Shown here piece after piece: positions 1 through 64,000 of a stretch of DNA of 64,000 nucleotides. Under the pieces are notes generated by a model, which did not search any database, had not been told where the DNA came from, and was given only the letters and a program-made list of their open reading frames with translations. The DNA comes from Natronomonas salinimetallica (GTDB lineage Archaea > Halobacteriota > Halobacteria > Halobacteriales > Haloarculaceae). The stretch lies in NCBI RefSeq assembly GCF_013839515.1, contig NZ_JACDNQ010000006.1, forward strand, positions 1 through 64,000, written 5' to 3'. Each line of letters begins with the position of its first letter. Within the stretch, counting starts at the first letter, position 1. The translations under genes were made by a program, and so were the position numbers.

Positions 1-81
1 ACAGGCTGTCAGACGCAGTCTGACAACGTCGTCGAAACAGGAAGCCCCTGCCTCAACGAGTCCGCGACAGCGGGCGAGTAG
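1..81 (+). CDS. tnpB: TnpB (IS200/IS605-family) C-terminus, 5' part outside window
   Basis: The plus strand is open from the window edge to a TAG stop and encodes the last 26 residues, ending VVETGSPCLNESATAGE. That tail is the usual C-terminus of haloarchaeal TnpB (IS1341-type) proteins, RNA-guided nucleases encoded by IS200/IS605-family elements. The stop codon lies in the loop of the terminal hairpin described next, as expected when the 3' end of the gene also supplies the 3' end of the guide (omega) RNA. The catalytic RuvC part is outside the window, so whether the nuclease is intact cannot be judged. Identification rests on the tail motif plus the hairpin. Confidence 0.75.
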   Translation, partial: TGCQTQSDNVVETGSPCLNESATAGE

Positions 82-96
82 GCAGGGGTAGTTCAC
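44..96 (+). mobile_element. Right end of TnpB (IS605-type) element
   Basis: CCCCTGCC (45-52) pairs perfectly with GGCAGGGG (81-88). The loop holds a second hairpin, CCGC-gaca-GCGG (62-73). The block has the haloarchaeal IS605-type right-end layout of GAAGCCC, stem, GGGTAGTTCAC. The element boundary is inferred to be near 96, after GTTCAC. An omega RNA read from this element would take its guide from the bases just after it, inside the interrupted SDR gene. The exact end was not verified against an empty site. Confidence 0.75.
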
Positions 97-198
97 GACG
101 GTGGTTGCGCCCTCGCGGGCGAAGCGTTTCGCCATCGACGCGCCCAGACCCCGGCTCGCGCCGGTCACGATCACCGTCTCATCGTCGAGTCGTCCCAT
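97..198 (-). pseudogene. SDR oxidoreductase, N-terminal fragment cut by TnpB element
   Basis: From the ATG at 196-198 the minus strand encodes 34 residues beginning MGRLDDETVIVTGASRGLG. This is the first strand of a Rossmann fold with the TGxxxGxG NAD(P)-binding motif of short-chain dehydrogenases. After residue ~34 (EGATTVVN) the frame runs directly into the right-end hairpin of the TnpB element and no longer looks like an SDR. The gene is therefore interrupted after its first beta-alpha unit. The rest, if it survives, lies on the far side of the element outside the window. An iteron-like array sits directly upstream of the start. Confidence 0.7.
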
Positions 199-217
199 GA
201 CGGCTTGATCGGTGGGG

Positions 218-290
218 TACGACAAAAGTAGTACGACGAAAATACGACCAGAGTACGACGAAAATACGACAAAATACGTGAATACGATCG
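218..290. repeat. Iteron-like TACGACgAAAA array
   Basis: Seven TACG cores start at 218, 232, 243, 254, 265, 275 and 283. Several extend to TACGACGAAAA or TACGACAAAA. Four of the six spacings are 10-11 bp, about one helical turn. The array covers the promoter region of the truncated SDR gene (start 198, minus strand), 20-92 bp upstream of its ATG. It could be an operator for a protein contacting one face of the DNA, or a plain tandem duplication. The function is not shown. Confidence 0.5.
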
Positions 291-302
291 AGCGTGGCCG
301 CC

Positions 303-1283
<981 letters not shown>

Positions 1284-1915
1284 ACCAAATGAAGTAGATC
1301 TGATAGTATATCTCTTCTGGCCGATTTGGAACGCCATAACGGCTGTCAACGACACGGCCACATATGACAATTTCTGAAGATAGTAGCTGGATCGAACGCG
1401 ACCAAGGCGGCGGTCCCAGAGAGTCGGTGATCGATACTCGACGATCGATACCAAACGACCGATACCCCGGCAGACAGAGCCCCCAGGATCGGACGAGCTA
1501 CGAGAGTCGTCGAAATGTGATCATTCGTTTTCCCACGAGAGGGTATACCGCTTCACAACTCCCGAAGAGTGGCGAAAATAAATGAAAAAGTACTCAACGA
1601 CAGCCGAACATCCACGAGGCGGGGACAGTCGGTGTCGGCACGCCCTGGGTGCGGGTGGCTCCCGCAAACGTACGATCACAGCAACGTGACTCCGCCATCC
1701 CAACGTGTCCACGAAAGTTGAGTTACTGTTCCCACTCTACCGTCCAGCCCCACTCCGACCGTAGCGACGATCACTCCCTTCAGACGGATCGTCGTCGTTG
1801 CGTACCGGCGACGCCGGTCCGCGTCAGAGTGGATGGGTGGAGGAGCCACACGGCGGCGAGGTCCGCGCGGGCGTCGAGGACGGGGGCTCGTCCGGACTCG
1901 AACGGACGCTTCACC
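1284..1915. other. Intergenic, no convincing gene
   Basis: This 630-bp stretch separates the divergent lipoprotein and UspA genes. It holds the lipoprotein promoter near 1300 and a cluster of GATCGATAC-like words at 1427-1465. Short open frames are present, but they show no family resemblance or convincing start context. I see no RNA gene. Confidence 0.6.
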
Positions 1916-1925
1916 GGTATATTTT
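1916..1925 (+). promoter_or_regulatory. TATA-like box of UspA gene
   Basis: The A/T-rich word GGTATATTTT stands about 26-35 bp before the ATG at 1951 in otherwise G+C-rich DNA. The spacing fits a leaderless haloarchaeal transcript starting at or next to the ATG. Confidence 0.55.
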
Positions 1926-1950
1926 CCACGTCGGGACGCGTACGCGTGGT

Positions 1951-2388
1951 ATGCAGTATGATAGCGTGCTGATCGCGACGGACGGAAGCGAGCAAGCGAC
2001 CGACGCCGCGTCTCACGCCTGTGACCTCGCGAGGCGTCACGATGCGACACTGCATGCGGTCTTTGCGATGGATACCGAAAACCCGGATCTCGGCGACGCC
2101 GTCGAGACGGACGCCATCCGGGCGGAGCTCGAAGAGCACGGGGAGACGGCTCTCGAAGCGGTAGCCGAGGTCGCGGCGGCCCACGACGTCGAACTGGAGA
2201 CGACGCTCCTCGAAGGCGAGCCCTTCGATGCGGTACTCACCTACGTCGAGGAAAACGACGTAAGCGTGATCGTGGTCGGACGCCGCGGCCGATCGGAAAA
2301 CCTCCGGGTCCTCCTCGGGAGTACGGCCGACTCGATTCTCCGACACAGTTCGGTCCCGGTGTTCGTCTGCCCGAGGACGCCCGGCTGA
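1951..2388 (+). CDS. Universal stress protein, UspA family
   Basis: The single-domain 145-residue protein begins MQYDSVLIATDGSEQATDA, the first strand of the UspA alpha/beta fold. It carries the ATP-binding signature GxxGx9GS near the C-terminus (GRRGRSENLRVLLGS), followed by SVPVFVCP. It is therefore probably an ATP-binding stress protein of the UspA/MJ0577 type. The ATG at 1951 is preferred over upstream starts because the fold begins there and a TATA-like box lies about 30 bp upstream. Its stop codon overlaps the antisense end of a truncated luciferase-like gene. Confidence 0.9.
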   Translation: MQYDSVLIATDGSEQATDAASHACDLARRHDATLHAVFAMDTENPDLGDAVETDAIRAELEEHGETALEAVAEVAAAHDVELETTLLEGEPFDAVLTYVEENDVSVIVVGRRGRSENLRVLLGSTADSILRHSSVPVFVCPRTPG

Positions 2389-2857
2389 TCGCGTCGATGC
2401 TTTCGCGGACCAGCCGGCCCCTGTCGTCGGGATCGACGTCGAAGGCGGGGTATTCCGGATCGCGGTCCCCGGAGGCGACCCCGAGCACGAGCCGGCCGTC
2501 GGAGAGCCGATCGACGGTCGCGGCGGCCTTCGCGACGTGGATCGGATGACGCAGCGGGAGAACGACACTCGAGGTCCCGAGCGCGATCGTCTCCGTGTGG
2601 GCAGCGATATATGAGAGAAACGGCCACGTGTCGAACGCCCCGCCGGCATCGCCGAAACGCGGCCAGTACGTCGGCACGTCTCTCGCCCACAGCCCGTCGA
2701 AACCGAGCGACTCGGCGTGCGTTGCGAGACGGACTTCCGCCTCGATCGGCGGCGTCGATTCTCGCACGTCGGTGAGTGGCAACCCGACGCCAAACGAGAG
2801 TCCAGAGCCACCGAAGAGCCGCCGATACCCGGCGTTCGCGTGACCCACGTCGGTCAT
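2237..2857 (-). pseudogene. LLM-class flavin oxidoreductase, 3'-truncated
   Basis: Residues 1 to ~157 match the N-terminal half of luciferase-like monooxygenases: FGVGLPLTDVRE, ESLGFDGLWARDVPTY, IALGTSSVVLPLRHP, VAKAAATVDRLSDGR and LVLGVASGDRDPEYPAF, ending at RLVRESIDAI. These enzymes are normally about 300-340 residues. Here family similarity stops exactly where the frame meets the stop codon of uspA, and the remaining ~50 codons are simply the antisense of uspA. The catalytic barrel is therefore incomplete and the gene probably inactive. The ATG at 2855-2857 starts the homologous region. Confidence 0.7.
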
Positions 2858-2949
2858 GGTGTCCACTCCGTGCTGTAGACGTATCCGTGCTCGGGAGCCG
2901 ACAGACGGACGCCGTGCTCGGAGGCGAATCAAACGGCTGCTCGGAGGCG

Positions 2950-4917
2950 CTACTTCTCGTCGTCCTCGCCGTCTTCGTCGACGTCCTCGAAGTCCGCATC
3001 GACGAACTCCTCACCGTCGGCGTCAGGGCCACCACCGGCACCCATACCGCCGGGACCGCCGGCACCCATACCGCCGGGACCGCCGGCACCACCCATCCCA
3101 CCGGGACCGCCGGCACCCATACCGCCAGCGCCACCCATACCGCCAGCACCGGCACCTTCAGCCCCCGCGGCCTGCTGTTGGTACATTTGCTTGCCGACCT
3201 CTTGGAGTTCCTCGGCGAGCGCTTCGGTGGCCTCGGTGAGCTCCTCGGTCGTGGCCTCCTCGTCCTCGACGACGGCCTCGAGGTCCTCGATCGAGGCCTC
3301 GATGTCGGCGCGGATCTCGTCGTCGATCTCCGCTTCGTTTTCCTCGAGTAGGGTCTCTGCGCGCTGGATCGTCGACTCGGCGTCGTTGCGGGCCTCGATG
3401 CGCTCGCGGCGTTTCTCGTCCTCTTCGGCGTGTTCTTCGGCTTCCTCCTGCATCCGATCGATCTCCTCCTCGGAGAGGCCGGCACCGCCCTCGATAGTGA
3501 TGTCCTCGCTGTTGCCGGAGCCTTGATCCTCCGCGGAGACGTTGACGATGCCGTTCTCGTCGATGTCGAACGACACCTCAATCTGTGGCGTCCCGGCCGG
3601 AGCCGGCGGGATGCCGGTCAGCTGGAAGGCACCGAGCAGTTCGTTCTCCTCGGCGATCTCGCGTTCGCCCTGGAAGACGCGGATGTTGACGGATGTCTGA
3701 TTCGGTGCCGCCGTCGTAAAGACCTTCGAGGCCTCGGTCGGAATCGTGGTGTTCTTGTCGATGAGTCGCTCGAAGAGGCCGCCTTTGACCTCGATCCCGA
3801 GGCTGAGCGGCGTCACGTCGAGCAGGACGATGTCGTCGACGTCGCCCGCGAGGACACCGCCCTGGATCGCCGCGCCCAGCGCGACCGCTTCGTCGGGGTT
3901 GACGTTCTTTTTGGGCTCTTGCCCCGTGAGTTCCTCGACGTTCTCTTGGACCTGCGGCATCCGCGTCGACCCGCCGACGAGAATGACCTCGTCGATGTCG
4001 CCCTTCGAGTAGCCGGCGTCGGAAAGCGCCTGCTCGGTCGGAGCGACGGTCCGCTCGAGGAGACCGGAGGTGAGCGATTCGAACTTCGCCCGCGAGAGTT
4101 TCTCCTCCAGGTTGAGCGGCCCCTCGTCGGTCGCGGCGATGAAAGGAAGGTTGATCGTCGTCTCCTTCCGGGAGGAGAGTTCGATCTTGGCCTCCTCGGC
4201 GGCCTCGGTCAGCCGCTGGAGGGCCTGTCGGTCGTCACGCAGATCGATCCCGTGTTCGGAGGCGAAGGAGTCGGCCAGATAGTCGATGATCGCCTCGTCC
4301 CAGTCGTCACCGCCGAGGTCGTTGTCGCCGTTCGTCGCGACGACCTCGTAGACGCCGCCGCCGAGATCGAGGATCGAGACGTCGAAGGTACCGCCACCGA
4401 GGTCGTAGACGAGGACCGTCTGATCGGCGTCGTCGTCGAGGCCGTAGGCCATCGCCGCCGCCGTCGGTTCGTTGACGATGCGTTCGACCTCGAAGCCGGC
4501 GATCTCGCCGGCGTCCTTCGTCGCCTGTCGCTGACGGTCGTTGAAGTACGCCGGAACGGTGATGACCGCCTTCTCGATCTCGTCGCCGAGGTACTCCTCG
4601 GCGTCGCGTTTGATCTTCTGGAGGATCATCGCCGAAATCTGCTCGGGCGTGTACTCCTCGCCGGCGGCCTCGACGGTGTAGTCGTCGTCGCCCATGTGGC
4701 GTTTGATCGAAGCGATCGTCCCGTCGGGGTTCTGGACGGCCTGGTTTTTCGCCGGTTTCCCGACGAGGCGTTCGTCGTCGTCGCTGAAGGCGACGATCGA
4801 CGGTGTCGTCCGTTCGCCCTCGCCGTTGACGATGATCTCGGGGTCGCCACCCTCCATGACCGCAAACGCGGAGTTGGTGGTACCGAGGTCGATACCGAGG
4901 ATCTTGTTGCTCGCCAT
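2950..4917 (-). CDS. dnaK: Hsp70 chaperone DnaK
   Basis: The protein is 655 residues, normal for DnaK. The ATPase domain shows all three Hsp70 signatures: IDLGTTNS (residues 8-15), [14 protein letters not shown] and [14 protein letters not shown]. It is followed by the substrate-binding domain ([10 protein letters not shown] onwards, with [12 protein letters not shown]), a helical lid, a Gly/Met-rich linker of [10 protein letters not shown]-type repeats and an acidic tail ending EDGEDDEK. It refolds or holds unfolded proteins in an ATP cycle driven by GrpE and DnaJ. grpE lies 133 bp upstream on the same strand; dnaJ does not follow. A TATA-like ACTTTTAACC is at about 4944-4955. Confidence 0.97.
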
Positions 4918-5050
4918 GTTGGACGCAACTACCGGTCTGAATCGGTTAAAAGTTGCTAGACGCGGCGAGGCGGCTGTGAGGCGATCCGCGCCCCGTCCAG
5001 TGGTTTTCGAAATCCGGCGTTTCCACGACCGGGAGATATAAACAGAACCG

Positions 5051-5764
5051 CTATTCGTCCGGACTCCCGTCAGTCCCGTCCGACACCGTCACCTGTGCCG
5101 TCCGGAGCACCTTCTCGGCCATCTCGTAGCCGGGGCGGTGGAGTTCGGCCACGGTGCCCTCGGGGGCCTCGCTCTCGACGCGGAGAAGCACTTCGTGTCG
5201 TTTCGGGTCCGTCTCGGTCCCGGAGTCGGGTTCGATCGGTTCGACGCCCTCGTCGGTGAGGACCTCATCGAAGCTCCGGAAGGTCGCCTCGACACCCTCA
5301 CGGATGTCCGCGTCCGCGTCCTGTTCGAGCGCCCGCGAGAGGTTGTCTCTGACCTCCAGGAGGTCCTCGACGAGGGACTCCGTCGCGCGGGCCTGTTCTT
5401 GTTCACGCAGCCGTTTTTGACGTTTCTTGTAGTTTTGGAACTCCGCCTGCTTGCGCTTGAGCCTGGATTCGAGGTCCTCGCGCTCGGCCCGGAGGGCGGC
5501 GGCTTCCTCCCGAAGCGTCGCGATTTCCTCGGCGATCGACTCGGGGGGATCCTCCGTGATCCGGTCTGTGATCTCCTCTATCGGCGGCCCGCCGGCCGCT
5601 CCGTCGTCTCCGGTCGGTTCCCCTTCGGTTCCGGTCGGTTCCCCTTCGGTTCCGGTCGGTTCCCCTTCGGTTCCGGTCGGTTCCCCTTCGGTTCCGGTCG
5701 GATCCACCGACGGCTCCTCGCCGTCTGCGTCCGCGTCGACGGCGTTCGCCTGCTCGTCGCTCAT
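5051..5764 (-). CDS. grpE: Nucleotide exchange factor GrpE
   Basis: The protein is 237 residues: an acidic low-complexity N-terminus, then the long GrpE coiled coil (about residues 85-140), then the beta domain with [18 protein letters not shown] and [10 protein letters not shown]. GrpE releases ADP from DnaK, whose gene follows in the same direction. The start [14 protein letters not shown] (ATG at 5762-5764) is preferred to a longer open frame. The N-terminal region contains four in-frame copies of PTGTEGE (21-bp units, about 5608-5703), an expansion in a disordered part that the fold does not need. Confidence 0.95.
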
Positions 5765-5849
5765 GTGTGGACGTACCCGTCGGCGGCAATAAGGATTCAC
5801 AAACAGACTCGCCCGCTGGAATTAAACCGCAGCCACGCCGAACTCGGAC

Positions 5850-7238
5850 GTGGTCACGCTCCGATACGACGGGGGGACGATCCGAATCGAAGACGCCCCC
5901 GACGAGCTCGCCCGACTGTCGTTCGTCGAGGCCGACCCTCGATCGAAGACGCACCGCGCGCCCGCCCACCGCTATCCGTTCGTGCGGCGGACGTGTACCG
6001 ACCGGGGGCTTCACCCCGAGGACCGTGTCCTCGATTGCCCCCCGCTCGACGGTCTCTCGACGGACTACGACCTTCGGGGGTACCAGACCGAGGCGCTCGA
6101 CGCCTGGCGTGACGCCGGCGACCGGGGCGTGATCGAACTGCCGACCGGCAGCGGCAAGACCGTCGTCGCGATCGGGGCCATGGCGGCGCTTTCGACCCCG
6201 ACGCTCGTCGTCGTACCCACGATCGACCTCCTCGAACAGTGGTCCGACGAACTCGAATCGGAGTTCGGCGACAGGGTCGCGATCGGTCGCCTCGGCGGGG
6301 GCGAACAGCGCCTCGAACCGATCACCGTCGCGACCTACGATTCGGCGTACCTCCGGGCCGACGAGGTGGGAAACCGCTTCGGCCTGGTCGTCTTCGACGA
6401 GGTCCACCATCTCGGCGGCGAGGGGTATCGCGACGTCGCGCGGCTCTCGGCCGCACCGGCCCGACTCGGGCTCACGGCGACCTTCGAGCGCCCCGACGGT
6501 GCCCACGAGGCGGTCGAGAAGCTCCTCGGTCCCGTCGTCTACCGGCGTTCCGCGGACGACCTCGCGGGCGAACACCTCGCCGACTACGACATCAAGCGGA
6601 TCGACGTCGAGTTGACCCCCGAGGAGCGCGAGACCTACGAGGCCCACCAGGGGACGTTCACGGATTACCTCGCGCGGTCGGGGCTCCAGCTTCGCTCCGG
6701 GAGCGACTACCAAGAACTCGTCAAGCGCTCGGGATCGGACCCCGAGGCCCGCGAGGCACTGCTCGCCAAACAGCGCGCACGCGAGGTGATGATGAACGCC
6801 GATCGGAAGGTCGACGCGCTCGCCGACGTCCTCGACCGTCACCGCGAGGATCGGGTCATCGTCTTCACCGCCTACACCGAGCTCGTCTACGAACTGGCCT
6901 CGCGGTTTCTGCTCCCGCCGATCACCAACGAGACGCCGGCCGACGAGCGTCGTGAGATCCTCGATCGGTTCCGTCGCGGGGCGTACTCCCGCGTCGTCGC
7001 CGCGAACGTCCTCGACGAGGGCGTCGACGTGCCCGACGCGAACGTCGCGGTCGTGCTGTCGGGGAGCGGCTCCGAACGGGAGTTCACCCAGCGGCTCGGC
7101 CGGGTGCTGCGTCCGAAAGACGGCGGGGCTACCGACCCCGACGCCGATACGACGCGGTCCCGGGCCGGCAGAGCCATTCTGTACGAGGTCGTTACGACGG
7201 AGACCGCCGAGGAACGAGTCGCGCGGCGACGGCGGTGA
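5850..7238 (+). CDS. XPB/RadD-type superfamily 2 DNA helicase
   Basis: This 462-residue SF2 helicase has an N-terminal damage-recognition-like region, GYQTEAL (Q-motif region, ~78), Walker A LPTGSGKT (residues 97-104), the DEAH-box variant VVFDEVHHLGG (~180), LTATFERPDG (motif III), and a C-terminal RecA domain with VFTAYTELVYELASRF and QRLGRVLRPK (motif VI). It resembles archaeal XPB (Rad25) and RadD-like helicases acting in nucleotide-excision repair. It starts at GTG 5850, since no ATG precedes the conserved region. It is convergent with fttA, and a long palindrome lies between the two genes. The Bax1 nuclease often found beside XPB is not adjacent. Confidence 0.85.
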   Translation: MVTLRYDGGTIRIEDAPDELARLSFVEADPRSKTHRAPAHRYPFVRRTCTDRGLHPEDRVLDCPPLDGLSTDYDLRGYQTEALDAWRDAGDRGVIELPTGSGKTVVAIGAMAALSTPTLVVVPTIDLLEQWSDELESEFGDRVAIGRLGGGEQRLEPITVATYDSAYLRADEVGNRFGLVVFDEVHHLGGEGYRDVARLSAAPARLGLTATFERPDGAHEAVEKLLGPVVYRRSADDLAGEHLADYDIKRIDVELTPEERETYEAHQGTFTDYLARSGLQLRSGSDYQELVKRSGSDPEAREALLAKQRAREVMMNADRKVDALADVLDRHREDRVIVFTAYTELVYELASRFLLPPITNETPADERREILDRFRRGAYSRVVAANVLDEGVDVPDANVAVVLSGSGSEREFTQRLGRVLRPKDGGATDPDADTTRSRAGRAILYEVVTTETAEERVARRRR

Positions 7239-7290
7239 CGGTGTGGGCAAAGACCCGGAAGTAATACTGGTGGACGAAATCAAATGAAAC

Positions 7291-7346
7291 CGACTCACGA
7301 GTGATCCGCCGTTCGCTCCGTCGAACGGCGTGATCCTCGTGAGTCG
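7291..7346. terminator. Nested palindrome between convergent genes
   Basis: An outer 11-bp stem, CGACTCACGAG (7291-7301) with CTCGTGAGTCG (7336-7346), encloses an inner 9-bp stem, CGCCGTTCG (7307-7315) with CGAACGGCG (7322-7330). The two stems are separated on each side by the same five bases, TGATC. It lies between the helicase stop (7238) and the fttA stop (7377). T-rich bases follow on the plus strand (7353-7361, ATTCTTTTG) and on the minus strand (about 7285-7270). A bidirectional 3'-end structure is the simplest reading. Confidence 0.55.
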
Positions 7347-7376
7347 TGTGTACATTCTTTTGTCCGTCAGTATAAG

Positions 7377-9296
7377 CTATTTGAATCGGAACGTCTCGAG
7401 GTTCTTCGGCGCGAACGTCCGCATATTGAAGTCGTGATACAGTGCCGAGGAGAGGTCCTGTACGGAGGACTCGTCGCCGTGGACACAGAGGACCTTCTCC
7501 GGGCGGGGATTCATCGTCCGGACGAAGTTCATGAGCCCCTGGCGGTCGGCGTGCCCCGAGAAGCCGTCGACCGTCTCGATGTCCATGTTCAGCGTGAGCG
7601 TTCCGCGGCTGTTCGAGCGGTCGTTCATCGGGATCTCGTCCCAGCCGTTCTGAATCCGGCGGCCGAGCGTTCCCTGGGCCTGGTAGCCGACGAAGACGAG
7701 TTTCGATTCCGGTTCGCTGCCGACGTGGGTGAGCCACGACATGATCGGGCCGCCCTCGATCATGCCCGACGTCGAGAGGACGATACAGGGGCCGCCGTCG
7801 GCGATCTCCTGGCGTTCGTCCTCGCCGCCGTCGATGTGGTTGAACTGATCGGCGAGAAACGGGTTCTCGTCGTCGTGGAAGATCCGGTCCCGGAGGTCGT
7901 CCCGGAGGTACTCCGGATAGGTGGTGTGGATCGCGGTCGCCTCCCAGATCATCCCGTCGAGGTGGACGGGCACCTCGGGGATCTCGCCCTTCCGCATCGC
8001 CTCCTCTAGGACGAGCATGATCTCCTGGGAGCGGCCGACGGCGAAGGCGGGGATGAGGACCTTTCCGCCCTCGGTCGTCGTCTCGCGGATCACCTCTTTG
8101 AGTTTCTCCTCGGAGTCCTCCTGGTCGGTCTGGTAGTCGTTTCGTCCGCCGTAGGTCGACTCCATGACGAGCGTCTCGACGCGCGGGAAGTCGTTGACCG
8201 CGCCGTTGAAAAGGCGGGTGTCGTCGTAGTGGATATCGCCCGAGAAGGCGACGTTGTAGAGGCCGTCGCCGACGTGGAAGTGCGTGACGGCCGACCCGAG
8301 GATGTGGCCGGCGTTGTGGAAGGTGAGTTTCAGGTCCGGCGCGATGTCGGTTACGTCGCCGTACTCGACCGGGATACAGTGTTTGATCGCCTCCCGGACC
8401 TGTGCGGAGTCGTAGGGGGGTGTCCGTCCCTCCTTGGCGGCGACGTCGAGGTAATCGAGGGTCAAAAGCCCCATCAGGTCCCGCGTCGGCTCGGTACAGT
8501 AGATCGGGCCGTCGTAGCCGTACTTGAACAAAAGCGGCACCAGCGCGGAGTGGTCGAGGTGGGCGTGGGTCAATACGACGGCGTCGATGTTCGAGGCTCC
8601 GGCACCGAGCGCCTCGGGCACCTGCAGATACGGGACCTCGCCTTCGGCTCCGGGTTTGTCCCCGCAGTCGATGAGGACGCGCGTCTCCGGCGTGTTGAGG
8701 ATGAAGGCGGCGCGGCCGACCTCCCGACAGCATCCGAGCGTCGTGATCCGGACCCACTCGTCGTCGGACATCTCCTCGCGGTGTATCTGTCGGCCGATAC
8801 GTTCGAGGATGTCGCGGCGCTCCTCGCGTTCCTGTTTGAGGAAGTTCCGGACGTTCGAGACCGTCGAGGACTCGATCGGGGGCGTCCGGACGACCTCGGG
8901 CGTCCAGCCGACCTGTTGGGTGATCTCTCTGAGCGTCGAGCCGTGGCGGCCGATGACCATCCCCGGCTTTTCGGCCTCGATAACGACCTCGCCGGTATCG
9001 GCGTGGAAATCGAGGTCGGTGACGCCCGCCTCATCCGGGATCACCTCGCCGATCGTCTCGCGGGCCTCGTTCGGTCGGGCCAAGACGTTCGGGTCGGGCC
9101 GGACGGTGATCCGTTTTCGGAGCTTCGAGGCGAGCCGCCGGATCAGATCGCCGTCGCTCGCGAACTTCTTCGGATCGCGGGTATAGACGACCAACTCGGG
9201 GCCCTCGTATTTCACGTCCGACACGGAGATGTCGTTCGGTACTTCGCTAACGATCGTCGCCTTGATATCATCGAGTTTCCGCTCTACTGCACTCAT
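7377..9296 (-). CDS. fttA: Beta-CASP ribonuclease FttA (aCPSF1)
   Basis: At 639 residues it has the full archaeal layout: a double KH region (residues ~1-140, with VIGRHGS at 114-120), then a metallo-beta-lactamase core with the zinc motif HAHLDH (244-249), then a beta-CASP domain with STSGMIEGGP, and a terminal VHGDE histidine. FttA cuts nascent transcripts behind RNA polymerase and terminates transcription in archaea. The ATG at 9294-9296 begins the conserved MSAVERKLDDIKATI. It is single-copy and essential where tested in other archaea (family knowledge). The gene is convergent with the helicase. Confidence 0.96.
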   Translation of the reverse strand: MSAVERKLDDIKATIVSEVPNDISVSDVKYEGPELVVYTRDPKKFASDGDLIRRLASKLRKRITVRPDPNVLARPNEARETIGEVIPDEAGVTDLDFHADTGEVVIEAEKPGMVIGRHGSTLREITQQVGWTPEVVRTPPIESSTVSNVRNFLKQEREERRDILERIGRQIHREEMSDDEWVRITTLGCCREVGRAAFILNTPETRVLIDCGDKPGAEGEVPYLQVPEALGAGASNIDAVVLTHAHLDHSALVPLLFKYGYDGPIYCTEPTRDLMGLLTLDYLDVAAKEGRTPPYDSAQVREAIKHCIPVEYGDVTDIAPDLKLTFHNAGHILGSAVTHFHVGDGLYNVAFSGDIHYDDTRLFNGAVNDFPRVETLVMESTYGGRNDYQTDQEDSEEKLKEVIRETTTEGGKVLIPAFAVGRSQEIMLVLEEAMRKGEIPEVPVHLDGMIWEATAIHTTYPEYLRDDLRDRIFHDDENPFLADQFNHIDGGEDERQEIADGGPCIVLSTSGMIEGGPIMSWLTHVGSEPESKLVFVGYQAQGTLGRRIQNGWDEIPMNDRSNSRGTLTLNMDIETVDGFSGHADRQGLMNFVRTMNPRPEKVLCVHGDESSVQDLSSALYHDFNMRTFAPKNLETFRFK

Positions 9297-9505
9297 GCGT
9301 TAGAAATTCCTTGAATCGGGCTCCGGTAGCTCGGCGCGTTGCGTTCGGTGGTGGCGGACTGGTTCGCCGACTGCGTCGGTGACAAGTGTCATGGATTCGG
9401 ATCGGCGGTGGCTGTCGTCGAACGACGGCCGCGGGAGGTACCGGAAAACCCGCTCGTAGTCGTGTCTAACCCACTACTAATATAAAACCCTTCGCAAAGG
9501 GACGT

Positions 9506-9988
9506 ATGGAGATCACGCCGGCGACCGTCGCGGAGGAACACGAGCGGCTCAGAGGGCGGGATTCGATCCCCGTGCTGATAAACGAGACCCGGGACAGACT
9601 CGGGTCGTGCTTCGGCGTCACCGTCGACCACGTCACGGCCGAAGGATACCGAACCGAGGTCGACGACCTGTTCGCCGACGGCGACCGCGCGGTCAACGTC
9701 GCCGCGCTATGTGGCCTGCTCCGCGATCTCGATTGCGACGGTGATTACCCCGGCTTCGTCGTCGACGAGTTCCTGGGCCGGAAGCTCGCCGCCACCATCG
9801 CCGGCGGGGAGCCGTTCGCGCTCCTGGCGGAGGCGACGTTTCATTTCGCGGACGTACACACCCACGGCGATCCGGGCGATCCAGCCGGGGCTGACGACCT
9901 CGATGCCGCGCTCGCGGCGGGGTTTCAGACGCGTCTGCCCGGTTGGGAGTGGACGGAGGGGCCCGGTCCGTTCGGCTCGAAGCGGTAG
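9506..9988 (+). CDS. Uncharacterised haloarchaeal protein (160 aa)
   Basis: This soluble acidic protein begins MEITPATVAEEHERLRGRDS. I do not recognise the family. It is predicted mostly helical with a compact LLRDLDCDGDYPGFVVDEF centre and no signal peptide, zinc motif or membrane segment. Coding is supported by the codon pattern and by an A/T-rich promoter-like CTAATATAAAAC at about 9477-9488, followed by a small hairpin, CCCTT-cgc-AAGGG-like, just before the ATG. It is divergent from fttA, with a 209-bp spacer. Confidence 0.65.
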   Translation: MEITPATVAEEHERLRGRDSIPVLINETRDRLGSCFGVTVDHVTAEGYRTEVDDLFADGDRAVNVAALCGLLRDLDCDGDYPGFVVDEFLGRKLAATIAGGEPFALLAEATFHFADVHTHGDPGDPAGADDLDAALAAGFQTRLPGWEWTEGPGPFGSKR

Positions 9989-10005
9989 CGGGACCGGCGG
10001 ACCGA

Positions 10006-11442
10006 TCACCCGAGTTGGTCGCCGACGATCGAGTCGGCGCGTTCGATGAATTCGGACTCGGTGCCCGTGGGGATCGTCGCGCCGGCAGCGACGTCGTGGC
10101 CGCCGCCGTCGCCGCCGACCGCGCGGGCGGCCTCGCCCACCGCGGCCGACAGGTCGAGGCCCCTCCCGACGAGCGGTCCGGTCCCGCGGGCGGAGACCTT
10201 CGTCTCCGTGTCGCTCTTTTCGGCGAAGGCGACGATAGGAACGTCCCGGGAGACGCCGTCGGCCCCCATCGACATCCCCGCGATGATGCCCACGATCGTC
10301 TCCCGGATCTCGTCTCCGGCATCGAACCACTGGAGGGTGTCCTCGCGGGTAACGCCGCGTTCTTCGACCCACTGGATCCCCTCCGAGAGGTTCCGACGGT
10401 GGTTCGTGAGTAATCGTTTGGCCCGCTCGAAGGCCGCTTCGCGGTCGCCCAGACAGACCGCGAGGCCGACGTCGGCCCGGTCGTATCGGGCCGTCGCGTT
10501 CAAAAGCGTCGAGAACTCGCTGGCGTCCCGGAGTTCGGTGCCGACGGGCTCCTCGGAGAGGAGGTAGCTCGTGCCGACCAGCCGGTCGATCTTGAACGCC
10601 GGGACGCCGCGGGAGACGGCGCGTTTGACGAGCGCGCTCGCGAGCGTCCGTTTTTCCCCCTCGGAGAGGTCGACCCACCGCCGCCACTCGCCCCCGGACC
10701 GACAGGACACGTCGACCCCGTCGAGAAACGAAACGACGCCACGTTCGTCGTTCGTGATCCCCGGAATCCGAACGTCGGAGGCGTATTCGAGCAGCTTCGG
10801 CAGCGGGCGGGTCTGTTTGCCGTAGATCGCGAGGTCCGTCGTCTCCTCGAGAGCGCCCGCTTCGATCCCCTCCGCGACGATTGCCTCGTTCGCGCCGTGT
10901 AGCGCCCCCTCGGAGGCCTGCATGTCGCCGACCGCGCCGACGACAGCGAGCGCCGCGAGGTCGCGGTTGTCGAGCCGTTCGTCCGCCGTCGAACGCGCGG
11001 CGAGCGCCCGTGCGAGGACGTAACTCGCCCCCGCCCCCGACAGCTCCGAGGCCCCATCGATCCCCTCGAGCAGGGGATTGAGGTGACACTCCGTGTCGGC
11101 CTCGGCGGGCTGGTGGTGGTCGGCGATGACCGGGACGAAATCGCCATCGCGTTCGTGCTCGGCGACGATATCGAGTTGGCCGCTGCCGAAGTCGGTAAAC
11201 AGCACCGTTCCGTACTCCCGGCCGGCGATGGCCGCGATCGAGTCGGCATCGAGTTGCTTCTCGAAGACCACCTCGAACGGGATAGCGGCCCGTTCGAGCG
11301 CGGTCGCGGAGATCGCGGCGCTCGTCAGCCCGTCGGCGTCGATGTGGGAGGCGAGCAACACGCGGTCGGCGGCACACAGCCGTGCCGCACAGGCGTCGGC
11401 GCGGGCCTGCAACTCGGGAACGGGGGCGTCAGCGGCGGCCAT
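10006..11442 (-). CDS. DHH-family nuclease (RecJ/GAN-like)
   Basis: The protein is 478 residues. The DHH domain has ASHIDADGLTSAA (~31-43), FTDFGSGQ (~82-89) and ADHHQP (~108-113, the DHH triad), GDM (~165), and a C-terminal DHHA1 domain with GGGHD (~446). The metal ligands of RecJ-like phosphoesterases are present. Haloarchaeal paralogues are described as RecJ-like exonucleases or GINS-associated nucleases that process single-stranded nucleic acid from the 5' end. Which paralogue this is cannot be settled without a tree. Its stop is 17 bp from the convergent gene at 9506. Confidence 0.85.
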   Translation of the reverse strand: MAAADAPVPELQARADACAARLCAADRVLLASHIDADGLTSAAISATALERAAIPFEVVFEKQLDADSIAAIAGREYGTVLFTDFGSGQLDIVAEHERDGDFVPVIADHHQPAEADTECHLNPLLEGIDGASELSGAGASYVLARALAARSTADERLDNRDLAALAVVGAVGDMQASEGALHGANEAIVAEGIEAGALEETTDLAIYGKQTRPLPKLLEYASDVRIPGITNDERGVVSFLDGVDVSCRSGGEWRRWVDLSEGEKRTLASALVKRAVSRGVPAFKIDRLVGTSYLLSEEPVGTELRDASEFSTLLNATARYDRADVGLAVCLGDREAAFERAKRLLTNHRRNLSEGIQWVEERGVTREDTLQWFDAGDEIRETIVGIIAGMSMGADGVSRDVPIVAFAEKSDTETKVSARGTGPLVGRGLDLSAAVGEAARAVGGDGGGHDVAAGATIPTGTESEFIERADSIVGDQLG

Positions 11443-11528
11443 GTAGGGACGTTGCTCGTTCTCCGAGTTAAACCCCGGGCCGGAGACGTGTCCACCGTTT
11501 TTTTGCGCCCCGGCGTCGATCCGGCCGT

Positions 11529-12899
11529 ATGGACGTCGAATTCGGTACCGACGGCTGGCGGACGACCACGACGGAGTTCACCGAACCGCGGATCCGGGCC
11601 GTCGGACAGGCGGTCGCGGACCACCTGCGTACGGCGGGCGAGGACGCCCCCGTCGCCGTCGGCTACGATCCACGGGCGGACTCGCGGGACGCCGCCGAGG
11701 AGCTCGCCCGGGTGCTCTGTGTGAACGGCTTCGATGCCCTCGTGGCCGAGCGCGACACCCCGACGCCGGTGATCGCGTGGTCGGTCCTCGATCGGGGACT
11801 CTCGGGCGCACTTCAAGTGACCGCGAGCCACAATCCGCCGACGTACAACGGCATCAAGTTCGTCCCCGCCGACGGCGCGCCCGCCCTGCCGGAGGTGACA
11901 GACCGGCTGGCGGCGGAACTGAAGCCACCGGAGCCGATCGCCGAGGACCGGTGGGGGTCGCTCAGGGAGGTCGACTTCGTCGAGCCGTACCTCGATCACG
12001 CGCTGTCGTTCGTCGGGTCGGACCTCGGCGGGCTCGCGGTCGCACACGACGCGATGCACGGCAGCGGCCGCGGCGTCACCGACGAACTCCTCTCGCGTGC
12101 GGGGGCGACCGTCACCCGTCTGCGCGACGATCGTGACCCCGATTTCGGCGGGGCGGCCCCCGAACCGACGGCCGAACACCTCACCGCGCTCGCGGGCGTC
12201 GTCGACGGGGACGACGCCGCGTTGGGGTTCGCGAACGACGGCGACTCGGATCGCCTCGCGGTCGTCACGCCCGGCCGCGGCGTCGTCGACCCGAACTGGG
12301 TCCTCGCGGCGCTGTACGAGTACCGCCTGGAAACGGAGGCCGGCGACGCCGTCCGGACGGTCTCGACGACGGCGCTCGTGGATCGGATCGCCGGGGCACA
12401 CGGCCACACCGCCCACGAGACACCGGTCGGCTTCAAGTGGGTCGCCGAGGCGATGGCCGACGCCGGCGCGCTCGTCGGCGGCGAGGAGTCCGGCGGCTTC
12501 GGGATCACGGAACACCTCCGGAACAAGGACGGCGTCCTCGTCGCCCTCGCCGTCGCCGCGGCCCACGTCCAAGAGCCCATCGACGACCGGCTCGACCGGC
12601 TTCGCGCCGAGTACGGCGACATCGTCCAGGACCGTCGTAGCATTGATTGCCCCGACGACAGGAAGGCGGCCGTCCTGGACGAGCTCGGCGAGGCGCTCCC
12701 CGGATCGGTCGCCGGCAGCGAAATCGAACGCGTCGGCCGAACCGACGGCTTCAAGCTCTTTTTATCCGACGGCTCGTGGCTGCTCGTCCGTCCGAGCGGG
12801 ACCGAGCCGAAACTCCGCGTCTACGCCGAGGCCGGACGCGAGGACCGGGTCGAGGCGTTGTTGTCGGCCGGGGTCACGCTGCTCGAACCGCTCGTTTGA
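11529..12899 (+). CDS. Phosphohexomutase (phosphoglucomutase/phosphomannomutase family)
   Basis: The 456-residue enzyme interconverts hexose 1- and 6-phosphates. It shows the catalytic phosphoserine loop TASHNP (98-103, Ser100), the metal loop NDGDSDR (~236), the sugar-recognition loop GGEESGGFG (~317) and the phosphate-binding loop RPSGTEPK (~419). GEESGG is more typical of enzymes acting on glucose or glucosamine phosphates than of strict mannose enzymes, but the substrate is inferred. The ATG at 11529 begins MDVEFGTDGWR, the family's conserved start. It is divergent from the DHH nuclease. Confidence 0.9.
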   Translation: MDVEFGTDGWRTTTTEFTEPRIRAVGQAVADHLRTAGEDAPVAVGYDPRADSRDAAEELARVLCVNGFDALVAERDTPTPVIAWSVLDRGLSGALQVTASHNPPTYNGIKFVPADGAPALPEVTDRLAAELKPPEPIAEDRWGSLREVDFVEPYLDHALSFVGSDLGGLAVAHDAMHGSGRGVTDELLSRAGATVTRLRDDRDPDFGGAAPEPTAEHLTALAGVVDGDDAALGFANDGDSDRLAVVTPGRGVVDPNWVLAALYEYRLETEAGDAVRTVSTTALVDRIAGAHGHTAHETPVGFKWVAEAMADAGALVGGEESGGFGITEHLRNKDGVLVALAVAAAHVQEPIDDRLDRLRAEYGDIVQDRRSIDCPDDRKAAVLDELGEALPGSVAGSEIERVGRTDGFKLFLSDGSWLLVRPSGTEPKLRVYAEAGREDRVEALLSAGVTLLEPLV

Positions 12900-13015
12900 C
12901 ACTGCCGGCGATCCCGGTGTCACGCGATTCGCGCGCCGGTGACGCGATCACGTCACCGACGGTAGGCCCGGACGGTACCGAGTCTCATTTAACAGCGGCG
13001 GCTGATTGTCCCGAT

Positions 13016-16000
13016 ATGAGCAGGTTCGCCGAGGTCGACGACCAGTACGAGCCGGACACGGTCGAATCGCGTGTCTTCGAGTACTGGGACGAGGCCGACG
13101 CCTACGAAAAAGCGAAACGCCACCGGTCGGACGGCGAGGAGTTCTTTTTCGTCGACGGCCCGCCGTACACCTCCGGGGCCGCCCACATGGGTACGACGTG
13201 GAACAAGACGCTGAAGGACGCCTACATCCGATATAAACGGATGTGTGGCTACGACGTGACCGACCGTCCGGGCTACGACATGCACGGGCTGCCGATCGAA
13301 ACGAAAGTCGAGGAGAAACTCGGTTTCGAGAACAAAAAGGACATCGAGGCCTTCGGCGAGGAGAACTTCATCGACGAGTGTAAGTCCTTCGCCGAGGAGC
13401 AACTCGAGGGGCTCCAGAGCGATTTTCAGTCTTTCGGCGTCTGGATGGACTGGGACGATCCCTACAAAACGGTCGACCCCGAGTACATGGAGGCCGCCTG
13501 GTGGGGCTTCTCGAAGGCACACGACCGCGGGCTCGTAGAGCAGGGCAAACGCTCTATCAGCCAGTGTCCCCGGTGTGAGACGGCGATCGCCAACAACGAG
13601 GTCGAGTACGAACACGTCGACGATCCCTCGATCTACGTGAAGTTCGAACTGGGCGAGGGCGAGGACGAGCACGACGAACCCTCGTATCTCGTCATCTGGA
13701 CGACGACGCCGTGGACGATCCCCGCGAACACGTTCGTCGCCGTCGACCCCGAGGCGACCTATCGGGCGGTCGCGGCCGAGCGCGACGGGGACACCGAGAT
13801 CCTCTATCTGGAGGAGTCGTGCGTCGAGGACGTCGTCGAGCGCGGCGGCTACGACGGCTACGAGCTCGGAGAGGAGCTCCCCGGCGAGGAACTCGTCGGT
13901 CGACGCTACGAGCACCCACTCCACGAGGAAGTCCCCGACGCCCCCGACTTCGAGGGGGCGCTCGAAGTGTACGATGCCGACTACGTCGAGGCCGACCGGA
14001 CCGGGCTGGTTCACTCCGCGCCGGGCCACGGTGAGGTGGACTTCGAGCGCGGCCAGGAGCTCGGTCTCGATGTCTTTTGTCCCGTCGGGCCGGACGGCGT
14101 CTTCGAGGACGCCGCCGGCGAGTACGCCGGCGAGTTCGTCAAGGACGCCGACGACGGGATCATCGCGGACCTGGACCGGGCCGGTCTGCTGTTGGCGAGC
14201 GAGGAGTACCACCACGACTACGGCCACTGTTGGCGCTGTGACACGCCGATCATCCAGATGGTCACGGACCAGTGGTTCATCACCGTCACCGACATCAAAG
14301 CGGAACTGCTCGCGAACATGGAGGACAGCGAGTGGTATCCCTCGGAAGCGCGGGACAACCGCTTTCGAGACTTCATCGAGGACTCGCCGGACTGGAACGT
14401 CTCCAGACAGCGCTACTGGGGGATTCCGATCCCGATTTGGACGCCCGACGCCGAGGCCAGCGACGGCGACGTCGAGGGCTGGGACGGCGACGTCGACGAC
14501 GCCATCGTCGTCGGCACCCGCGAGGAACTCGCAGAGCGCGTCGATCAGTCGATCGACCCCGAGTCGGTCGACGTCCACAAAGACACCGTCGACGACCTCA
14601 CGATCACCGAAGGGGACGTCACCTACACCCGCGTCCCCGACGTCTTCGACGTCTGGCTCGACTCCTCGGTCGCCTCCTGGGGAACCATCGGCTATCCGAA
14701 AAACGAGGCGGCATTCGAGCGGCTGTGGCCCGCCGACCTCATCATGGAAGCCCACGATCAGACCCGCGGGTGGTTCTGGTCCCAACTCGGCATGGGCAGC
14801 GCCGCGCTCGATCAGGTCCCGTACAAGGAGGTCCTCATGCACGGCTGGGCGCTCGCCGAGGACGGCCGCAAGATGTCGAAATCGATCGGCAACATCGTCG
14901 CGCCCCGGGAGGCGATCGAACGCCATGGGGCCGACCCGATGCGGCTGTTCTTGCTCGGACAGAACCCACAGGGCGACGATATGCGCTTTTCGTGGGACGA
15001 GATGGAGAACCGCGAGCGAGATCTCAACATCCTCTGGAACGTCTTCCGGTTCCCGCTGCCGTACATGCGGCTGGACGGATTCGATCCGGGGGCCGTCACG
15101 CTCGACGGGGCCGAACTCGAGACCGTCGACGAGTGGATCCTCTCGCGGCTCCAGTCGGTCACGGCCGAGATGACCGACGAGTGGGACGCGTACCGACAGG
15201 ACAAGGCCCTCGACGCCCTTCTCGGCTTCGTCGTCGAGGACATCTCGCGTTTCTATATTCAGGTCGTCCGCGAGCGGATGTGGGAGGAGGCCGATTCGGC
15301 GAGCAAGGAGGCCGCCTACGCGACGCTGTATCGCGTCCTCGTCGAGACGACGAAGCTGCTCGCGCCCTACGCGCCGTTCGTCTCCGAGGAGATCTACGGC
15401 ACGCTGACCGGCGAGGCCGGCTACGACACCGTACACATGTGCGAGTGGCCCGAGGTCGACGAGCGGTTCCGCGATCCCGAGCTCGAAGCGGACGTCGGGA
15501 TCGTCGCCGCAGTCGAGGAGGCCGGTTCGAACGCCCGCCAGCAGGCCGAACGGAAGCTCAGATGGCCCGTCAAGCGGGTCGTCGTCGCGGCCGACGACGC
15601 GCGCTCGGCGGAAGCGGTCGATCGCCACCGCGGGTTGCTTCGCGACCGGCTCAACGCCCGGGAGATCGAATTGATCGGTCCCGACACCGACTGGGGGGAA
15701 CTCGCCTACACCGCCCGCGCGGACATGTCGGTACTGGGGCCGACGTTCGGCGACGAGGCCGGCGAGATCATGAACGCGATTAACGCGGTCTCGGTGGCCG
15801 AGCCGACGCTGTCGGCGCTGTCGGCGGCCGTCGCCGAGGAGCTCGGCCGTGACGTCGAGTTGACCGAGGAGATGATCTCGTTCAACACCGAGACGCCAGC
15901 GGGGATCGAGGGAACCGCCTTCGACGTGGACGGCGACGACCGCGGTGTCGTCTACGTCGACACGACGCTCACCGAGGACATCGAGAGTGAGGGGTACGCC

Positions 16001-16246
16001 CGCGAAGTCGTTCGTCGGATCCAGGAGATGCGAAAGGAACTGGACCTCGATATCGAGGCCGAGATCCGGGTCGACCTCGATATCCGCGACGACCGGGTCG
16101 CGGATCTGGTCGATCGCCACCGTGACCTTATCGCCGACGAGGTTCGGGCCGCCGAGTTCGGAGCGGTCGAGGACGGCCACGAGCGCGTCTGGGACGTCGA
16201 GTCCGTCGAGATGGACATTTCGATCGAGGCCGTCTCCGAGCGGTGA
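13016..16246 (+). CDS. ileS: Isoleucyl-tRNA synthetase
   Basis: The 1,076-residue class I synthetase charges tRNA-Ile. The HIGH-type motif is within PYTSGAAHMGT near residue 50, followed by a large editing (CP1) domain with WTTTPWTIPANTF. Two CxxC pairs (CPRCETA and CWRCDTP) are probable zinc sites. The catalytic KMSKS is within RKMSKSIGNIVAP, and an anticodon-binding domain follows. The ATG at 13016 is preferred over an upstream in-frame extension because MSRFAEVDDQYEP starts the conserved sequence and TATA-like CATTTAACAG lies ~25 bp upstream. Its TGA overlaps the ATG of the next gene. Confidence 0.96.
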   Translation: MSRFAEVDDQYEPDTVESRVFEYWDEADAYEKAKRHRSDGEEFFFVDGPPYTSGAAHMGTTWNKTLKDAYIRYKRMCGYDVTDRPGYDMHGLPIETKVEEKLGFENKKDIEAFGEENFIDECKSFAEEQLEGLQSDFQSFGVWMDWDDPYKTVDPEYMEAAWWGFSKAHDRGLVEQGKRSISQCPRCETAIANNEVEYEHVDDPSIYVKFELGEGEDEHDEPSYLVIWTTTPWTIPANTFVAVDPEATYRAVAAERDGDTEILYLEESCVEDVVERGGYDGYELGEELPGEELVGRRYEHPLHEEVPDAPDFEGALEVYDADYVEADRTGLVHSAPGHGEVDFERGQELGLDVFCPVGPDGVFEDAAGEYAGEFVKDADDGIIADLDRAGLLLASEEYHHDYGHCWRCDTPIIQMVTDQWFITVTDIKAELLANMEDSEWYPSEARDNRFRDFIEDSPDWNVSRQRYWGIPIPIWTPDAEASDGDVEGWDGDVDDAIVVGTREELAERVDQSIDPESVDVHKDTVDDLTITEGDVTYTRVPDVFDVWLDSSVASWGTIGYPKNEAAFERLWPADLIMEAHDQTRGWFWSQLGMGSAALDQVPYKEVLMHGWALAEDGRKMSKSIGNIVAPREAIERHGADPMRLFLLGQNPQGDDMRFSWDEMENRERDLNILWNVFRFPLPYMRLDGFDPGAVTLDGAELETVDEWILSRLQSVTAEMTDEWDAYRQDKALDALLGFVVEDISRFYIQVVRERMWEEADSASKEAAYATLYRVLVETTKLLAPYAPFVSEEIYGTLTGEAGYDTVHMCEWPEVDERFRDPELEADVGIVAAVEEAGSNARQQAERKLRWPVKRVVVAADDARSAEAVDRHRGLLRDRLNAREIELIGPDTDWGELAYTARADMSVLGPTFGDEAGEIMNAINAVSVAEPTLSALSAAVAEELGRDVELTEEMISFNTETPAGIEGTAFDVDGDDRGVVYVDTTLTEDIESEGYAREVVRRIQEMRKELDLDIEAEIRVDLDIRDDRVADLVDRHRDLIADEVRAAEFGAVEDGHERVWDVESVEMDISIEAVSER

Positions 16247-18165
16247 TGAACGCGCGGTCCGTCCTCGCGTATAGCCTCCTCGTCGGCTGTCTCCTCGGCC
16301 TCGTTGCGACCGGTCCGGTGGCGGCGGCCGAAGAGCCGATCGAACTCGAACACTCGCTCTCGCAGTCGGCGTCGGCGGACCGGATCGACGTCGAGACGCG
16401 GTTCTCGATCCCCGAGTCGACCGTGGAGTTGGAGGTCAGACTTCCCGACGGGGCCGACGTCCACGGAGGAACCGGGTTCGAGCGGATCGACGACCGGACC
16501 TACGAGTGGACGGGGAGACGGGCCGACCCGAGCCTCGAATACGAGTACGAGGGGACCGTTCACGGGACCCACCGCGGTCGCGAGGGGCTCTCGTTCGTCG
16601 TGGCGGAGGAGTGGGCGCTCGTCCGGACGCCGTCGGTCGGCGTCTCCTGGCGGAGCACCGATCCCGAGTCCGAACTCGTTCGGAGCAACGCCGTCGACGG
16701 CGACGGGATCGCGAGCACACACATGGCGTATCTCGGGCCCTACACCGAACACACGAGCACGGCGTCGGGGCAGGCGTTCCGGCTCGTCGTGCCCGAAGCG
16801 GCCGACCTCCGTGAGGAGCCCGACGACGTCCTCGCCGCGATCGAGGAGGCCGCCGGACGGCTCGTGATCGGCGAGCGCGATCCCGACGTCTTCGTCGTCG
16901 CCGCGCCGACGGCCGATCACACGTGGGCACCGGCCGGCCTACAGCTCGGGGCTGGCGGCGACATGTGGGTCAGAGACACCGAGCGGCTCGGGACGGTACG
17001 GAACACCTGGGTCCACGAGTACGTCCACACCCGACAGCGCTACGCGGCGACCGACGCCACCCGCTGGACGATCGAGGGGATGGCCGACTACTACGCTGCC
17101 CTCCTGGCCTACGAGGCCGGCGACGTCACGTACGAGACGTTTCGGGACCGACTGGAAGCCGGCGACGACCCCGAGTACGACGACGTCCGCCTCGCCGAAC
17201 CGGAGACGTGGGCGGAGACCAGGGCCGATTACGATCGGGGAGCGGCGGCCTTCGCATACCTCGATCGACGGCTGCGGGCCGAAGCCGATACCTCACTGGA
17301 CGCCGTCGTCGCCGGCGTAAACGATCCCGAACGAGCGCTGACACAGCGGCGGTTCCTCCGGGCGATCGAAACCGCCGGCGGCGCTGCCGTTCGGACGGCT
17401 GCCGAACGCTACACCGAGACGACCGAGACGCCGCCGATCGCGTCCCGAAGCGACCACGTCGCGGCGTTCGGCGGTCCGGACGTCCGCTACTCGATCGACG
17501 AAACGACGGTTTCGGGGCCGTACCGGACGGGAGCGGTCGACCCGCCGACGCTCGTCGTCGGCGAGACGCTCGGCGTGGCCGTCGAAGCCGAAAACGTCGG
17601 CACCGAGGCCGGATCGTTCGAGGCCGAGTTCCGGATCGACGGCGAAGCCGTCGCGGTCGAGGACGGACGGATCGGCGTCGGCGAGTCGACGACGTTGCGG
17701 TTCGCCCACGGGTTCGACTCGGCGGGCGAGTTCGAACTCGCGGTCGGCAGCGAACGGGCGACGGTGTCCGTCCGGGAGCCGGCCGGCGTCGAGGTGGTCG
17801 CACTCGAGGCGGAGCCGGCGGCGGCGACACCGGGCGAACCCATCACGCTCCGTGCGACGGTCGCCGCCGCGGCCGATCGGCCCGGAAAGGGCACCGTCAC
17901 GTTCGCCGTCGACGGGGCGGCGGTGGCGACCGAGTCCGTTCGGGTCGGTGAGGGTACGACGTCCGTCGAGGCGGCTATCGGGCTCGACGAACCCGGCACG
18001 TACGCGGTCTCGGCGGGGGGACGATCGACGACGGTGACCGTCGACGGTGGCGAGGCTGGATCGTCCGGCCGGGATCCACCGGCGGTCGGCGACCAGCCCG
18101 GATTCGGCCCGGGCGTGGCCCTCCTCGCCTTGCTCGTCGCGCTTGCGGCCTCGGGGCGACGCTGA
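16246..18165 (+). CDS. Secreted HEXXH metallopeptidase-like protein with PGF-CTERM tail
   Basis: The 639-residue exported protein has a signal peptide (residues 1 to ~27, ending GPVAAAEE), an immunoglobulin-like region, then a zinc-peptidase core with WVHEYVH (HEXXH at 257-261) and a downstream glutamate in WTIEGMADYY. This is the layout of gluzincin peptidases of the M1/M61 type. Two CARDB-like beta domains follow (~430-600). The tail QPGFGPGVALLALLVALAASGRR-like segment is a PGF-CTERM sorting signal for archaeosortase, giving lipid anchoring after cleavage. The ATG overlaps the ileS stop by one base (TGATG); a GTG one codon upstream is also possible. Substrate unknown. Confidence 0.8.
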   Translation: MNARSVLAYSLLVGCLLGLVATGPVAAAEEPIELEHSLSQSASADRIDVETRFSIPESTVELEVRLPDGADVHGGTGFERIDDRTYEWTGRRADPSLEYEYEGTVHGTHRGREGLSFVVAEEWALVRTPSVGVSWRSTDPESELVRSNAVDGDGIASTHMAYLGPYTEHTSTASGQAFRLVVPEAADLREEPDDVLAAIEEAAGRLVIGERDPDVFVVAAPTADHTWAPAGLQLGAGGDMWVRDTERLGTVRNTWVHEYVHTRQRYAATDATRWTIEGMADYYAALLAYEAGDVTYETFRDRLEAGDDPEYDDVRLAEPETWAETRADYDRGAAAFAYLDRRLRAEADTSLDAVVAGVNDPERALTQRRFLRAIETAGGAAVRTAAERYTETTETPPIASRSDHVAAFGGPDVRYSIDETTVSGPYRTGAVDPPTLVVGETLGVAVEAENVGTEAGSFEAEFRIDGEAVAVEDGRIGVGESTTLRFAHGFDSAGEFELAVGSERATVSVREPAGVEVVALEAEPAAATPGEPITLRATVAAAADRPGKGTVTFAVDGAAVATESVRVGEGTTSVEAAIGLDEPGTYAVSAGGRSTTVTVDGGEAGSSGRDPPAVGDQPGFGPGVALLALLVALAASGRR

Positions 18166-18209
18166 GAGAGCGCCGAAACGGCGGCTTACAAACAGAATCG
18201 AGGAGAAAG

Positions 18210-18240
18210 CCCGCGACTTTAGTCGTGGGAGAAGTCACTG
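18210..18240 (+). mobile_element. IS605/TnpB-type right-end hairpin relic
   Basis: CCCGCGAC (18210-18217), loop TTTA, GTCGTGGG (18222-18229) forms an 8-bp stem with one G-U pair. It is flanked by GAGAAAG before and AGAAGTCAC after. This copies the haloarchaeal TnpB-element right end (GAAGCCC, stem with CGACTTTAGTCG, GGGTAGTTCAC). No tnpB gene is left upstream; the preceding ~40 bp follow the stop of the metallopeptidase. It is either a solo right end or one end of a palindrome-associated element, 22 bp from the 3' end of a tRNA gene. Confidence 0.6.
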
Positions 18241-18261
18241 CTTACTGTCGTTCGCAAATAA

Positions 18262-18365
18262 CGAGCACGGTGGGATTTGAACCCACGACCATCGGATATC
18301 TCCCCACACCGGAACACCGGCGCGGTTAGAAGTCCGACGCTCTGTCCTAGCTGAGCTACGTGCCC
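18262..18365 (-). tRNA. tRNA-Arg(TCT) with intron
   Basis: The minus strand folds as a tRNA. The acceptor stem is GGGCACG with CGTGCTC (one G-U) plus discriminator G. There is a D arm AGCTCAGCTAGGACAGAGC, an anticodon stem TCGGA/TCCGA with loop CTTCTAA (anticodon TCT, arginine) and a T arm GTGGG-TTCAAAT-CCCAC. About 29 extra bases (18298-18326) interrupt it after position 37, the standard archaeal intron site cut by the splicing endonuclease. The intron contains CCGG-tgtt-CCGG. Without the intron the tRNA is 75 nt. The 3' CCA is not encoded. Confidence 0.93.
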
Positions 18366-18479
18366 TCGAAGGAGGGTAGTCGTGGACCCCTCAAAAACGA
18401 CACGGGTTGTGTCGGGGGAGTCCTCCGGGGCGCAGACACAACAAAGGCTTCAAACGCTCGCTCGCCGTACTGACAGTGA

Positions 18480-19016
18480 ATGCGAGTCATCGCAACCGTC
18501 GGATTGGCCGGCAGCGGCAAAGGCGAGTTCGCGGCCGTCGCCGAGCGAGCGGGCGTGCCGGTCGTGACGATGGGCGACGTGATCCGCGCTGAGTGTCGTA
18601 AACGCGGGCTGGACCCGGCCGAACGGCACGGTGAGGTGGCGAGCACGCTCCGCGAGGAGAACGGTCCAGCGGCGGTCGCCGAGGCCTCTTTACCCCACGT
18701 CGAATCGGCGCTCGAGGACGCCGATACCGTCGTCGTCGACGGGATCCGATCGGACACCGAGGCCGACGTTTTCGAGCACCGCTTCGACGACTCGTTCACG
18801 CTCGTCGGGATCGAAGCGCCCTTCGAGATCCGTCGGACGCGAATCGACGAACGGGGAAGGGACGACGTCGAGAACGGCGAAGACCTCGTCGCTCGGGACG
18901 AACGGGAACTGGGCTTCGGCCTCGGCGATGCGCTCGACCGGGCCGACGTCACGATCGAGAACACCGGCTCGCTCGGGGCGTTTCGCGAGCGCGTCCGGGG
19001 GGTGTTAGACGAGTGA
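18480..19016 (+). CDS. UPF0200 nucleotide kinase-like P-loop protein
   Basis: The protein is 178 residues. The N-terminal P-loop is GLAGSGKGEFA (residues 8-18), followed by VVTMGDVIRAECRKRG and VVVDGIRSDTEADVF. It belongs to the UPF0200 family, related to adenylate and dephospho-CoA kinases; the substrate is not established. The next gene overlaps it by 4 bases (GTGA), and that gene is UPF0201, a pairing usual in archaea. It is divergent from tRNA-Arg. Confidence 0.85.
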   Translation: MRVIATVGLAGSGKGEFAAVAERAGVPVVTMGDVIRAECRKRGLDPAERHGEVASTLREENGPAAVAEASLPHVESALEDADTVVVDGIRSDTEADVFEHRFDDSFTLVGIEAPFEIRRTRIDERGRDDVENGEDLVARDERELGFGLGDALDRADVTIENTGSLGAFRERVRGVLDE

Positions 19017-19417
19017 TCTACCGGGCCGACGTCCGGATCACCGCGCCGGTCAACGACACCGAGGTCACCGGTCGCGTCGAAGACGCCGTCAGAAACCTCT
19101 TTCCGGAGGCCGAAATCGAACGCCATCCGGGGGAGCTACGGGCGACGGCGCACTCGATGGAGCACTTCTCGGAACTCCTCCACGAGCAGGCAATCCTCGA
19201 TACCGCCCGAGGCGCGTTTTTCGGGGGGCAAGAGGGCGAGACGCTCAGCTTCGGCCTCAAAAAGCAGGCGGCGCTTCGCGGCGTCGTCAACTTCGCCGTC
19301 GGCGGCGAAAGCGAACTGGGCGAGATACGCGTCCGGGTCCGGGTGAACGAACCCGACGTCGAGTCGTTCGTCGATCACATCGCGCCGCCGACCGAGGACG
19401 GACGGCCGATCGAGTAG
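19013..19417 (+). CDS. UPF0201 RNA-binding domain protein
   Basis: The 134-residue protein starts with GTG inside the stop of the UPF0200 gene and begins IYRADVRITAPVNDTEV. It contains FPEAEIERHPGELRATAHSM and LKKQAALRGVVNFAV, matching UPF0201 (DUF54), an archaeal family with a ribosomal-protein-L5-like fold thought to bind RNA. Translational coupling with the upstream kinase-like gene is likely from the 4-base overlap. No membrane or export signal. Confidence 0.85.
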   Translation: MIYRADVRITAPVNDTEVTGRVEDAVRNLFPEAEIERHPGELRATAHSMEHFSELLHEQAILDTARGAFFGGQEGETLSFGLKKQAALRGVVNFAVGGESELGEIRVRVRVNEPDVESFVDHIAPPTEDGRPIE

Positions 19418-19473
19418 CGGGTTTCGGGCGTGGACGGCCGAACCCTTATGGACGGTTCGCCCCAATTCAGGGT

Positions 19474-20703
19474 ATGTTCGCTCCGCTCCAACTGGGGGGG
19501 TCGGTGCTCCCAGTCGTTGCCCTCCTGTTGCTCGTGATTGCGATCGTCGCGGTGTATCAGGCCGTCGAGATCGTCAACGCCTACGAGAAGCGTGCGCTGA
19601 CGGTGTTCGGCGAGTACCGCCGACTACTCGAACCGGGGATCAGCTTCATTCCGCCGTTCGTCTCCCGGACGTACACCTTCGACATGCGGACGCAGACGCT
19701 CGACGTGCCACGCCAGGAGGCGATCACCCGCGACAACTCGCCGGTGACCGCCGACGCGGTCGTCTATATCAAGGTCATGAACGCCCGGAAGGCGTTCCTC
19801 GAAGTGGACGACTACAAGAAGGCCGTCTCGAATCTCGCCCAGACGACGCTTCGGGCCGTACTGGGTGATATGGAACTCGACGATACGCTGAACAAACGCC
19901 AGGAGATCAACGCGAAGATCCGCAAAGAGCTCGACGAACCCACCGACGAGTGGGGAATCAGAGTCGAGTCCGTCGAGGTCCGGGAGGTCAATCCCTCGAA
20001 GGACGTCCAGCAGGCGATGGAACAACAGACCTCCGCCGAGCGGAAACGCCGCGCGATGATCCTGGAGGCCCAGGGTGAACGCCGTTCGGCCATCGAAACG
20101 GCCGAAGGTGACAAACAGTCCAACATCATCCGCGCACAGGGTGAAAAACAGAGCCAGATCCTCGAAGCCCAGGGTGATGCGATCTCGACCGTCCTCCGGG
20201 CGAAGTCGGCCGAGTCGATGGGCGAACGCGCGATCATCGAACGCGGTATGGAGACGCTCGAGGAGATCGGGACGGGCGAATCGACGACGTTCGTCCTCCC
20301 GCAGGAGATGACCTCGCTGCTCAGTCGCTACGGTCAACACCTGACCGGCAGCGACGTGGCGACGCAGACGGACGTCCTCGAGGGCCTCGATTTCGACGAA
20401 GAGACCAGAGAGATGCTCGGCCTCGACGACATCGAGGAGATCCTCGGCCAGATCGACGAGGAAGCCGAGATGGACGTCGAGGAAATGGAGGCCGAAGCCG
20501 AGGCGATCAAGACCGGTGCCGACCCGACGGGGATCAAAGACCCCGACGAGGTCATCGCCGAGATGGACGAAGAAATGCCGGATGCCGATGTCGACGGGGA
20601 CACGCCGGATGCCGATGTCGACGAAGAACTGCCGGATGCCGAGGCCGACGAAGAACCGCCGGATGCCGAGGCCGACGGGGACCTAGAGACCGAAACGAAC
20701 TAG
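19474..20703 (+). CDS. SPFH/stomatin-like membrane protein
   Basis: The 409-residue protein has one N-terminal membrane segment (VLPVVALLLLVIAIVAVYQA, residues ~12-31) and an SPFH domain (EKRALTVFGEYRRLLEPG to VQQAMEQQTSAERKRR). A coiled coil follows, made of repeated AQGE/AEGD/AQGD phrases and typical of stomatins and flotillins. The acidic tail holds four 27-bp repeats of the type PDADVDGDT. Such proteins form membrane-bound oligomers; NfeD partners are common but none is adjacent. TATA-like CCCTTATGGA lies ~25 bp before the ATG. Confidence 0.9.
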   Translation: MFAPLQLGGSVLPVVALLLLVIAIVAVYQAVEIVNAYEKRALTVFGEYRRLLEPGISFIPPFVSRTYTFDMRTQTLDVPRQEAITRDNSPVTADAVVYIKVMNARKAFLEVDDYKKAVSNLAQTTLRAVLGDMELDDTLNKRQEINAKIRKELDEPTDEWGIRVESVEVREVNPSKDVQQAMEQQTSAERKRRAMILEAQGERRSAIETAEGDKQSNIIRAQGEKQSQILEAQGDAISTVLRAKSAESMGERAIIERGMETLEEIGTGESTTFVLPQEMTSLLSRYGQHLTGSDVATQTDVLEGLDFDEETREMLGLDDIEEILGQIDEEAEMDVEEMEAEAEAIKTGADPTGIKDPDEVIAEMDEEMPDADVDGDTPDADVDEELPDAEADEEPPDAEADGDLETETN

Positions 20704-20771
20704 CGCCCGACGGGGGTTTGTCGACCGTCGTTCCCGAAGCTGTTTTATCCTGGTCTCGCGTAGCACCACGT

Positions 20772-21371
20772 ATGACTGACCGGGGGGTCGACGAGGGAAA
20801 ACGGGCAACGCTCAAGCGCTTCGCTGCTTTGGGAGCGGCGACGCCGCTTGTCCGGCTCTCGAGCGACGACGGAAGCGAAGTCCGCGAGGCCATCGTCGGC
20901 TATCTCGCCGGGACCCCGGGTGCACACTTTTCGAAACTGCGGGACGATCTCAAACTCGGGACCGGCGAGACCCAACACCACCTCCGGCGGCTCGAGGACG
21001 ACGGAGCCATCGAACACCGAAAGGACGGCGAGTACAAGCGGTATTTTCCGGCGGGACGGTTCTCGGCGTTCGAACAGCGGGCGCTCGGCTATCTCCGCCG
21101 GGAGACGCCGCGCCGGATGCTCGTCGCCTTGCTCCGGGACCCCGAGGCGTCCGGCCGCGAGATCGCCGCCGCCGTTGGCGTGTCCCGGTCGGCGGTCTCG
21201 AAGTACGCCGGGGAACTCGATGCCGCCGAGCTGTTGTCGCGGGCCGATGGCTACAGCGTCGAACGGCCGGAGACGCTGTTGACGCTCGTCGTCCGGTACG
21301 CCGATTCGTTCGGTCCCGAGGCGGTCGAACTCGCTGGCGAGGCGGACGGACTCGTTCGGTACGACCCCTGA
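20772..21371 (+). CDS. Double winged-helix transcription regulator
   Basis: The 199-residue protein has two winged-helix units. The first is EVREAIVGYLAGTPGAHFSKLRDDL with ETQHHLRRLEDDGAIEHRKDG. The second is TPRRMLVALLRDPEASGREIAAAVGVSRSAVSKYAGELDAAELL. Pairs like this are common in haloarchaeal transcription regulators related to TrmB/ArsR types. It has no ligand domain, membrane segment or signal peptide. The ATG at 20772 is chosen because it follows TATA-like TTTTATCC (~20752) and begins the conserved part. Targets are unknown. Confidence 0.8.
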   Translation: MTDRGVDEGKRATLKRFAALGAATPLVRLSSDDGSEVREAIVGYLAGTPGAHFSKLRDDLKLGTGETQHHLRRLEDDGAIEHRKDGEYKRYFPAGRFSAFEQRALGYLRRETPRRMLVALLRDPEASGREIAAAVGVSRSAVSKYAGELDAAELLSRADGYSVERPETLLTLVVRYADSFGPEAVELAGEADGLVRYDP

Positions 21372-21460
21372 TACGTCTTCAGGTCGTCGCATCCCGGCGG
21401 GTGACGCCCCCGGATGAGGCACCCGCCGACACTGGGACCGGACGACCCGTACGAGTTCGC

Positions 21461-21574
21461 CGCCGAACCGCTCTGTCGTCGCCGAACCGCTCTGTCGTCG
21501 CCGAACCGCTCTGTCGTCGCCGAACCGCTCTGTCGTCGCCGAACCGCTCTGTCGTCGCCGAACCGTTCTATCGT
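21461..21574. repeat. Tandem 19-bp repeat, 5 perfect + 1 degenerate copy
   Basis: CGCCGAACCGCTCTGTCGT occurs five times head to tail from 21461 to 21555. A sixth copy (21556-21574) differs at a few positions (CGCCGAACCGTTCTATCGT). The unit length is not a multiple of three and the array lies between two stop codons, so it is non-coding. It sits downstream of both the winged-helix gene and the squalene synthase gene. Confidence 0.9.
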
Positions 21575-21610
21575 ACCCAGCTATACGGGAGAAGACGGAC
21601 GTCGACGGGG

Positions 21611-22678
21611 TCACTCTACGCTACCGGCGCGGTGAAACGGCATGCTGGCGACGATCTCTCTGAACTCTGAGACGGTATCACGGCTAGCCGACGACGCCGC
21701 CTCCAGCACCGCAAAAACCTCCTGACGGGAGACTTTCACCCCCGTTTCGGTGAGCGCGTCCTCGGGTCGGTCGTCGAGCTCCCGGAGCGTCCCGACCGCG
21801 AGGACGTACGGGACGAGCCACGCCGAGAGCGTGTTGCCCTCCCGCAGCGGCATCGCTTCGAGATACGTCTGTGCTTCGTCGAGACACGACCGCGCGAGGT
21901 CGGCGGTTCGGGAGACGACGCGTGCCGACCCGCTCCGGTGTTCGGGATCGGTGACGGCCTCCTGTGGGATGCCCTCCGCCTCGAGCCACTCGGCGGGAAG
22001 GTAGACGTTGTTTTCCTCGCTGTAGTCGTCGTAGACGTCCTTCGAGACGTTGACGAGCTGGAGCAACAGGCCAAACTCCTCCGCGGTGTTCCGCATGGTT
22101 CGAGCCCGGCTCTCGGGGATGTCGCCGCGGGCAAGCAGGTTCGTTATCAGCGTTCCGACGGTCCCGGCGGCGTAATAGCAGTACTCTTCGAGTTCCTCGC
22201 GGTCGCGGATCCTGAGTCCGCCCTCGTCGGCGTATCGCTCGACGAACATCGCCATCCCCTCGATCATCTCGTGGACCGGGGGACGGACCGCGTCCCGAAC
22301 GTCCGGCGGGAGGTCGGCGAACGTCGCAACGACGGTCGGAGCCCCGGCGACGACGTCCCAGTCGGCGTTTCGGTCCTCGACCGGCGGAAGGTGGGGCTCG
22401 ACGGCGGCGCGAAACTCCCCGATCGTCGTCTCCGCATCGGGAGAAAGCGCCGAGTCGTAGGTATACAGCAGCTCCGCCTGCGTTCGCGGGTCGATGTGGG
22501 ATGCGTCCTCGATGGTGTCGGCGACGCGACAGAGCAGGTAGCCGAGACAGATGTGTCTCGACATCGGATCCTCCAGGACGTCCACCGTCAGGGCGAACGT
22601 CCGAGAAACCCGTTGTACCGACTCGTGACACCACGCGTAATCCGGTTCGGATAGCTCGTCCGGTAGCGCACGGCTCAT
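21611..22678 (-). CDS. Squalene/phytoene synthase family enzyme
   Basis: This 355-residue trans-isoprenyl diphosphate synthase (head-to-head) has the two Asp-rich metal motifs: DTIED (~54-58, after CRVADTIED) and DVYDDY (~215-220, in QLVNVSKDVYDDYSEEN). It also has the family phrases CHESVQRVSRTFAL and YCYYAAGTVGTLI. These resemble squalene synthase more than phytoene synthase, because SRTFALTVDVL and YCYYVAG-type segments are hallmarks of farnesyl-diphosphate farnesyltransferase. It would make squalene from two farnesyl diphosphates at the membrane. Start ATG at 22676-22678. Confidence 0.88.
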   Translation of the reverse strand: MSRALPDELSEPDYAWCHESVQRVSRTFALTVDVLEDPMSRHICLGYLLCRVADTIEDASHIDPRTQAELLYTYDSALSPDAETTIGEFRAAVEPHLPPVEDRNADWDVVAGAPTVVATFADLPPDVRDAVRPPVHEMIEGMAMFVERYADEGGLRIRDREELEEYCYYAAGTVGTLITNLLARGDIPESRARTMRNTAEEFGLLLQLVNVSKDVYDDYSEENNVYLPAEWLEAEGIPQEAVTDPEHRSGSARVVSRTADLARSCLDEAQTYLEAMPLREGNTLSAWLVPYVLAVGTLRELDDRPEDALTETGVKVSRQEVFAVLEAASSASRDTVSEFREIVASMPFHRAGSVE

Positions 22679-23423
22679 TGGATGGGGTTCGGACTGCGGC
22701 CGCGTTGTCCGCGGGGAGTCGATCCTGTTCGTTCCGATCGCGTGCTCGTCTGCTGGGCGGGTCTGATGATACTCATTGGTTGGACGGGCGTTCGTCGCTC
22801 AGTGTCGGATAAATACGCGTTCGACCAATAAATAACCCGTGCAGAAATCTACCGAGGTGGGCACGCTGTGACCGGCGTCCCGGACTCGGCCGCCGGTCGC
22901 CGTGGGTTCGATGGACGATCAGCCATCTCCGCAGCGGATAGTCGGACGTGCATCAGGTATGCCGTGGCAGTTCTTCAGGATGCGAAAGTTTTATACCGTT
23001 TAGGGCTATATTCGTGACTGTAATGTACGGGAGAAGTGACGCGCGTTCAACGTGTTCGGTTCGAACTGGACGGAACGGAACGCGCGGACATCCCGAAGCG
23101 AACCATCCAGAGCGGGGGTGTTGTCACGCGCGATAGCGACGCCACAGCCACCGGCTCAGACACCTGCTATCTCGCGGCCTGTTTTCGGCGGCGATCGCCG
23201 ACGCCGAACCCGACCCGGACGGATACCGGGCTGGCGGCAGCATCCGTCGTCATCCGGATCTCCCGGACCGCCCGACCCTGGGCGAGCGGAACCCTCGGCG
23301 TCGTCGGGTGGTTCGAGAGAACGGAGTTCTCTCGTCATCACGAAAGAGCGACGCTCTTTCGAACGACTTCGCCCGACTGCCTGCGGGATCTTCGATCCCG
23401 CCCTGTTCACGCCGAGGAGGATG
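22679..23423. other. Intergenic, decayed sequence with hairpins
   Basis: This stretch is 745 bp. A/T-rich promoter-like words are at 22805-22840 (GGATAAATACG, CCAATAAATAACCC) and 22984-23010 (GAAAGTTTTATACCG, GGCTATATTC). The second precedes an ATG at 23023 with only short unconvincing frames after it. From about 23025 to 23423 the sequence looks like eroded coding or mobile DNA ending in three hairpins (next entry). Confidence 0.5.
23314..23401. repeat. Three consecutive perfect hairpins with 3-nt loops
   Basis: CGAGAGAAC-gga-GTTCTCTCG (23314-23334), CGAAAGAGC-gac-GCTCTTTCG (23341-23361) and GCGGGATC-ttc-GATCCCGC (23383-23401) follow each other. All have perfect stems of 8-9 bp. The last is followed by CCTGTTCACG, recalling the GTTCAC end of TnpB elements. 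They lie just past the 3' end of the aminopeptidase gene (minus strand). Confidence 0.7.
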
Positions 23424-24515
23424 TCATGCTTCGAACCCGTCCTCGAACCGAAACGTCCCGTTACGCTGGACGGTTTTCCCGTCGACTTCGATGAACGACT
23501 CCTCGGCCATATCGACGATCATGTCCACGTGAACCGCGGATTCGTTTGCCTCCCGGTTCTCGCCGACACACTCGTCGTAGGCGCGTCCGACCGCCATGTG
23601 GACAGTATCGCCCATCTTCTCGTCGAAGAGCATGTTGTAGGTGAACTGGTCGATGTCCCGGTTCATGCCGATTCCGAGCTCGCCGAGCCGGCTCGCGCCC
23701 GGATCCGTGTTCAAGACCTCCGTCAACAGCCCCTCGTTATCGGCGGCGGCGTGTTCGACGACCTCGCCGTCCTCGAAGACGAGGTGGGCGTCGGTGATCT
23801 CGCGACCCTGGTGATACAGCGGCATATCGAAGAGCACCTCGCCCTCGACGCTGTCGACGACGGGTGCGGTAAACACCTCCCCGCCCGGGAGGTTCTTTTC
23901 CGCGTAGTCGTTGAGGGTTTTCATCCCGTCGACCGACATCGTCACGTCCGTCGTATCGCCGCTTTTGATCCGGACCTCGCTCGCGGGATCGAGGACGTCG
24001 ACCATCCGCGATTGGTGTTCGCGTTGGGCCGCCCAGTCTTTGTTGATCGCGTCCCATACGAAGTTCTCGTAGCCCTCCGTGCTCATTTCGGCGAGTTGGG
24101 CGTTCGCCTGCGAGGGAAACTGCGTGAGACACCACCGCTTCGAGAGGGCGACCTCCTGAACTGGCTGGCGGGCCCTCGAATGGGCCGCCTGTGTTTCCGG
24201 CGAGACGTCGCTTTGTTCGCTCGCGTTCGCCTCCGCACGGACACGTATCAGGACGTCACTCTCCTCGTAGAGCGCCTCCACGTGCGTCGGCGTCTCGAGG
24301 TTCTCGTCGTCGACGGCCCGCAGGTACGCCCGCTGGGCGCGGCCATCGTTTGCGAGGTGAACCGGTGTCGCTCCCCGGTCCCCGACGACCTCGTGGAGGG
24401 CGACGGCGAGGTCCTCGGCGGCGCTCGGCGCGCTGATGACGACGTTGTCGCCGGCCTCGACGCTGGTGGAGTGGTCGACGACGGTCTCGGCGTGTTCACG
24501 GATTCGCGGATCCAT
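23424..24515 (-). CDS. Aminopeptidase, M29 (thermophilic metallopeptidase) family
   Basis: The 363-residue cytosolic aminopeptidase resembles the AmpS/PepS M29 group. It has SVEAGDNVVISAPSAAEDLAVAL, a central MRVxVxP-like stretch, GEVFTAPV, LVFEDGEVVEHAA, GASRLGELGIGMN, DEKMGDTVHMAVG and a terminal HVDMIVDM. The metal ligands of the family (Glu and His in the GELGIG, DEKMGDTVHMA and HVDMI segments) are present. The ATG at 24513-24515 (MDPRIREHAE) is chosen; an in-frame ATG three codons upstream is equally open. Upstream lies a tandem 19-bp repeat. Confidence 0.85.
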   Translation of the reverse strand: MDPRIREHAETVVDHSTSVEAGDNVVISAPSAAEDLAVALHEVVGDRGATPVHLANDGRAQRAYLRAVDDENLETPTHVEALYEESDVLIRVRAEANASEQSDVSPETQAAHSRARQPVQEVALSKRWCLTQFPSQANAQLAEMSTEGYENFVWDAINKDWAAQREHQSRMVDVLDPASEVRIKSGDTTDVTMSVDGMKTLNDYAEKNLPGGEVFTAPVVDSVEGEVLFDMPLYHQGREITDAHLVFEDGEVVEHAAADNEGLLTEVLNTDPGASRLGELGIGMNRDIDQFTYNMLFDEKMGDTVHMAVGRAYDECVGENREANESAVHVDMIVDMAEESFIEVDGKTVQRNGTFRFEDGFEA

Positions 24516-24564
24516 GCCCGACACTGATGGCGCGGGCGTCTATACGCTTGTGGTGGCTACAGTT

Positions 24565-24621
24565 GTCCCTCGGCATACACGTCGTCCCTCGGCATACACG
24601 TCGTCCCTCGGCATACACGTC
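24565..24621. repeat. Tandem 19-bp repeat, 3 copies
   Basis: GTCCCTCGGCATACACGTC occurs three times without interruption between two divergent genes (aminopeptidase, start 24515, and the 101-aa zinc protein, start 24677). The array would lie within or near both promoters, so copy number could affect promoter spacing. The unit is not a multiple of three. Confidence 0.9.
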
Positions 24622-24676
24622 GGAACACCCCCGAGCGGGGGATACGCCTAAGTTACGGCTCCGCGAAGGCGACGGC

Positions 24677-24982
24677 ATGTGGGGCCGGCAGGACCGAACC
24701 GACGTCACCTGCATCGCCTGCGGCGAGTCGCTCGAACGCCCCGACGCCCGCGAGTACGACAAGCACGGCGATCGGTGGGATCGCCGACAAAAGGAGTTCG
24801 AGTACCTCTGTAAGCCGTGCCACCGGGAGCTGTGTCACAAGCCCCGGCGAGGGCTCGAATCGCTGCTCGTGGGCATCGAAGACGGATCGGTTCCCGACCG
24901 CCGGTTCGTCGAACGCTACTACGAGGCCCTCGAAGGCGGATCGGAAGCCGAGGGCGAAAGCGAACGGAGCAGAGATTCCTGA
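24677..24982 (+). CDS. Small zinc-ribbon-like haloarchaeal protein
   Basis: The 101-residue protein begins MWGRQDRTDVTCIACGESLERPDAREYDKHG. Two CxxC pairs (CIAC at 12-15, CKPC at 42-45 followed by HRELCHKPR) would bind one zinc. It resembles a widespread haloarchaeal family of unknown function (I believe DUF7562, from memory). The ATG at 24677 is chosen because the conserved sequence begins there. No neighbours suggest a pathway. Confidence 0.7.
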   Translation: MWGRQDRTDVTCIACGESLERPDAREYDKHGDRWDRRQKEFEYLCKPCHRELCHKPRRGLESLLVGIEDGSVPDRRFVERYYEALEGGSEAEGESERSRDS

Positions 24983-25042
24983 TCGGGAGCCGTCGGTGAG
25001 CCCCTCGCAACGCCTAACTGTCCCAGCGCACTACGGTCCGGT

Positions 25043-26347
25043 ATGACAGAGCGCGACGAGCAGGCGTACGCTGGAACTGCGGAGGGGCAAGGTCCCGTCA
25101 GGATCGATGAGGATCTCGCCCACCACCTCGCGAACAAACGCGAGGAGCTCTTCGAGGAGTTCGAGATCCGCGACGAGTTTCCACGGGACGTGATCGAGGA
25201 GGCGAAAACCCGCGCGAAAGATCCCGAAGGCGACATCGTCGAGCAGCTCGAGGAGCGCCGCGATCTCCGGGAGCTGACGACGTGGACGACCGATCCCGCC
25301 GACGCACAGGACTTCGACGATGCGATCTCTATCGAGCGCACCGACGAAGGGTACCGCCTGTGGGTCCACATCGCCGACGTGAGCCACTACGTTACCCCCG
25401 AGACCGCGATGTGGGAGGAAGCACAAAAGCGTGGCAACACCGTCTATCTCCCCGCCTACACGATCCATATGCTCCCGCCGGTTCTGGCGGAGACGGTGTG
25501 TTCTCTCGTGCCGAACGAGGACCGACTCGCCCACACCGTCGAGATGCACATCAACGAAGAGACCCTCTCACACGAGTCGATCGACATCTACAAATCGGTC
25601 ATCCACTCCGACGCCCGCCAGACCTACAACGACTGTGAGGACCGGCTCGAGGAGCCCGACGCCCCGCTCCACGAGGAGAACGCCCTGGCGTACGAACTCG
25701 CCGAGAAGCTCCACGAGCAGCGCAAAGAGGACGGCTCGCTCGTCCTCAACCCCAAACGCGACCGCGCACACACCATCATCGAGGAGTGCATGCTCAAGGC
25801 CAACAAGGCCGTCACCCACGAACTCCAGTGGAACCGCGGACTCGAAGCGATGTTCCGGGTTCACCCCCAGCCGACGCCACAGGAGTGGGACGAAGCGCTC
25901 CAGGAGATCCAGGAACTCGACGGCGTCTCGATCCCCGGCGACGCCTGGGACGACCCACGGAAAGCCGTCAACGCGACCCTCGAGGAGGCCCCGGGGCGAC
26001 AGCTCAACAAGATCCAGTGGGCCGTTATGAAGGTGATGCCCCGGGCGAAGTACATGTCCGACCCCTTCGGTGGCCACCACGCGCTGAACTTCGAGATCTA
26101 CGGCCACTTCACCTCGCCGATTCGGCGGCTCTCCGATCTCGTCAACCACTGGATCATCCACACGAACGACGTACCGGAGGGCGTCGCCGACCTCTGCGAT
26201 CACGCCAGCGACAAACAAAAAGACGGCGAGACGTGCGAGCGGATCTACAAGGACTTCCTAGAGGAGGTCGGTCTCGATCCCCACGCCGTCAACAACCGCG
26301 GAATCGAGGTCGTCGACGATCACGAGGACGCCGAGTACACGGTCTGA
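25043..26347 (+). CDS. RNB-domain ribonuclease (RNase R/II-like)
   Basis: The 434-residue exoribonuclease consists almost only of the RNB catalytic domain, without the cold-shock and S1 domains of bacterial RNase R (typically 700-800 aa). The active-site motif DPADAQDFDDAI is at ~85-96. It is followed by LWVHIADVSHYV, GNTVYLPAYTIHMLPPVL, the RNA-contacting EECMLKANKAVT and GHFTSPIRRLSDL (~370). It degrades RNA from the 3' end; the haloarchaeal short form is known. Its final codons and stop lie in the first unit of a tandem repeat. Confidence 0.92.
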   Translation: MTERDEQAYAGTAEGQGPVRIDEDLAHHLANKREELFEEFEIRDEFPRDVIEEAKTRAKDPEGDIVEQLEERRDLRELTTWTTDPADAQDFDDAISIERTDEGYRLWVHIADVSHYVTPETAMWEEAQKRGNTVYLPAYTIHMLPPVLAETVCSLVPNEDRLAHTVEMHINEETLSHESIDIYKSVIHSDARQTYNDCEDRLEEPDAPLHEENALAYELAEKLHEQRKEDGSLVLNPKRDRAHTIIEECMLKANKAVTHELQWNRGLEAMFRVHPQPTPQEWDEALQEIQELDGVSIPGDAWDDPRKAVNATLEEAPGRQLNKIQWAVMKVMPRAKYMSDPFGGHHALNFEIYGHFTSPIRRLSDLVNHWIIHTNDVPEGVADLCDHASDKQKDGETCERIYKDFLEEVGLDPHAVNNRGIEVVDDHEDAEYTV

Positions 26348-26414
26348 CGGTCCCGGATACACGGTCTGACGGTCCCGGATACACGGTCTGACGGTCCCGG
26401 ATACACGGTCTGAC
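26339..26414. repeat. Tandem 22-bp repeat spanning the RNB gene stop codon
   Basis: ACGGTCTGACGGTCCCGGATAC occurs three times (26339-26360, 26361-26382, 26383-26404), plus a partial copy (26405-26414). The first copy contains the last two sense codons (ACG GTC) and the TGA of the ribonuclease gene, so each further unit repeats the gene's 3' end. Confidence 0.9.
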
Positions 26415-26607
26415 ATCCCCCCTCAGAAATAAACGGAACGGGGGTATCGAAGGTCCCAGGGACCGTCGGACCGTGAGTCCGTCATCCGTGTTCGAGCGAA
26501 CCCCGCTTGCCGTGCGCGGGACGGGCGGTCCGACGGTCGCCGAGAGGAACCCTGTGGATCGGCGTCCGGACGGACTCTTTTATCCTACCGGCGGCCGTCA
26601 CGCCGGT

Positions 26608-27396
26608 ATGGATCTCGGAATCGACGGGAACGCGGCGCTCGTCACCGCCGGTACCGCGGGACTCGGGCTTGCCAGCGCCGAAGCGCTCGCCGAGGCGGGT
26701 GCCGACGTCGCCGTCTGTGGCCGGGACGAGGATCGACTCGACCGGGCCGAGGCGCGACTCGGGACCGCGGGCGACGGCGACGTACTCGCGGTTCGGGCGG
26801 ACATCACCGACCCCGACGACGTCGAGGCGTTCGTCGACACCACGGTCGGGACGTTTGGACGGCTCGATCACGTCGTCACGAGTGCCGGCGGGCCGCCGCC
26901 AGGGTCGTTTCTGGACACCGACGACGAGGACTGGTACGACGCCTACGACATGCTCGTGATGAGCGTCGTCCGGACCGTTCGGGCGGCCCACCCGACGCTA
27001 TCCGCCGATGGCGGCGGTACCGTCGTGACGATCACCTCCCGGACGGTCAGGGAAATCCTGGACGACCTCGTCCTCTCGAACGCCGTCCGGCGGGCGGTAC
27101 TCGGCCTCACGAAGAGCCTCGCCGACGAGTTCGCGCCGGCGATCCGCGTCAACACGGTGTTGCCAGGGGCACACGAGACGAGTCGTATCGAGGAACTCAT
27201 CGAAGCGAGCGTCGACCGCGGAGAGTACGAACACTACGAGGACGGCTTAGCGGAGTGGTCCGAGGGGGTTCCGCTCGCGCGCGTCGGCGACCCACGCGAG
27301 TTGGGCGATACCGTCGCCTGGCTCTCGAGCGACCGAGCATCGTATATCAACGGCGTTGCGGTCCCGGTCGATGGCGGATCGATGCGCGGAATCTGA
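26608..27396 (+). CDS. Atypical SDR oxidoreductase without the catalytic tyrosine
   Basis: The 262-residue Rossmann protein has an N-terminal TAGTAGLGLASA motif (the TGxxxGxG class with the first glycine altered), a DITDPDDV stretch, SAGGPPPGS, and a C-terminal GVAVPVDGGSMRGI. In the usual S-YxxxK active site the serine (ITSRTV) is present, but the YxxxK position reads LVLSNAVRRAVLGLTKSLA, with no tyrosine. SDRs of this SNAVR type exist in many bacteria and archaea, so the reaction is not the standard one or uses another residue. The ATG at 26608 follows TATA-like TTTTATCC at ~26577. Confidence 0.8.
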   Translation: MDLGIDGNAALVTAGTAGLGLASAEALAEAGADVAVCGRDEDRLDRAEARLGTAGDGDVLAVRADITDPDDVEAFVDTTVGTFGRLDHVVTSAGGPPPGSFLDTDDEDWYDAYDMLVMSVVRTVRAAHPTLSADGGGTVVTITSRTVREILDDLVLSNAVRRAVLGLTKSLADEFAPAIRVNTVLPGAHETSRIEELIEASVDRGEYEHYEDGLAEWSEGVPLARVGDPRELGDTVAWLSSDRASYINGVAVPVDGGSMRGI

Positions 27397-27459
27397 TATG
27401 GGACCGTCCGCCGATACGAGGTGACGCCCCAATCCGAGGCGGCCGACCGATGCGGCACG

Positions 27460-27744
27460 CTACCACGTTTCGATCCGATCGGCCCGAACGTCATCGACAC
27501 AGCCCCGACAGTCCGGATGGTCCGGGTCGTAACACGCCGGGCGGCCGTCCTCGTCGACGGGGACTGCCCGCTTTTCTGCGTGGCGGCGACAGACGATCCG
27601 CGCCCGCCCCTCTTCGTCGGTCGGGAGGTTCGAGAGCCTCGCCGTCTTCGCATCGGTGTAGGCGCGTTTCGTCTCCTCGTAGCGTCTGCCGACCGCGTTG
27701 AGCTTCGTCCGGAGGAGCCGTTCGAGCCGACGACGGTTGCTCAC
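27460..27744 (-). CDS. Small Cys-containing haloarchaeal protein (94 aa)
   Basis: It begins MSNRRRLERLLRTKLNAVGRR, with a basic helix. The second half is conserved in haloarchaea: LPTDEEGRARIVCRRHAEKRAV, then ACYDPDHPDCRGCVDDVR, ending IETW. Three cysteines and two histidines may bind a metal. I recall it as DUF7091; function unknown. It is convergent with the atypical SDR. Confidence 0.7.
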   Translation of the reverse strand: MSNRRRLERLLRTKLNAVGRRYEETKRAYTDAKTARLSNLPTDEEGRARIVCRRHAEKRAVPVDEDGRPACYDPDHPDCRGCVDDVRADRIETW

Positions 27745-27975
27745 ACGGGGTGATACGAGCGCCAGGATAAAAGAGCCGTCGGCGGATCGGCCGCGACCGC
27801 TCGGGGCTCATCGTGCTGGGCTTCGTGCTGTCGGACGGGCGTCCGTGAGACGTACCGCGCCCGCAGGGGGACGTCCGGGCGTATCACTTTCACCATGCTA
27901 CCGACGGTTTTTATACCATTGGGAACCAAACGGCGTACGTCTCCCACTGAAAACACGCGGAGACGGAACCCACCC

Positions 27976-28905
27976 ATGACAGACCTGCGAGAGCACGCAG
28001 TGGACATACACGAACAGTTCTCCGACAGCCTCGACGTCGGCGTCGACGAGATCGAATCGCGCCTCGAGACGCTCGTCTCCGAGTACCGCGTTCCGGTCGA
28101 CGAGGCCAGACGCAGCATCGTCTCGACGTACCTCGACGAGGCCGACATGGACCGCGAGGACCTCTCCGGCGGGACGAGCCAGTCGGCGACCGTCGCCGAC
28201 ATCGATACCCCCGAGGAGTGGCTCGATCTGACGGTCAAGATCGTCGACCTCTGGGAACCGGGTTCGGACTCGATCGCACAGGTCGGTCTGCTCGGTGACG
28301 AGACCGGTACGGTGAAATTCACCAAGTGGGCCAAAAGCGAGTTGCCCGAACTCGAGGAGGGGTCGGTGTACGACCTCGAGGGCGTCGTCACCGACGAGTA
28401 TCAGGGCCGCTTTTCCGTGAAACTCAACTCCGCGACGACGATCGAGGCGCTCGATACCGACCTCGAAGTCGGCGACGACGCCACCGACGTCGAGGGCGCG
28501 CTCGTCGACATCCAGTCCGGCTCGGGGCTGATCAAGCGCTGCCCCGCCGAGGACTGTACCCGCGTCCTCCAGAACGGTCGCTGCTCGGAACACGGCGACG
28601 TCGAGGGCGAGTTCGACCTCCGGATCAAGGGCGTCCTCGACGATGGGGTCGAGATCCACGAGACGATCTTCAACCAGGAATCCACGGAGGAACTGACCGG
28701 CATTACCCTCGAGGAAGCCCAACAGATGGCGATGGACGCCCTCGATACCGAGGTCGTCGTCGAGGAGATGCGGGAAACGGTGTTGGGTCGGTACTACCGC
28801 GTCGCCGGTCCGACGCTCGGTAGATACGTGCTGGCGAACGACATCGAGCGCCTCGGCGCGCCGACCGACGCCGAACGCGTGCTCATCAGAGCGAGGTCTA
28901 TGTAA
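27976..28905 (+). CDS. rpa3: Replication protein A, Rpa3 type
   Basis: The 309-residue single-stranded-DNA-binding protein has a helical N-terminus (residues 1-60) and OB folds: DLTVKIVDLWEP to FSVKLNSATTIEAL, and a second from GDDATDVEGALVD. A zinc finger CPAEDCTRVLQNGRCSEH lies in the latter. Size and the following COG3390 gene match rpa3-rpap3 of Haloferax volcanii rather than the longer rpa1. It protects single-stranded DNA in replication and repair. The start is ATG 27976; TATA-like GTTTTTATACC lies near 27906, giving a short leader. Confidence 0.9.
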   Translation: MTDLREHAVDIHEQFSDSLDVGVDEIESRLETLVSEYRVPVDEARRSIVSTYLDEADMDREDLSGGTSQSATVADIDTPEEWLDLTVKIVDLWEPGSDSIAQVGLLGDETGTVKFTKWAKSELPELEEGSVYDLEGVVTDEYQGRFSVKLNSATTIEALDTDLEVGDDATDVEGALVDIQSGSGLIKRCPAEDCTRVLQNGRCSEHGDVEGEFDLRIKGVLDDGVEIHETIFNQESTEELTGITLEEAQQMAMDALDTEVVVEEMRETVLGRYYRVAGPTLGRYVLANDIERLGAPTDAERVLIRARSM

Positions 28906-29502
28906 ATGAGTGCATCCGTCCCCACCCGCGAGGTCGCCCGACGCGCCTTCGCGACAGAGTTCAACGACGCAACGTACACGTTCAAAGAGTCCGATGACGA
29001 CCGGGCCCCGGTCTACTCGCTGTTGCCGACCGGCCAGCGGGCGAACCGGGTCTTCGTCGCCGGCACGCTGACCGAAACCGAGGACGTCGGCGACGACTCG
29101 GAGTACTGGCGCGGCCGGATCGTCGATCCGACGGGCACGTTCTTCACCTATGCCGGACAGTACCAACCGGAGGCCACGTCGGTACTCAGAGAGACCGAGA
29201 CGCCAGCCTACGTCACGGTCGTCGGCAAGCCCCGGACCTACGAGACCGACGAGGGCGACGTGAACGTCTCGTTGCGTCCCGAATCGATCTCCGTCGTCGA
29301 CGATACGACCCGCAACCGTTGGGTCGTCGAGACGGCCGACCGGACGCTCGATCGGATCGAGGCGTTCGACGGGACCAACGAGTACGCGACGATGGCCGAA
29401 ACGCAGTACGGCTCGGAACTGTCGACGTACCGCGACGGCGTCATCTCCGCGCTGGAGGATCTCGAGGCCGCCGCCGACGAGGAGATCCCCGCGGAGGCGT
29501 AG
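28906..29502 (+). CDS. rpap3: RPA-associated protein, Rpap3 type (COG3390)
   Basis: The 198-residue protein begins MSASVPTREVARRAFATEFNDA directly after the rpa3 stop codon, with no gap. It has an OB-like fold, ANRVFVAGTLTETEDV to YVTVVGKPRTYETDEGDVNVSLRPESISVVD, followed by a helical tail. It is the partner of Rpa3; together they act as a single-stranded-DNA-binding complex in haloarchaea (family knowledge). Immediate adjacency implies co-translation. Confidence 0.9.
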   Translation: MSASVPTREVARRAFATEFNDATYTFKESDDDRAPVYSLLPTGQRANRVFVAGTLTETEDVGDDSEYWRGRIVDPTGTFFTYAGQYQPEATSVLRETETPAYVTVVGKPRTYETDEGDVNVSLRPESISVVDDTTRNRWVVETADRTLDRIEAFDGTNEYATMAETQYGSELSTYRDGVISALEDLEAAADEEIPAEA

Positions 29503-29526
29503 GACCCGACCTCACACGTCCCCCGT

Positions 29527-30579
29527 TCAGAGTCCGACCGCAGAGAGGAGCCAAAACAGCACGTCGCCAGCGGTCAACGAGACGAGGAGGCCGACGAGTA
29601 TCGGGACGATGAACGGGATCCCGGGGCTGATCCAGACGGACGTTCGGTCCGGCTCCGAGAGCACACGGAGCCCCGCGCGCAGCCCCGCCGGCGTGGTGCC
29701 GTAGGCGGCATACTCCGTGAGGAACGCGTCGGCACCCCAGGGGTCGTCCTCGGCCGCTTCGAGGGCTCCCGGATCGTCCCCGGCTTCCCCGCTTTCAGCG
29801 CCCTCGATCGCTCCGTCTCCGGGCTCGTTCGGGTCGGTCGGGACCGAGTTCCGAAACCGGTCGGGATCGTTCCGGAGGTCGGAGAACGTGATTCCGCGCC
29901 ACCGGAGATACATCCGAAACGCGTCGATATCCAGCCCGCGGCGCGTGAATCCGCCCGGTGTTTCGAGCAGCCGGCCGTACTCCGTCGGTATCTCCTCGAT
30001 CGGAACGGGACGGCCGATGAGCATCGCCGGTGTGAGTTCGCCACGGGGGAGGTTCCGGACCGCGAGCGCGAGCGGATACAGAAGGCCGATCAACACGGCG
30101 TTCGAGAGGATGGTGAACGAGAGGACGCCGAGCGGGGCGTCGTGGATCGGATACGTGGCACCGAAGACGTCGTACGCCGGGTAGACGGGAAACACGACCG
30201 CGAGGGTAATAATCGCCTTCGCGTCCGCACCGCCGAACCCGCCGATACGCCAGAAGACGTACCCGAGCGGTGCGACGAACCCGAGTGAGATGGCCGACTG
30301 TATCAAAAACAGCTGTCGTCCGGTCCCGAGCGCCGTGAGCGCGAGCAGGTCCCACGCGAGCGCGAGCACCCCGACGGCCACGAGCGGGAGCCAGGTCCGG
30401 TTCGGTACCCGACGTGTCCGGACGTCCCGATAGGCGGCCCACGCGAAGACGGGGACGGCGAGCAGGCGCAACAGGTCGGGGCCCGATCCGATTCCGGAGA
30501 GCGGCGACGTGAACACGACGAGTACTGCGTCCAGGTGGGTTATAAACGCCGGCCATCGCTCACGGATCCGTACCGCCAC
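29527..30579 (-). CDS. pibD: Prepilin peptidase PibD (A24 family)
   Basis: The 350-residue polytopic membrane aspartyl protease cuts the type III signal peptides of pilins and archaellins. The two catalytic aspartates lie in WAAYRDVRTRRVPNRTW (~50, cytoplasmic loop 1) and IGGFGGADAKAII (~118, the GxGD-type motif). About six membrane segments are visible, plus a large cytoplasmic insert (~200-310) containing an acidic low-complexity stretch. The last helix is LVSLTAGDVLFWLLSAV. No pilin gene is adjacent. Confidence 0.9.
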   Translation of the reverse strand: MAVRIRERWPAFITHLDAVLVVFTSPLSGIGSGPDLLRLLAVPVFAWAAYRDVRTRRVPNRTWLPLVAVGVLALAWDLLALTALGTGRQLFLIQSAISLGFVAPLGYVFWRIGGFGGADAKAIITLAVVFPVYPAYDVFGATYPIHDAPLGVLSFTILSNAVLIGLLYPLALAVRNLPRGELTPAMLIGRPVPIEEIPTEYGRLLETPGGFTRRGLDIDAFRMYLRWRGITFSDLRNDPDRFRNSVPTDPNEPGDGAIEGAESGEAGDDPGALEAAEDDPWGADAFLTEYAAYGTTPAGLRAGLRVLSEPDRTSVWISPGIPFIVPILVGLLVSLTAGDVLFWLLSAVGL

Positions 30580-30648
30580 ACGAACCGGGCGGAACGGCGG
30601 TGATCGGACGAACCGGGCGTGGGTCGGACGAACCGTGAGGACGCCCGA

Positions 30649-31221
30649 TCACCCGGATTCCGATCGCCTGATCTCCACCGGAAGCGGAGGGGACCGCCAC
30701 CGGGTCCCGCCGTCGGCCCGCAACTCGAAGCACAGCTCGGCGTCGCCGGCCTCCTCGCCGAATATCTCGACGTGAGCCCCGTCGACCGCCGTCCGCAGCG
30801 GAGCGTCGTCCCCGGTGACCGGCAAAACGGCCTGTGAGAACTCCGTCTCCGGGCCGAGCGGAATCACTTCCGCCCCTTCGAGCAGAAACCGGGTCCGCCC
30901 CGCCCGTCTCCCGCCGACGGCGATGCTGACCGGGGACTGATGCCAGTGGGAAACGTCCGCGCCGTGCCAGTGAATGTACGCGAGGCGGGCGTCGTCGGCG
31001 AAGCCGCTCGACGCCTCGAAGTCCGGTTCGACGAATTCGATCGGGAACGCGGAACTAAGATATCGCTCGCCGACCCGGAGGTCGGGGTCGGGCGTCTCGG
31101 TGTCGTCCCCGCCGTTCCCGCCGTCCGCCCCGGTCGGGTCGGTACCGGATCCCGAACAACCGGCCAGGAGTGCGATACCGGCCGTATCGAGCAGTCCTCG
31201 TCGCGTGAGTTCCGAAGTCAT
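30649..31221 (-). CDS. Exported lipoprotein, probable Tat substrate
   Basis: The 190-residue protein starts MTSELTRRGLLDTAGIALLAGC. The RR before a hydrophobic stretch suggests twin-arginine export, and LLAGC is a lipobox, so the mature protein is membrane-anchored outside the cell. A Gly/Asp-rich linker follows, then a beta-rich domain (ARLAYIHWHGADVSHWHQSPVSIAVGG). The ATG at 31219-31221 is chosen to place the signal peptide at the N-terminus. I do not recognise the domain. Confidence 0.7.
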   Translation of the reverse strand: MTSELTRRGLLDTAGIALLAGCSGSGTDPTGADGGNGGDDTETPDPDLRVGERYLSSAFPIEFVEPDFEASSGFADDARLAYIHWHGADVSHWHQSPVSIAVGGRRAGRTRFLLEGAEVIPLGPETEFSQAVLPVTGDDAPLRTAVDGAHVEIFGEEAGDAELCFELRADGGTRWRSPPLPVEIRRSESG

Positions 31222-31302
31222 CGGTGCGTCGTCCCCGATTCCCCGTGCGTCCGATTCAACGTTGTGCGATCGGGTCGCCGGATGCACGGCCGCGAGGGAA
31301 TT

Positions 31303-31866
31303 TTATACTGTATTGGGGTGTTCACAGATCGCGAGGAAGTTCTCGAAGACCGCTTCGCCCTCCTCGGTGTGGGCGACTTCGGGGTGCCACTGGACGCCGT
31401 ACAACTCCCGGTCGGTGTCGCTCATCGCCTCCGTGGGACAGACGTCGCTCGTGGCGGTACGAACGAACCCGTCGGGGACCGTCTTGACCTCGTCGGCGTG
31501 GCTCGCCCAGACTCGGGTTTCGGGGGCGAGGGACCCGACGAGTGGGTCCGTCCCGTCCTCGATGGTGACCGTCACGTCGGCGTAGCCGCCGTACTCGCCC
31601 GGGCCGACCTCGCCCCCGAGCTCCGCGGCGATGAGTTGCATCCCGAGACAGATACCGAACACCGGGATATCGAGGTCGAGATACTCGACCGAGCGGCCGA
31701 TCCGATCCATGTCGGGGCCGCCCGAGAGGACGATCCCGTCGGCGTCGATCTCGCCGGGCGGCGTCTCGTTGTCGAGGATCTCGGTGTCGACGCCGAGATC
31801 ACGCAGCGCGCGGTGTTCGAGGTGGGTGAACTGCCCGTGGTTGTCGACCACGACGATTCGAGTCAT
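31303..31866 (-). CDS. guaAA: GMP synthase glutaminase subunit
   Basis: This 187-residue class I glutamine amidotransferase has the catalytic cysteine in FGICLGMQ (Cys73) and histidine in YGVQWHPEVAH (~167), with glutamate two residues further. It releases ammonia for XMP amination in GMP synthesis. In archaea the glutaminase and the ATP-pyrophosphatase are separate proteins; the second subunit is not in this window. It begins MTRIVVVDNHGQFTHL, typical of the archaeal form. Confidence 0.93.
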   Translation of the reverse strand: MTRIVVVDNHGQFTHLEHRALRDLGVDTEILDNETPPGEIDADGIVLSGGPDMDRIGRSVEYLDLDIPVFGICLGMQLIAAELGGEVGPGEYGGYADVTVTIEDGTDPLVGSLAPETRVWASHADEVKTVPDGFVRTATSDVCPTEAMSDTDRELYGVQWHPEVAHTEEGEAVFENFLAICEHPNTV

Positions 31867-31938
31867 TGGGTGTTCGTATCGGATGTGGGTGTAAAAAGGG
31901 CCTGATACGCCCAGGGGTGTCGCGGGAACTACCCGGTA

Positions 31939-32919
31939 TCACTCCCGGACGGCCGCCCGCCGGTCGGGAACGAGATCCAGCGAGTCATCCACGTCCCCGA
32001 GCACCAACAACGCGTAGTACCTGAGGTACGTCACTACCGGGACCCGGACGAACAGCCACAGGACGACGAGTCCCACCACGAACAACGCCCCGATTCCACC
32101 GAGGACCACGAGCCCGGCCGCCGAGGACAACGAGACGGTGAGATAGACCACCGCACCGATGAGGACAAACGGGATCAACAGCGTGATTCCGGCGATACCG
32201 ACGGTCACGGACGCGAGGAGTCCCGCCGCGACCGTCAATACGAACCCGATGACGACGTAGGCGAGATACTGCTTCGGGTGGGCCCTAACCGATCCCCAGA
32301 GCCGACGCCACGCCGCGAGGACGCCGCTGTCCGTTTCGATCATGATGGGGACGACGAAAACGGTCGTGAACGACGCGACGAGCGCGTACAGCAGGCCGAC
32401 GAGGAACACGACCGGGAGCCCGACGAAAAACAGCGTCGCGGCGGGGACGATCGGACCGCCACCGCCGATCCCCGGGGCGATCAACAACCCGATCCAGCCG
32501 ACGACGAGCGCGAGCACCGGCAGCCCGATCGCGATCCGAAACCCGAACAGTCGAAGCCCCTGTCGCCACCGCCGCCGCCAGTGACGACGGATCGAAACAT
32601 CGCCCGTCCGGAGCGACTCGACGAGGACGAACTCCATGACCGCGCCGACGACGCTGTATGCTATCCCCACCAGGACGATTACGGCGACGACCGCCCCGAC
32701 GACCGCCATCGCGTCGGGAGCGAGGCTCGGGAGGTCGGTACCGACGGACTCGTCGATACCCCCGGACGCGTTGGACTGTACGCTCGGAAGGCTCAACCCC
32801 CCGCCGACGAATAGCACGACGACCGCGAGTTTCGCCCACCGACGGGGTTCGAACGGAAGGAGGAACTCCCTGGTTACACCGAACGCGTCACTGACGGCGT
32901 CGACTGCGTGGAGGGCCAT
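31939..32919 (-). CDS. Polytopic membrane protein of unknown function
   Basis: The 326-residue integral membrane protein begins MALHAVDAVSDAFGVTREFLLPFEPRRWAKLA. About six hydrophobic segments are visible: VVVLFVGGG at 33, AVVGAVVAVIVLVGIAY, a long IGLPVLALVVGWIGLLIAPG, FFVGLPVVFLVGLLYALVASF, LAYVVIGFVLTVAAG and VVLGGIGALFVVGLVVLWLF. A basic loop (RRHWRRRWRQGLRL) probably faces the cytoplasm. It matches a common haloarchaeal family with this RxFLLPF start (DUF7544, from memory). The upstream in-frame extension is rejected because the family starts at MALHAVDA. Confidence 0.75.
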   Translation of the reverse strand: MALHAVDAVSDAFGVTREFLLPFEPRRWAKLAVVVLFVGGGLSLPSVQSNASGGIDESVGTDLPSLAPDAMAVVGAVVAVIVLVGIAYSVVGAVMEFVLVESLRTGDVSIRRHWRRRWRQGLRLFGFRIAIGLPVLALVVGWIGLLIAPGIGGGGPIVPAATLFFVGLPVVFLVGLLYALVASFTTVFVVPIMIETDSGVLAAWRRLWGSVRAHPKQYLAYVVIGFVLTVAAGLLASVTVGIAGITLLIPFVLIGAVVYLTVSLSSAAGLVVLGGIGALFVVGLVVLWLFVRVPVVTYLRYYALLVLGDVDDSLDLVPDRRAAVRE

Positions 32920-33258
32920 ACCGGAGGATCGCCGAGGTGGCACATATTGGTTGGGGTGGGTGAAAAGCCGATAGACGGTGTGAACGAATGCCCCGCCGGG
33001 CACGCCGTCCGGTGCGCCGCTGGGCACGCCGTCCGGGGAGATACCGGAGCGTTCGGGGATGGGCGGGACCACTCACGAGCCGCCGCGTCAGCGTAGCGCT
33101 ACCGTCGCGTCAGCGTAGCGCTACCGTCGTGTCAGCGTAGCGCTACCGTCGCGCGCAGTTCGTGTCCGCGCGCCCCCCGAAACGGTGGGGTCCGTGCTGC
33201 CGGCGCGACCGACCGGACGCGGGCCACGTTCGTGGGTACCATACGTGTCACGATCCCA
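32920..33258. other. Intergenic with two repeat arrays
   Basis: No gene is seen. GGGCACGCCGTCCGG occurs at 32998-33012 and 33022-33036 (24-bp period). A 22-bp array follows at 33085-33150 (separate entry). The region contains the promoter of the membrane protein and the 3' flank of the leuA/cimA gene. Confidence 0.6.
33085..33150. repeat. Tandem 22-bp repeat, 3 copies, each with a palindrome
   Basis: GCGTCAGCGTAGCGCTACCGTC occurs three times (33085-33106, 33107-33128, 33129-33150; the third begins GTG). Each unit holds the 10-bp perfect palindrome GTAGCGCTAC, so the array offers three equal dyads at a 22-bp spacing, about two helical turns. It lies ~110 bp past the 3' end of the leuA/cimA gene. 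Confidence 0.9.
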
Positions 33259-34794
33259 TCAGTCGTCGGCCAATACCGGCGTGTCGGCGTCCGCCAGGAG
33301 GCGATCGAGCGAATCGACCATCGCCCGCACGGAGGCGGTCGTGATGTCCGAATCGGATGCCGCGACGGTGACCGTCCGGTCGCCGCGGGACATCTCCACT
33401 TCGACGGTGACGACGGCGTCGGTGCCACCGGTAATGGCGTCGACGTGATACGACTCCAGTTGGGCGCTCGAGGCCGATCCGAGCGCCGACTTGACGGCGG
33501 CGATAGCGGCGTCGACGGGACCGCTACCGGTGCCGGAGGCGACGCGCTCCTCGCCGTCGACTTCGAGGCGGACGGAGGCGGTCGGCGTCCCGCTCCCCGA
33601 GGCTGCCGTGAGATCGAGCAACTCGACGCGGCGTTCGCGCTCGTGGCCCTGTACCTCCTCGGCGATGGTGAGTAGATCGGCATCGGTGACGCGCTTGCCG
33701 CGGTCGCCGAGGCGTTTGACCCGGCCGACGATCTCGCCGAGGTCCTCCCCGGAGACATCGATGCCGTGTTCGGCGAGGGCGGCCTCGACGCCGGCGCGCC
33801 CGGCGTGTTTGCCGAGGACGAGCCGGCGGGTTCGGCCGACCTTCTCCGGGGGATACGGCTCGTACATCGCGTCGTCTTTCAGCGTGCCGTCGGTGTGAAT
33901 GCCCGACTCGTGGGTGAAGGCGTTCTCGCCGACGACGGCCTTGTTGGGCGCGAGGGGGACGCCCGTCTTCGAGGCGACGAGTTGGCCGAGGTCGTACAGC
34001 ATTTCTGTGTCGACCGTCTCGACGCCGTAGCCGTGATCGAGGGCGATCGCGACCTCCTCGATGGCCACGTTACCGGCCCGTTCGCCGATACCGTTTATGG
34101 TCCCGTGAACGAGGTCCGCGCCCGCAGCGACGCCGACGAGGGCGTTCATCACGGCGAGTCCGAGGTCGTCGTGGGTGTGCATCGAGGTCGGCCCGAGTTC
34201 GGAGAGTTCGGCGTAGATCTCGAACATCCGGTCGGGCGTGGCGTGGCCGACGGTGTCGGGCGCACAGATCCGGTCGGCCCCGGCCTCGATCGACGCGTCC
34301 ATGAGTTCGCTCAAGAACCCGAGGTCGGCCCGGGAGCCGTCCTCGCCGAGGACTTCGACCCAAAGGCCGTGTTCTTTGGCGTACTCGACCAACTCGACGG
34401 TCTCCTCGATGACCGCCCCGCGGGTGCTGTCGACTTTCTCCTCGACGTGGCGGTCGCTGGCCGGCACGACGAGGTTGACCCCGTCGACGCCGCAGTCGAG
34501 CGCGAGATCGATATCGTCTTTGACGCCGCGGGCGAAACTCGTCACCCGCGCGTCGAGGCCGAGTTCGGTGACGCGGGCGATCGTCTCGCGCTCGCCCGCC
34601 CCGGTACAGGCGCTGCCGGCCTCGACGATGGCGACGTCCGCCTCGTCGAGCGCCAGTGCGATCTCGGCTTTTTCGTCGGGCGTCAGCGAGATTCCGGGGG
34701 CTTGTTCGCCGTCCCGGAGTGTGGTGTCCAAAAACTGTACGTCACGGCCGTCGAGGGGAGCAGTCGCTGGGTGATCCCCGAACAGTGTCCTCAC
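33259..34794 (-). CDS. 2-isopropylmalate synthase / citramalate synthase family
   Basis: The 511-residue Claisen condensation enzyme has LDTTLRDGEQAPGISL (metal-binding Asp, residue ~24), HTHDDLGLAVMN (HxH metal site), GTINGIGERAGN and HESGIHTDG, followed by a C-terminal regulatory LeuA_dimer domain from about 380. It condenses acetyl-CoA with 2-oxoisovalerate (leucine route) or pyruvate (isoleucine route via citramalate). The short N-terminus, MRTLFGDHPATAPLDGRDVQ, resembles haloarchaeal proteins annotated CimA, but the substrate cannot be fixed here. It starts at GTG (34792-34794), with an unusual leader upstream. Confidence 0.88.
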   Translation of the reverse strand: MRTLFGDHPATAPLDGRDVQFLDTTLRDGEQAPGISLTPDEKAEIALALDEADVAIVEAGSACTGAGERETIARVTELGLDARVTSFARGVKDDIDLALDCGVDGVNLVVPASDRHVEEKVDSTRGAVIEETVELVEYAKEHGLWVEVLGEDGSRADLGFLSELMDASIEAGADRICAPDTVGHATPDRMFEIYAELSELGPTSMHTHDDLGLAVMNALVGVAAGADLVHGTINGIGERAGNVAIEEVAIALDHGYGVETVDTEMLYDLGQLVASKTGVPLAPNKAVVGENAFTHESGIHTDGTLKDDAMYEPYPPEKVGRTRRLVLGKHAGRAGVEAALAEHGIDVSGEDLGEIVGRVKRLGDRGKRVTDADLLTIAEEVQGHERERRVELLDLTAASGSGTPTASVRLEVDGEERVASGTGSGPVDAAIAAVKSALGSASSAQLESYHVDAITGGTDAVVTVEVEMSRGDRTVTVAASDSDITTASVRAMVDSLDRLLADADTPVLADD

Positions 34795-34807
34795 GGTAGA
34801 AACCTCG

Positions 34808-34888
34808 TTATGTGGCGAGCGGTCGAATTTCTCGACCAGCCGCCTCGCGGCGACTTACTCTATCCTCTGCCGTCTCGGAGTTCGGCAT
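34808..34888 (-). other. Possible 26-codon upstream ORF in leuA/cimA leader
   Basis: An ATG (34886-34888) opens a 26-codon frame, starting MPNSETAEDRVSRREAAG, that ends in TAA 13 bases before the GTG of the leuA/cimA gene. It contains no run of Leu, Ile or Val codons, so classical attenuation is not obvious. It may be chance, or it may couple translation to the downstream GTG start. Confidence 0.3.
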
Positions 34889-34895
34889 GGTGTGC

Positions 34896-34920
34896 ATCAA
34901 CGATCGTCACGGACGTTGAT
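34896..34920 (-). promoter_or_regulatory. Hairpin in the upstream region of leuA/cimA
   Basis: ATCAACG (34896-34902) and CGTTGAT (34914-34920) form a 7-bp inverted repeat around an 11-base centre, just upstream of the small frame. It could be an operator dyad for a regulator (Lrp-type or other). No protein is assigned. Confidence 0.35.
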
Positions 34921-34970
34921 TAAGCTACTGGTTGCCGCAGCCCCGGCTCGTTCTCCCTCTCGTTTCTTTC

Positions 34971-35050
34971 GGCTCTCCTCACGGTGACTCGGCTCTCCTC
35001 ACGGTGACTCGGCTCTCTTCACGGTGACTCGGCTCTCCTCACGGTGACTC
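34971..35050. repeat. Tandem 20-bp repeat spanning the DUF192 stop codon
   Basis: GGCTCTCCTCACGGTGACTC occurs four times (34971-34990, 34991-35010, 35011-35030 with one change, 35031-35050). On the minus strand each unit reads GAGTCACCGTGA, the last codons (Glu-Ser-Pro-stop) of the DUF192 gene that ends at 35039. The array therefore repeats that gene's 3' end. Confidence 0.9.
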
Positions 35051-35389
35051 GACCCGGACGGCGTCGCCGACGGAGACGTCGGCGGCCGCCCCGCCCGGAA
35101 GTTCGATCACGGTGTCGGCGTCGGCCCGGCCGTAGCCGGTCCACGCCGACAGCCGCTTTACCGCCCGGACCTTCCCGTCGACAAGCCAGACCGCGTCGAC
35201 GTCGAAGGGAACGAACACCATGTGAAGTCCGCGCGCCGAGACGCCCGAAAACGGAAAGACGAGCGCGTACCCCTCCGGGATCGATCGGCGACCCATCAGG
35301 CCGATCCCCTGGGAGACGATCCCCTCGGCGACCTCGACGTCGGTCGCGAGCGCTCGCGTTCCCTCGGCGGCTTCGTGGACGACGCGCAC
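35039..35389 (-). CDS. DUF192 family protein
   Basis: The 116-residue protein has DVEVAEGIVSQGIGLMGRRSIPEGYALVFPF, GLHMVFVPFDVDAVWLVDG and GRADADTVIELPGGAAADVSVGDAV. This is the whole DUF192 fold, here without the signal peptide that many bacterial members carry, so it is cytoplasmic. Function unknown. Its stop codon is inside a tandem 20-bp repeat. TATA-like TTTTATACGG (minus) lies at ~35410, about 20 bp before the ATG. Confidence 0.85.
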   Translation of the reverse strand: MRVVHEAAEGTRALATDVEVAEGIVSQGIGLMGRRSIPEGYALVFPFSGVSARGLHMVFVPFDVDAVWLVDGKVRAVKRLSAWTGYGRADADTVIELPGGAAADVSVGDAVRVESP

Positions 35390-35518
35390 GGGTACTACTG
35401 GGTCGGAGCCGTATAAAATAGGCCGGTAACTGGACCGGAGTCGTACAGGAGGGGTTGGACGCCGTCGAGCGTCACAGACCGGCCGGTGACGAGCCGTCGA
35501 ACGCCGCGAAAAACGACG

Positions 35519-35604
35519 CTATAGTGAACATCGCAACTATGTACACATCGATCGCACTGCCGCCGTGCGATCGAGTGTGTCTTGTCTTCCGATCTCTACT
35601 ATAG
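35519..35604. mobile_element. 86-bp palindromic element, copy 1 (MITE-like)
   Basis: The ends are inverted: CTATAGTG at 35519 and ACTATAG to 35604, with ATCG-type continuations inward. The centre is a perfect hairpin, CGATCGCAC-tgccgcc-GTGCGATCG (35549-35573). The reverse complement matches 46461-46544 with about two mismatches over the central ~60 bases. It contains no open reading frame. It ends 7 bp after the 3' end of secG. A non-autonomous mobile element, or a conserved structured RNA/DNA element, are the two readings. Confidence 0.7.
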
Positions 35605-35611
35605 TCCCGCC

Positions 35612-35773
35612 TCAGGCGAGCGCGTTCAACATCAGCACGAACACGCCCAACAGGACCCCAAACGCGACGACCGTCCGCGGGTCCATGGTCGGCGTGTTAC
35701 TGTCCTCGGAGTCGAAATACCGGACGAGTCCGGCGCTGGACATCAGACCGCCGGAGTTTTCACCGCTGCTCAT
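35612..35773 (-). CDS. secG: Sec61-beta (preprotein translocase subunit SecG)
   Basis: A 53-codon frame begins [20 protein letters not shown], continues [19 protein letters not shown], and ends in one membrane helix, [14 protein letters not shown]. This is the haloarchaeal Sec61-beta protein: a disordered cytoplasmic N-terminus with the conserved [11 protein letters not shown], then a single C-terminal transmembrane segment. It joins SecY and SecE in the translocon. The gene is easily missed because it is short. It is divergent from thioredoxin, and the MITE-like element follows its stop. Confidence 0.93.
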
Positions 35774-35866
35774 ACCCCATGGTTCGCCCCAGAGACCCTA
35801 AGCGTTTCGGCACCGGCCCGTGCCGTTTGGAAAACTCTTATGCGCTCGGCTGGGGTATCGGTAGCC

Positions 35867-36133
35867 ATGTCCGTTACGCTCAAGGACTTTTACGCGGACT
35901 GGTGTGGCCCGTGTAAGACCCAGGATCCGATCCTCGAAGAGCTCGCCGAGGACTTTCCCGACGTCGAGTTCGAGAAAGTCGACGTCGACGACGAACAGGA
36001 CGTCGCGAACGAATACCAAGTCCGGTCGCTCCCGACGCTCATCGTGGAGAACGAGGGGGGCGTCGTCGAGCGGTTCGTCGGGGTCACCCAACGGGACGAC
36101 CTCGAATCCGCGCTCGCCGAGGCGGGTGCCTGA
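35867..36133 (+). CDS. Thioredoxin
   Basis: The compact 88-residue thioredoxin fold has the active site WCGPC (residues 11-15), DVDDEQDVANEYQVRSLPTLIV (cis-proline in SLPT) and GVTQRDDLESAL. It reduces protein disulphides in the cytoplasm. The start MSVTLKDFYADW at 35867 is chosen because a TATA-like AAAACTCTTA lies at 35831-35840, making the mRNA leaderless; an in-frame ATG at 35840 overlaps that box and is unlikely. Confidence 0.92.
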   Translation: MSVTLKDFYADWCGPCKTQDPILEELAEDFPDVEFEKVDVDDEQDVANEYQVRSLPTLIVENEGGVVERFVGVTQRDDLESALAEAGA

Positions 36134-36230
36134 CCGCCCGGCGTATTCCGTCCCCCCGGCGCGTACCGTCCGCGCGATCCCCCGTCCCGAAGGCCGGCCG
36201 ACACCGTCGTCGACGTCCTTCGGCAGCCTC

Positions 36231-37121
36231 CTACAGCAACGACGCCAACAGCCCCTTCTGTGCGTGCAGGCGGTTCTCGGCTTGATCCCACACGATGGAG
36301 TTCTCGCTCTCCAGGGCCGAATCGGTCACTTCCTCGCTGCGGTGGGCGGGCAGACAGTGCATGAGCAGCCGGTCGCCGAGTAACTCCTCTGTCACCTGGA
36401 AGCCGGCCGTCGAGAATGCGTCGAGCTTTTCGGCCCGTTCGGACTCCTCGCCCATGCTCACCCACACGTCCGTATAGAGCACGTCGGCCCCCTCGAGGGC
36501 CGTTTCGGGGTCGCTGACGACGTCCGGGGCGCTCCCGAGTTCGGCGGCCCGGTCGAGCACCGCGTCGTCGACGCCGTATCCCTCGGGCGTGGCGACGACG
36601 AGGTCGAGGCCGACCATCGCCGCTCCGAGGACGAACGACTGACAGACGTTGTTCCCGTCGCCGACCCACGCGACGCGGGCGTCGAAGCCGTCGAAGCGTT
36701 CTTTGATCGTCAACAGATCGGCGAGCGTCTGGCAGGGGTGGGCGTCGTCGGTCAGCCCGTTGACGACGGGTACGGTCGCGTACTCGCCGAGTTCGACCAC
36801 GTCGGCGTGATCGAAGACGCGCGCCATGATGACGTCGACGTAGCGGCTCAGCGCCCGCGCCGTGTCCCTGACCGGTTCGCCGTGGCCCAAGTGGATGTCG
36901 TCGGGGCCTAGAAAGATCGCGTGTCCGCCGAGCTGTGTCGCGCCCGTCTCGAAGGAGACCCGCGTCCGGGTCGAGGGCTTCTCGAAGATCATCCCGAGGG
37001 TCTTGCCGTTCATCGCCTCTGCTGTCTTCCCGCGGGCGGTTCGCTCCTTGAGGTCACTCGCCCGCGTCAGTACGTCGTCGAGTTCGTCGCGCGTCAGGTC
37101 GTCGATGTTCAAGAAATTCAT
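36231..37121 (-). CDS. argF: Ornithine carbamoyltransferase
   Basis: The 296-residue enzyme makes citrulline from ornithine and carbamoyl phosphate. The carbamoyl-phosphate site FEKPSTRTRVSFE is at ~50-62 (STRTR), with HPCQTLADL (~126) and the ornithine-side HCLPAHR (~258). It is the last gene of the arginine cluster, 10 bp after argE. MNFLNIDDLTRDELDDVL is the expected start. Confidence 0.96.
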   Translation of the reverse strand: MNFLNIDDLTRDELDDVLTRASDLKERTARGKTAEAMNGKTLGMIFEKPSTRTRVSFETGATQLGGHAIFLGPDDIHLGHGEPVRDTARALSRYVDVIMARVFDHADVVELGEYATVPVVNGLTDDAHPCQTLADLLTIKERFDGFDARVAWVGDGNNVCQSFVLGAAMVGLDLVVATPEGYGVDDAVLDRAAELGSAPDVVSDPETALEGADVLYTDVWVSMGEESERAEKLDAFSTAGFQVTEELLGDRLLMHCLPAHRSEEVTDSALESENSIVWDQAENRLHAQKGLLASLL

Positions 37122-37131
37122 GGTACTCCGG

Positions 37132-38190
37132 TCAGCTAAGCTCCTCCGCGACGGTCTCCAACACGGCGACCGCGCGGTCCAGTTCCTGTAGTTCGAGGCG
37201 TTCGTTCGGCGCGTGATCGAGATCCGAGTTACCGGGGCCGTACGTCGCCATCGGGCAGTCCCACGCCCCGGCGTAGACGTTCATGTCGGCCGTTCCGGTC
37301 TTTCTGAGGAGCCGGGGGTCGCCGCCGGCCTCGCGGATGGCGACCCGAAACGCCCGCGCCACGGGGGTCCGGGGGCTCTGCATCGTCGGCTCGACCGCGT
37401 CGGTCCAGGTGACGGTCCCGGCCTCGAGTTCGGCGTCGGCCAGCGCTTTGACGTCCCCGGTCGAGTACCGCGGCGGGACCCGCAACTGGACGTCCAGCGT
37501 CGTCTCGACCGCCAGGCCGTCCGCCGTCACGCCGCCTTCGACCGAAACCGGCTTCGGCGTGACCTGTTCGAATATCGGGACGTCCTCACCGCCGTCGCCG
37601 AAACGGTCCTCGACCGCCGACCACCACGCGATCGCCTCCTGGATCGCGTTGTTTTCCGGCCGGGACGTGTGGCCCGACTCCGAGGTACAGCGGTAGGTAC
37701 CGCTGAGTATGCCCCGGTAGCCGAGCGTGATCCCGTCCGAGCCCGAGGGTTCGCCGTTGACGACCGCCGCCGGAGCGTTGCGCTCTTCGACGAGGTATCG
37801 TGCGCCGCGGGAGTCGACCTCCTCGCCGACGACGCCGACGAACGACATCCCGGTCCGGACGGCCGCGACGGCGAGCGCCGTGAGCGGCCCCTTCGCGTCG
37901 ACGGAGCCGCGGCCCCACAGTTCGGGGCCGCGTTCGCCCTCCTCGATCCGGACCGGGATGTCTCCCGGGACCGTATCGACGTGTGAGGTGTAGAGGACGC
38001 TGTCGTCGGCCGGCGCACGGACGTTCCCGACGTCGTCGATGAACACGTCGCGGCCGTGCGCCTCGAAAAAGGCGGCCAGCGCCGCCGCACACTCGTCCTC
38101 CTCGGGCGTCGGCGAGGGAATCGAAACGAGCTTCTCGAGCAACTCGCGGGCCTCGGTGTCGACGTCGGCGTCCTGGGACGTCCCGCTCAC
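37132..38190 (-). CDS. argE: [ArgW/LysW]-ornithine (lysine) hydrolase
   Basis: The 352-residue M20-family metallohydrolase has the metal ligands in YTSHVDTVPG (His, Asp), GRGSVDAKG (Asp), VVGEEVDSRGA (Glu-Glu) and a C-terminal GPGNSDLDHAPNE (His). It releases ornithine (and possibly lysine) from the carrier protein, so it corresponds to LysK/ArgE of the LysW route. It starts at GTG 38190, overlapping the argD stop by 4 bases (GTGA); a longer upstream frame is antisense shadow. Confidence 0.92.
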   Translation of the reverse strand: MSGTSQDADVDTEARELLEKLVSIPSPTPEEDECAAALAAFFEAHGRDVFIDDVGNVRAPADDSVLYTSHVDTVPGDIPVRIEEGERGPELWGRGSVDAKGPLTALAVAAVRTGMSFVGVVGEEVDSRGARYLVEERNAPAAVVNGEPSGSDGITLGYRGILSGTYRCTSESGHTSRPENNAIQEAIAWWSAVEDRFGDGGEDVPIFEQVTPKPVSVEGGVTADGLAVETTLDVQLRVPPRYSTGDVKALADAELEAGTVTWTDAVEPTMQSPRTPVARAFRVAIREAGGDPRLLRKTGTADMNVYAGAWDCPMATYGPGNSDLDHAPNERLELQELDRAVAVLETVAEELS

Positions 38191-39314
38191 GCGATGACCG
38201 CCTCCAGCGCCTCGAGGAACTCGTCCGCGTGCTCGCGCTCGACGGTCAACGGCGGCAGGAGCCGCAACACGGTGCGGCCGGCCGGCAGCGCCAACACGCC
38301 GTGATCGATCGCCAGATCCCGCAACAGCCGGTTCGAGCCGCGCTTGACCTCGATGCCGATCATGAGGCCGTGGCCGCGGACGTCCCGGACATCGTCGCCG
38401 AGCCGGGACTCGATCTCTCCGCGGAGGTACCCGCCCACATCCGCCGCGTGGCTCGGAAGTGACTCGCGTTCGATCACGTCGAGTGTCGCCCCCGCCGCGG
38501 CCGAGACGACCGGGCCACCGCTGAACGTCGAGCCGTGATTGCCGGCGTCCTCGGCGATCCAGTCGCGACACAGCGTCGCGCCCATCGGGAGACCGTTCGC
38601 GAGCCCCTTCGCGGTCGTCAGGACGTCCGGGACGACGTCGTACTTCTCGGCGGCCCACAACTCGCCCGTACGGCCGAGGCCGGTCTGGATCTCATCGAGG
38701 ATCAACGCGGCACCCGAGGTCGCCGTCTCGACGCGCACCGACTGGAGGTACCCCTTCGGGACGGGGTTGATCCCGCCCTCCCCCTGCAGGGGTTCGAGGA
38801 TGACCGCGGCGGTGTCCTCGTCGATCGCCTCGGCCATCGCCTCGCTGTCGCCGTACTCGACGAACTCGACGCCCCCGGCGAGGGGGCCGAACCCCTGTTT
38901 GTATTTGTCCTTCCACGTCGCCGCGAGCGACCCCATCGTCCGGCCGTGAAAGCCCCGCTTCGTGGCGACGATCTTCGAGCGCCCCGTCGCGTGACGGGCA
39001 AACTTCAGCGCCGCCTCGTTGGCCTCCGTCCCGGAGTTACAGAGCCAGACGTTGTCGACGTCGACCGGACCGACGTCGGCGAGCCGCTCGTATAACGCTG
39101 TCCGGGCCGCGTGGGGATACGACGCCTGTACGTAGCACAGCTCCTCCAGTTGTGTGGTCGTCGCGTCGACGACCTCCGGATGGCAGTGACCGGCCGGTGT
39201 ACACGCGTAGCTCGCGCCGAAGTCCAGATACTCGTTGCCGTTCGTGTCGTAGAGATAGACTCCCTCGCCACGGTCGATTCGGATCGGTTTTTCCGAAAAA
39301 ATGAAGCCGCTCAT
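38187..39314 (-). CDS. argD: [ArgW/LysW]-acetylornithine-type aminotransferase
   Basis: This 375-residue PLP fold-type I class III aminotransferase has NSGTEANEAALKFAR, GFHGRTMGS, LILDEIQTGLGRTG and the PLP lysine in TTAKGLANGLPMGA. It aminates the carrier-bound semialdehyde (LysJ/ArgD role). A 13-bp gap separates it from argB and it overlaps argE by 4 bases. The start MSGFIFSEKPIRIDRGEG is well conserved. Confidence 0.94.
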   Translation of the reverse strand: MSGFIFSEKPIRIDRGEGVYLYDTNGNEYLDFGASYACTPAGHCHPEVVDATTTQLEELCYVQASYPHAARTALYERLADVGPVDVDNVWLCNSGTEANEAALKFARHATGRSKIVATKRGFHGRTMGSLAATWKDKYKQGFGPLAGGVEFVEYGDSEAMAEAIDEDTAAVILEPLQGEGGINPVPKGYLQSVRVETATSGAALILDEIQTGLGRTGELWAAEKYDVVPDVLTTAKGLANGLPMGATLCRDWIAEDAGNHGSTFSGGPVVSAAAGATLDVIERESLPSHAADVGGYLRGEIESRLGDDVRDVRGHGLMIGIEVKRGSNRLLRDLAIDHGVLALPAGRTVLRLLPPLTVEREHADEFLEALEAVIA

Positions 39315-39327
39315 GGTTGGTGTAGTG

Positions 39328-40149
39328 TCATTCGAGCGCGCCGGGCAAGACGTGCGTGCCGCCGCCGTCTATCGCCGACCGGATCGGGGACTCGGCGTTC
39401 GCGTCCGCGACGACGACCCGCTCGGCACCGCCCTCGAGGGCCTCCGTCGCCGCCATCACCTTTCGGCTCATAAAGCCCTCGGCGGCCGTCTTCAGTTCCG
39501 CGTACGCCTCGGGAGTCTCGACGCGGTCGATGACCGTCGAGGCGTCGTCGGGATCGCGGTAGACGCCGGCCACGTCGGTCAACGAGACGAGCGTCCCGCC
39601 GAGCGCCGCGGCGACCGCCGCGGCGGCGCGGTCGGCGTCGGTGTTGACTGCGGTCCCGTCGTCGGCCAGCATCGGCGGCGACGCGACGGGCGTGTAGCCG
39701 TCGTCGAGGAGCGTCTCCAGCAGATCGCCGTTGACCGACTCGATCGTCCCGGAGTGATCGCCACGACGGATCTTTTTCGTGCCGTCCTCGACGACCCGGA
39801 TCGCGGACTTGCGCGACCCGGTAAGCAAGCCGCCGTCGATGCCCGAGAGCCCGACGGCGTCGACGCCCTGTGCTCTGAGGCCGGTCACGAGGTCGGTGTT
39901 GACCCGTCCGGCCAGCGCCATCTTGAACACGTCCATCGTCTCCTCGTCGGTGAAGCGGCCGACGACCCCCGAGGGTGTCTCGACGTATTCGGGATCGATC
40001 CCCATCCGTTCTAAGGCGTCGTCGACGGCCGTCGAGCCGCCGTGGACGACGGCGACGTCGGTCCCGGCGGCCCTCACGTCCGCGACGTCCGCCAGGGCCC
40101 CCTCGGGTTCGACCGCGCGGGCACCGCCGATCTTGACGACGACCGTCAT
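39328..40149 (-). CDS. argB: [ArgW/LysW]-glutamate/aminoadipate kinase
   Basis: The 273-residue amino-acid kinase fold has VVKIGGARAVEPEG at the start (ATP/phosphate loop), VVHGGSTAVDDAL (~36-48), GLSGIDGGLLTGSRK, and LADDGTAVNTDADRAAAAVAAAL near the substrate site. It phosphorylates the gamma-carboxyl of glutamate (or aminoadipate) bound to ArgW/LysW (LysZ/ArgB). It overlaps argC by 4 bases. Confidence 0.93.
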   Translation of the reverse strand: MTVVVKIGGARAVEPEGALADVADVRAAGTDVAVVHGGSTAVDDALERMGIDPEYVETPSGVVGRFTDEETMDVFKMALAGRVNTDLVTGLRAQGVDAVGLSGIDGGLLTGSRKSAIRVVEDGTKKIRRGDHSGTIESVNGDLLETLLDDGYTPVASPPMLADDGTAVNTDADRAAAAVAAALGGTLVSLTDVAGVYRDPDDASTVIDRVETPEAYAELKTAAEGFMSRKVMAATEALEGGAERVVVADANAESPIRSAIDGGGTHVLPGALE

Positions 40150-41234
40150 GGCGCACCCACCGGGTGCATACCGGTGAACTGGAGGCCGGCCGTCTCCTCG
40201 AGTTCCAGCGCGACGTTGGCCGCGTGGACGGCCTGCCCCGCGGAGCCTTTCATCATGTTATCTATCGCCGAGAAGACGACGACCCGGCCGTTTCGCGGGT
40301 CGAGTTCGAAGCCGACCTCGGCGTAGTTCGAGCCCGCGACCGACTTGGGTTCGGGATACCGGTATACCCCGGAACCGCCCGAGACGATCCGGACGAACGG
40401 CTCCTCGGCGTAGCTGCCACGATACGCCTTCCAGAGGTCGGCCTTCGAGACGGGGCCGTCGGGGTAGACGTGACAGGTCGCCGAGGCACCGCGAGTCATA
40501 TCGACCGCGTGGGCGCTGAAGGAGACCTGCGTTCCGAGGAACGCCTCTATCTCGGCCTCGTGGCGGTGACCCGTCGGCGCGTAGGGCCTGACGACCCCCG
40601 ACCGTTCGGGGTGTGAGGAGGCCTCGCCGCCGCCCGCGCCGCCCTCCGAGGAGCCGACCTTCACGTCGACAACGATGCGCTCGTCGCCCGAGAGGACGCC
40701 GGCGTCGAAAAGGGGCTTCAGCCCGAGGATCGCCGCGGTGGCGTTGCAGCCGCCCGAGGCGATCAACTCCGCGCCGGGGAGGCTCTCGCGGTTGAGCTCC
40801 GGCAGGGCGTACTCGGATTCGGCGAGCAGTTCGGGCCGGTCGTGGCCGTCGTACCACTCGTCGTACTCGGCCTCGGTGTCGAGTCTGAAGTCCGCGCTCA
40901 GATCGACGACCGTGTCGGCCGCCGCCCGAAAGGCGTCGATGTGCTCCATCGAGACGCCGTGGGGCGTACACGAAAAGAGGACGTCGACGGACTCGAGATC
41001 CTCGGGGTCCGAAAACCGCAGCTCCGTCCCCCGCAGGTTCGGGTGGACGGAGCCGACCGTCTTGTTTCCGTAGCTCCGACTCGTCGCCTGGACGACATCG
41101 AAGTTCGGGTGGCCGAAGAGGAGCCGCAGCAGTTCGCCGCCGGTGAAGCCGCTGCCGCCGACGACGCTTGCGGTATATTGCCCGTCGGCCGTCGCCTCCC
41201 CGCTCGTGCCGTCGGCCGTCGCCTCCTCGCTCAT
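40146..41234 (-). CDS. argC: [ArgW/LysW]-glutamyl/aminoadipyl-phosphate reductase
   Basis: The 362-residue NADPH-dependent reductase has GGSGFTGGELLRLL (Rossmann, ~25), SCTPHGVSMEH, the catalytic cysteine in IASGGCNATAAILGLKPL, and FSAHAVDMTRGA with HRHEAEIEAFL. It makes the carrier-bound semialdehyde. The first 20 residues contain a duplicated EATADG phrase absent from the fold, a short in-frame repeat. It overlaps argX and argB by 4 bases each. Confidence 0.93.
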   Translation of the reverse strand: MSEEATADGTSGEATADGQYTASVVGGSGFTGGELLRLLFGHPNFDVVQATSRSYGNKTVGSVHPNLRGTELRFSDPEDLESVDVLFSCTPHGVSMEHIDAFRAAADTVVDLSADFRLDTEAEYDEWYDGHDRPELLAESEYALPELNRESLPGAELIASGGCNATAAILGLKPLFDAGVLSGDERIVVDVKVGSSEGGAGGGEASSHPERSGVVRPYAPTGHRHEAEIEAFLGTQVSFSAHAVDMTRGASATCHVYPDGPVSKADLWKAYRGSYAEEPFVRIVSGGSGVYRYPEPKSVAGSNYAEVGFELDPRNGRVVVFSAIDNMMKGSAGQAVHAANVALELEETAGLQFTGMHPVGAP

Positions 41235-42094
41235 GCCGTCACCTCGACGTTCCGGACGCGGGCTTCGAGCCAGTCGACGACCGCCGCGGGGACGTCGATC
41301 TCCGTGACCTCGTTCAGCGCCTTGAACTCGACGGTGTGGTTGACCTCGTGGACGGTGTAGGCGTCACCCATCTCCATGAGGTCGACGCCGAGCAGGCCGC
41401 CGCCGACCGCCTCCGAGGCGCGCTCGACGAGATCGGCCATCTCCTCGGTGATCTCGATCGACTCGGTTTCGGCCCCTCGGGCGGCGTTCGTCAGCCAGTG
41501 CTCCGAGGAGCGGGCCATCGCCGCGATCGGCTCGCCGTCGGTGGCGACGACGCGGATGTCCCGGCCCGGCTTCTCGACGAACTCCTGGATGTAGAACACC
41601 TTGTGCTCGTAGTGGCCGAGCGTCTCCTTGTGTTCGAGGATCGCCTCCGCGGCGTCCCTCGAATCGATCTTCGCCATCAGCCGGCCCCACGACCCGATGA
41701 CGGGCTTCAACACGCAGGGGTATCCGAACTCCTCGATCGACTCCATCGCCGCCTCCTTGGTGAACGTGACCTCGGTCGCTGGCGTCGGCACGTCCGCCTC
41801 CGCGAGCGCGAGGCTGTTCCTGGCTTTGTCGGCACAGACCGCCGCCGTCTCCGGATCGTTCACGACCGGCACGTCGTAGGCATCGACGAACCGGGTGATG
41901 TAGCGCGACCGGCTGGTCGCGAGACAGCGATCGACGACGATGTCGAGGCCCTCGAAGGTCTCCGGCCGCCCGTGAACGCCGAAGCGCTCCGTGCGGACGT
42001 CGATTTTGGTCACCTCGTGGCCGCGGTCGCGCAGCTCGCTCAACAGGAGCTTCTCGTCGCGACGGATCCGCGAGTAGAGGACGCCGACGTTCAC
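41231..42094 (-). CDS. argX: Glutamate/aminoadipate-[ArgW/LysW] ligase
   Basis: This 287-residue ATP-grasp ligase of the RimK/LysX group has TPATEVTFTKEAAMESI, FGYPCVLKPVIGSWGRLMAKI (ATP-grasp loop), VFYIQEFVEKPGRDIRVV and LMEMGDAYTVHEVNHTVEFKAL (metal-binding Glu and Asn). It joins the alpha-amino group of glutamate (and perhaps aminoadipate) to the C-terminal glutamate of the carrier protein encoded just upstream. The ATG at 42092-42094 gives MNVGVLYSRIRRDEKLL. Confidence 0.93.
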   Translation of the reverse strand: MNVGVLYSRIRRDEKLLLSELRDRGHEVTKIDVRTERFGVHGRPETFEGLDIVVDRCLATSRSRYITRFVDAYDVPVVNDPETAAVCADKARNSLALAEADVPTPATEVTFTKEAAMESIEEFGYPCVLKPVIGSWGRLMAKIDSRDAAEAILEHKETLGHYEHKVFYIQEFVEKPGRDIRVVATDGEPIAAMARSSEHWLTNAARGAETESIEITEEMADLVERASEAVGGGLLGVDLMEMGDAYTVHEVNHTVEFKALNEVTEIDVPAAVVDWLEARVRNVEVTA

Positions 42095-42157
42095 GACGTC
42101 TCACCGTCCACGGGCGACCGGGCGTCCGAACGGCGGTTCGCACCGACGTCCATCGCC

Positions 42158-42340
42158 TTACTCCCCCCAGTCCTCTTCTAACTCCGGGGCTTCCTCGAGG
42201 GCGACGGGGTCGACGGCGACGACCTCGAGTTCGGCACCCGTGATGGGGCTGTCAATGATCTCGCCGACCTCGACGTCGGCGGGGATTTCGATCGCTTCGC
42301 CTGTGATGGGATCTTCCGCGGTGATCGTCTCTTCTGACAT
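42158..42340 (-). CDS. argW: Amino-acid carrier protein ArgW/LysW lacking zinc cysteines
   Basis: This 60-residue acidic protein ends in EEDWGE, the invariant LysW tail to which the substrate is attached. Its body, beginning MSEETITAEDPITGEAIEIP, follows the LysW pattern, including ADVEVGEIIDSPITGAELEVVAVDP. LysW normally binds zinc with CxxC pairs; here both positions read DPITG and DSPITG, and the protein contains no cysteine at all. The start is ATG 42338-42340, with TATA-like CTTTTAAGT ~30 bp upstream. It starts the argX-argF transcription block. Confidence 0.93.
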   Translation of the reverse strand: MSEETITAEDPITGEAIEIPADVEVGEIIDSPITGAELEVVAVDPVALEEAPELEEDWGE

Positions 42341-42366
42341 CGTGCCGTCTAGTCGGCCGGCAAACC

Positions 42367-42375
42367 ACTTAAAAG
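42367..42375 (-). promoter_or_regulatory. TATA-like box of argW-argF block
   Basis: On the minus strand CTTTTAAGT stands 27-35 bp before the argW ATG, preceded by CGAAG (possible BRE). The 211-bp gap between argH and argW is unusually A/T-rich at 42365-42420 and 42450-42482, consistent with a separate promoter for the downstream arginine genes. Confidence 0.55.
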
Positions 42376-42551
42376 CTTCGAACTTATCAGAACAATACAA
42401 TGACCGATATGACTATCTGACGGCCTAAACGCGTTCAAACAGCGCCCGCCTATATTTAGTATCAGGTATTTGTTAATATTGGCTCGGGCGGGCGCGCGGT
42501 TCACAGCGCGGCCGTCGTCGCCCCTGCGGGCCGCCCCGTCCCGGTCGCCGC

Positions 42552-44153
42552 TTACACACGGCGGGTGACCTCCTTTTCGAGTCGCCGCTCGGCACGTTCG
42601 AGCACCGCCCGGCGCGATCCGATCGTATCCCGGTGGGCATCGAGCGCCTCGCGTGCCCGCGCACGGTCGGCGTCGACGGCCGCGGGGGCGGGCCCGCCGG
42701 TCGAGTCCCGCGATACGACGCTCGAGGTCGGATCGAGCGCCGCCTCGACGGCCGCCCGGTCGACGTGCGTCTCCAGTGGCTCGTCGAGGACCTCCCTCGC
42801 GGCCGATTCGAGCGCCGCGTACGTCGCCGCGACGTTATCCCCGTCGGTCCGTTCGGCCGCGAACGCGACCAGCTCGTGGGCGGTCCGGAACGGAAGCCCC
42901 TCCATCGCGAGCAGATCCGCCACCCCGGTCGCCGTCGAGAAGCCCTCCGATGCGGCCGCCCCGAGCGCCGGCTCGTCCCACTCGGCCGTCGCGACCGCGC
43001 CCGCGGCGACCTCGGTTGCCGCTTCGACCGCGTCGATCGCCTCGAAGGCGTGCGGGTGGGCGCGCTGAAGATCGCGGTTGTACGCCCGCGGGAGTCCTTT
43101 CAGGATCGACAACAGCGCGTTCAGCCCGGCGGCCGCATCGCCGGCCGACCCCCGAACGAGCTCCATCGTGTCGGGGTTCTTTTTCTGTGGCATGATCGAG
43201 GAGGTCGATGCGTAAGCGTCGTCCAGCTCGACGTATCCACGGTTCGAGAAGACGACGAGGTCCTCCGCGAGCCCCGACAGCGTCGTCGACAGCGCAGCGA
43301 CGGCGGCGGTCGTCTCGACGAGGAAGTCGCGAGCGGAGACGGCGTCCATCGAGTTCCCGACGACCCCCTCGAAGCCGAGCAGCTCGGCGGTCCGCTCCCG
43401 ATCGATGTCGAACGGCGTGCCCGCGAACGCCGCCGCGCCGAGCGGCGAGCGGTTGATCCGCCCGTAGGCGTCGAGCAGCCGTTCGGTATCACGGGCGAGC
43501 GCCGACTCGTAGGAGGCCAGGTAGTGGCCCACGGTCGTCGGCTGCGCCGGCTGGAGATGCGTAAAGCCCGGCATGACGGTCTCGGTGTGTGCCTCGGCGG
43601 CGTCGGCGAGGGCCTCTCGGGCCCCGACCGTCGCCGTCGCGGCGTCGAGGACGTCCTCGCGAAGCCGATACCGGATGCAGGTCGCGACCTCGTCGTTTCT
43701 GGACCGGGCGGTGTGCATCCGCCCGCCGCGCTCGCCGACACAGTCGATGACGGCCGTTTCGATGGCCGCGTGGACGTCCTCGCCGTCCGGGAGAGCCGCG
43801 TGTCCGGCGGCCTCGATTTCGGCGAGCGCCCCGAGGACCGCCGCCGCGTCCTCGCGGGCGATGATGTCCTGCTCGTCGAGCATCACGACGTGGGCGCGGT
43901 CGACCGCGACGTCGGCCGCGAAGATCCGCTCGTCGGCCGCGAGACTCGACATGAATCCGCGGGCGGGACCGCCGCTGAAGCGCTCTCGGCGGACGACGTC
44001 GCCGGGGCCGTCGCTCCCGGATTCGGTGTGTCCGTCGGCGTCATTGCTCCCGGATTCGGTGTGTCCGTCGGCGTCATTGCTCCCGGATTCGGTGTGTCCG
44101 TCGGCGTCATTGCTCCCGGACTCCGTGGGTCCGTCGGCGTCCTCGTCGGTCAT
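42552..44153 (-). CDS. argH: Argininosuccinate lyase with N-terminal repeat extension
   Basis: The 533-residue fumarase/aspartase-superfamily enzyme makes arginine and fumarate. The signature loop SSIMPQKKNPD, GRMHTARSRNDEV and TVMPGFTHLQPAQPT are present. The first ~45 residues are an extra segment made of SGSNDADGHTE repeats (33-bp units, about 44020-44130) ahead of the normal start DVVRRERFSGGPARGFM. Family members are usually ~460-490 residues, so the repeat tract accounts for the excess. It lies 4 bp after argG. Confidence 0.95.
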   Translation of the reverse strand: MTDEDADGPTESGSNDADGHTESGSNDADGHTESGSNDADGHTESGSDGPGDVVRRERFSGGPARGFMSSLAADERIFAADVAVDRAHVVMLDEQDIIAREDAAAVLGALAEIEAAGHAALPDGEDVHAAIETAVIDCVGERGGRMHTARSRNDEVATCIRYRLREDVLDAATATVGAREALADAAEAHTETVMPGFTHLQPAQPTTVGHYLASYESALARDTERLLDAYGRINRSPLGAAAFAGTPFDIDRERTAELLGFEGVVGNSMDAVSARDFLVETTAAVAALSTTLSGLAEDLVVFSNRGYVELDDAYASTSSIMPQKKNPDTMELVRGSAGDAAAGLNALLSILKGLPRAYNRDLQRAHPHAFEAIDAVEAATEVAAGAVATAEWDEPALGAAASEGFSTATGVADLLAMEGLPFRTAHELVAFAAERTDGDNVAATYAALESAAREVLDEPLETHVDRAAVEAALDPTSSVVSRDSTGGPAPAAVDADRARAREALDAHRDTIGSRRAVLERAERRLEKEVTRRV

Positions 44154-44157
44154 CGGT

Positions 44158-45357
44158 TCACTCGTCGTGTCCGTCGATGACGCGGTTCGCCAGGCGCTCT
44201 TGGAAGCCGTGGTACTTCGCGACGCCCGTCGCGTCGCCCTGTTCGATGCTCCCGGTAACGTCCTCGGTGTTGAACGAGGCGGCCTCCGCGGAGTAGACGG
44301 CGTACGTCGACTCGCGGCCGACGGGGCGGGCCTGCCCGCCCTCGAGGCGGACCGTAACGGTCCCCGTCACACGGGTCTGGGTTTCGGCGATGAACCCCTC
44401 CAGAGCGTCGATCAACGGCGCGTTCACGAGGCCTTGATACCCCTTCTCGGACCACTCGTGGTCGACGTGCTTTTTGAAATCGCGCTCCTCTTTCGTCAAC
44501 ACGAGGTCCTCCAGCGCCGCGTGGGCGTTGAGAAGCACCGTCGCCGCCGGATGCTCGTAGTTCTCGCGGACTTTCAGCCCGAGCATGCGGTCCTCCATGA
44601 TGTCGGAGCGTCCGACCCCGTAGTCGCCAGCGAGATCGTTGAGCTCCTCGATCAGTTCGACCGGCGACGTCGCCTCGCCGTCGAGGCTAACGGGGTAGCC
44701 GTTCTCGAAGCCGACCTCGATCTCCAGCGTCTCCTCGGTCGGAGTGCTCGTCCACTCGTAGATGTCCTCTGGCGGGACGTATCCCGGCTCCTCGAGTTCG
44801 GATCCCTCTATCGAGCGGCTCCAGAGGTTCGTATCGATGCTGTATTTCCCCTCGTCGCCGCCCTCGATCGGGAGGTCGCGCTCCTCGGCGTAGGACTGTT
44901 CGAACTCCCGCGTCAAGCCGAGTTCCCGGACCGGCGCGATGACCTCCAGATCCGAATCACGCCAGACGGCCTCGAAGCGGAGCTGGTCGTTGCCCTTGCC
45001 CGTCGAGCCGTGGGCGAGGCCCGTACAGTCCTGTTCTTCCGCGACGTCGAGGATCGCCTGTGCGATCACCGGGCGCGCGAGGGCGGTCCCGAGGGGGTAG
45101 CCCTGATAGGAGGCGTTCGCGCGGACGGCGTCGAAACACAGCTCGGCGAACTCCTCGGTCGCGTCGACGACGTAGTGGTCGAGATCGAGCGCCTCGGCCG
45201 TCTTCTCGGCCTCCTCGAACTCCGATTCGGGCTGGCCGACGTCGACGGTGACGCCGATGACCTCGTCGTAGTCGTACTCCTCTTCGAGCAGCGGTACACA
45301 GACGGTGGTGTCGAGCCCGCCGGAGAAGGCGAGCGCGACGCGGTCGGTTTCTGACAT
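44158..45357 (-). CDS. argG: Argininosuccinate synthase
   Basis: The 399-residue ATP pyrophosphatase-type ligase joins citrulline and aspartate. It begins MSETDRVALAFSGGLDTTVC (ATP loop SGGLDTT) and contains HGSTGKGNDQLRFE, YSIDTNLWSRSIEG and RSDIMEDRMLGLKVRENYEHP. It is the first gene of the minus-strand arginine cluster, followed 4 bp later by argH. Upstream GCCATACCAC is the only TATA-like word seen. Confidence 0.96.
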   Translation of the reverse strand: MSETDRVALAFSGGLDTTVCVPLLEEEYDYDEVIGVTVDVGQPESEFEEAEKTAEALDLDHYVVDATEEFAELCFDAVRANASYQGYPLGTALARPVIAQAILDVAEEQDCTGLAHGSTGKGNDQLRFEAVWRDSDLEVIAPVRELGLTREFEQSYAEERDLPIEGGDEGKYSIDTNLWSRSIEGSELEEPGYVPPEDIYEWTSTPTEETLEIEVGFENGYPVSLDGEATSPVELIEELNDLAGDYGVGRSDIMEDRMLGLKVRENYEHPAATVLLNAHAALEDLVLTKEERDFKKHVDHEWSEKGYQGLVNAPLIDALEGFIAETQTRVTGTVTVRLEGGQARPVGRESTYAVYSAEAASFNTEDVTGSIEQGDATGVAKYHGFQERLANRVIDGHDE

Positions 45358-45644
45358 TGTGTTGTGTGATGTGGTATGGCTGGACCGTCGGCCGGACGGT
45401 CACCGTTGGGAATCGAGGCGAACGCGACGAGGGAGGTGGGTACTATTCGGGCCTACCGGCCCGTCGCGGTCGCGAGAGAAGGAAGGATCCACCGCTGAGA
45501 GCGATCGCGTCGGTGCGGTGGAATCGCGTCATGTACTCGTCTCTATCCGCAGAGCGGTATTAAACGCTTGCGGAACCGTCGGCGTATGTGAGGCCGTACC
45601 GATCTCCGACAGCGTTTCGGCGGTCCGCGCCGTCGGTCCGGCCG

Positions 45645-46121
45645 ATGCCTCCCCTCGATCCGGCGGTCGTCGCGTTCGCGCTGCTTTCGGCCGGCGTCCT
45701 CGCGAGCTTCGTGCCCCTGGTACCGGGCGGCGTCCTGTCGACACTCGGCGTCGGGTACTACTGGGCGGTGACGGGCGACCCCGGAACGCTCGCGTTGCTC
45801 GGTTTCGTCGCGTTGGGCGGCCTCACCGTCGCCGTCGACCTCCTCGGTGGGGCCGTCTCGGCGAGGGCCGGCGGTGCGTCGGCACGGACGACGGCTGCCG
45901 CCGCGGTCGCGGCCATCGTGTTGCTCTCGGTCCTCGGCCCGTTCGGGGCGCTCCTCGGCGTCGTCGGGTCGGTGTTCGCCCTGGAGTACCGACGCCACGG
46001 CGACGTCCGACAGGGGGCGCACACCGCGGCCATCACGGCCGTCGGGATGCTCGCCTCGAGCGCAATGCAGGCGGTGTTGACGCTATCGATGCTCGCCGGA
46101 TTCGTGTTCGTGTGGCTGTGA
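45645..46121 (+). CDS. DUF456 membrane protein
   Basis: The 158-residue, almost wholly hydrophobic protein has four or five membrane segments: VVAFALLSAGVLASFVPLVPG, LSTLGVGYYWAV, LALLGFVALGGLTVAVDLLGG, AVAAIVLLSVLGPFGALLGVVGSVF and AITAVGMLASSAM with LSMLAGFVFVWL. VPLVPGGVLS and the GGAVSARAGGAS segment fit DUF456. The start MPPLDPAVVAFAL (45645) is preferred over an upstream extension without hydrophobic character. A GGGCCT-gg-AGGCCC hairpin follows the stop at 46150-46163. Function unknown. Confidence 0.8.
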   Translation: MPPLDPAVVAFALLSAGVLASFVPLVPGGVLSTLGVGYYWAVTGDPGTLALLGFVALGGLTVAVDLLGGAVSARAGGASARTTAAAAVAAIVLLSVLGPFGALLGVVGSVFALEYRRHGDVRQGAHTAAITAVGMLASSAMQAVLTLSMLAGFVFVWL

Positions 46122-46328
46122 TCCGGCGGACCATGTACACGCCGACCGAGGGCCTGGAGGCCCGTATCTGACTGTCCGATTCGGACTGCTGTCGTCCGGG
46201 AGCGGCCACCGCTGGCACGGTGCCGACGGTGGCCGGCACATCGGGACACCGATCCGTACGAGAGAGCCCCTCCGGCCGGAGACGCCGCCACGGATCGGCG
46301 TGCAAGACGCGGGGTGCGCATCCCGTGT

Positions 46329-46440
46329 GGATTTTCGCCTCCCCGAGCACGGATTCTCACTTCTTCGAATACGGATTTTCGTCCCCCAAATACAGAATCC
46401 CACCTCCCCAAATACAGAATCTCACCTCCCCGAATCAGCC
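46329..46440. repeat. Degenerate ~22-bp tandem repeat, about 5 units
   Basis: Units resemble CTCCCCAAATACAGAATCTCAC. The last two are nearly identical (CTCCCCAAATACAGAATCTCAC and CCCCCAAATACAGAATCCCAC), and earlier ones drift (CTTCTTCGAATACGGATTTTCG, CTCCCCGAGCACGGATTCTCA). It looks like an ageing tandem array; I see no CRISPR-type alternation of repeats and unique spacers. Confidence 0.6.
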
Positions 46441-46460
46441 ACTACCGGTGTCCCATGAAG

Positions 46461-46544
46461 TATAGTAGAAATCGGAAGACAAGACACACTCGACCGCACG
46501 GCGGCAGTGCGATCGATGTGTACATAGCTCCGATCTCTACTATA
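46461..46544. mobile_element. 84-bp palindromic element, copy 2 (MITE-like)
   Basis: TATAGTAGAAATCGG (46461-46475) is mirrored by CCGATCTCTACTATA (46530-46544), a 15-bp terminal inverted repeat with one mismatch. Inside lies an imperfect hairpin around GGCGGCA, flanked by CGACCGCAC and GTGCGATCG. It is nearly identical, in the opposite orientation, to 35519-35604. No coding potential. Confidence 0.7.
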
Positions 46545-46589
46545 ACCGTTCACTGGCTTACAAGCTCGAAAAAAGCGCATTTCGGGCCG

Positions 46590-46606
46590 CTTAAACCGTC
46601 TTAAAC
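46590..46606. promoter_or_regulatory. TTAAaCCGtcTTAAA motif upstream of secreted protein gene
   Basis: CTTAAACCGTCTTAAAC lies 65-81 bp before the ATG at 46671 and ~27 bp ahead of the TATA-like CGATTTATCC (46633-46642). Similar words precede two other secreted-protein genes (57452-57496 and 59859-59884), suggesting a shared regulator site. Confidence 0.45.
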
Positions 46607-46670
46607 TCGGGGGAACTCCGTACGACTGTGTTCCCGATTTATCCGTTTTACACCCGTCGTACCGACTGTA

Positions 46671-47303
46671 ATGTCAATCTCAAAAACCGTCGTGGCGGTG
46701 CTGGCAGTATTGCTCGTCGCTGGAAGCGGTGCCGCAGTAACGGGCCTGGCACAGACGGACACCAGCGCGTCGACAGCTCCCGTGTCCGACCTCGATATGG
46801 ACGCGACGCTCGACAACGGGACCGTTACGGTAACGATGACGGACGGCGGTGCGCCCGTAGAGAACGCCTCGATCACCGTCGAAGGTGAAAAAGAGAGAAC
46901 CGTCACCACCAGCGCGGATGGAACCGCGACGGTCAATCGCTCGGCGCTCAGCGAGGACGGCGAGTCGCTCGAGGAACTCGAAGTCGAGTACGAATCCGAC
47001 CACGCGGAAGGCAAACTGGAGTACGTCGTCGAGGACAACTCGCTCACCCTCGCCGAAGAGAAATACGAGTACGACGTAGACGAACGGGGAGACGAGCGCG
47101 AAGAGGGCGATGAGGAAGACGAGCGCGAAGAGGGCGATGAAGACGACGAGCGCGAAGAGGGCGATGAGGACGACGAGCGCGAAGAGGGCGATGAAGACGA
47201 CGAGCGCGAAGAGGGCGATGAGGAAGACGAGCGCGAAGAGGGCGATGAAGACGACGAGCGCGAAGAGGGCGATGAAGACGACGAGCGTGAAGAGGACGCC
47301 TGA
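46671..47303 (+). CDS. Secreted protein with acidic DEREEGDED repeats
   Basis: This 210-residue protein has a signal peptide (MSISKTVVAVLAVLLVAGSGA to about residue 28), a beta-sandwich of carboxypeptidase-regulatory-like type (TLDNGTVTVTMTDGGAPVENASITVEGE, residues ~45-110), then eight copies of a 9-residue unit, DEREEGDED/E (27 bp each, about 47086-47300). The tail is almost wholly Asp, Glu and Arg. No lipobox or membrane anchor is seen. It may bind metal ions or act as a cell-surface polyelectrolyte; this is inference. It is convergent with the DUF7345-like gene. Confidence 0.75.
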   Translation: MSISKTVVAVLAVLLVAGSGAAVTGLAQTDTSASTAPVSDLDMDATLDNGTVTVTMTDGGAPVENASITVEGEKERTVTTSADGTATVNRSALSEDGESLEELEVEYESDHAEGKLEYVVEDNSLTLAEEKYEYDVDERGDEREEGDEEDEREEGDEDDEREEGDEDDEREEGDEDDEREEGDEEDEREEGDEDDEREEGDEDDEREEDA

Positions 47304-47363
47304 TAACGCATACACGCACCTATCCTTCCACCTATCGCCGGCAGTACGAAGACACCGGCCGGA

Positions 47364-48074
47364 CTACCGCTTTCGGCCGACCAACAGCGAGACGAGAATC
47401 AGCGCCGAGATACCCAGCGCAAGGGGAGCGCCGCCGTGTGTGACAGGCCTCTCCGGCGAGTGCTCGATCGGGGCCATCTCGCCGCCCGAGGCGGGGGCCG
47501 CGACGACCTCGAAGCCCTCGCCGAACGTCGTCATCCCCGGCCAGGCAACGGTGTCACCGTCGTCACGCTCCGGTTCCGGCGAGGCGCTCTCGATCTCGTA
47601 GCCCTCCGGCGCGACGACCACCAACTCGCGATCGAGCGTCTCGAACAGCGAGAACGGTTCGGCGAGGACCACGCGGTCGTCGTCGACGGCTGCGAGGTTC
47701 TCCCATCGGAACTCGTAGACGACGATCCCCGTCTCGCCGACGGCGGCCGTTTCGACGGTGACCTCACCGACGCGGAGCTCCCGATCGATACCCTCGTTCG
47801 CCGTCCCGGAGACGAACCGCATCTCCTCGCCGAAGCGCTCGGCGACGGCCGCTCTGAGGTCCGCGTCCGCCTGGACTTCCTCGAATATCTCCCGGTCTTC
47901 GGGGGCTGTGAGATCGAACTCCTCGGTGAACGCGGCGTCGGCGTCGCCGTCGGCGTCGAGTTCGACGACGAACTGGCCGTCCGCGGCCGACTGGGCGGCG
48001 GCAGTGCCGGCGGCCCCGGAGAGTGCGAGGGCCGCGATACAGAGGGCGGCGAGGAGTCGTACGACGGTATGCAT
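47364..48074 (-). CDS. Secreted DUF7345-like protein with C-terminal membrane anchor
   Basis: The 236-residue protein has a signal peptide (MHTVVRLLAALCIAALALSGA), a beta-rich domain (QFVVELDADGDADAAFTEEFDL to GIVVYEFRWENLAAVDDDRVVLAEPF and SASPEPERDDGDTVAWPG), then a C-terminal helix, APLALGISALILVSLLVG, with RKR after it. The same domain is found in the gene at 57639, where it is fused to a winged helix; this one lacks the DNA-binding part. The ATG at 48072-48074 starts the signal peptide. It faces outward, anchored at the C-terminus. Confidence 0.75.
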   Translation of the reverse strand: MHTVVRLLAALCIAALALSGAAGTAAAQSAADGQFVVELDADGDADAAFTEEFDLTAPEDREIFEEVQADADLRAAVAERFGEEMRFVSGTANEGIDRELRVGEVTVETAAVGETGIVVYEFRWENLAAVDDDRVVLAEPFSLFETLDRELVVVAPEGYEIESASPEPERDDGDTVAWPGMTTFGEGFEVVAAPASGGEMAPIEHSPERPVTHGGAPLALGISALILVSLLVGRKR

Positions 48075-48211
48075 GCCCGGAGGGTCACCGCCGGGGGCCA
48101 AAAACGGCCCGGTTGCCAGTCGGGACGGGATACCCCAACCGGCCCGTTCGCCGGGGCAGAAACGCCGTCCGGACTCAAGTTTTATACCTTCGTCACGGCC
48201 ACGTGTCGGTA

Positions 48212-49045
48212 ATGGGACTACAGTGTTCGATACTCGGCCACGCCTTCGAGGACGCCGGGGTAGAGCGTGAACGCGAAGAACAGGGCAGCGAGGTGATCAC
48301 GACCGAGCGCGAGATCGAGCGGTGTCGGCGCTGTGGCACGGAGCGCGTCGTCTCCGAGAGCACGGAGGTCGCCGCCGTCGTCGATGCGTCCGACGTCGGG
48401 CTCGAGGGTGACCACGACGGCGTCGGCTCGGACGCCCCGAGTACGACGGACAGCGGAGCGGGCGGCGGAATCGCCAGCGCAGTCGAGCGCAGCGGCGTCG
48501 CTGACACGGATTCGGACCCCGAAGAGAGCGGAGCCGGCGTCGGTACGGAACCGGCGGCATCGTCGCAGACGCCGGACGTTCCGGAACCGGCGGCATCGTC
48601 GCAGACGCCGGACGTTCCGGAACAGGGGGACGGTTCGATCGGCTCCGAGGAACCGCCGGATCCAGCCGAGGAGGACGCCGAAATCCTCACCGACGAGACG
48701 GACGAGCAGGGGCGGAACCCCGGTCAGTGGCCGGAGGAATCGGAACGGTCGACGGCGGGCGATCCGGTTCCGGGCGCAGGCGACGACTCGGTTCCGGGCG
48801 CAGGCGACGACTCGGTTCCGGGCGCAGGTGACGACTCGGTTCCGGGCGCAGGTGACGAACTGACGGACCGTCCCGAGGACGAACCCCCCGGCTCCGTCGA
48901 GGAGTCCCTGTCGGGGATCACGGTCCCGGAGGGCGAGATCGTGTGTCCGGAGTGCCCCTTCCGGATCGACGCCAACTCCGGGTACCGGGCGGGCGATCCC
49001 TGCCCGGAGTGTAACGCGTGGCTCGAAGCCGAACGAAACCAGTAA
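48212..49045 (+). CDS. Zinc-ribbon protein with repeat-rich linker
   Basis: The 277-residue protein begins MGLQCSILGHAFEDAGVEREREEQG and has a first Cys cluster (CRRCGTE, with C5 and H10) and a C-terminal zinc ribbon, CPECPFRIDANSGYRAGDPCPEC. The 170 residues between are low complexity: two 12-residue EPAASSQTPDVP units and four DSVPGAGD units (24 bp, about 48768-48866). Both ends resemble a haloarchaeal family (DUF7093, from memory). It has no signal peptide. The start is fixed by the TATA-like TTTTATACC ~27 bp upstream. Confidence 0.72.
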   Translation: MGLQCSILGHAFEDAGVEREREEQGSEVITTEREIERCRRCGTERVVSESTEVAAVVDASDVGLEGDHDGVGSDAPSTTDSGAGGGIASAVERSGVADTDSDPEESGAGVGTEPAASSQTPDVPEPAASSQTPDVPEQGDGSIGSEEPPDPAEEDAEILTDETDEQGRNPGQWPEESERSTAGDPVPGAGDDSVPGAGDDSVPGAGDDSVPGAGDELTDRPEDEPPGSVEESLSGITVPEGEIVCPECPFRIDANSGYRAGDPCPECNAWLEAERNQ

Positions 49046-49071
49046 ACCGTCGGATTCCGATACCCATCGGT

Positions 49072-49464
49072 ATGGAAGAGTACAAGATGAGACGCGGGGA
49101 GTATCTCGAGGAGCGCGTCCCCGATCTGGAAGCCACCATCGAGGAGTATTTCGGCCCGATAACCGACACCGAGGGGTTCAAAGACAGCGACCTCTACGTC
49201 GTGGACGACCCGGACAACCCGGTCTTTACGCGGATCGTCGCGGGGGCAGTATCGTACTCCGGCAAGAAGGACAGACTCGCCGTCCACTTCGAGGAGCGCG
49301 ACCTCGAATCGCTGATGGAGTCCGGCGACGTCGACGCCGCCGGCGACGCGAACAACGCGAAAAACGACTTCCTGCTCGAGTGTACCGGCCGCGATGCGAA
49401 ATCGCGCCGCGAGTCGATGAAACGCGCCGTCGAGGACGATGCCGAGACGCCCGACGACGTCTGA
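49072..49464 (+). CDS. DUF5611 family protein
   Basis: The 130-residue protein begins MEEYKMRRGEYLEERVPDLE and contains FGPITDTEGFKDSDLYVVDDPDNPVFTRIV and AKNDFLLECTGRDAKSRRESMKRAVEDD, matching DUF5611, a conserved archaeal family of unknown function. Soluble, no known active site. It sits 26 bp after the zinc-ribbon gene in the same direction and may share its mRNA. Confidence 0.85.
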   Translation: MEEYKMRRGEYLEERVPDLEATIEEYFGPITDTEGFKDSDLYVVDDPDNPVFTRIVAGAVSYSGKKDRLAVHFEERDLESLMESGDVDAAGDANNAKNDFLLECTGRDAKSRRESMKRAVEDDAETPDDV

Positions 49465-49563
49465 TACGGTCCCTTTTTTGATCCCGACAACGACGCTCGA
49501 CCACCGAGGCGACACGGCCGACGTGACCACGCCGTTTTTCCGGTCTCGGCCCCTCCTGACCGT

Positions 49564-50001
49564 ATGAGCCTTGGATTCGATCCGGCGGAGATCGACCCGG
49601 ACGACATCGGCGAAAAACAGGCTACCCTGGAGATGGACCACGAATCGGCCATCGAACACGTCCGTGAAACGGCCGAGGCGGCCGGCTTCGGCGTCCCCGT
49701 CGAGTTCTCACCCTCGGAGATGCTCAACGAGAAGGTCGACGCGAATCGTGACCCCTACTACGTGTTGGGCGCGTGCAACCCTTCGGTAGCCAACCGGGCG
49801 CTCGAAGAGACCCTCAAGCAGGGGGCGTTGTTTCCCTGCAACTTCGTGATCCGGGAGGAGGAGCCGGGCCGCCAGCGCGTGTATCACGTCTCGATCATGA
49901 GGATCGCCCGGCTCGTCGGGATCGCGCCCGACAACGACGCCTGGGCGTCGATCGTCGAGGACACCGGCGAGTTGACCGAGCAGTTCTTCGAGGACCTGTG
50001 A
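49564..50001 (+). CDS. DUF302 domain protein
   Basis: The 145-residue protein matches DUF302: HESAIEHVRETAEAAGFGVPVEFSPSEML, YYVLGACNPSVANRALEETLKQGALFPCNFVIRE and IMRIARLVGIAPDN. The family is widespread, small and soluble, with an alpha/beta sandwich sometimes linked to stress or redox; the role is unknown. ATG 49564 with an A/T-poor upstream region. Confidence 0.88.
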   Translation: MSLGFDPAEIDPDDIGEKQATLEMDHESAIEHVRETAEAAGFGVPVEFSPSEMLNEKVDANRDPYYVLGACNPSVANRALEETLKQGALFPCNFVIREEEPGRQRVYHVSIMRIARLVGIAPDNDAWASIVEDTGELTEQFFEDL

Positions 50002-50104
50002 CCGCCCCGACGGCCGGGCCGGCGACCGAACCGGCGGCAGCCACGCTGTCCGTCCTGACGGAACACACGACTTTTGGGTCTTGGCGGCCTACGAGCGGTA
50101 ACGA

Positions 50105-51133
50105 ATGATCTCGAAGGGCTGTGAACAGTGTGCCGCCGGCGGCAAGATGGTGCTTTTCGTCTACGGCTACTGCGACCAGCGCGACTGTTTTTACTGTCCG
50201 CTCGGCGAGAACCGAAAGAACGTCACCCAGGTCTACGCCAACGAACGCCCCGTCGAGAGCGACGAGGACGTCATAACGGAGGCCAAGCGGATGGATGCGC
50301 TCGGAACATCGATCACCGGTGGCGAGCCCCAGGAGGCGATGGACCGGACGTGTCGGTACCTGAACCTCCTCAAAGAGGAGTTCGGCGAGGATCACCACAC
50401 GCATCTATACACCGGCATCACGGGCGGTCGCGAGAACATGCGCCGGCTCTCGGAGGCCGGCCTCGACGAGATCCGGTTTCACCCGCCGCTCGAGCTGTGG
50501 GGTGACCTACACGGCACCGAGTGGGAGGATATCCTTTATATCGCCCGCGAGGAGGGCCTCACGCCCGCCTTCGAGATCCCCGGCATCCGCGCGGAACCCG
50601 AGTTCTTGGAGTTTCTCGATGCGGGGGCCGCCGACTTCTGTAACATCAACGAGTTCGAGATGTCCGACGGCAACTACCGCCGGATGCAGGAGAAGGGCTT
50701 CGAGCTGAAAGAAGACCACATGAGCGCCGTCGAGGGCTCTCACGACATCCTGGCGGAGATGGGCGACCACGAAAAGGTGTATTTCTGTACGAGCGTTTTC
50801 AAGGACGCCGCCCAGCACCGATCACGGCTGAAACGGATGGCCCGGACCGTCCGCCGGGAGTTCGACGAGATCACCGACGACGGAACGCTCGTCTACGGGA
50901 AGACCTGGGAGACGGAAGCCAGACTGGCGGATCTCGGCGTGGCCGAGGAGTTCTACTCGGTCAAATCCGACCACATCGAGTTGGCGTGGTGGCTCCTGGA
51001 GGAGATGGTCGAGGCGGGCGACGTCGAAACGGGCGAGATCGTCGAGCAGTATCCGACCTACGACGGGACGGTCGTCGAACGGACGCCGTTATCGGGCGGG
51101 ACGGCCGACGGACGCCCGGCGGCCGGCGACTGA
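50105..51133 (+). CDS. Radical SAM protein with CX4CX2C motif
   Basis: The 342-residue protein has VYGYCDQRDCFYCPLGENRKN (cysteines spaced CX4CX2C) at ~21-29 instead of the usual CX3CX2C that holds the 4Fe-4S cluster. Two more cysteines precede it (CEQC at 6-9). The rest is a partial TIM barrel: DALGTSITGGEPQEAM (SAM-contacting GGEP), THLYTGITGG, IRFHPPLELWG, FEIPGIRAEPEF and FCNINEFEMSDGNY. Haloarchaeal members of this group are uncharacterised. Reaction unknown; the motif spacing should be confirmed in homologues. Confidence 0.82.
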   Translation: MISKGCEQCAAGGKMVLFVYGYCDQRDCFYCPLGENRKNVTQVYANERPVESDEDVITEAKRMDALGTSITGGEPQEAMDRTCRYLNLLKEEFGEDHHTHLYTGITGGRENMRRLSEAGLDEIRFHPPLELWGDLHGTEWEDILYIAREEGLTPAFEIPGIRAEPEFLEFLDAGAADFCNINEFEMSDGNYRRMQEKGFELKEDHMSAVEGSHDILAEMGDHEKVYFCTSVFKDAAQHRSRLKRMARTVRREFDEITDDGTLVYGKTWETEARLADLGVAEEFYSVKSDHIELAWWLLEEMVEAGDVETGEIVEQYPTYDGTVVERTPLSGGTADGRPAAGD

Positions 51134-51436
51134 TACGGACCGGCGTCGTCCGGACGTGGTCACCGCCTGCACCGTTCCGGTGGTGACCGCTTCCTCCCTG
51201 CACCGTTCCGGTGGTGACTGCTCTCCCCCTGCACCGTTCGCTTTCTCGGCACACCGATCCGTATGGTACCGTCGTCGATACCGACCTCTGGATGTTCGCG
51301 TCGGTGACGCAAGGTCGTCACGAGCGTATCGCCGACAACGCGAGGTCGTCACGAGCGTATCGCCGACAGTACGACCGAAACGCCGCCGAGGGTCCCGCGA
51401 AAACCTATAAGAGCCCACTCGACGTGTGTCCCAGGT
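51134..51436. other. Intergenic with two short tandem arrays
   Basis: CCTGCACCGTTCCGGTGGTGAC occurs at 51166-51187 and 51197-51218, with a partial third copy at 51229-51241 (period ~31 bp). A separate 31-bp unit containing AGGTCGTCACGAGCGTATCG is repeated at 51308-51338 and 51339-51369. TATA-like AACCTATAAG lies at about 51401, ~30 bp before the next gene. Confidence 0.8.
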
Positions 51437-52168
51437 ATGGAGACGTCCGAACGGCCGACCTTCGAGACCGAGGCGGGCGAGGAGATCTACCGCTACGTCG
51501 AGCGGCACGGGACGGCGGCCCGTCACCGGGTCCGAGAGGTGACGTCGCTGCCGCCCGAGGAGTTCCAGGACGCCCTCGGGGAGCTGAAGGATCGCGGCTA
51601 CCTCGAGGACGACGGCGGGACGCTACAGATCGCCCTCGATGTCGGCTCGGTCGAGGCGTACTCGACCGACGACGTCGAATACGTCATCCGCCCGGCGAGA
51701 CAGTCGGACTTCGAGGGGCTCATCGACACGATCCGGGACGTGACCGCGGAGGACACGTACATCGTCGCCGAATCGATCGCCGAACAGCTCCTCTATGAGG
51801 ACGCCGTCAACCGCCACAACACCGCCGAATCGCGCGTCTTCTTCGTCGCGACGGTCGAAGGGCAGGTCATCGGGTGGTCACACCTCGACCTACCGCAACT
51901 GGACAAACTCCAGAGCACCGCACAACTGACCGTCGGCGTCCGCGGGGACTACCAACAGCACGGCATCGGCGGCCGTCTCGTCGACCGTGCCCTGGAGTGG
52001 GCCGAGGCCAACGGCTACCGGAAGGTGTACAACAGCGTCCCGATCACGAACGACGAGGCGCTCGCCTTCCTGAAGAGCCGGGGGTGGGAGACCGAGGGTG
52101 TCCGGAAGGATCACTACACCATCGACGACAGTTACGTCGACGAGGTCATGCTCGCCTACACGTTCTGA
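51437..52168 (+). CDS. GNAT acetyltransferase with N-terminal winged helix
   Basis: In this 243-residue protein, residues ~10-65 form a winged-helix-like unit (GEEIYRYVERHGTAARHRVREV, LGELKDRGYLEDDGG). Residues ~80-240 form a GNAT fold, with the acetyl-CoA loop in LTVGVRGDYQQHGIGGRLVDRAL (Q-x-x-G-I-G-x-R) and a late YNSVPITNDEALAFLKSRGWETEG. The substrate is unknown; GNATs of this kind acetylate proteins or small amines. The fusion to a DNA-binding-like domain may place it on a nucleic acid or serve only in folding. Confidence 0.85.
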   Translation: METSERPTFETEAGEEIYRYVERHGTAARHRVREVTSLPPEEFQDALGELKDRGYLEDDGGTLQIALDVGSVEAYSTDDVEYVIRPARQSDFEGLIDTIRDVTAEDTYIVAESIAEQLLYEDAVNRHNTAESRVFFVATVEGQVIGWSHLDLPQLDKLQSTAQLTVGVRGDYQQHGIGGRLVDRALEWAEANGYRKVYNSVPITNDEALAFLKSRGWETEGVRKDHYTIDDSYVDEVMLAYTF

Positions 52169-52225
52169 ACGCGACCTCCGGGGACGAAACGACAGACCGA
52201 CGTAGCCCCCGTCCGGAGCCGGGGT

Positions 52226-53332
52226 ATGGACGACTACGAACGGCCGCTTTTTTTCCACCTGATGGAGTACGCGGCCGAGGCCGACGGCGACGTCGTCGAT
52301 ATGGTGTCGGGCAACCCCGACTGGGAGCCACCGGAGGCGATCCGAACCGGGCTGAAGCGGTACGCCGACAGCGGCGTCGACGCCTTCCAGTACCCGCCCA
52401 GCGACGGGCTCTCCGACCTTCGGGCGGCGGTCGCAGACCGACACGGCGTCGACGTCGACCGCGTCGTCGTCACGAACGGGGCGGGCGAGGCGAACTACCT
52501 GGCGATGGCGACGGCGCTCGAGGCGGGTCCCGCCGACGGGGTCCTCATGGCCGACCCGGTGTACCCCTACTACCACAAACGGGCCCGGATGCTCGGCGGG
52601 ACACCTCGCTTCGTTCCGAGCGAACCGGACGGGACGCTCGATCCGGCCGCCGTCCGCCGGGCGGCGAGCGAGGACACCGCCGCGATCGTCGTCAACTCAC
52701 CGAACAACCCGACCGGGGGCGTCTACGGCGGCGAGACGAAACGCGACATCGCCGCCGTCGCCGACGCGAACGACGCCCTGTTGATCTCCGATGAGGTCTA
52801 CGAACGGTTCGTCTACGACGAGGGGGCCTTCGAGACCGCCCTCGCCGCCGATTCCGACCGTGTCGTCGTCACGAACGCCTTCTCGAAGTCCATGGCGATC
52901 ACGGGATTTCGGGTCGGCTACGGGATCTTTCCCCCGCGGCTGGCCGAGGCGGTCCGGACTCGTCACATGCTCGTCAACGTCGCCGGATCGCGGCCCGCCC
53001 AGCGGGCGGTGCTCGACGCCCTCGAGCAAACCCCCGAGTCGTACTACGAGCGCAACCGGAAACTGCTCGAAGAGCGGATCGAGACGTTCTGTGCGGCTCT
53101 CGAGGCGGCCGGGGCGGCGTACACTCGCCCGCAGGGCGGATTTTACGTGATGGCTCGCTTCGAGGGCTACCCGGGGACGCTCGAAAACACCGAACGGCTG
53201 ATCGACGAGGCCGGCGTCGCCGGAATGCCGGGGGACGCCTTCGGGGAGTCGCGGGCGGAGTGGCTCCGTTTCGCCGTGGTGACCCCGCGGGCGGAGGAGG
53301 CCGCAGAGCGCCTGGCGGCGTACTTCGGGTGA
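52226..53332 (+). CDS. PLP-dependent class I/II aminotransferase
   Basis: This 368-residue fold-type I enzyme has MVSGNPDWEPPEAIRTGLKRY at the N-terminus, VVTNGAGEANYLAMATAL, VNSPNNPTGGVYGG (Asn and Tyr region), LISDEVYERFVYD, and NAFSKSMAITGFRVGYGIF with the PLP lysine in FSKS. It is an aspartate/aromatic-type aminotransferase; the substrate cannot be told. It lies 57 bp after the GNAT in the same direction and 58 bp before the prenyl synthase. Confidence 0.92.
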   Translation: MDDYERPLFFHLMEYAAEADGDVVDMVSGNPDWEPPEAIRTGLKRYADSGVDAFQYPPSDGLSDLRAAVADRHGVDVDRVVVTNGAGEANYLAMATALEAGPADGVLMADPVYPYYHKRARMLGGTPRFVPSEPDGTLDPAAVRRAASEDTAAIVVNSPNNPTGGVYGGETKRDIAAVADANDALLISDEVYERFVYDEGAFETALAADSDRVVVTNAFSKSMAITGFRVGYGIFPPRLAEAVRTRHMLVNVAGSRPAQRAVLDALEQTPESYYERNRKLLEERIETFCAALEAAGAAYTRPQGGFYVMARFEGYPGTLENTERLIDEAGVAGMPGDAFGESRAEWLRFAVVTPRAEEAAERLAAYFG

Positions 53333-53390
53333 CCACCCTACGGTTCGACGTATCCGTCACGTACTTCCGAACACCGTTCCTACGGTGGTT

Positions 53391-54266
53391 ATGGAGTATC
53401 TCGAGCGCCGTCGGGCGCTTGTCGAGTCGCGGCTCTCGGCCGTGCTCGACGCGGCCGAACCGGAGGCGATGACGGAGCGGGTAGAGCACGTCTCGCTGTC
53501 CGGCGGCAAGCGAGTCCGACCGATGGTGACGCTTCTCGCCTTCGAGGCGGCGGGCGGGGAGTTGGTCGGCGAGGACGGCCGCGGATCGGCGGCCTCGGCG
53601 GAAGCCGTCGACTTCGCCGTCGGGATCGAGTTGGTCCACAACGCCTCCCTGGTCGTCGACGACATCATCGACGAGTCGGACCTCCGCCGCGGCGTCGAAA
53701 GCGCCTGGGCGGCGTTCGGATACGGCCCCGCGATGGCCACGAGCGACGGACTGCTCGGGGAGGCGTTCTCGCTGTTCGGCAGCGACGACCGCGCGATGCG
53801 GACCGTCGCCGAGGCGATGGTCGAACTCGGTGAGGGCGAGGCGATCGAACTCGTTGCGGCCCCGACGACCGAGACGGAGTACATGGAGTTGGCCCGCCGG
53901 AAGACCGGCGCGCTGTTCCGGGCGGCCGCCGAACTCGGGGCCATCGCCGCGAACGCCGACACCTACACGACCGAATCGTTCGGCGGCTACGCCGAGCGCG
54001 TCGGGGTCGCCTTCCAGATCCGCGACGACGTCCTCGACGCGACGGCCGAAGCCGAGGAACTGGGAAAGCCGGCCGGCCGCGACGAGGCCATGGAGCGGCC
54101 CTCGCTGGTCCGGATCACCGAACTCTCGCCCGAGGAGATAAACGGTCGCGCCCGCGAGGAGTCCGACGCCGCGCTGTCGGCGCTGTCGGCGGCCGACCCC
54201 GGCGATTCGCCCGCCGTCGGTTACCTCCAGGACCTCGCGGAGTTCGTCGTCGTCCGGGAGCGCTGA
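53391..54266 (+). CDS. Polyprenyl diphosphate synthase
   Basis: This 291-residue E-prenyl synthase has the first Asp-rich motif in LVVDDIIDESDLRRG (DDIID, ~85-89) and the second in FQIRDDVLDATAEAEELGKPAGRD (DDVLD, ~207-211). It uses IPP and allylic diphosphates to build a geranyl/farnesyl/geranylgeranyl chain for archaeal lipids or quinones. The chain length is not shown by sequence alone. The ATG at 53391 is preferred over a GTG two codons earlier. Confidence 0.9.
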   Translation: MEYLERRRALVESRLSAVLDAAEPEAMTERVEHVSLSGGKRVRPMVTLLAFEAAGGELVGEDGRGSAASAEAVDFAVGIELVHNASLVVDDIIDESDLRRGVESAWAAFGYGPAMATSDGLLGEAFSLFGSDDRAMRTVAEAMVELGEGEAIELVAAPTTETEYMELARRKTGALFRAAAELGAIAANADTYTTESFGGYAERVGVAFQIRDDVLDATAEAEELGKPAGRDEAMERPSLVRITELSPEEINGRAREESDAALSALSAADPGDSPAVGYLQDLAEFVVVRER

Positions 54267-54361
54267 CCGTACACGTCCCGGGACGGCGAGCGGGAAACGA
54301 CCGTACGTCCCGATCGGAGTGAACGAAAACGCGTTTAGCCCCGCGGGACCCACAGCCGCGT

Positions 54362-55195
54362 ATGATAGTCCCGGGATCCGCCTCACAGGAGGTCGCAGCG
54401 GCGCTTGCGAGCGAACTCGGCGAGTCGCTCGCGGCCGTCGAGTACGACTGGTTTGCCGACGGCGAGACGCTCGTCCGCGTTCCGGAGACCGACGACCGCG
54501 CGGTCGTCGTCGCCTCGACGATCTCCGACAACGCCCACGTCGAGTTGCTCCAGTTGCAGGACGCCGCCGGCCAGCGCGCCGACGAGGTGATCACCGTCCT
54601 GCCGTACATGGGCTACGGCAGACAGGACGAGTCCTTCGCCCCCGGCCAGCCCGTCTCGGCGCGCGCGATGGCGCGGGCGATCTCGACGGGGACCGACCGC
54701 GTGGTGACGGTCAATCCACACGAGGGGTCGATCACCGACTTCTTCGACGTCCCGTGTGTGGCCGTCGACGCCGCCGGCCTGCTGGCCGACCCGCTTCCCG
54801 AACTCTCCGACCCGCTGTTTCTGTCCCCGGACGCCGGTGCGATCGGCCTCGCCGAGACCGTCCGCGACGCCCACGGCGGCGGGGACACGGACTACTTCGA
54901 GAAGGTCCGTCACTCCGACACCGACGTCGACGTACGGCCGAGAGACGCGTCGACCACCGGCCGAGACGTGGTATTAGTCGACGACATCGTCTCGACCGGA
55001 TCGACGATGAGCACCGCGATCGACCAGCTTTCGGATCCGGACCGCGTCTTCGTTACCTGCGTCCATCCGATGCTCGCCGCCAACGCCCGGACCAAACTGG
55101 CGACCGCCGGCGTCGAGGCGGTGTACGGCACCGACACGATCGAGCGGGCGGTCTCGACGGTCAGCGTGGCCCCGAGGATCGCGGACACACTGTAA
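54362..55195 (+). CDS. prs: Ribose-phosphate diphosphokinase (PRPP synthetase)
   Basis: The 277-residue enzyme makes PRPP from ribose 5-phosphate and ATP, feeding nucleotide, histidine and tryptophan synthesis. It has MIVPGSASQEVAAALASELG, the LPYMGYGRQDESFAPGQPVSARAMA catalytic flexible-loop region, VTVNPHEGSITDFF and the PRPP-binding loop VVLVDDIVSTGSTM. Its shorter length relative to bacterial Prs (~310) is normal for archaea. A 95-bp gap follows the prenyl synthase. Confidence 0.94.
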   Translation: MIVPGSASQEVAAALASELGESLAAVEYDWFADGETLVRVPETDDRAVVVASTISDNAHVELLQLQDAAGQRADEVITVLPYMGYGRQDESFAPGQPVSARAMARAISTGTDRVVTVNPHEGSITDFFDVPCVAVDAAGLLADPLPELSDPLFLSPDAGAIGLAETVRDAHGGGDTDYFEKVRHSDTDVDVRPRDASTTGRDVVLVDDIVSTGSTMSTAIDQLSDPDRVFVTCVHPMLAANARTKLATAGVEAVYGTDTIERAVSTVSVAPRIADTL

Positions 55196-55196
55196 C

Positions 55197-55219
55197 GGCA
55201 TCGGGATTTGAACCACACC
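55197..55219 (-). other. tRNA 3'-end-like fragment
   Basis: On the minus strand, GGTTCAAATCCCGATGCCG includes a perfect T-loop (TTCAAAT) with a GG/CC part of the T stem, but no matching upstream T-stem strand or acceptor stem. It is not a gene. It could be a scar of an attachment site, or chance. It lies two bases after the prs stop, before a DNA methylase gene. Confidence 0.35.
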
Positions 55220-55325
55220 AGACCGAGCGAAGCGGGGCGAACCGTCGCACTGGAACACCCGACACCGTCCGCGTCCCGCGTCGCCGACGAAACGTTAAGG
55301 GAGCCGTGCCGGGAACCGGGAATCG

Positions 55326-56420
55326 ATGGAGACCACACACCGCGTCGTCACCGGGGACGCGCGCTCGCTCTCGGAGATCGACGACTGCTCCGTCGAGCTA
55401 GTCGTCACGTCCCCGCCGTACCCGATGGTCGAGATGTGGGACGACCTCTTTTCGGGGCTCGATCCGGAGATCGGGGAGCGTCTCGCGGACGGCGACGGGC
55501 AGGCCGCGTTCGCCCGAATGCACGAGGAACTCGAGGCGGTCTGGAGAGAGATCAAGCGGGTGCTCGTCGACGGCGGTATCGCCTGTGTCAACGTCGGTGA
55601 TGCGACGCGGACTGTGGATGGAAGCTTTCGGGTCTTTCAGAACCACTCGCGGGTCATCGACGCCTTCGAGGGGCTCGGATTCGAGCCACTCCCGGAGATC
55701 CTCTGGCGGAAGCCGGTCAACTCCGGGACCAAGTTCATGGGGTCGGGAATGCTCCCGCCGAACGCCTACGCCACGCTCGAACACGAGTACGTTCTCGTGT
55801 TCCGGAACGGGGAGGAAAGCCGGAGCTTCGAGCCGAGATCGGAGCGTCGATACAGTTCGGCGTACTTCTGGGAGGAGCGGAACCGGTGGTTTTCGGACGT
55901 CTGGACCGACATCAACGGCGAAGCCCAAGCGCTCGGCGACGGCGACCTGCGGGAGCGCTCGGCGGCGTATCCGTTCGAGATCCCACACCGTCTGATCAAC
56001 ATGTACTCCGTCTACGGGGATACGGTCCTCGACCCGTTTTGGGGAACGGGCACGACGTCGCTCGCGGCGATGGTCGCCGCTCGGAACTCCGTCGGGTACG
56101 AACTGGAGTCGGAGTTTGCACGGCTGTTCGGGGAAGCGGTCGGGGACGTCCCCGAGTACTCCCGCGACGTCGTCGAACGGCGCTTGGAGGGACACGAGGC
56201 GTTTGTCGAAGGGCGTCTCGCGGACGGAAAGGAGTTCAAGTACCAAGCCGATCACTACGGTTTTCCCGTCGTTACGAAACAGGAGACGTCGATCCGATTC
56301 TACGTCGCGTCGGCGGTCCGCGAGACGGACGGAAAATACATCCTCACACACGAACCGATCGAGGGAACGAATCCCTGGACCGAAGAGCGTGCGGGCGACG
56401 TTCCGTCGTCCGATCCTTGA
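55326..56420 (+). CDS. DNA methyltransferase, beta class (probable CTAG m4C type)
   Basis: This 364-residue amino-methyltransferase has the catalytic TSPPYPM (residues ~27-33; SPPY is typical of N4-cytosine enzymes) before the SAM-binding DPFWGTGTTSLAA (~234-246), an order typical of the beta class. It has no restriction enzyme neighbour. The phrases VELVVTSPPYPMVEMWDDLF, GSGMLPPNAYATLEHEYVL and YFWEERNRWFSDVW resemble Zim, the CTAG-specific orphan methylase conserved across haloarchaea. Specificity is inferred from that resemblance, not shown. Confidence 0.85.
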   Translation: METTHRVVTGDARSLSEIDDCSVELVVTSPPYPMVEMWDDLFSGLDPEIGERLADGDGQAAFARMHEELEAVWREIKRVLVDGGIACVNVGDATRTVDGSFRVFQNHSRVIDAFEGLGFEPLPEILWRKPVNSGTKFMGSGMLPPNAYATLEHEYVLVFRNGEESRSFEPRSERRYSSAYFWEERNRWFSDVWTDINGEAQALGDGDLRERSAAYPFEIPHRLINMYSVYGDTVLDPFWGTGTTSLAAMVAARNSVGYELESEFARLFGEAVGDVPEYSRDVVERRLEGHEAFVEGRLADGKEFKYQADHYGFPVVTKQETSIRFYVASAVRETDGKYILTHEPIEGTNPWTEERAGDVPSSDP

Positions 56421-56494
56421 GGCGGATCGGTGCTGCCGTGTCCCGGCGAGCACACGCGACGGTGCCCGAGCGGCGGTCGGAGCGCCGCTACGCC

Positions 56495-56737
56495 CTATAC
56501 GGTGACCTTCCAGGTCGTCCCCGAGGAGTAGCCCCACTTTTCGACATCGACGTCGAACTCCCCCTCACAGATCGCGGTCATGTTCGAGCCGACCTCCTTG
56601 GCCGACAGCCCGAGTTCCTCGCCGATGAGCCGGGATTTGAAGTAGGTCTTCATCCGGCCCCGCTCGCGGAGGTACGCGAGGATGCGTTGTTGTTTGTCCG
56701 TGAGTTCCGAAGTCGGCCCGACGGCGGTCGCGCTCAT
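56495..56737 (-). CDS. Small winged-helix protein
   Basis: The 80-residue protein has STELTDKQ-like SELTDKQQRILAYLRERGRM, TYFKSRLIGEELGLSAKEVGSNM (recognition helix region) and EKWGYSSGTTWKVTV. It is a single winged-helix fold of a haloarchaeal family (DUF7123, from memory), possibly a small DNA-binding regulator. The ATG at 56735-56737 (MSATAVGPTSELTD) is chosen; TATA-like CACCTTTTGAGG (minus) lies ~25 bp upstream. Confidence 0.78.
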   Translation of the reverse strand: MSATAVGPTSELTDKQQRILAYLRERGRMKTYFKSRLIGEELGLSAKEVGSNMTAICEGEFDVDVEKWGYSSGTTWKVTV

Positions 56738-56923
56738 ATCTATCCGATGCGTCCACGCCTCAAAAGGTGGTTTGGTACGGTCGGTTAAGACGCCGCACTC
56801 AGGTGGTTTTGGGTAATCAGTCCGTGCGGTAAGGCGGGGAAAACAGCGACGGTTGGTACGGGAGAGAAACCGGCGTTGCCCGCCGCCTGGCACATGTCAC
56901 CCGGCCATCCCATGACCATTCGT

Positions 56924-57397
56924 CTAGCTGTCCGAACCGTCGTCCACATCGTCGGACTCGCTGTCGTCCACATCGTCGGACTCGCTGTCGTCCACATCGT
57001 CGGACTCGCTGTCGTCCACATCGTCGGACTCATCCTCGCCAAGGAGGTCGTCAAGTGAACCGCCGAGGTCGTCGATGGATCCATTCAGGAACGAGTCGAT
57101 CCGGTCGTGGATCTCACCCACGTGGTCGGGGACCTGTTCCGGCAGACCGTCGCTCGGGCCGACACCGTCAGCGGTGCCGGCGCGGTCGTCGGCAGCGGTG
57201 CCGGCGCGGTCGTCAGCAGCGGTGCCGGCGCGGTCGTCGGCAGCGGTACCGGCTACATTCGGTGCGTTCCCGGGCGCATCCACGTCCGGGGCGTTGTCGC
57301 TCGCCTGGTCGGCAGGGCTGGCGGCACCGAGCGCCGCCACGCCGCCGACCAGGAGTGTCGATACGACTGCGATCGTGACGAGTCGTTTTGCTCTCAT
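56924..57397 (-). CDS. Secreted repeat protein, acidic tail
   Basis: The 157-residue protein has a signal peptide (MRAKRLVTIAVVSTLLVGGVAAL), then three to four AGTAADDR units (24 bp, about 57160-57250), a short region DHVGEIHDRIDSFLNGSIDDLGGSLDDLLG, and four ESDDVDDS units (24 bp, about 56934-57029) ending GSDS. No lipobox or membrane anchor. Its layout parallels the secreted protein at 46671. TATA-like CCGTTAAGTAGC is 25-36 bp before the ATG, and TTTAGCCGGTTAAA-like sites lie upstream of that. Confidence 0.7.
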   Translation of the reverse strand: MRAKRLVTIAVVSTLLVGGVAALGAASPADQASDNAPDVDAPGNAPNVAGTAADDRAGTAADDRAGTAADDRAGTADGVGPSDGLPEQVPDHVGEIHDRIDSFLNGSIDDLGGSLDDLLGEDESDDVDDSESDDVDDSESDDVDDSESDDVDDGSDS

Positions 57398-57451
57398 TGC
57401 GTCTGATCGATGCCCCGGCAGCTACTTAACGGGGGAACGTCTTGATGCCGA

Positions 57452-57496
57452 ATTTAGCCGGTTAAAGCCCTCTCAGTCCGAATTAATCCGAATAAC
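57452..57496. promoter_or_regulatory. Two TTAA-CCG-TTAA-like motifs between divergent genes
   Basis: TTTAGCCGGTTAAAG (57453-57467) and GAATTAATCCGAATAAC (57480-57496) stand between the secreted-protein gene (start 57397, minus) and the membrane regulator (start 57639, plus). The first is 20-25 bp upstream of the TATA-like box of the minus gene. A related word is upstream of 46671 and of 59795. Confidence 0.5.
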
Positions 57497-57607
57497 GTCC
57501 GTTTGTACGTCCGAAAGGACTCCGGTAGTGCCGCCTCGAAGCGATCGCGAGAACGATCCCGGCGGGCCGCGGTCCCGGTCCCTCGAACGGCAGTCGTCGG
57601 CAACAAC

Positions 57608-57619
57608 CCATTTATATAG
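57608..57619 (+). promoter_or_regulatory. TATA-like box of membrane winged-helix gene
   Basis: CCATTTATATAG stands 20-31 bp before the GTG at 57639, the best TATA-like word in the region and consistent with a leaderless start. Confidence 0.6.
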
Positions 57620-57638
57620 CCCGCCCGTCCCGACGGCT

Positions 57639-58730
57639 GTGAACCGGAGACGTCTCCTCGCGCTGTCGGCGTGTGTCGCCGTCGTCGCTCTCGGGACCGC
57701 AGTTTCTCTCGGATCCGTGGCGGGCGCGGCGCCGGGATCCCCGCTCGCCCAGCAGGACATCGATACTGACGACGTGCTGTTGTCCATTACCGTCGAGGAC
57801 GATGGTGACGCGCGCTGGACGATCGAGTATCGGACACGGCTCGAAACCGACGCGGACGACGCGGCCTTCGAGGAACTCCGACGCGCCATCGAGGCCGACC
57901 CCGACCCGTACGCCGATCGGTTTCGAGAGCGGATGGACGGAACCGCGGCGAGCGCCGAGAACGCGACCGGCCGGGAGATGACGATCACCGAGATGTCCGT
58001 TTCAGCGGACAAGCGCGAGCTCCCCCAGGAGTACGGCGTGTTGCGGTATGAGTTCCACTGGTCGAACTTCGCCGAGACCGAGGACGATCGGCTGCTCGTC
58101 GGTGACGCGATCGATGGCCTGTTTCTCGACGAGGAGACTGCCCTCCTGATATCGTGGACGGAGGGGCGCGAACTCCGCTCCGCATCCCCGTCCCCCTCCG
58201 AGACGCGGTCCGGATCCGTGGTCTACGAGGGGCCGAGGGAGTTCGCGGGCGGCGAACCCCGGATCGAGCTCGCTCCATCGGGCACGACGGCCCCCACCGG
58301 AACCGGCCCGTCGTCCCCGGTTTCGCTGCCGGTCGCGGTCGCGCTCGTCGGGGTGCTCCTGGCGATCACCGCTGGTGCGATAGTCGCCTATCGGAAGCGA
58401 TCCGACACGTCCACGCGGGTACCTACTGGTCCGAGCAGCGACGACACTGCGGCGGGCGAAGACGCGACGGCGGCGGATACGGCCTCCGGCGGGCCGACGG
58501 ATCCCGAACTCCTGAGCAACGAAGAGCGGGTGTTGGAACTCATCGAACGCGAGGGGGGCCGGATGAAACAGCAGGCGATCGCCGAACAGCTCGAATGGAC
58601 CGACGCCAAGACCAGCCAAGTCACGAAGAAACTCCGCGAGGAGGGCTCTCTGGAGGGGTTCCGCTTGGGCCGCGAGAACGTCCTCTCGTTGCCCGAGGAC
58701 GATTCGGGTCCGGACGACGATTCACAGTAG
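57639..58730 (+). CDS. Membrane-anchored winged-helix regulator with extracellular DUF7345-like domain
   Basis: The 363-residue protein has a signal-like N-terminus (VNRRRLLALSACVAVVAL), then an extracellular beta domain (LLSITVEDDGDARWTIEYRTRLE to GVLRYEFHWSNFAETEDDRLLV and SASPSPSETRSGSV), one transmembrane helix (SLPVAVALVGVLLAITAGAIVAY, ~220-242), basic RKRSD, a linker, and a C-terminal winged helix (NEERVLELIEREGGRMKQQAIAEQL, TSQVTKKLREEGSLEGFRLGRENVL, ~295-355). This is the layout of a one-component membrane regulator: outside sensor, inside DNA binding. GTG 57639 is chosen from the TATA-like box. Confidence 0.82.
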   Translation: MNRRRLLALSACVAVVALGTAVSLGSVAGAAPGSPLAQQDIDTDDVLLSITVEDDGDARWTIEYRTRLETDADDAAFEELRRAIEADPDPYADRFRERMDGTAASAENATGREMTITEMSVSADKRELPQEYGVLRYEFHWSNFAETEDDRLLVGDAIDGLFLDEETALLISWTEGRELRSASPSPSETRSGSVVYEGPREFAGGEPRIELAPSGTTAPTGTGPSSPVSLPVAVALVGVLLAITAGAIVAYRKRSDTSTRVPTGPSSDDTAAGEDATAADTASGGPTDPELLSNEERVLELIEREGGRMKQQAIAEQLEWTDAKTSQVTKKLREEGSLEGFRLGRENVLSLPEDDSGPDDDSQ

Positions 58731-58794
58731 GGCGGGCTCCGGCCGCGTGCGATCAGCGTCCTTGTCCCCGGCTCACCGTCCCCTATCACGGCCC

Positions 58795-59069
58795 CTATCG
58801 ACGGATCGCCAAGAGCGCCGCTCCGAGGAGCGCGACGGCTGCGGCAGCGACCGCGAATCCGGCGGCGTCATTCTTTCGGGGGTGTCGCCGGTCTCAGGAA
58901 CAGTTCATATCAGATTCCTGTTCTTTATTCTGCACCAAGTGGTGCGTTCGGTGAACTCGCCGAAGTAGTGGCCTCCCTCGTATGTGTCGTCCTCGTAGAC
59001 CGTGATCTCGATTGTCTTGCCGCACCCATGCAGTCTCGTTCGATTGTGCGTTTCTCTTTCGGTACCGTA
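58795..59069 (-). pseudogene. Decayed 3' part of a PGF-CTERM protein gene
   Basis: After the stop of the gene at 59070 the same frame stays open for 54 more codons (59069-58908), including a second GKTIEIT followed by VYEDDTYEGGHYFGEFTERT, to a TGA at 58905-58907. In another frame, 58893-58795 encodes NDAAGFAVAAAAVALLGAALLAIRR and a stop, a PGF-CTERM-like sorting tail with nothing usable in front of it. These look like remains of the longer C-terminus once carried by the upstream gene. Confidence 0.5.
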
Positions 59070-59795
59070 TCAGTCGTTGCGTGTGATCTCGATTGTCTTG
59101 CCGTCCTCGGTGGTGTCACGGTCACCTGGGCCGCGCTCGTCGCCGGGTCCGGGTCCCGTATCAGGGGCGCGCTCGTCGCCGGGTCCGGGTCCCGTATCGG
59201 GACCGCGGTCGCCCCTGGGGCCACGTTCGACCATGCCGCTGCGGTTGCCGGCGATGCTCCGGGCGATCTCGGAGACCTCACCGCCACGCAGTTGGTCGGC
59301 ATCACGCATTAACGTCCGGATCGCCGTCGTGTTCACGTTGTTTCGTTCGAGCGTCTCCCCAGGGATGTCGGCGGCGGTCGCGTTGCTTTGATTCAGTTGC
59401 TGTCTGGCCGTTTCGACCTCCGTCGCCAGCCGCGCCGTCCGCGCGCGGTACTGCCCGTCCGTTATCTCGCCGCGTTCTCGCTGCGCTTGTAGCTCGGCTT
59501 TCCGCTCTTCTAACGCCGCCAGACGGGTCTCCGTCTCGTTGAGTTTCTCCGCGATGTGTCTCGCCTTTGTGGCGTTGTCGTCGGCACGTTCGAGCCCGAT
59601 CCTGAACGCGTTTCGCTCGATTTCGCCGTCGATCTCGGCGCTCTGGACGCCCACGACGCCGGAGAGACGTTCGCCGGGTTTCACGTCCGCACCGTCCGGT
59701 TCGTCTTCGGTCTCCTGTGCGAGGACGCCAGCCACCGGGACGACGAGCGTCCCGACGACGACGAACAGCGCTACGAGCAGGCTGGTCCGTTTCAT
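59070..59795 (-). CDS. Secreted coiled-coil protein (DUF7096-like)
   Basis: The 241-residue protein has a signal peptide (MKRTSLLVALFVVVGTLVVPVAGVLAQ), then GERLSGVVGVQSAEIDGEIE, a long charged coiled coil (ERADDNATKARHIAEKLNETETRLAALEERKAELQAQRERGEITDGQYRARTARL, ~70-130), and a tail with two GPGPGDERxPDT units (30 bp), ending GKTIEITRND. It resembles a haloarchaeal secreted family (DUF7096, from memory). ATG 59795 is used; a GTG lies one codon upstream. TATA-like CTATTTATATAGG is 25-37 bp before it. The original C-terminus appears lost. Confidence 0.72.
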   Translation of the reverse strand: MKRTSLLVALFVVVGTLVVPVAGVLAQETEDEPDGADVKPGERLSGVVGVQSAEIDGEIERNAFRIGLERADDNATKARHIAEKLNETETRLAALEERKAELQAQRERGEITDGQYRARTARLATEVETARQQLNQSNATAADIPGETLERNNVNTTAIRTLMRDADQLRGGEVSEIARSIAGNRSGMVERGPRGDRGPDTGPGPGDERAPDTGPGPGDERGPGDRDTTEDGKTIEITRND

Positions 59796-59858
59796 CACGG
59801 TTCCTGTTTGGGCGGACAGACCTATATAAATAGACGGCCGTACCCCTGAATCACGTAC

Positions 59859-59884
59859 GATTAGCCAGGATTAAGCCGAATTAA
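59859..59884. promoter_or_regulatory. TTAA-CCG-TTAA-like motif upstream of secreted coiled-coil gene
   Basis: GATTAGCC (59859-59866) and GATTAAGCCGAATTAAC (59868-59884) lie 64-89 bp before the ATG at 59795, about 27 bp upstream of its TATA-like box. The core TTAAGCCGAATTAA matches the sites at 46590 and 57453-57496. Confidence 0.5.
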
Positions 59885-60021
59885 CACGGCTCTTGCTGGG
59901 CGTCCACACGCCGATGGGTTGCCGACAGGCGGGGCCGAACGACACGTTGTCCCCTCCCGGGCCGGAGCGTCCGATCGCGGCGATCGAAGGTCACCGCTCG
60001 ACAGACGGATCGAACGGCCGG

Positions 60022-60411
60022 CTATTCGATGACTTCGCCGACGGCGAAGTTGGATTTGACTTCCGAGATCTCGATTTTAACACGCTCGCCGACCTCTGCG
60101 CCGGGAACGATGATGACGTAGCCGCGCTCGACTCGGGCGATCCCGTCGCCTTGCTTGCCCAGATCCTCGATCTCGACGTATCTGATTTCGCCGGGTTCGA
60201 CGGGCGGTTGGGGTTCGTCCGGCGGCGTCGTCCCCTCCGATGCCTCGGTGCCGGCCTCGCCGCTATCCGAAATGAGCGCGACACGGTAGGTAGTTTCCGG
60301 CCCGACGGGGCCGTTCTCGATCTCACGGCGCGGTACCTCGACGACAAACCGGTCCTCGGTCTCCTCGACCTCGGCGCTGAACAGACACAGGAGCTTATCG
60401 GAGATTTCCAT
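60022..60411 (-). CDS. TRAM domain protein
   Basis: The 129-residue protein has a TRAM domain at the C-terminus (residues ~73-127: RYVEIEDLGKQGDGIARVERGYVIIVPGAEVGERVKIEISEVKSNFAVGEV), an RNA-binding beta fold. The N-terminal half, MEISDKLLCLFSAEVEETED, is a second small beta domain common to haloarchaeal TRAM proteins. In archaea TRAM proteins act as RNA chaperones, like bacterial cold-shock proteins (family knowledge). The start at 60409-60411 is chosen from the conserved MEISDKLLCLF. Confidence 0.88.
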   Translation of the reverse strand: MEISDKLLCLFSAEVEETEDRFVVEVPRREIENGPVGPETTYRVALISDSGEAGTEASEGTTPPDEPQPPVEPGEIRYVEIEDLGKQGDGIARVERGYVIIVPGAEVGERVKIEISEVKSNFAVGEVIE

Positions 60412-60450
60412 AGAGCTTCGCTTCCGACATGTGCGGCGCACGTATAGAAG

Positions 60451-61203
60451 CTATCGCCTGTCCGGACCCGTCCGATCGCTTCCCCGACCGTCGCTCCCTA
60501 GGAGTGCCGTCCCATCCGGCCGCTTTTGTCCCTCGGAGTCGTGGACCACCACGCCGTCGACATCAGTCGGCTCGTAGTTGTCGCGGACGCCGATCGCCTC
60601 TTCGAGGTCTCTGATCGTCCGTTCTTTGAGCGCCGCCGCGAGCTCTGCCGCGTCCTCGCGCGCGATGTCGCGTCCGAGTCCCTCACACTCGTGGGCACGG
60701 ACGAGGCCAGCCCGGTCGACGGCCGCTCCCATCGGCTCGGCCGCCCCGCCCAATGCCAGACTAAACGGGTATGTCCGACAAACGAGCGGTCGATCCCCGT
60801 GAACGGTACACGCGCCGGTACCGTCGTCGGCTTCGGCATAAAAAACGCAGTCCCCACAGCCGTCGGTCTGAAGCGCCCACTCGAAGGTCTCGCCCTCGGA
60901 TCCGTCGTCGGCTTCCTCGATCCCATACGGCATCGGACGAGCGACGTCGCGCCAGTCGTAGGGCTCCTCGCCGCTGTCGGCTGCGGCCGCCTGCAGTCGG
61001 CGGACCTCGTCGGGGAACACCGTCGCAGTGTGTGGCTCGCTCGCGGCGTCGTCCGCGTTATCGCTACCGCACCCGCCCGACTCGACCGCCGTACAACACC
61101 CACCACATCGGGTACACTCGAAGCCGATCGATTCGATAGCGTCGGCCAGCTCCTCGACCGAGACGCCCCGTGCTCGGTCCAATTCGGCTTCGAGGCTTTC
61201 CAT
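60451..61203 (-). CDS. YkgJ-family cysteine cluster protein
   Basis: The 250-residue protein has the Cys cluster CTRCGGCCTAVESGGCG (residues ~30-46), then CGDCVFYAE, ACTVHGDRPLVCRTYPFSLAL (C-x-V-H-x-x-R-P-x-x-C) and HECEGLGRDI. This is the YkgJ/UPF0153 family, predicted to bind zinc or an Fe-S cluster through these cysteines; the substrate is unknown. An unusual insert of acidic residues (GSDNADDAASEP) follows the first cluster. The start is ATG at 61201-61203. Confidence 0.85.
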   Translation of the reverse strand: MESLEAELDRARGVSVEELADAIESIGFECTRCGGCCTAVESGGCGSDNADDAASEPHTATVFPDEVRRLQAAAADSGEEPYDWRDVARPMPYGIEEADDGSEGETFEWALQTDGCGDCVFYAEADDGTGACTVHGDRPLVCRTYPFSLALGGAAEPMGAAVDRAGLVRAHECEGLGRDIAREDAAELAAALKERTIRDLEEAIGVRDNYEPTDVDGVVVHDSEGQKRPDGTALLGSDGRGSDRTGPDRR

Positions 61204-61295
61204 ACCCGGGTAATCGGCCGCTCGATTTATAAACGGCCCGCCGGGCGACCGCCCCCGGCCGGTTATTTTTAACGGTACGCCCCCGTATCGGACGC

Positions 61296-61922
61296 ATGGG
61301 TATGTTCGATCTGATCCGGACGGTGTTGGGTCTCGGCGGCTCTGAGGGCTCCGAAGGACCCGAACCGACGGACGCTACAGCCACTCACGATTCGGAGGGG
61401 AGAAACGACGTCGAGTCGGCCGAGACGGACGGATCCGGGGCTGAATCCATCGACGTCGACGACGAGCCAGCTGACGTTGAGGACGCCGTGGCCGCGGGAA
61501 CGGACGCGGCCGCCTCGACCGATTCGATGGTCGAGATGCCGACATCGGATCCCGAGACGGCCGCCGAGCCCGCCGAAGCCGGGGCCGGTGTGACGGAACA
61601 CAGCGGTACCGACACGCCCGCGGCTGAACCCGCCGAGGCGGCCGGACCAGTGCCCGACGGGGCCGATGCCTCGGGCGAATCCGGAGGGACAGACGGGATG
61701 CCGGAGACCGGCGATACGGGTGGCTCCGAGGAGTCGGACGACACCGCAGGTGACCCCGTCGAGACGATCAACGGGATCGGCCCGGCCTATAGCGAACGGC
61801 TGGCGAATGCCAACGTCGAGACGGTTCCGGAGCTGCTCGACGCCGATGCCGGGGAACTCGCCGAGGCGACCGGTATCTCCGAAAAGCGAATCAACGGCTG
61901 GCGGGAGCGCGCAGCGGAGTGA
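61296..61922 (+). CDS. Acidic protein with C-terminal helix-hairpin-helix
   Basis: The 208-residue protein begins MGMFDLIRTVLGLGGSEGSEG, a short amphipathic helix, then ~140 residues of low-complexity Glu/Ala/Asp. Residues ~155-205 (DPVETINGIGPAYSERLANANVETVPELLDADAGELAEATGISEKRINGWRERA) carry the helix-hairpin-helix fold with GIGPAYSERL. HhH proteins contact DNA backbones; the N-terminus may bind a partner or membrane. A haloarchaeal protein of this layout is common near trp genes (neighbourhood knowledge, weak). Confidence 0.8.
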   Translation: MGMFDLIRTVLGLGGSEGSEGPEPTDATATHDSEGRNDVESAETDGSGAESIDVDDEPADVEDAVAAGTDAAASTDSMVEMPTSDPETAAEPAEAGAGVTEHSGTDTPAAEPAEAAGPVPDGADASGESGGTDGMPETGDTGGSEESDDTAGDPVETINGIGPAYSERLANANVETVPELLDADAGELAEATGISEKRINGWRERAAE

Positions 61923-62400
61923 TCGGAGGGCCTTCGCCCCTCCCATGCGGACAGTTGTCGACTGGTAGCGGTCACCGCCGGAGCGGGGCGGGCGGTGGCC
62001 GCTCCATCGGTACAACGGCCCGTATCGATCCGGTAGTGTTCGAACACGCTATAGTAAAATCGGTTATATTCTCGCTCGAACGCCCGCTCCGGGCGACGAT
62101 TTATATACGGAGACGCGACCAGACCGCCCGTGATCTGACGAGCCGCGGTCGGCCCCCAAGGCGGGAGCACGGGGACGGGCCGACCGGAACGATCCCCGTC
62201 TGTTCGCTACAGGTCGATGCGGGCACGGCCACGATCCGTATGAACCGCCCCCGACGTGCCTCCTGGGCCGTATGTCTCTCGGTGACGGCCTTCCAGCCGG
62301 GCGATTCCGACCCTCGTCTGCGGCCCGAAGCCGCCCTCGGCCGCGCGACGTCGTCTCCCCGACCGCAAAACCGTTATTCTCCGGCCCCCCTCGATACGAC
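61923..62400. other. Intergenic upstream of trpE
   Basis: No convincing gene. It contains the dyad GTGTTCGAACAC (62036-62047), a CTATAGTAAAATCGG word (62049-62063), the TATA-like GATTTATATACGG (62098-62110) that could drive an unannotated transcript, and the TATA-like CCGTTATTC (62371-62379), ~22-30 bp before the trpE ATG. No leader peptide rich in Trp codons is seen. Confidence 0.55.
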
Positions 62401-63912
62401 ATGCGAGTCATCACCGACCGGCAGGCGTTCCGATCCGTCGCCGCCGGGGCTGCCGGGGCGGCACGGGTGCCGGTCGAAATCCGGCTTTCCGCCGCCGATC
62501 CGTTCGAGGCCTACCGACGGGCACGCCGCGGCGACGGCGGCGACGTCTTCCTCGAAACGACGGGCGGCCAGTCGGGGTGGGGCTACTTCGCGACGGAGCC
62601 GATCGAGCGGCTCACAGTCTCGGCCGAAGCGGAGCCGATCCCCGATGAGGGCTCGGATCGGACGCCGACGTCCCCGTCACTTTCGGCACTCGATACCGAG
62701 TTGAGCACCGAGACGCTCGAACGGGGCGACTGCGAGACGCCGTTTCCCTGTGGGCTGATCGGCTGGCTCTCCTATGACATCGCTCGGGAGCTCGAATCGA
62801 TCCCGAACGGGACCGACGACGATCGGGGCCTGCCGCGTCTCCAGGTCGCGAAGTACGACCGGATAGTCGCCTGGCGGGAACCACACGCCAACGGGGTCGA
62901 ACTCCGGATCACTGCCTGCCCGCGGCTCGACGAGCACGGGTCGGTCGACGCCGCCTACGAGTGGGCAGTCGCACACGCCCGCTCGCTTCTCGCCCGAACC
63001 GTCGCCGGTGACCGATCGGTCGGCCGTGCCCCCGCTGCGGGCGAGCGGGCAACGTTCGAAAGCGAGTGTGGGCAAGCGGCGTTTATAAACCGCGTCCGGT
63101 GTGTCCAGGCCGCCATACGGGCGGGTGATACCTTCCAGACGAACGTCTCACAGCGGCTTTCGGCGCCCGCTGCCGTCCATCCGGTCGAGGCCTACGCCGC
63201 GCTCCGCCGCGTGAACCCAGCGCCGTACGCCGCGCTCGTGGAGTTCCCGGGTGTCGACCTCGTGAGTGCGAGTCCCGAACTCCTCTTGGACGTTGAGGGC
63301 GATCGGCTCCTGACGGAACCGATCGCCGGCACCCGTCCCCGAGGGGAGACGCCCCGGACGGACCGCGAACTCGGAGCCGACCTCCGGTCGGATGCGAAAG
63401 AACGCGCCGAACACGCGATGTTGGTCGACTTAGAGCGCAACGACCTCGGGAAGGTGAGCGAGTACGGCAGCGTCGACGTCCGGGAGTACCGCCGGATCGA
63501 TCGCTATGCCGAGGTGATGCACCTGGTCAGCCTGATCGAGGGCCGACTGCGCCCGGATCGCTCGGTCACCGACGCCGTCTCGGCGACGTTTCCCGGCGGC
63601 ACGATCACCGGCGCGCCCAAACCGAAGACGATGGGGATCATCGACGACGTCGAACGGACCCGTCGGGGTCCCTACACCGGCAGTATCGGGATCTTCGGCT
63701 TCGATGGCCGGGCGACGCTCAACATCGTCATCCGGACGCTCGTGCGACACGCCGACCGGTATCACCTGCGGGTCGGTGCCGGAATCGTCCACGACTCGGA
63801 TCCTGAGCGCGAGTACGAGGAGACGCTAGATAAGGCCCGTGCGCTCGTCACTGCGATCGATACCGCCCTGGCTGATCGGGCGGCGTTCTCGCTCGAGGTG
63901 GCCGATCGATGA
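62401..63912 (+). CDS. trpE: Anthranilate synthase component I
   Basis: The 503-residue chorismate-using enzyme has the C-terminal catalytic domain with [68 protein letters not shown] and [14 protein letters not shown]. The N-terminal domain carries [12 protein letters not shown]. Anthranilate synthase and the closely related aminodeoxychorismate synthase (PabB) are hard to separate by eye; the next gene, the amidotransferase, is its partner either way. ATG 62401 is chosen ([10 protein letters not shown]); the upstream extension is non-homologous. Confidence 0.9.
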
Positions 63913-64000
63913 CCCGACCGACCGTCCTCGTCGTCGACAACTACGACTCGTTCGTCTACAACCTCGTCCAGTACGTCGGAACCCACGCCGACGTCGTCGT
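63909..64000 (+). CDS. trpG: Anthranilate synthase component II (glutaminase), 5' part only
   Basis: An ATG overlapping the trpE stop (ATGA, 63909-63912) opens [18 protein letters not shown], then [13 protein letters not shown] to the window edge. [16 protein letters not shown] is the start of class I glutamine amidotransferases of the TrpG/PabA type. It supplies ammonia to TrpE. The gene is cut off after 30 residues. Confidence 0.9.

Follow-up and report, generated by a model that had tools for sequence, protein, structure and literature searches.

As three genes for exported proteins in a G+C-rich haloarchaeal genome carry similar A/T-rich sequences upstream, we asked what element these sequences form and which protein might read it. 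The window, i.e. the whole stretch of DNA analyzed, comprises 64,000 nt (contig NZ_JACDNQ010000006.1, Natronomonas salinimetallica) from a 2.78-Mb, Natronomonas-like genome of the family Haloarculaceae. The preliminary description had flagged four sequences, at 46590, 57453, 57480 and 59868, as a TTAA-N-CCG-NN-TTAA-like motif shared by three secreted-protein genes. All four are present at these positions, the products of the 46671, 57397 and 59795 genes (targets C, B and A) are all exported, and arrays lie upstream of the genes. The dyad symmetry ascribed to the motif was not found: the element is a tandem, head-to-tail direct repeat in helical phase, composed of at least two copies of a ~10-bp unit with the consensus TTAATCCGGC close upstream of the three genes (Table 1), and the TTAA-N-CCG-NN-TTAA motif corresponds to two TTAATCCGGC-type units. 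Since sites 57453 and 57480 lie inside one run of five contiguous 10-mers, they represent a single array. The spacing to the TATA boxes, formerly given as about 20-30 bp, also has to be revised: the array of the 46671 gene starts 47 bp from TATA and that of the 59795 gene 54 bp, and at the 57397 gene no more than a weak TATA-like element is present. A sigma-70 promoter scan is inapplicable to archaea.

Table 1. Positions of the repeat arrays, promoter elements and genes in the window
Feature	Position	Strand	Description
Array C	46591-46630	+	Units TTAAACCGTC TTAAACTCGG GGGAACTCCG (TACGACTGTG), 5′ of the 46671 gene
TATA-like element of the 46671 gene	46638	+	TTTATCC
Target C	46671-47303	+	Exported: signal peptide, Ig/carboxypeptidase-regulatory-like domain, acidic 9-aa repeat tail; PF13620 weak, below cut-off
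DUF7345-only membrane protein	47364-48065	-	Sensor-domain homologue without wHTH; PF24036, E 1e-19
Target B	56924-57397	-	Small acidic exported protein: signal peptide, GPPxDLPxQVPDFVSxIH-like core
Weak TATA-like element of target B	57421-57430	-	GTTAAGTAGC; position comparable in relatives' B promoters
Array B	57447-57496	-	50 bp, five contiguous 10-mers GTTATTCGGA TTAATTCGGA CTGAGAGGGC TTTAACCGGC TAAATTCGGC
TATA box of the regulator gene	57611-57620	+	atttatatag
Proposed regulator	57639-58730	+	Signal anchor, DUF7345 ectodomain (46-213), TM helix (231-254), linker, DUF7343 winged helix (291-352)
Target A	59070-59795	-	Exported coiled-coil protein
TATA box of target A	59823-59832	-	TATTTATATA on the minus strand
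Array A	59844-59884	-	Units TTAATTCGGC TTAATCCTGGC TAATCGTACG TGATTCAGGG

Tandem repeats also occur within coding sequences of the window. In-frame tandem repeats of 27 bp (47091-47295) and 24 bp (56939-57031) encode the acidic tails of targets C and B, respectively, and a 33-bp tandem repeat (44013-44141) encodes the repetitive N-terminal HTESGSNDADG extension of an argininosuccinate lyase-like protein (gene 42552-44153, minus strand). The gene for the DUF7345-only protein adjoins target C and is often found beside target A in relatives, which suggests that its product is a partner or a decoy of the sensor.

Array B lies in the divergent promoter region that the preliminary description assigned to the 57639 gene. 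The region is indeed common to 57397 and 57639, but the array is placed for the former, because more than 110 bp separate it from the TATA box that serves the regulator gene. It is rather improbable that this site pair serves mainly the autoregulation of the regulator: the region is shared by the divergent genes and conserved in Natronomonas, but apart from the distance to the regulator TATA box, the arrays stay with B or A, not with the regulator, where the regulator and B are not adjacent.

With no more than two mismatches allowed, the window contains 11 matches to TTAANCCGNNTTAA versus 1.84 expected, a count reached in none of 100 shuffles, and exact copies of TTAANCCGNNTTAA are confined to positions 46591 and 59871 of the full 2.78-Mb genome. 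At one mismatch, the genome contains 7 matches versus 6 for the reversed-pattern control; pattern counts alone are therefore not decisive, and we turned to conservation. A sequence-only model (R1) was built from the arrays of 25 relatives, taken from A promoters with the window excluded. Searched against the full genome with E values up to 10, this relatives-only model returned two matches, 59858-59884 (E 0.001) and 57468-57493 (E 1.6), so that the genome-wide ranks 1 and 2 both fall to window sites, which flank the 57639 gene. R1 scores the 46591 site weakly, and array C was therefore examined by conservation instead. As R1 was trained on A promoters, its A matches in the training genomes are circular, while those at B, C and D promoters and in the own genome are not.

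In the orthologues of target A, the aligned upstream regions show TTAATCCGGC head to tail at 10-bp steps, for example, in gene orientation, TTAATCCGGC TTAATCCGGA CTGATCGGCG TCGATCCGGC or TTAATCCGGC TTAATCGGGC CCAATCCGGG. With a leave-one-out matrix, 26 of 27 A-promoter sites outscored all 200 shuffles of their own promoter, and the repeat array precedes C in 7/7 Natronomonas genomes with this gene (our genome and six others; shuffle p 0.01 or less), counts that, like those of B promoters given below, are not independent because the promoters share descent. The window copy of array C is apparently one unit shorter than in relatives, and one genome with a divergent regulator orthologue (G231) retains no more than a degenerate C array. 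Across 57 genomes of the family, R1 detected sites not only at A promoters but also 5′ of family B and, in two genera, of a lipoprotein, D; the exact-pattern search additionally recovered the Natronomonas aquatica orthologue of C. In other families of the order, A or B homologues again follow many of the top-scoring sites. The other top matches in relatives again belong to exported proteins or lipoproteins. A few matches, some of them weaker R1 ones, fall within coding sequence and were treated as chance, among them those in three genomes.

The array of lipoprotein D is found only in orthologues of the two genera, where it is weak in some, and was looked for but not found in most of the more distant D homologues; D is therefore no core member of the regulon. 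The window itself encodes a distant D homologue (534-1247, minus strand; E 1.4e-18), for which no array was detected. The window-type matrix finds little in Natrialbaceae and Haloferax, where the repeats have diverged in sequence. The A promoters at five loci of Natrinema/Natronorubrum and three of Haloferax contain such drifted 10-bp direct repeats (TTGAACGGCG; TTGAATGGAG).

The periodicity of the arrays was also evident when no matrix was used. In promoters from across Halobacteria, self-similarity of 47 non-redundant A promoters peaked sharply at lags of 10 (z 19.7) and 20 (z 10.2), and that of 28 B promoters at lag 10 (z 14.1), whereas control upstream regions had a period like that of codons, with no appreciable signal at lag 10 (z 1.6). 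The array mostly started 34, 44 or 54 bp from TATA, in one case 64 bp, and deviations from these values were small (Rayleigh R 0.85, n=28); both the periodicity and the phase statistics are inflated by shared descent. These results leave hardly any credit to the view that the sites are chance A/T-rich patches near promoters in G+C-rich DNA. Haloarchaeal promoters are A/T-richer than coding DNA, and the one-mismatch count equals that of the reversed control, but the confinement of the exact sites to the window, the top ranks in the whole genome, the conservation in orthologous promoters and the 10-bp periodicity all stand against chance, which is already contradicted by conservation across genera. 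A shared regulon of exported proteins is thus strongly supported, and this part of the surface-protein regulon proposed in the preliminary description stands, the element being kept upstream of the orthologues of all three genes.

Spacing that changes by whole turns between lineages is hard to explain without a protein that reads one face of the helix, and the sign of its action may be considered from the same geometry. The same regulator and arrays could mediate repression, if occupancy next to the BRE/TATA blocked TBP/TFB until an envelope signal released the regulator. The array ends within ~14 bp of the TATA box in some genomes (offset 34), as a blocker might; most arrays, however, lie wholly upstream at whole-turn spacing, a geometry like that of an activator, and the TATA spacing would matter less for a blocker. 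Repression is possible but the less probable sign. The quantized TATA spacing also offers a natural system to study the geometry between an activator and TBP/TFB in archaea.

The 57639 protein scores above the Pfam gathering cut-offs for DUF7345 (PF24036; 116.2 bits, cut-off 27.5) and DUF7343 (PF24034; 93.2 bits, cut-off 27.6). Its AlphaFold model is confident for the ectodomain and the winged helix and moderately so for the TM helix, and the N-terminal signal sequence predicts an extracellular ectodomain and a cytoplasmic winged helix. The wHTH is C-terminal and matches IclR/MarR-like domains. Its recognition helix, AKTSQV, is invariant in the aligned regulator orthologues and different in paralogues. 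Foldseek searches with the full model returned many short matches to winged helices of the MarR/ArsR type, as expected of a wHTH; FMO proteins gave long but low matches (TM 0.18) and were rejected as structural relatives. CsmR of Haloferax volcanii was likewise dismissed as a known homologue, the accessible part of its description mentioning no membrane sensor of this type. At four loci of paralogues, no clear array was seen between the regulator and its neighbor, and the genes overlap or nearly touch in some.

The assignment of the regulon to this protein is drawn from gene neighborhood and co-occurrence. Of 80 loci from across Halobacteria that were chosen by the regulator only, about 76 have an A homologue next to it. 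In Natrialbaceae, families A and B and a D-like lipoprotein stand together beside the regulator, and they are scattered in Haloarculaceae. The B promoter array is present in 22/23 genomes with a regulator orthologue (including one counted by its exact site) versus 2/7 without (Fisher p 8e-4), presence and absence of the regulator being split by an E-value cut. The two exceptions are G017, a 71%-complete assembly, and G052, a congener of carriers. Where the regulator orthologue is absent, B and some D promoters have CGTTYA repeats at 9-10-bp steps instead of the TTAATCCGGC array (six loci); a DUF7343 paralogue whose recognition helix differs may use these as its operator.

Control of the regulon by the 57639 membrane protein would best explain these associations. 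Alternatively, the arrays might be genuine envelope-regulon operators to which some other, soluble factor binds, such as another winged-helix protein or an alternative TFB, with the membrane protein as a merely co-regulated neighbor. Other wHTH genes are located near some copies, e.g. that of a DUF7123 protein at 56495-56893, and a wHTH gene stands beside the regulator in some Natronomonas loci. In the loci inspected, however, A and the regulator are constant neighbors and the alternative genes are not, and loss of the B array tracks the absence of the 57639 regulator clade, so that a soluble factor appears unlikely.

Taken together, the conserved, helically phased direct repeat is almost certainly a common operator of an envelope regulon, and the 57639 protein is a strong candidate for its regulator. 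We estimate a probability of about 0.74 for the full reading, in which operator arrays define an envelope regulon whose repeats are bound by the 57639 protein as a membrane one-component regulator, most likely an activating one. The operators consist of head-to-tail ~10-bp units, of the TTAATCCGGC type in this clade, one helical turn apart and just upstream of the BRE/TATA, and would identify the genes of a small regulon, which encodes exported envelope proteins of families A, B and C, joined by lipoprotein D in some genera. The extracellular DUF7345 domain may sense the state of the envelope, with possible modulation by the exported products or the DUF7345-only protein, and the single TM helix would pass the signal inward. 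Cytoplasmic DUF7343 winged helices would then occupy one repeat after another along the same side of the DNA, and their assembly would act on TBP/TFB, activation being the most likely effect. In this scheme the arrays, their conservation, their period and phase to TATA and the gene linkage are observed; we infer DUF7343 binding, the membrane sidedness, the signal and the sign of regulation.

More tentatively, Halobacteria may possess a class of DUF7345-TM-DUF7343 membrane regulators, with several paralogues per genome, each recognizing a separate alphabet of ~10-bp direct repeats (TTAATCCGGC; in Natrialbaceae, TTGAACGGCG; where the 57639 clade is lacking, CGTTYA) through head-to-tail winged-helix assembly at the membrane. 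If this is true, the factor bound to promoters of exported proteins would itself monitor the cell surface. The scheme predicts how haloarchaea couple envelope state to transcription, and control by the 57639 protein, if true, would make an uncharacterized outside-to-inside signaling system testable. Since homologues occur in the tractable genera Haloferax, Haloarcula and Halorubrum, the prediction is directly testable.

The 57639 protein belongs to both DUF7343 and DUF7345, Pfam families without assigned function but widespread in Halobacteria, for which an operator, a regulon and a mechanism are now proposed. The literature searched, in which subscription journals are mostly not covered, contained no mention of either family, which is not proof of novelty; matches to TTAATCCGG were unrelated, and no haloarchaeal operator of the 10-bp direct-repeat kind was found there. 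EarA of euryarchaea is a soluble wHTH protein that binds TACATA boxes overlapping the BRE. Compared by general description only, it resembles the present candidate, which would likewise control surface-structure genes through a wHTH close to the basal promoter. Regulators of the ToxR/CadC type have an N-terminal OmpR-type wHTH inside and a C-terminal sensor outside. They are likewise one-protein transmembrane sensors with a wHTH, but work with the bacterial transcription machinery and in the opposite domain order. The 57639 protein is therefore not ToxR-like, as its wHTH is C-terminal and IclR/MarR-like. The likeness extends to operator geometry, and to geometry only: the tox-box, TNAAA-N5-TNAAA, is a direct repeat with the same 10-bp step (PMC8517210). 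The nearest archaeal analogues by role are ArnR and ArnR1 of Sulfolobus acidocaldarius, membrane-bound one-component HTH regulators of surface-structure genes (PMC6396743). ArnR has an N-terminal HTH, a HAMP-like part and two C-terminal TM helices, and its boxes are inverted repeats, TCGAC-N5-GTCGA (PMC6396743). In contrast, the 57639 protein combines an N-terminal ectodomain, one TM helix and a C-terminal wHTH with direct-repeat arrays; domain order, TM number and box type thus argue against its being an ArnR, and the two are alike in their role as membrane one-component regulators, known for ArnR and predicted here, of surface genes.
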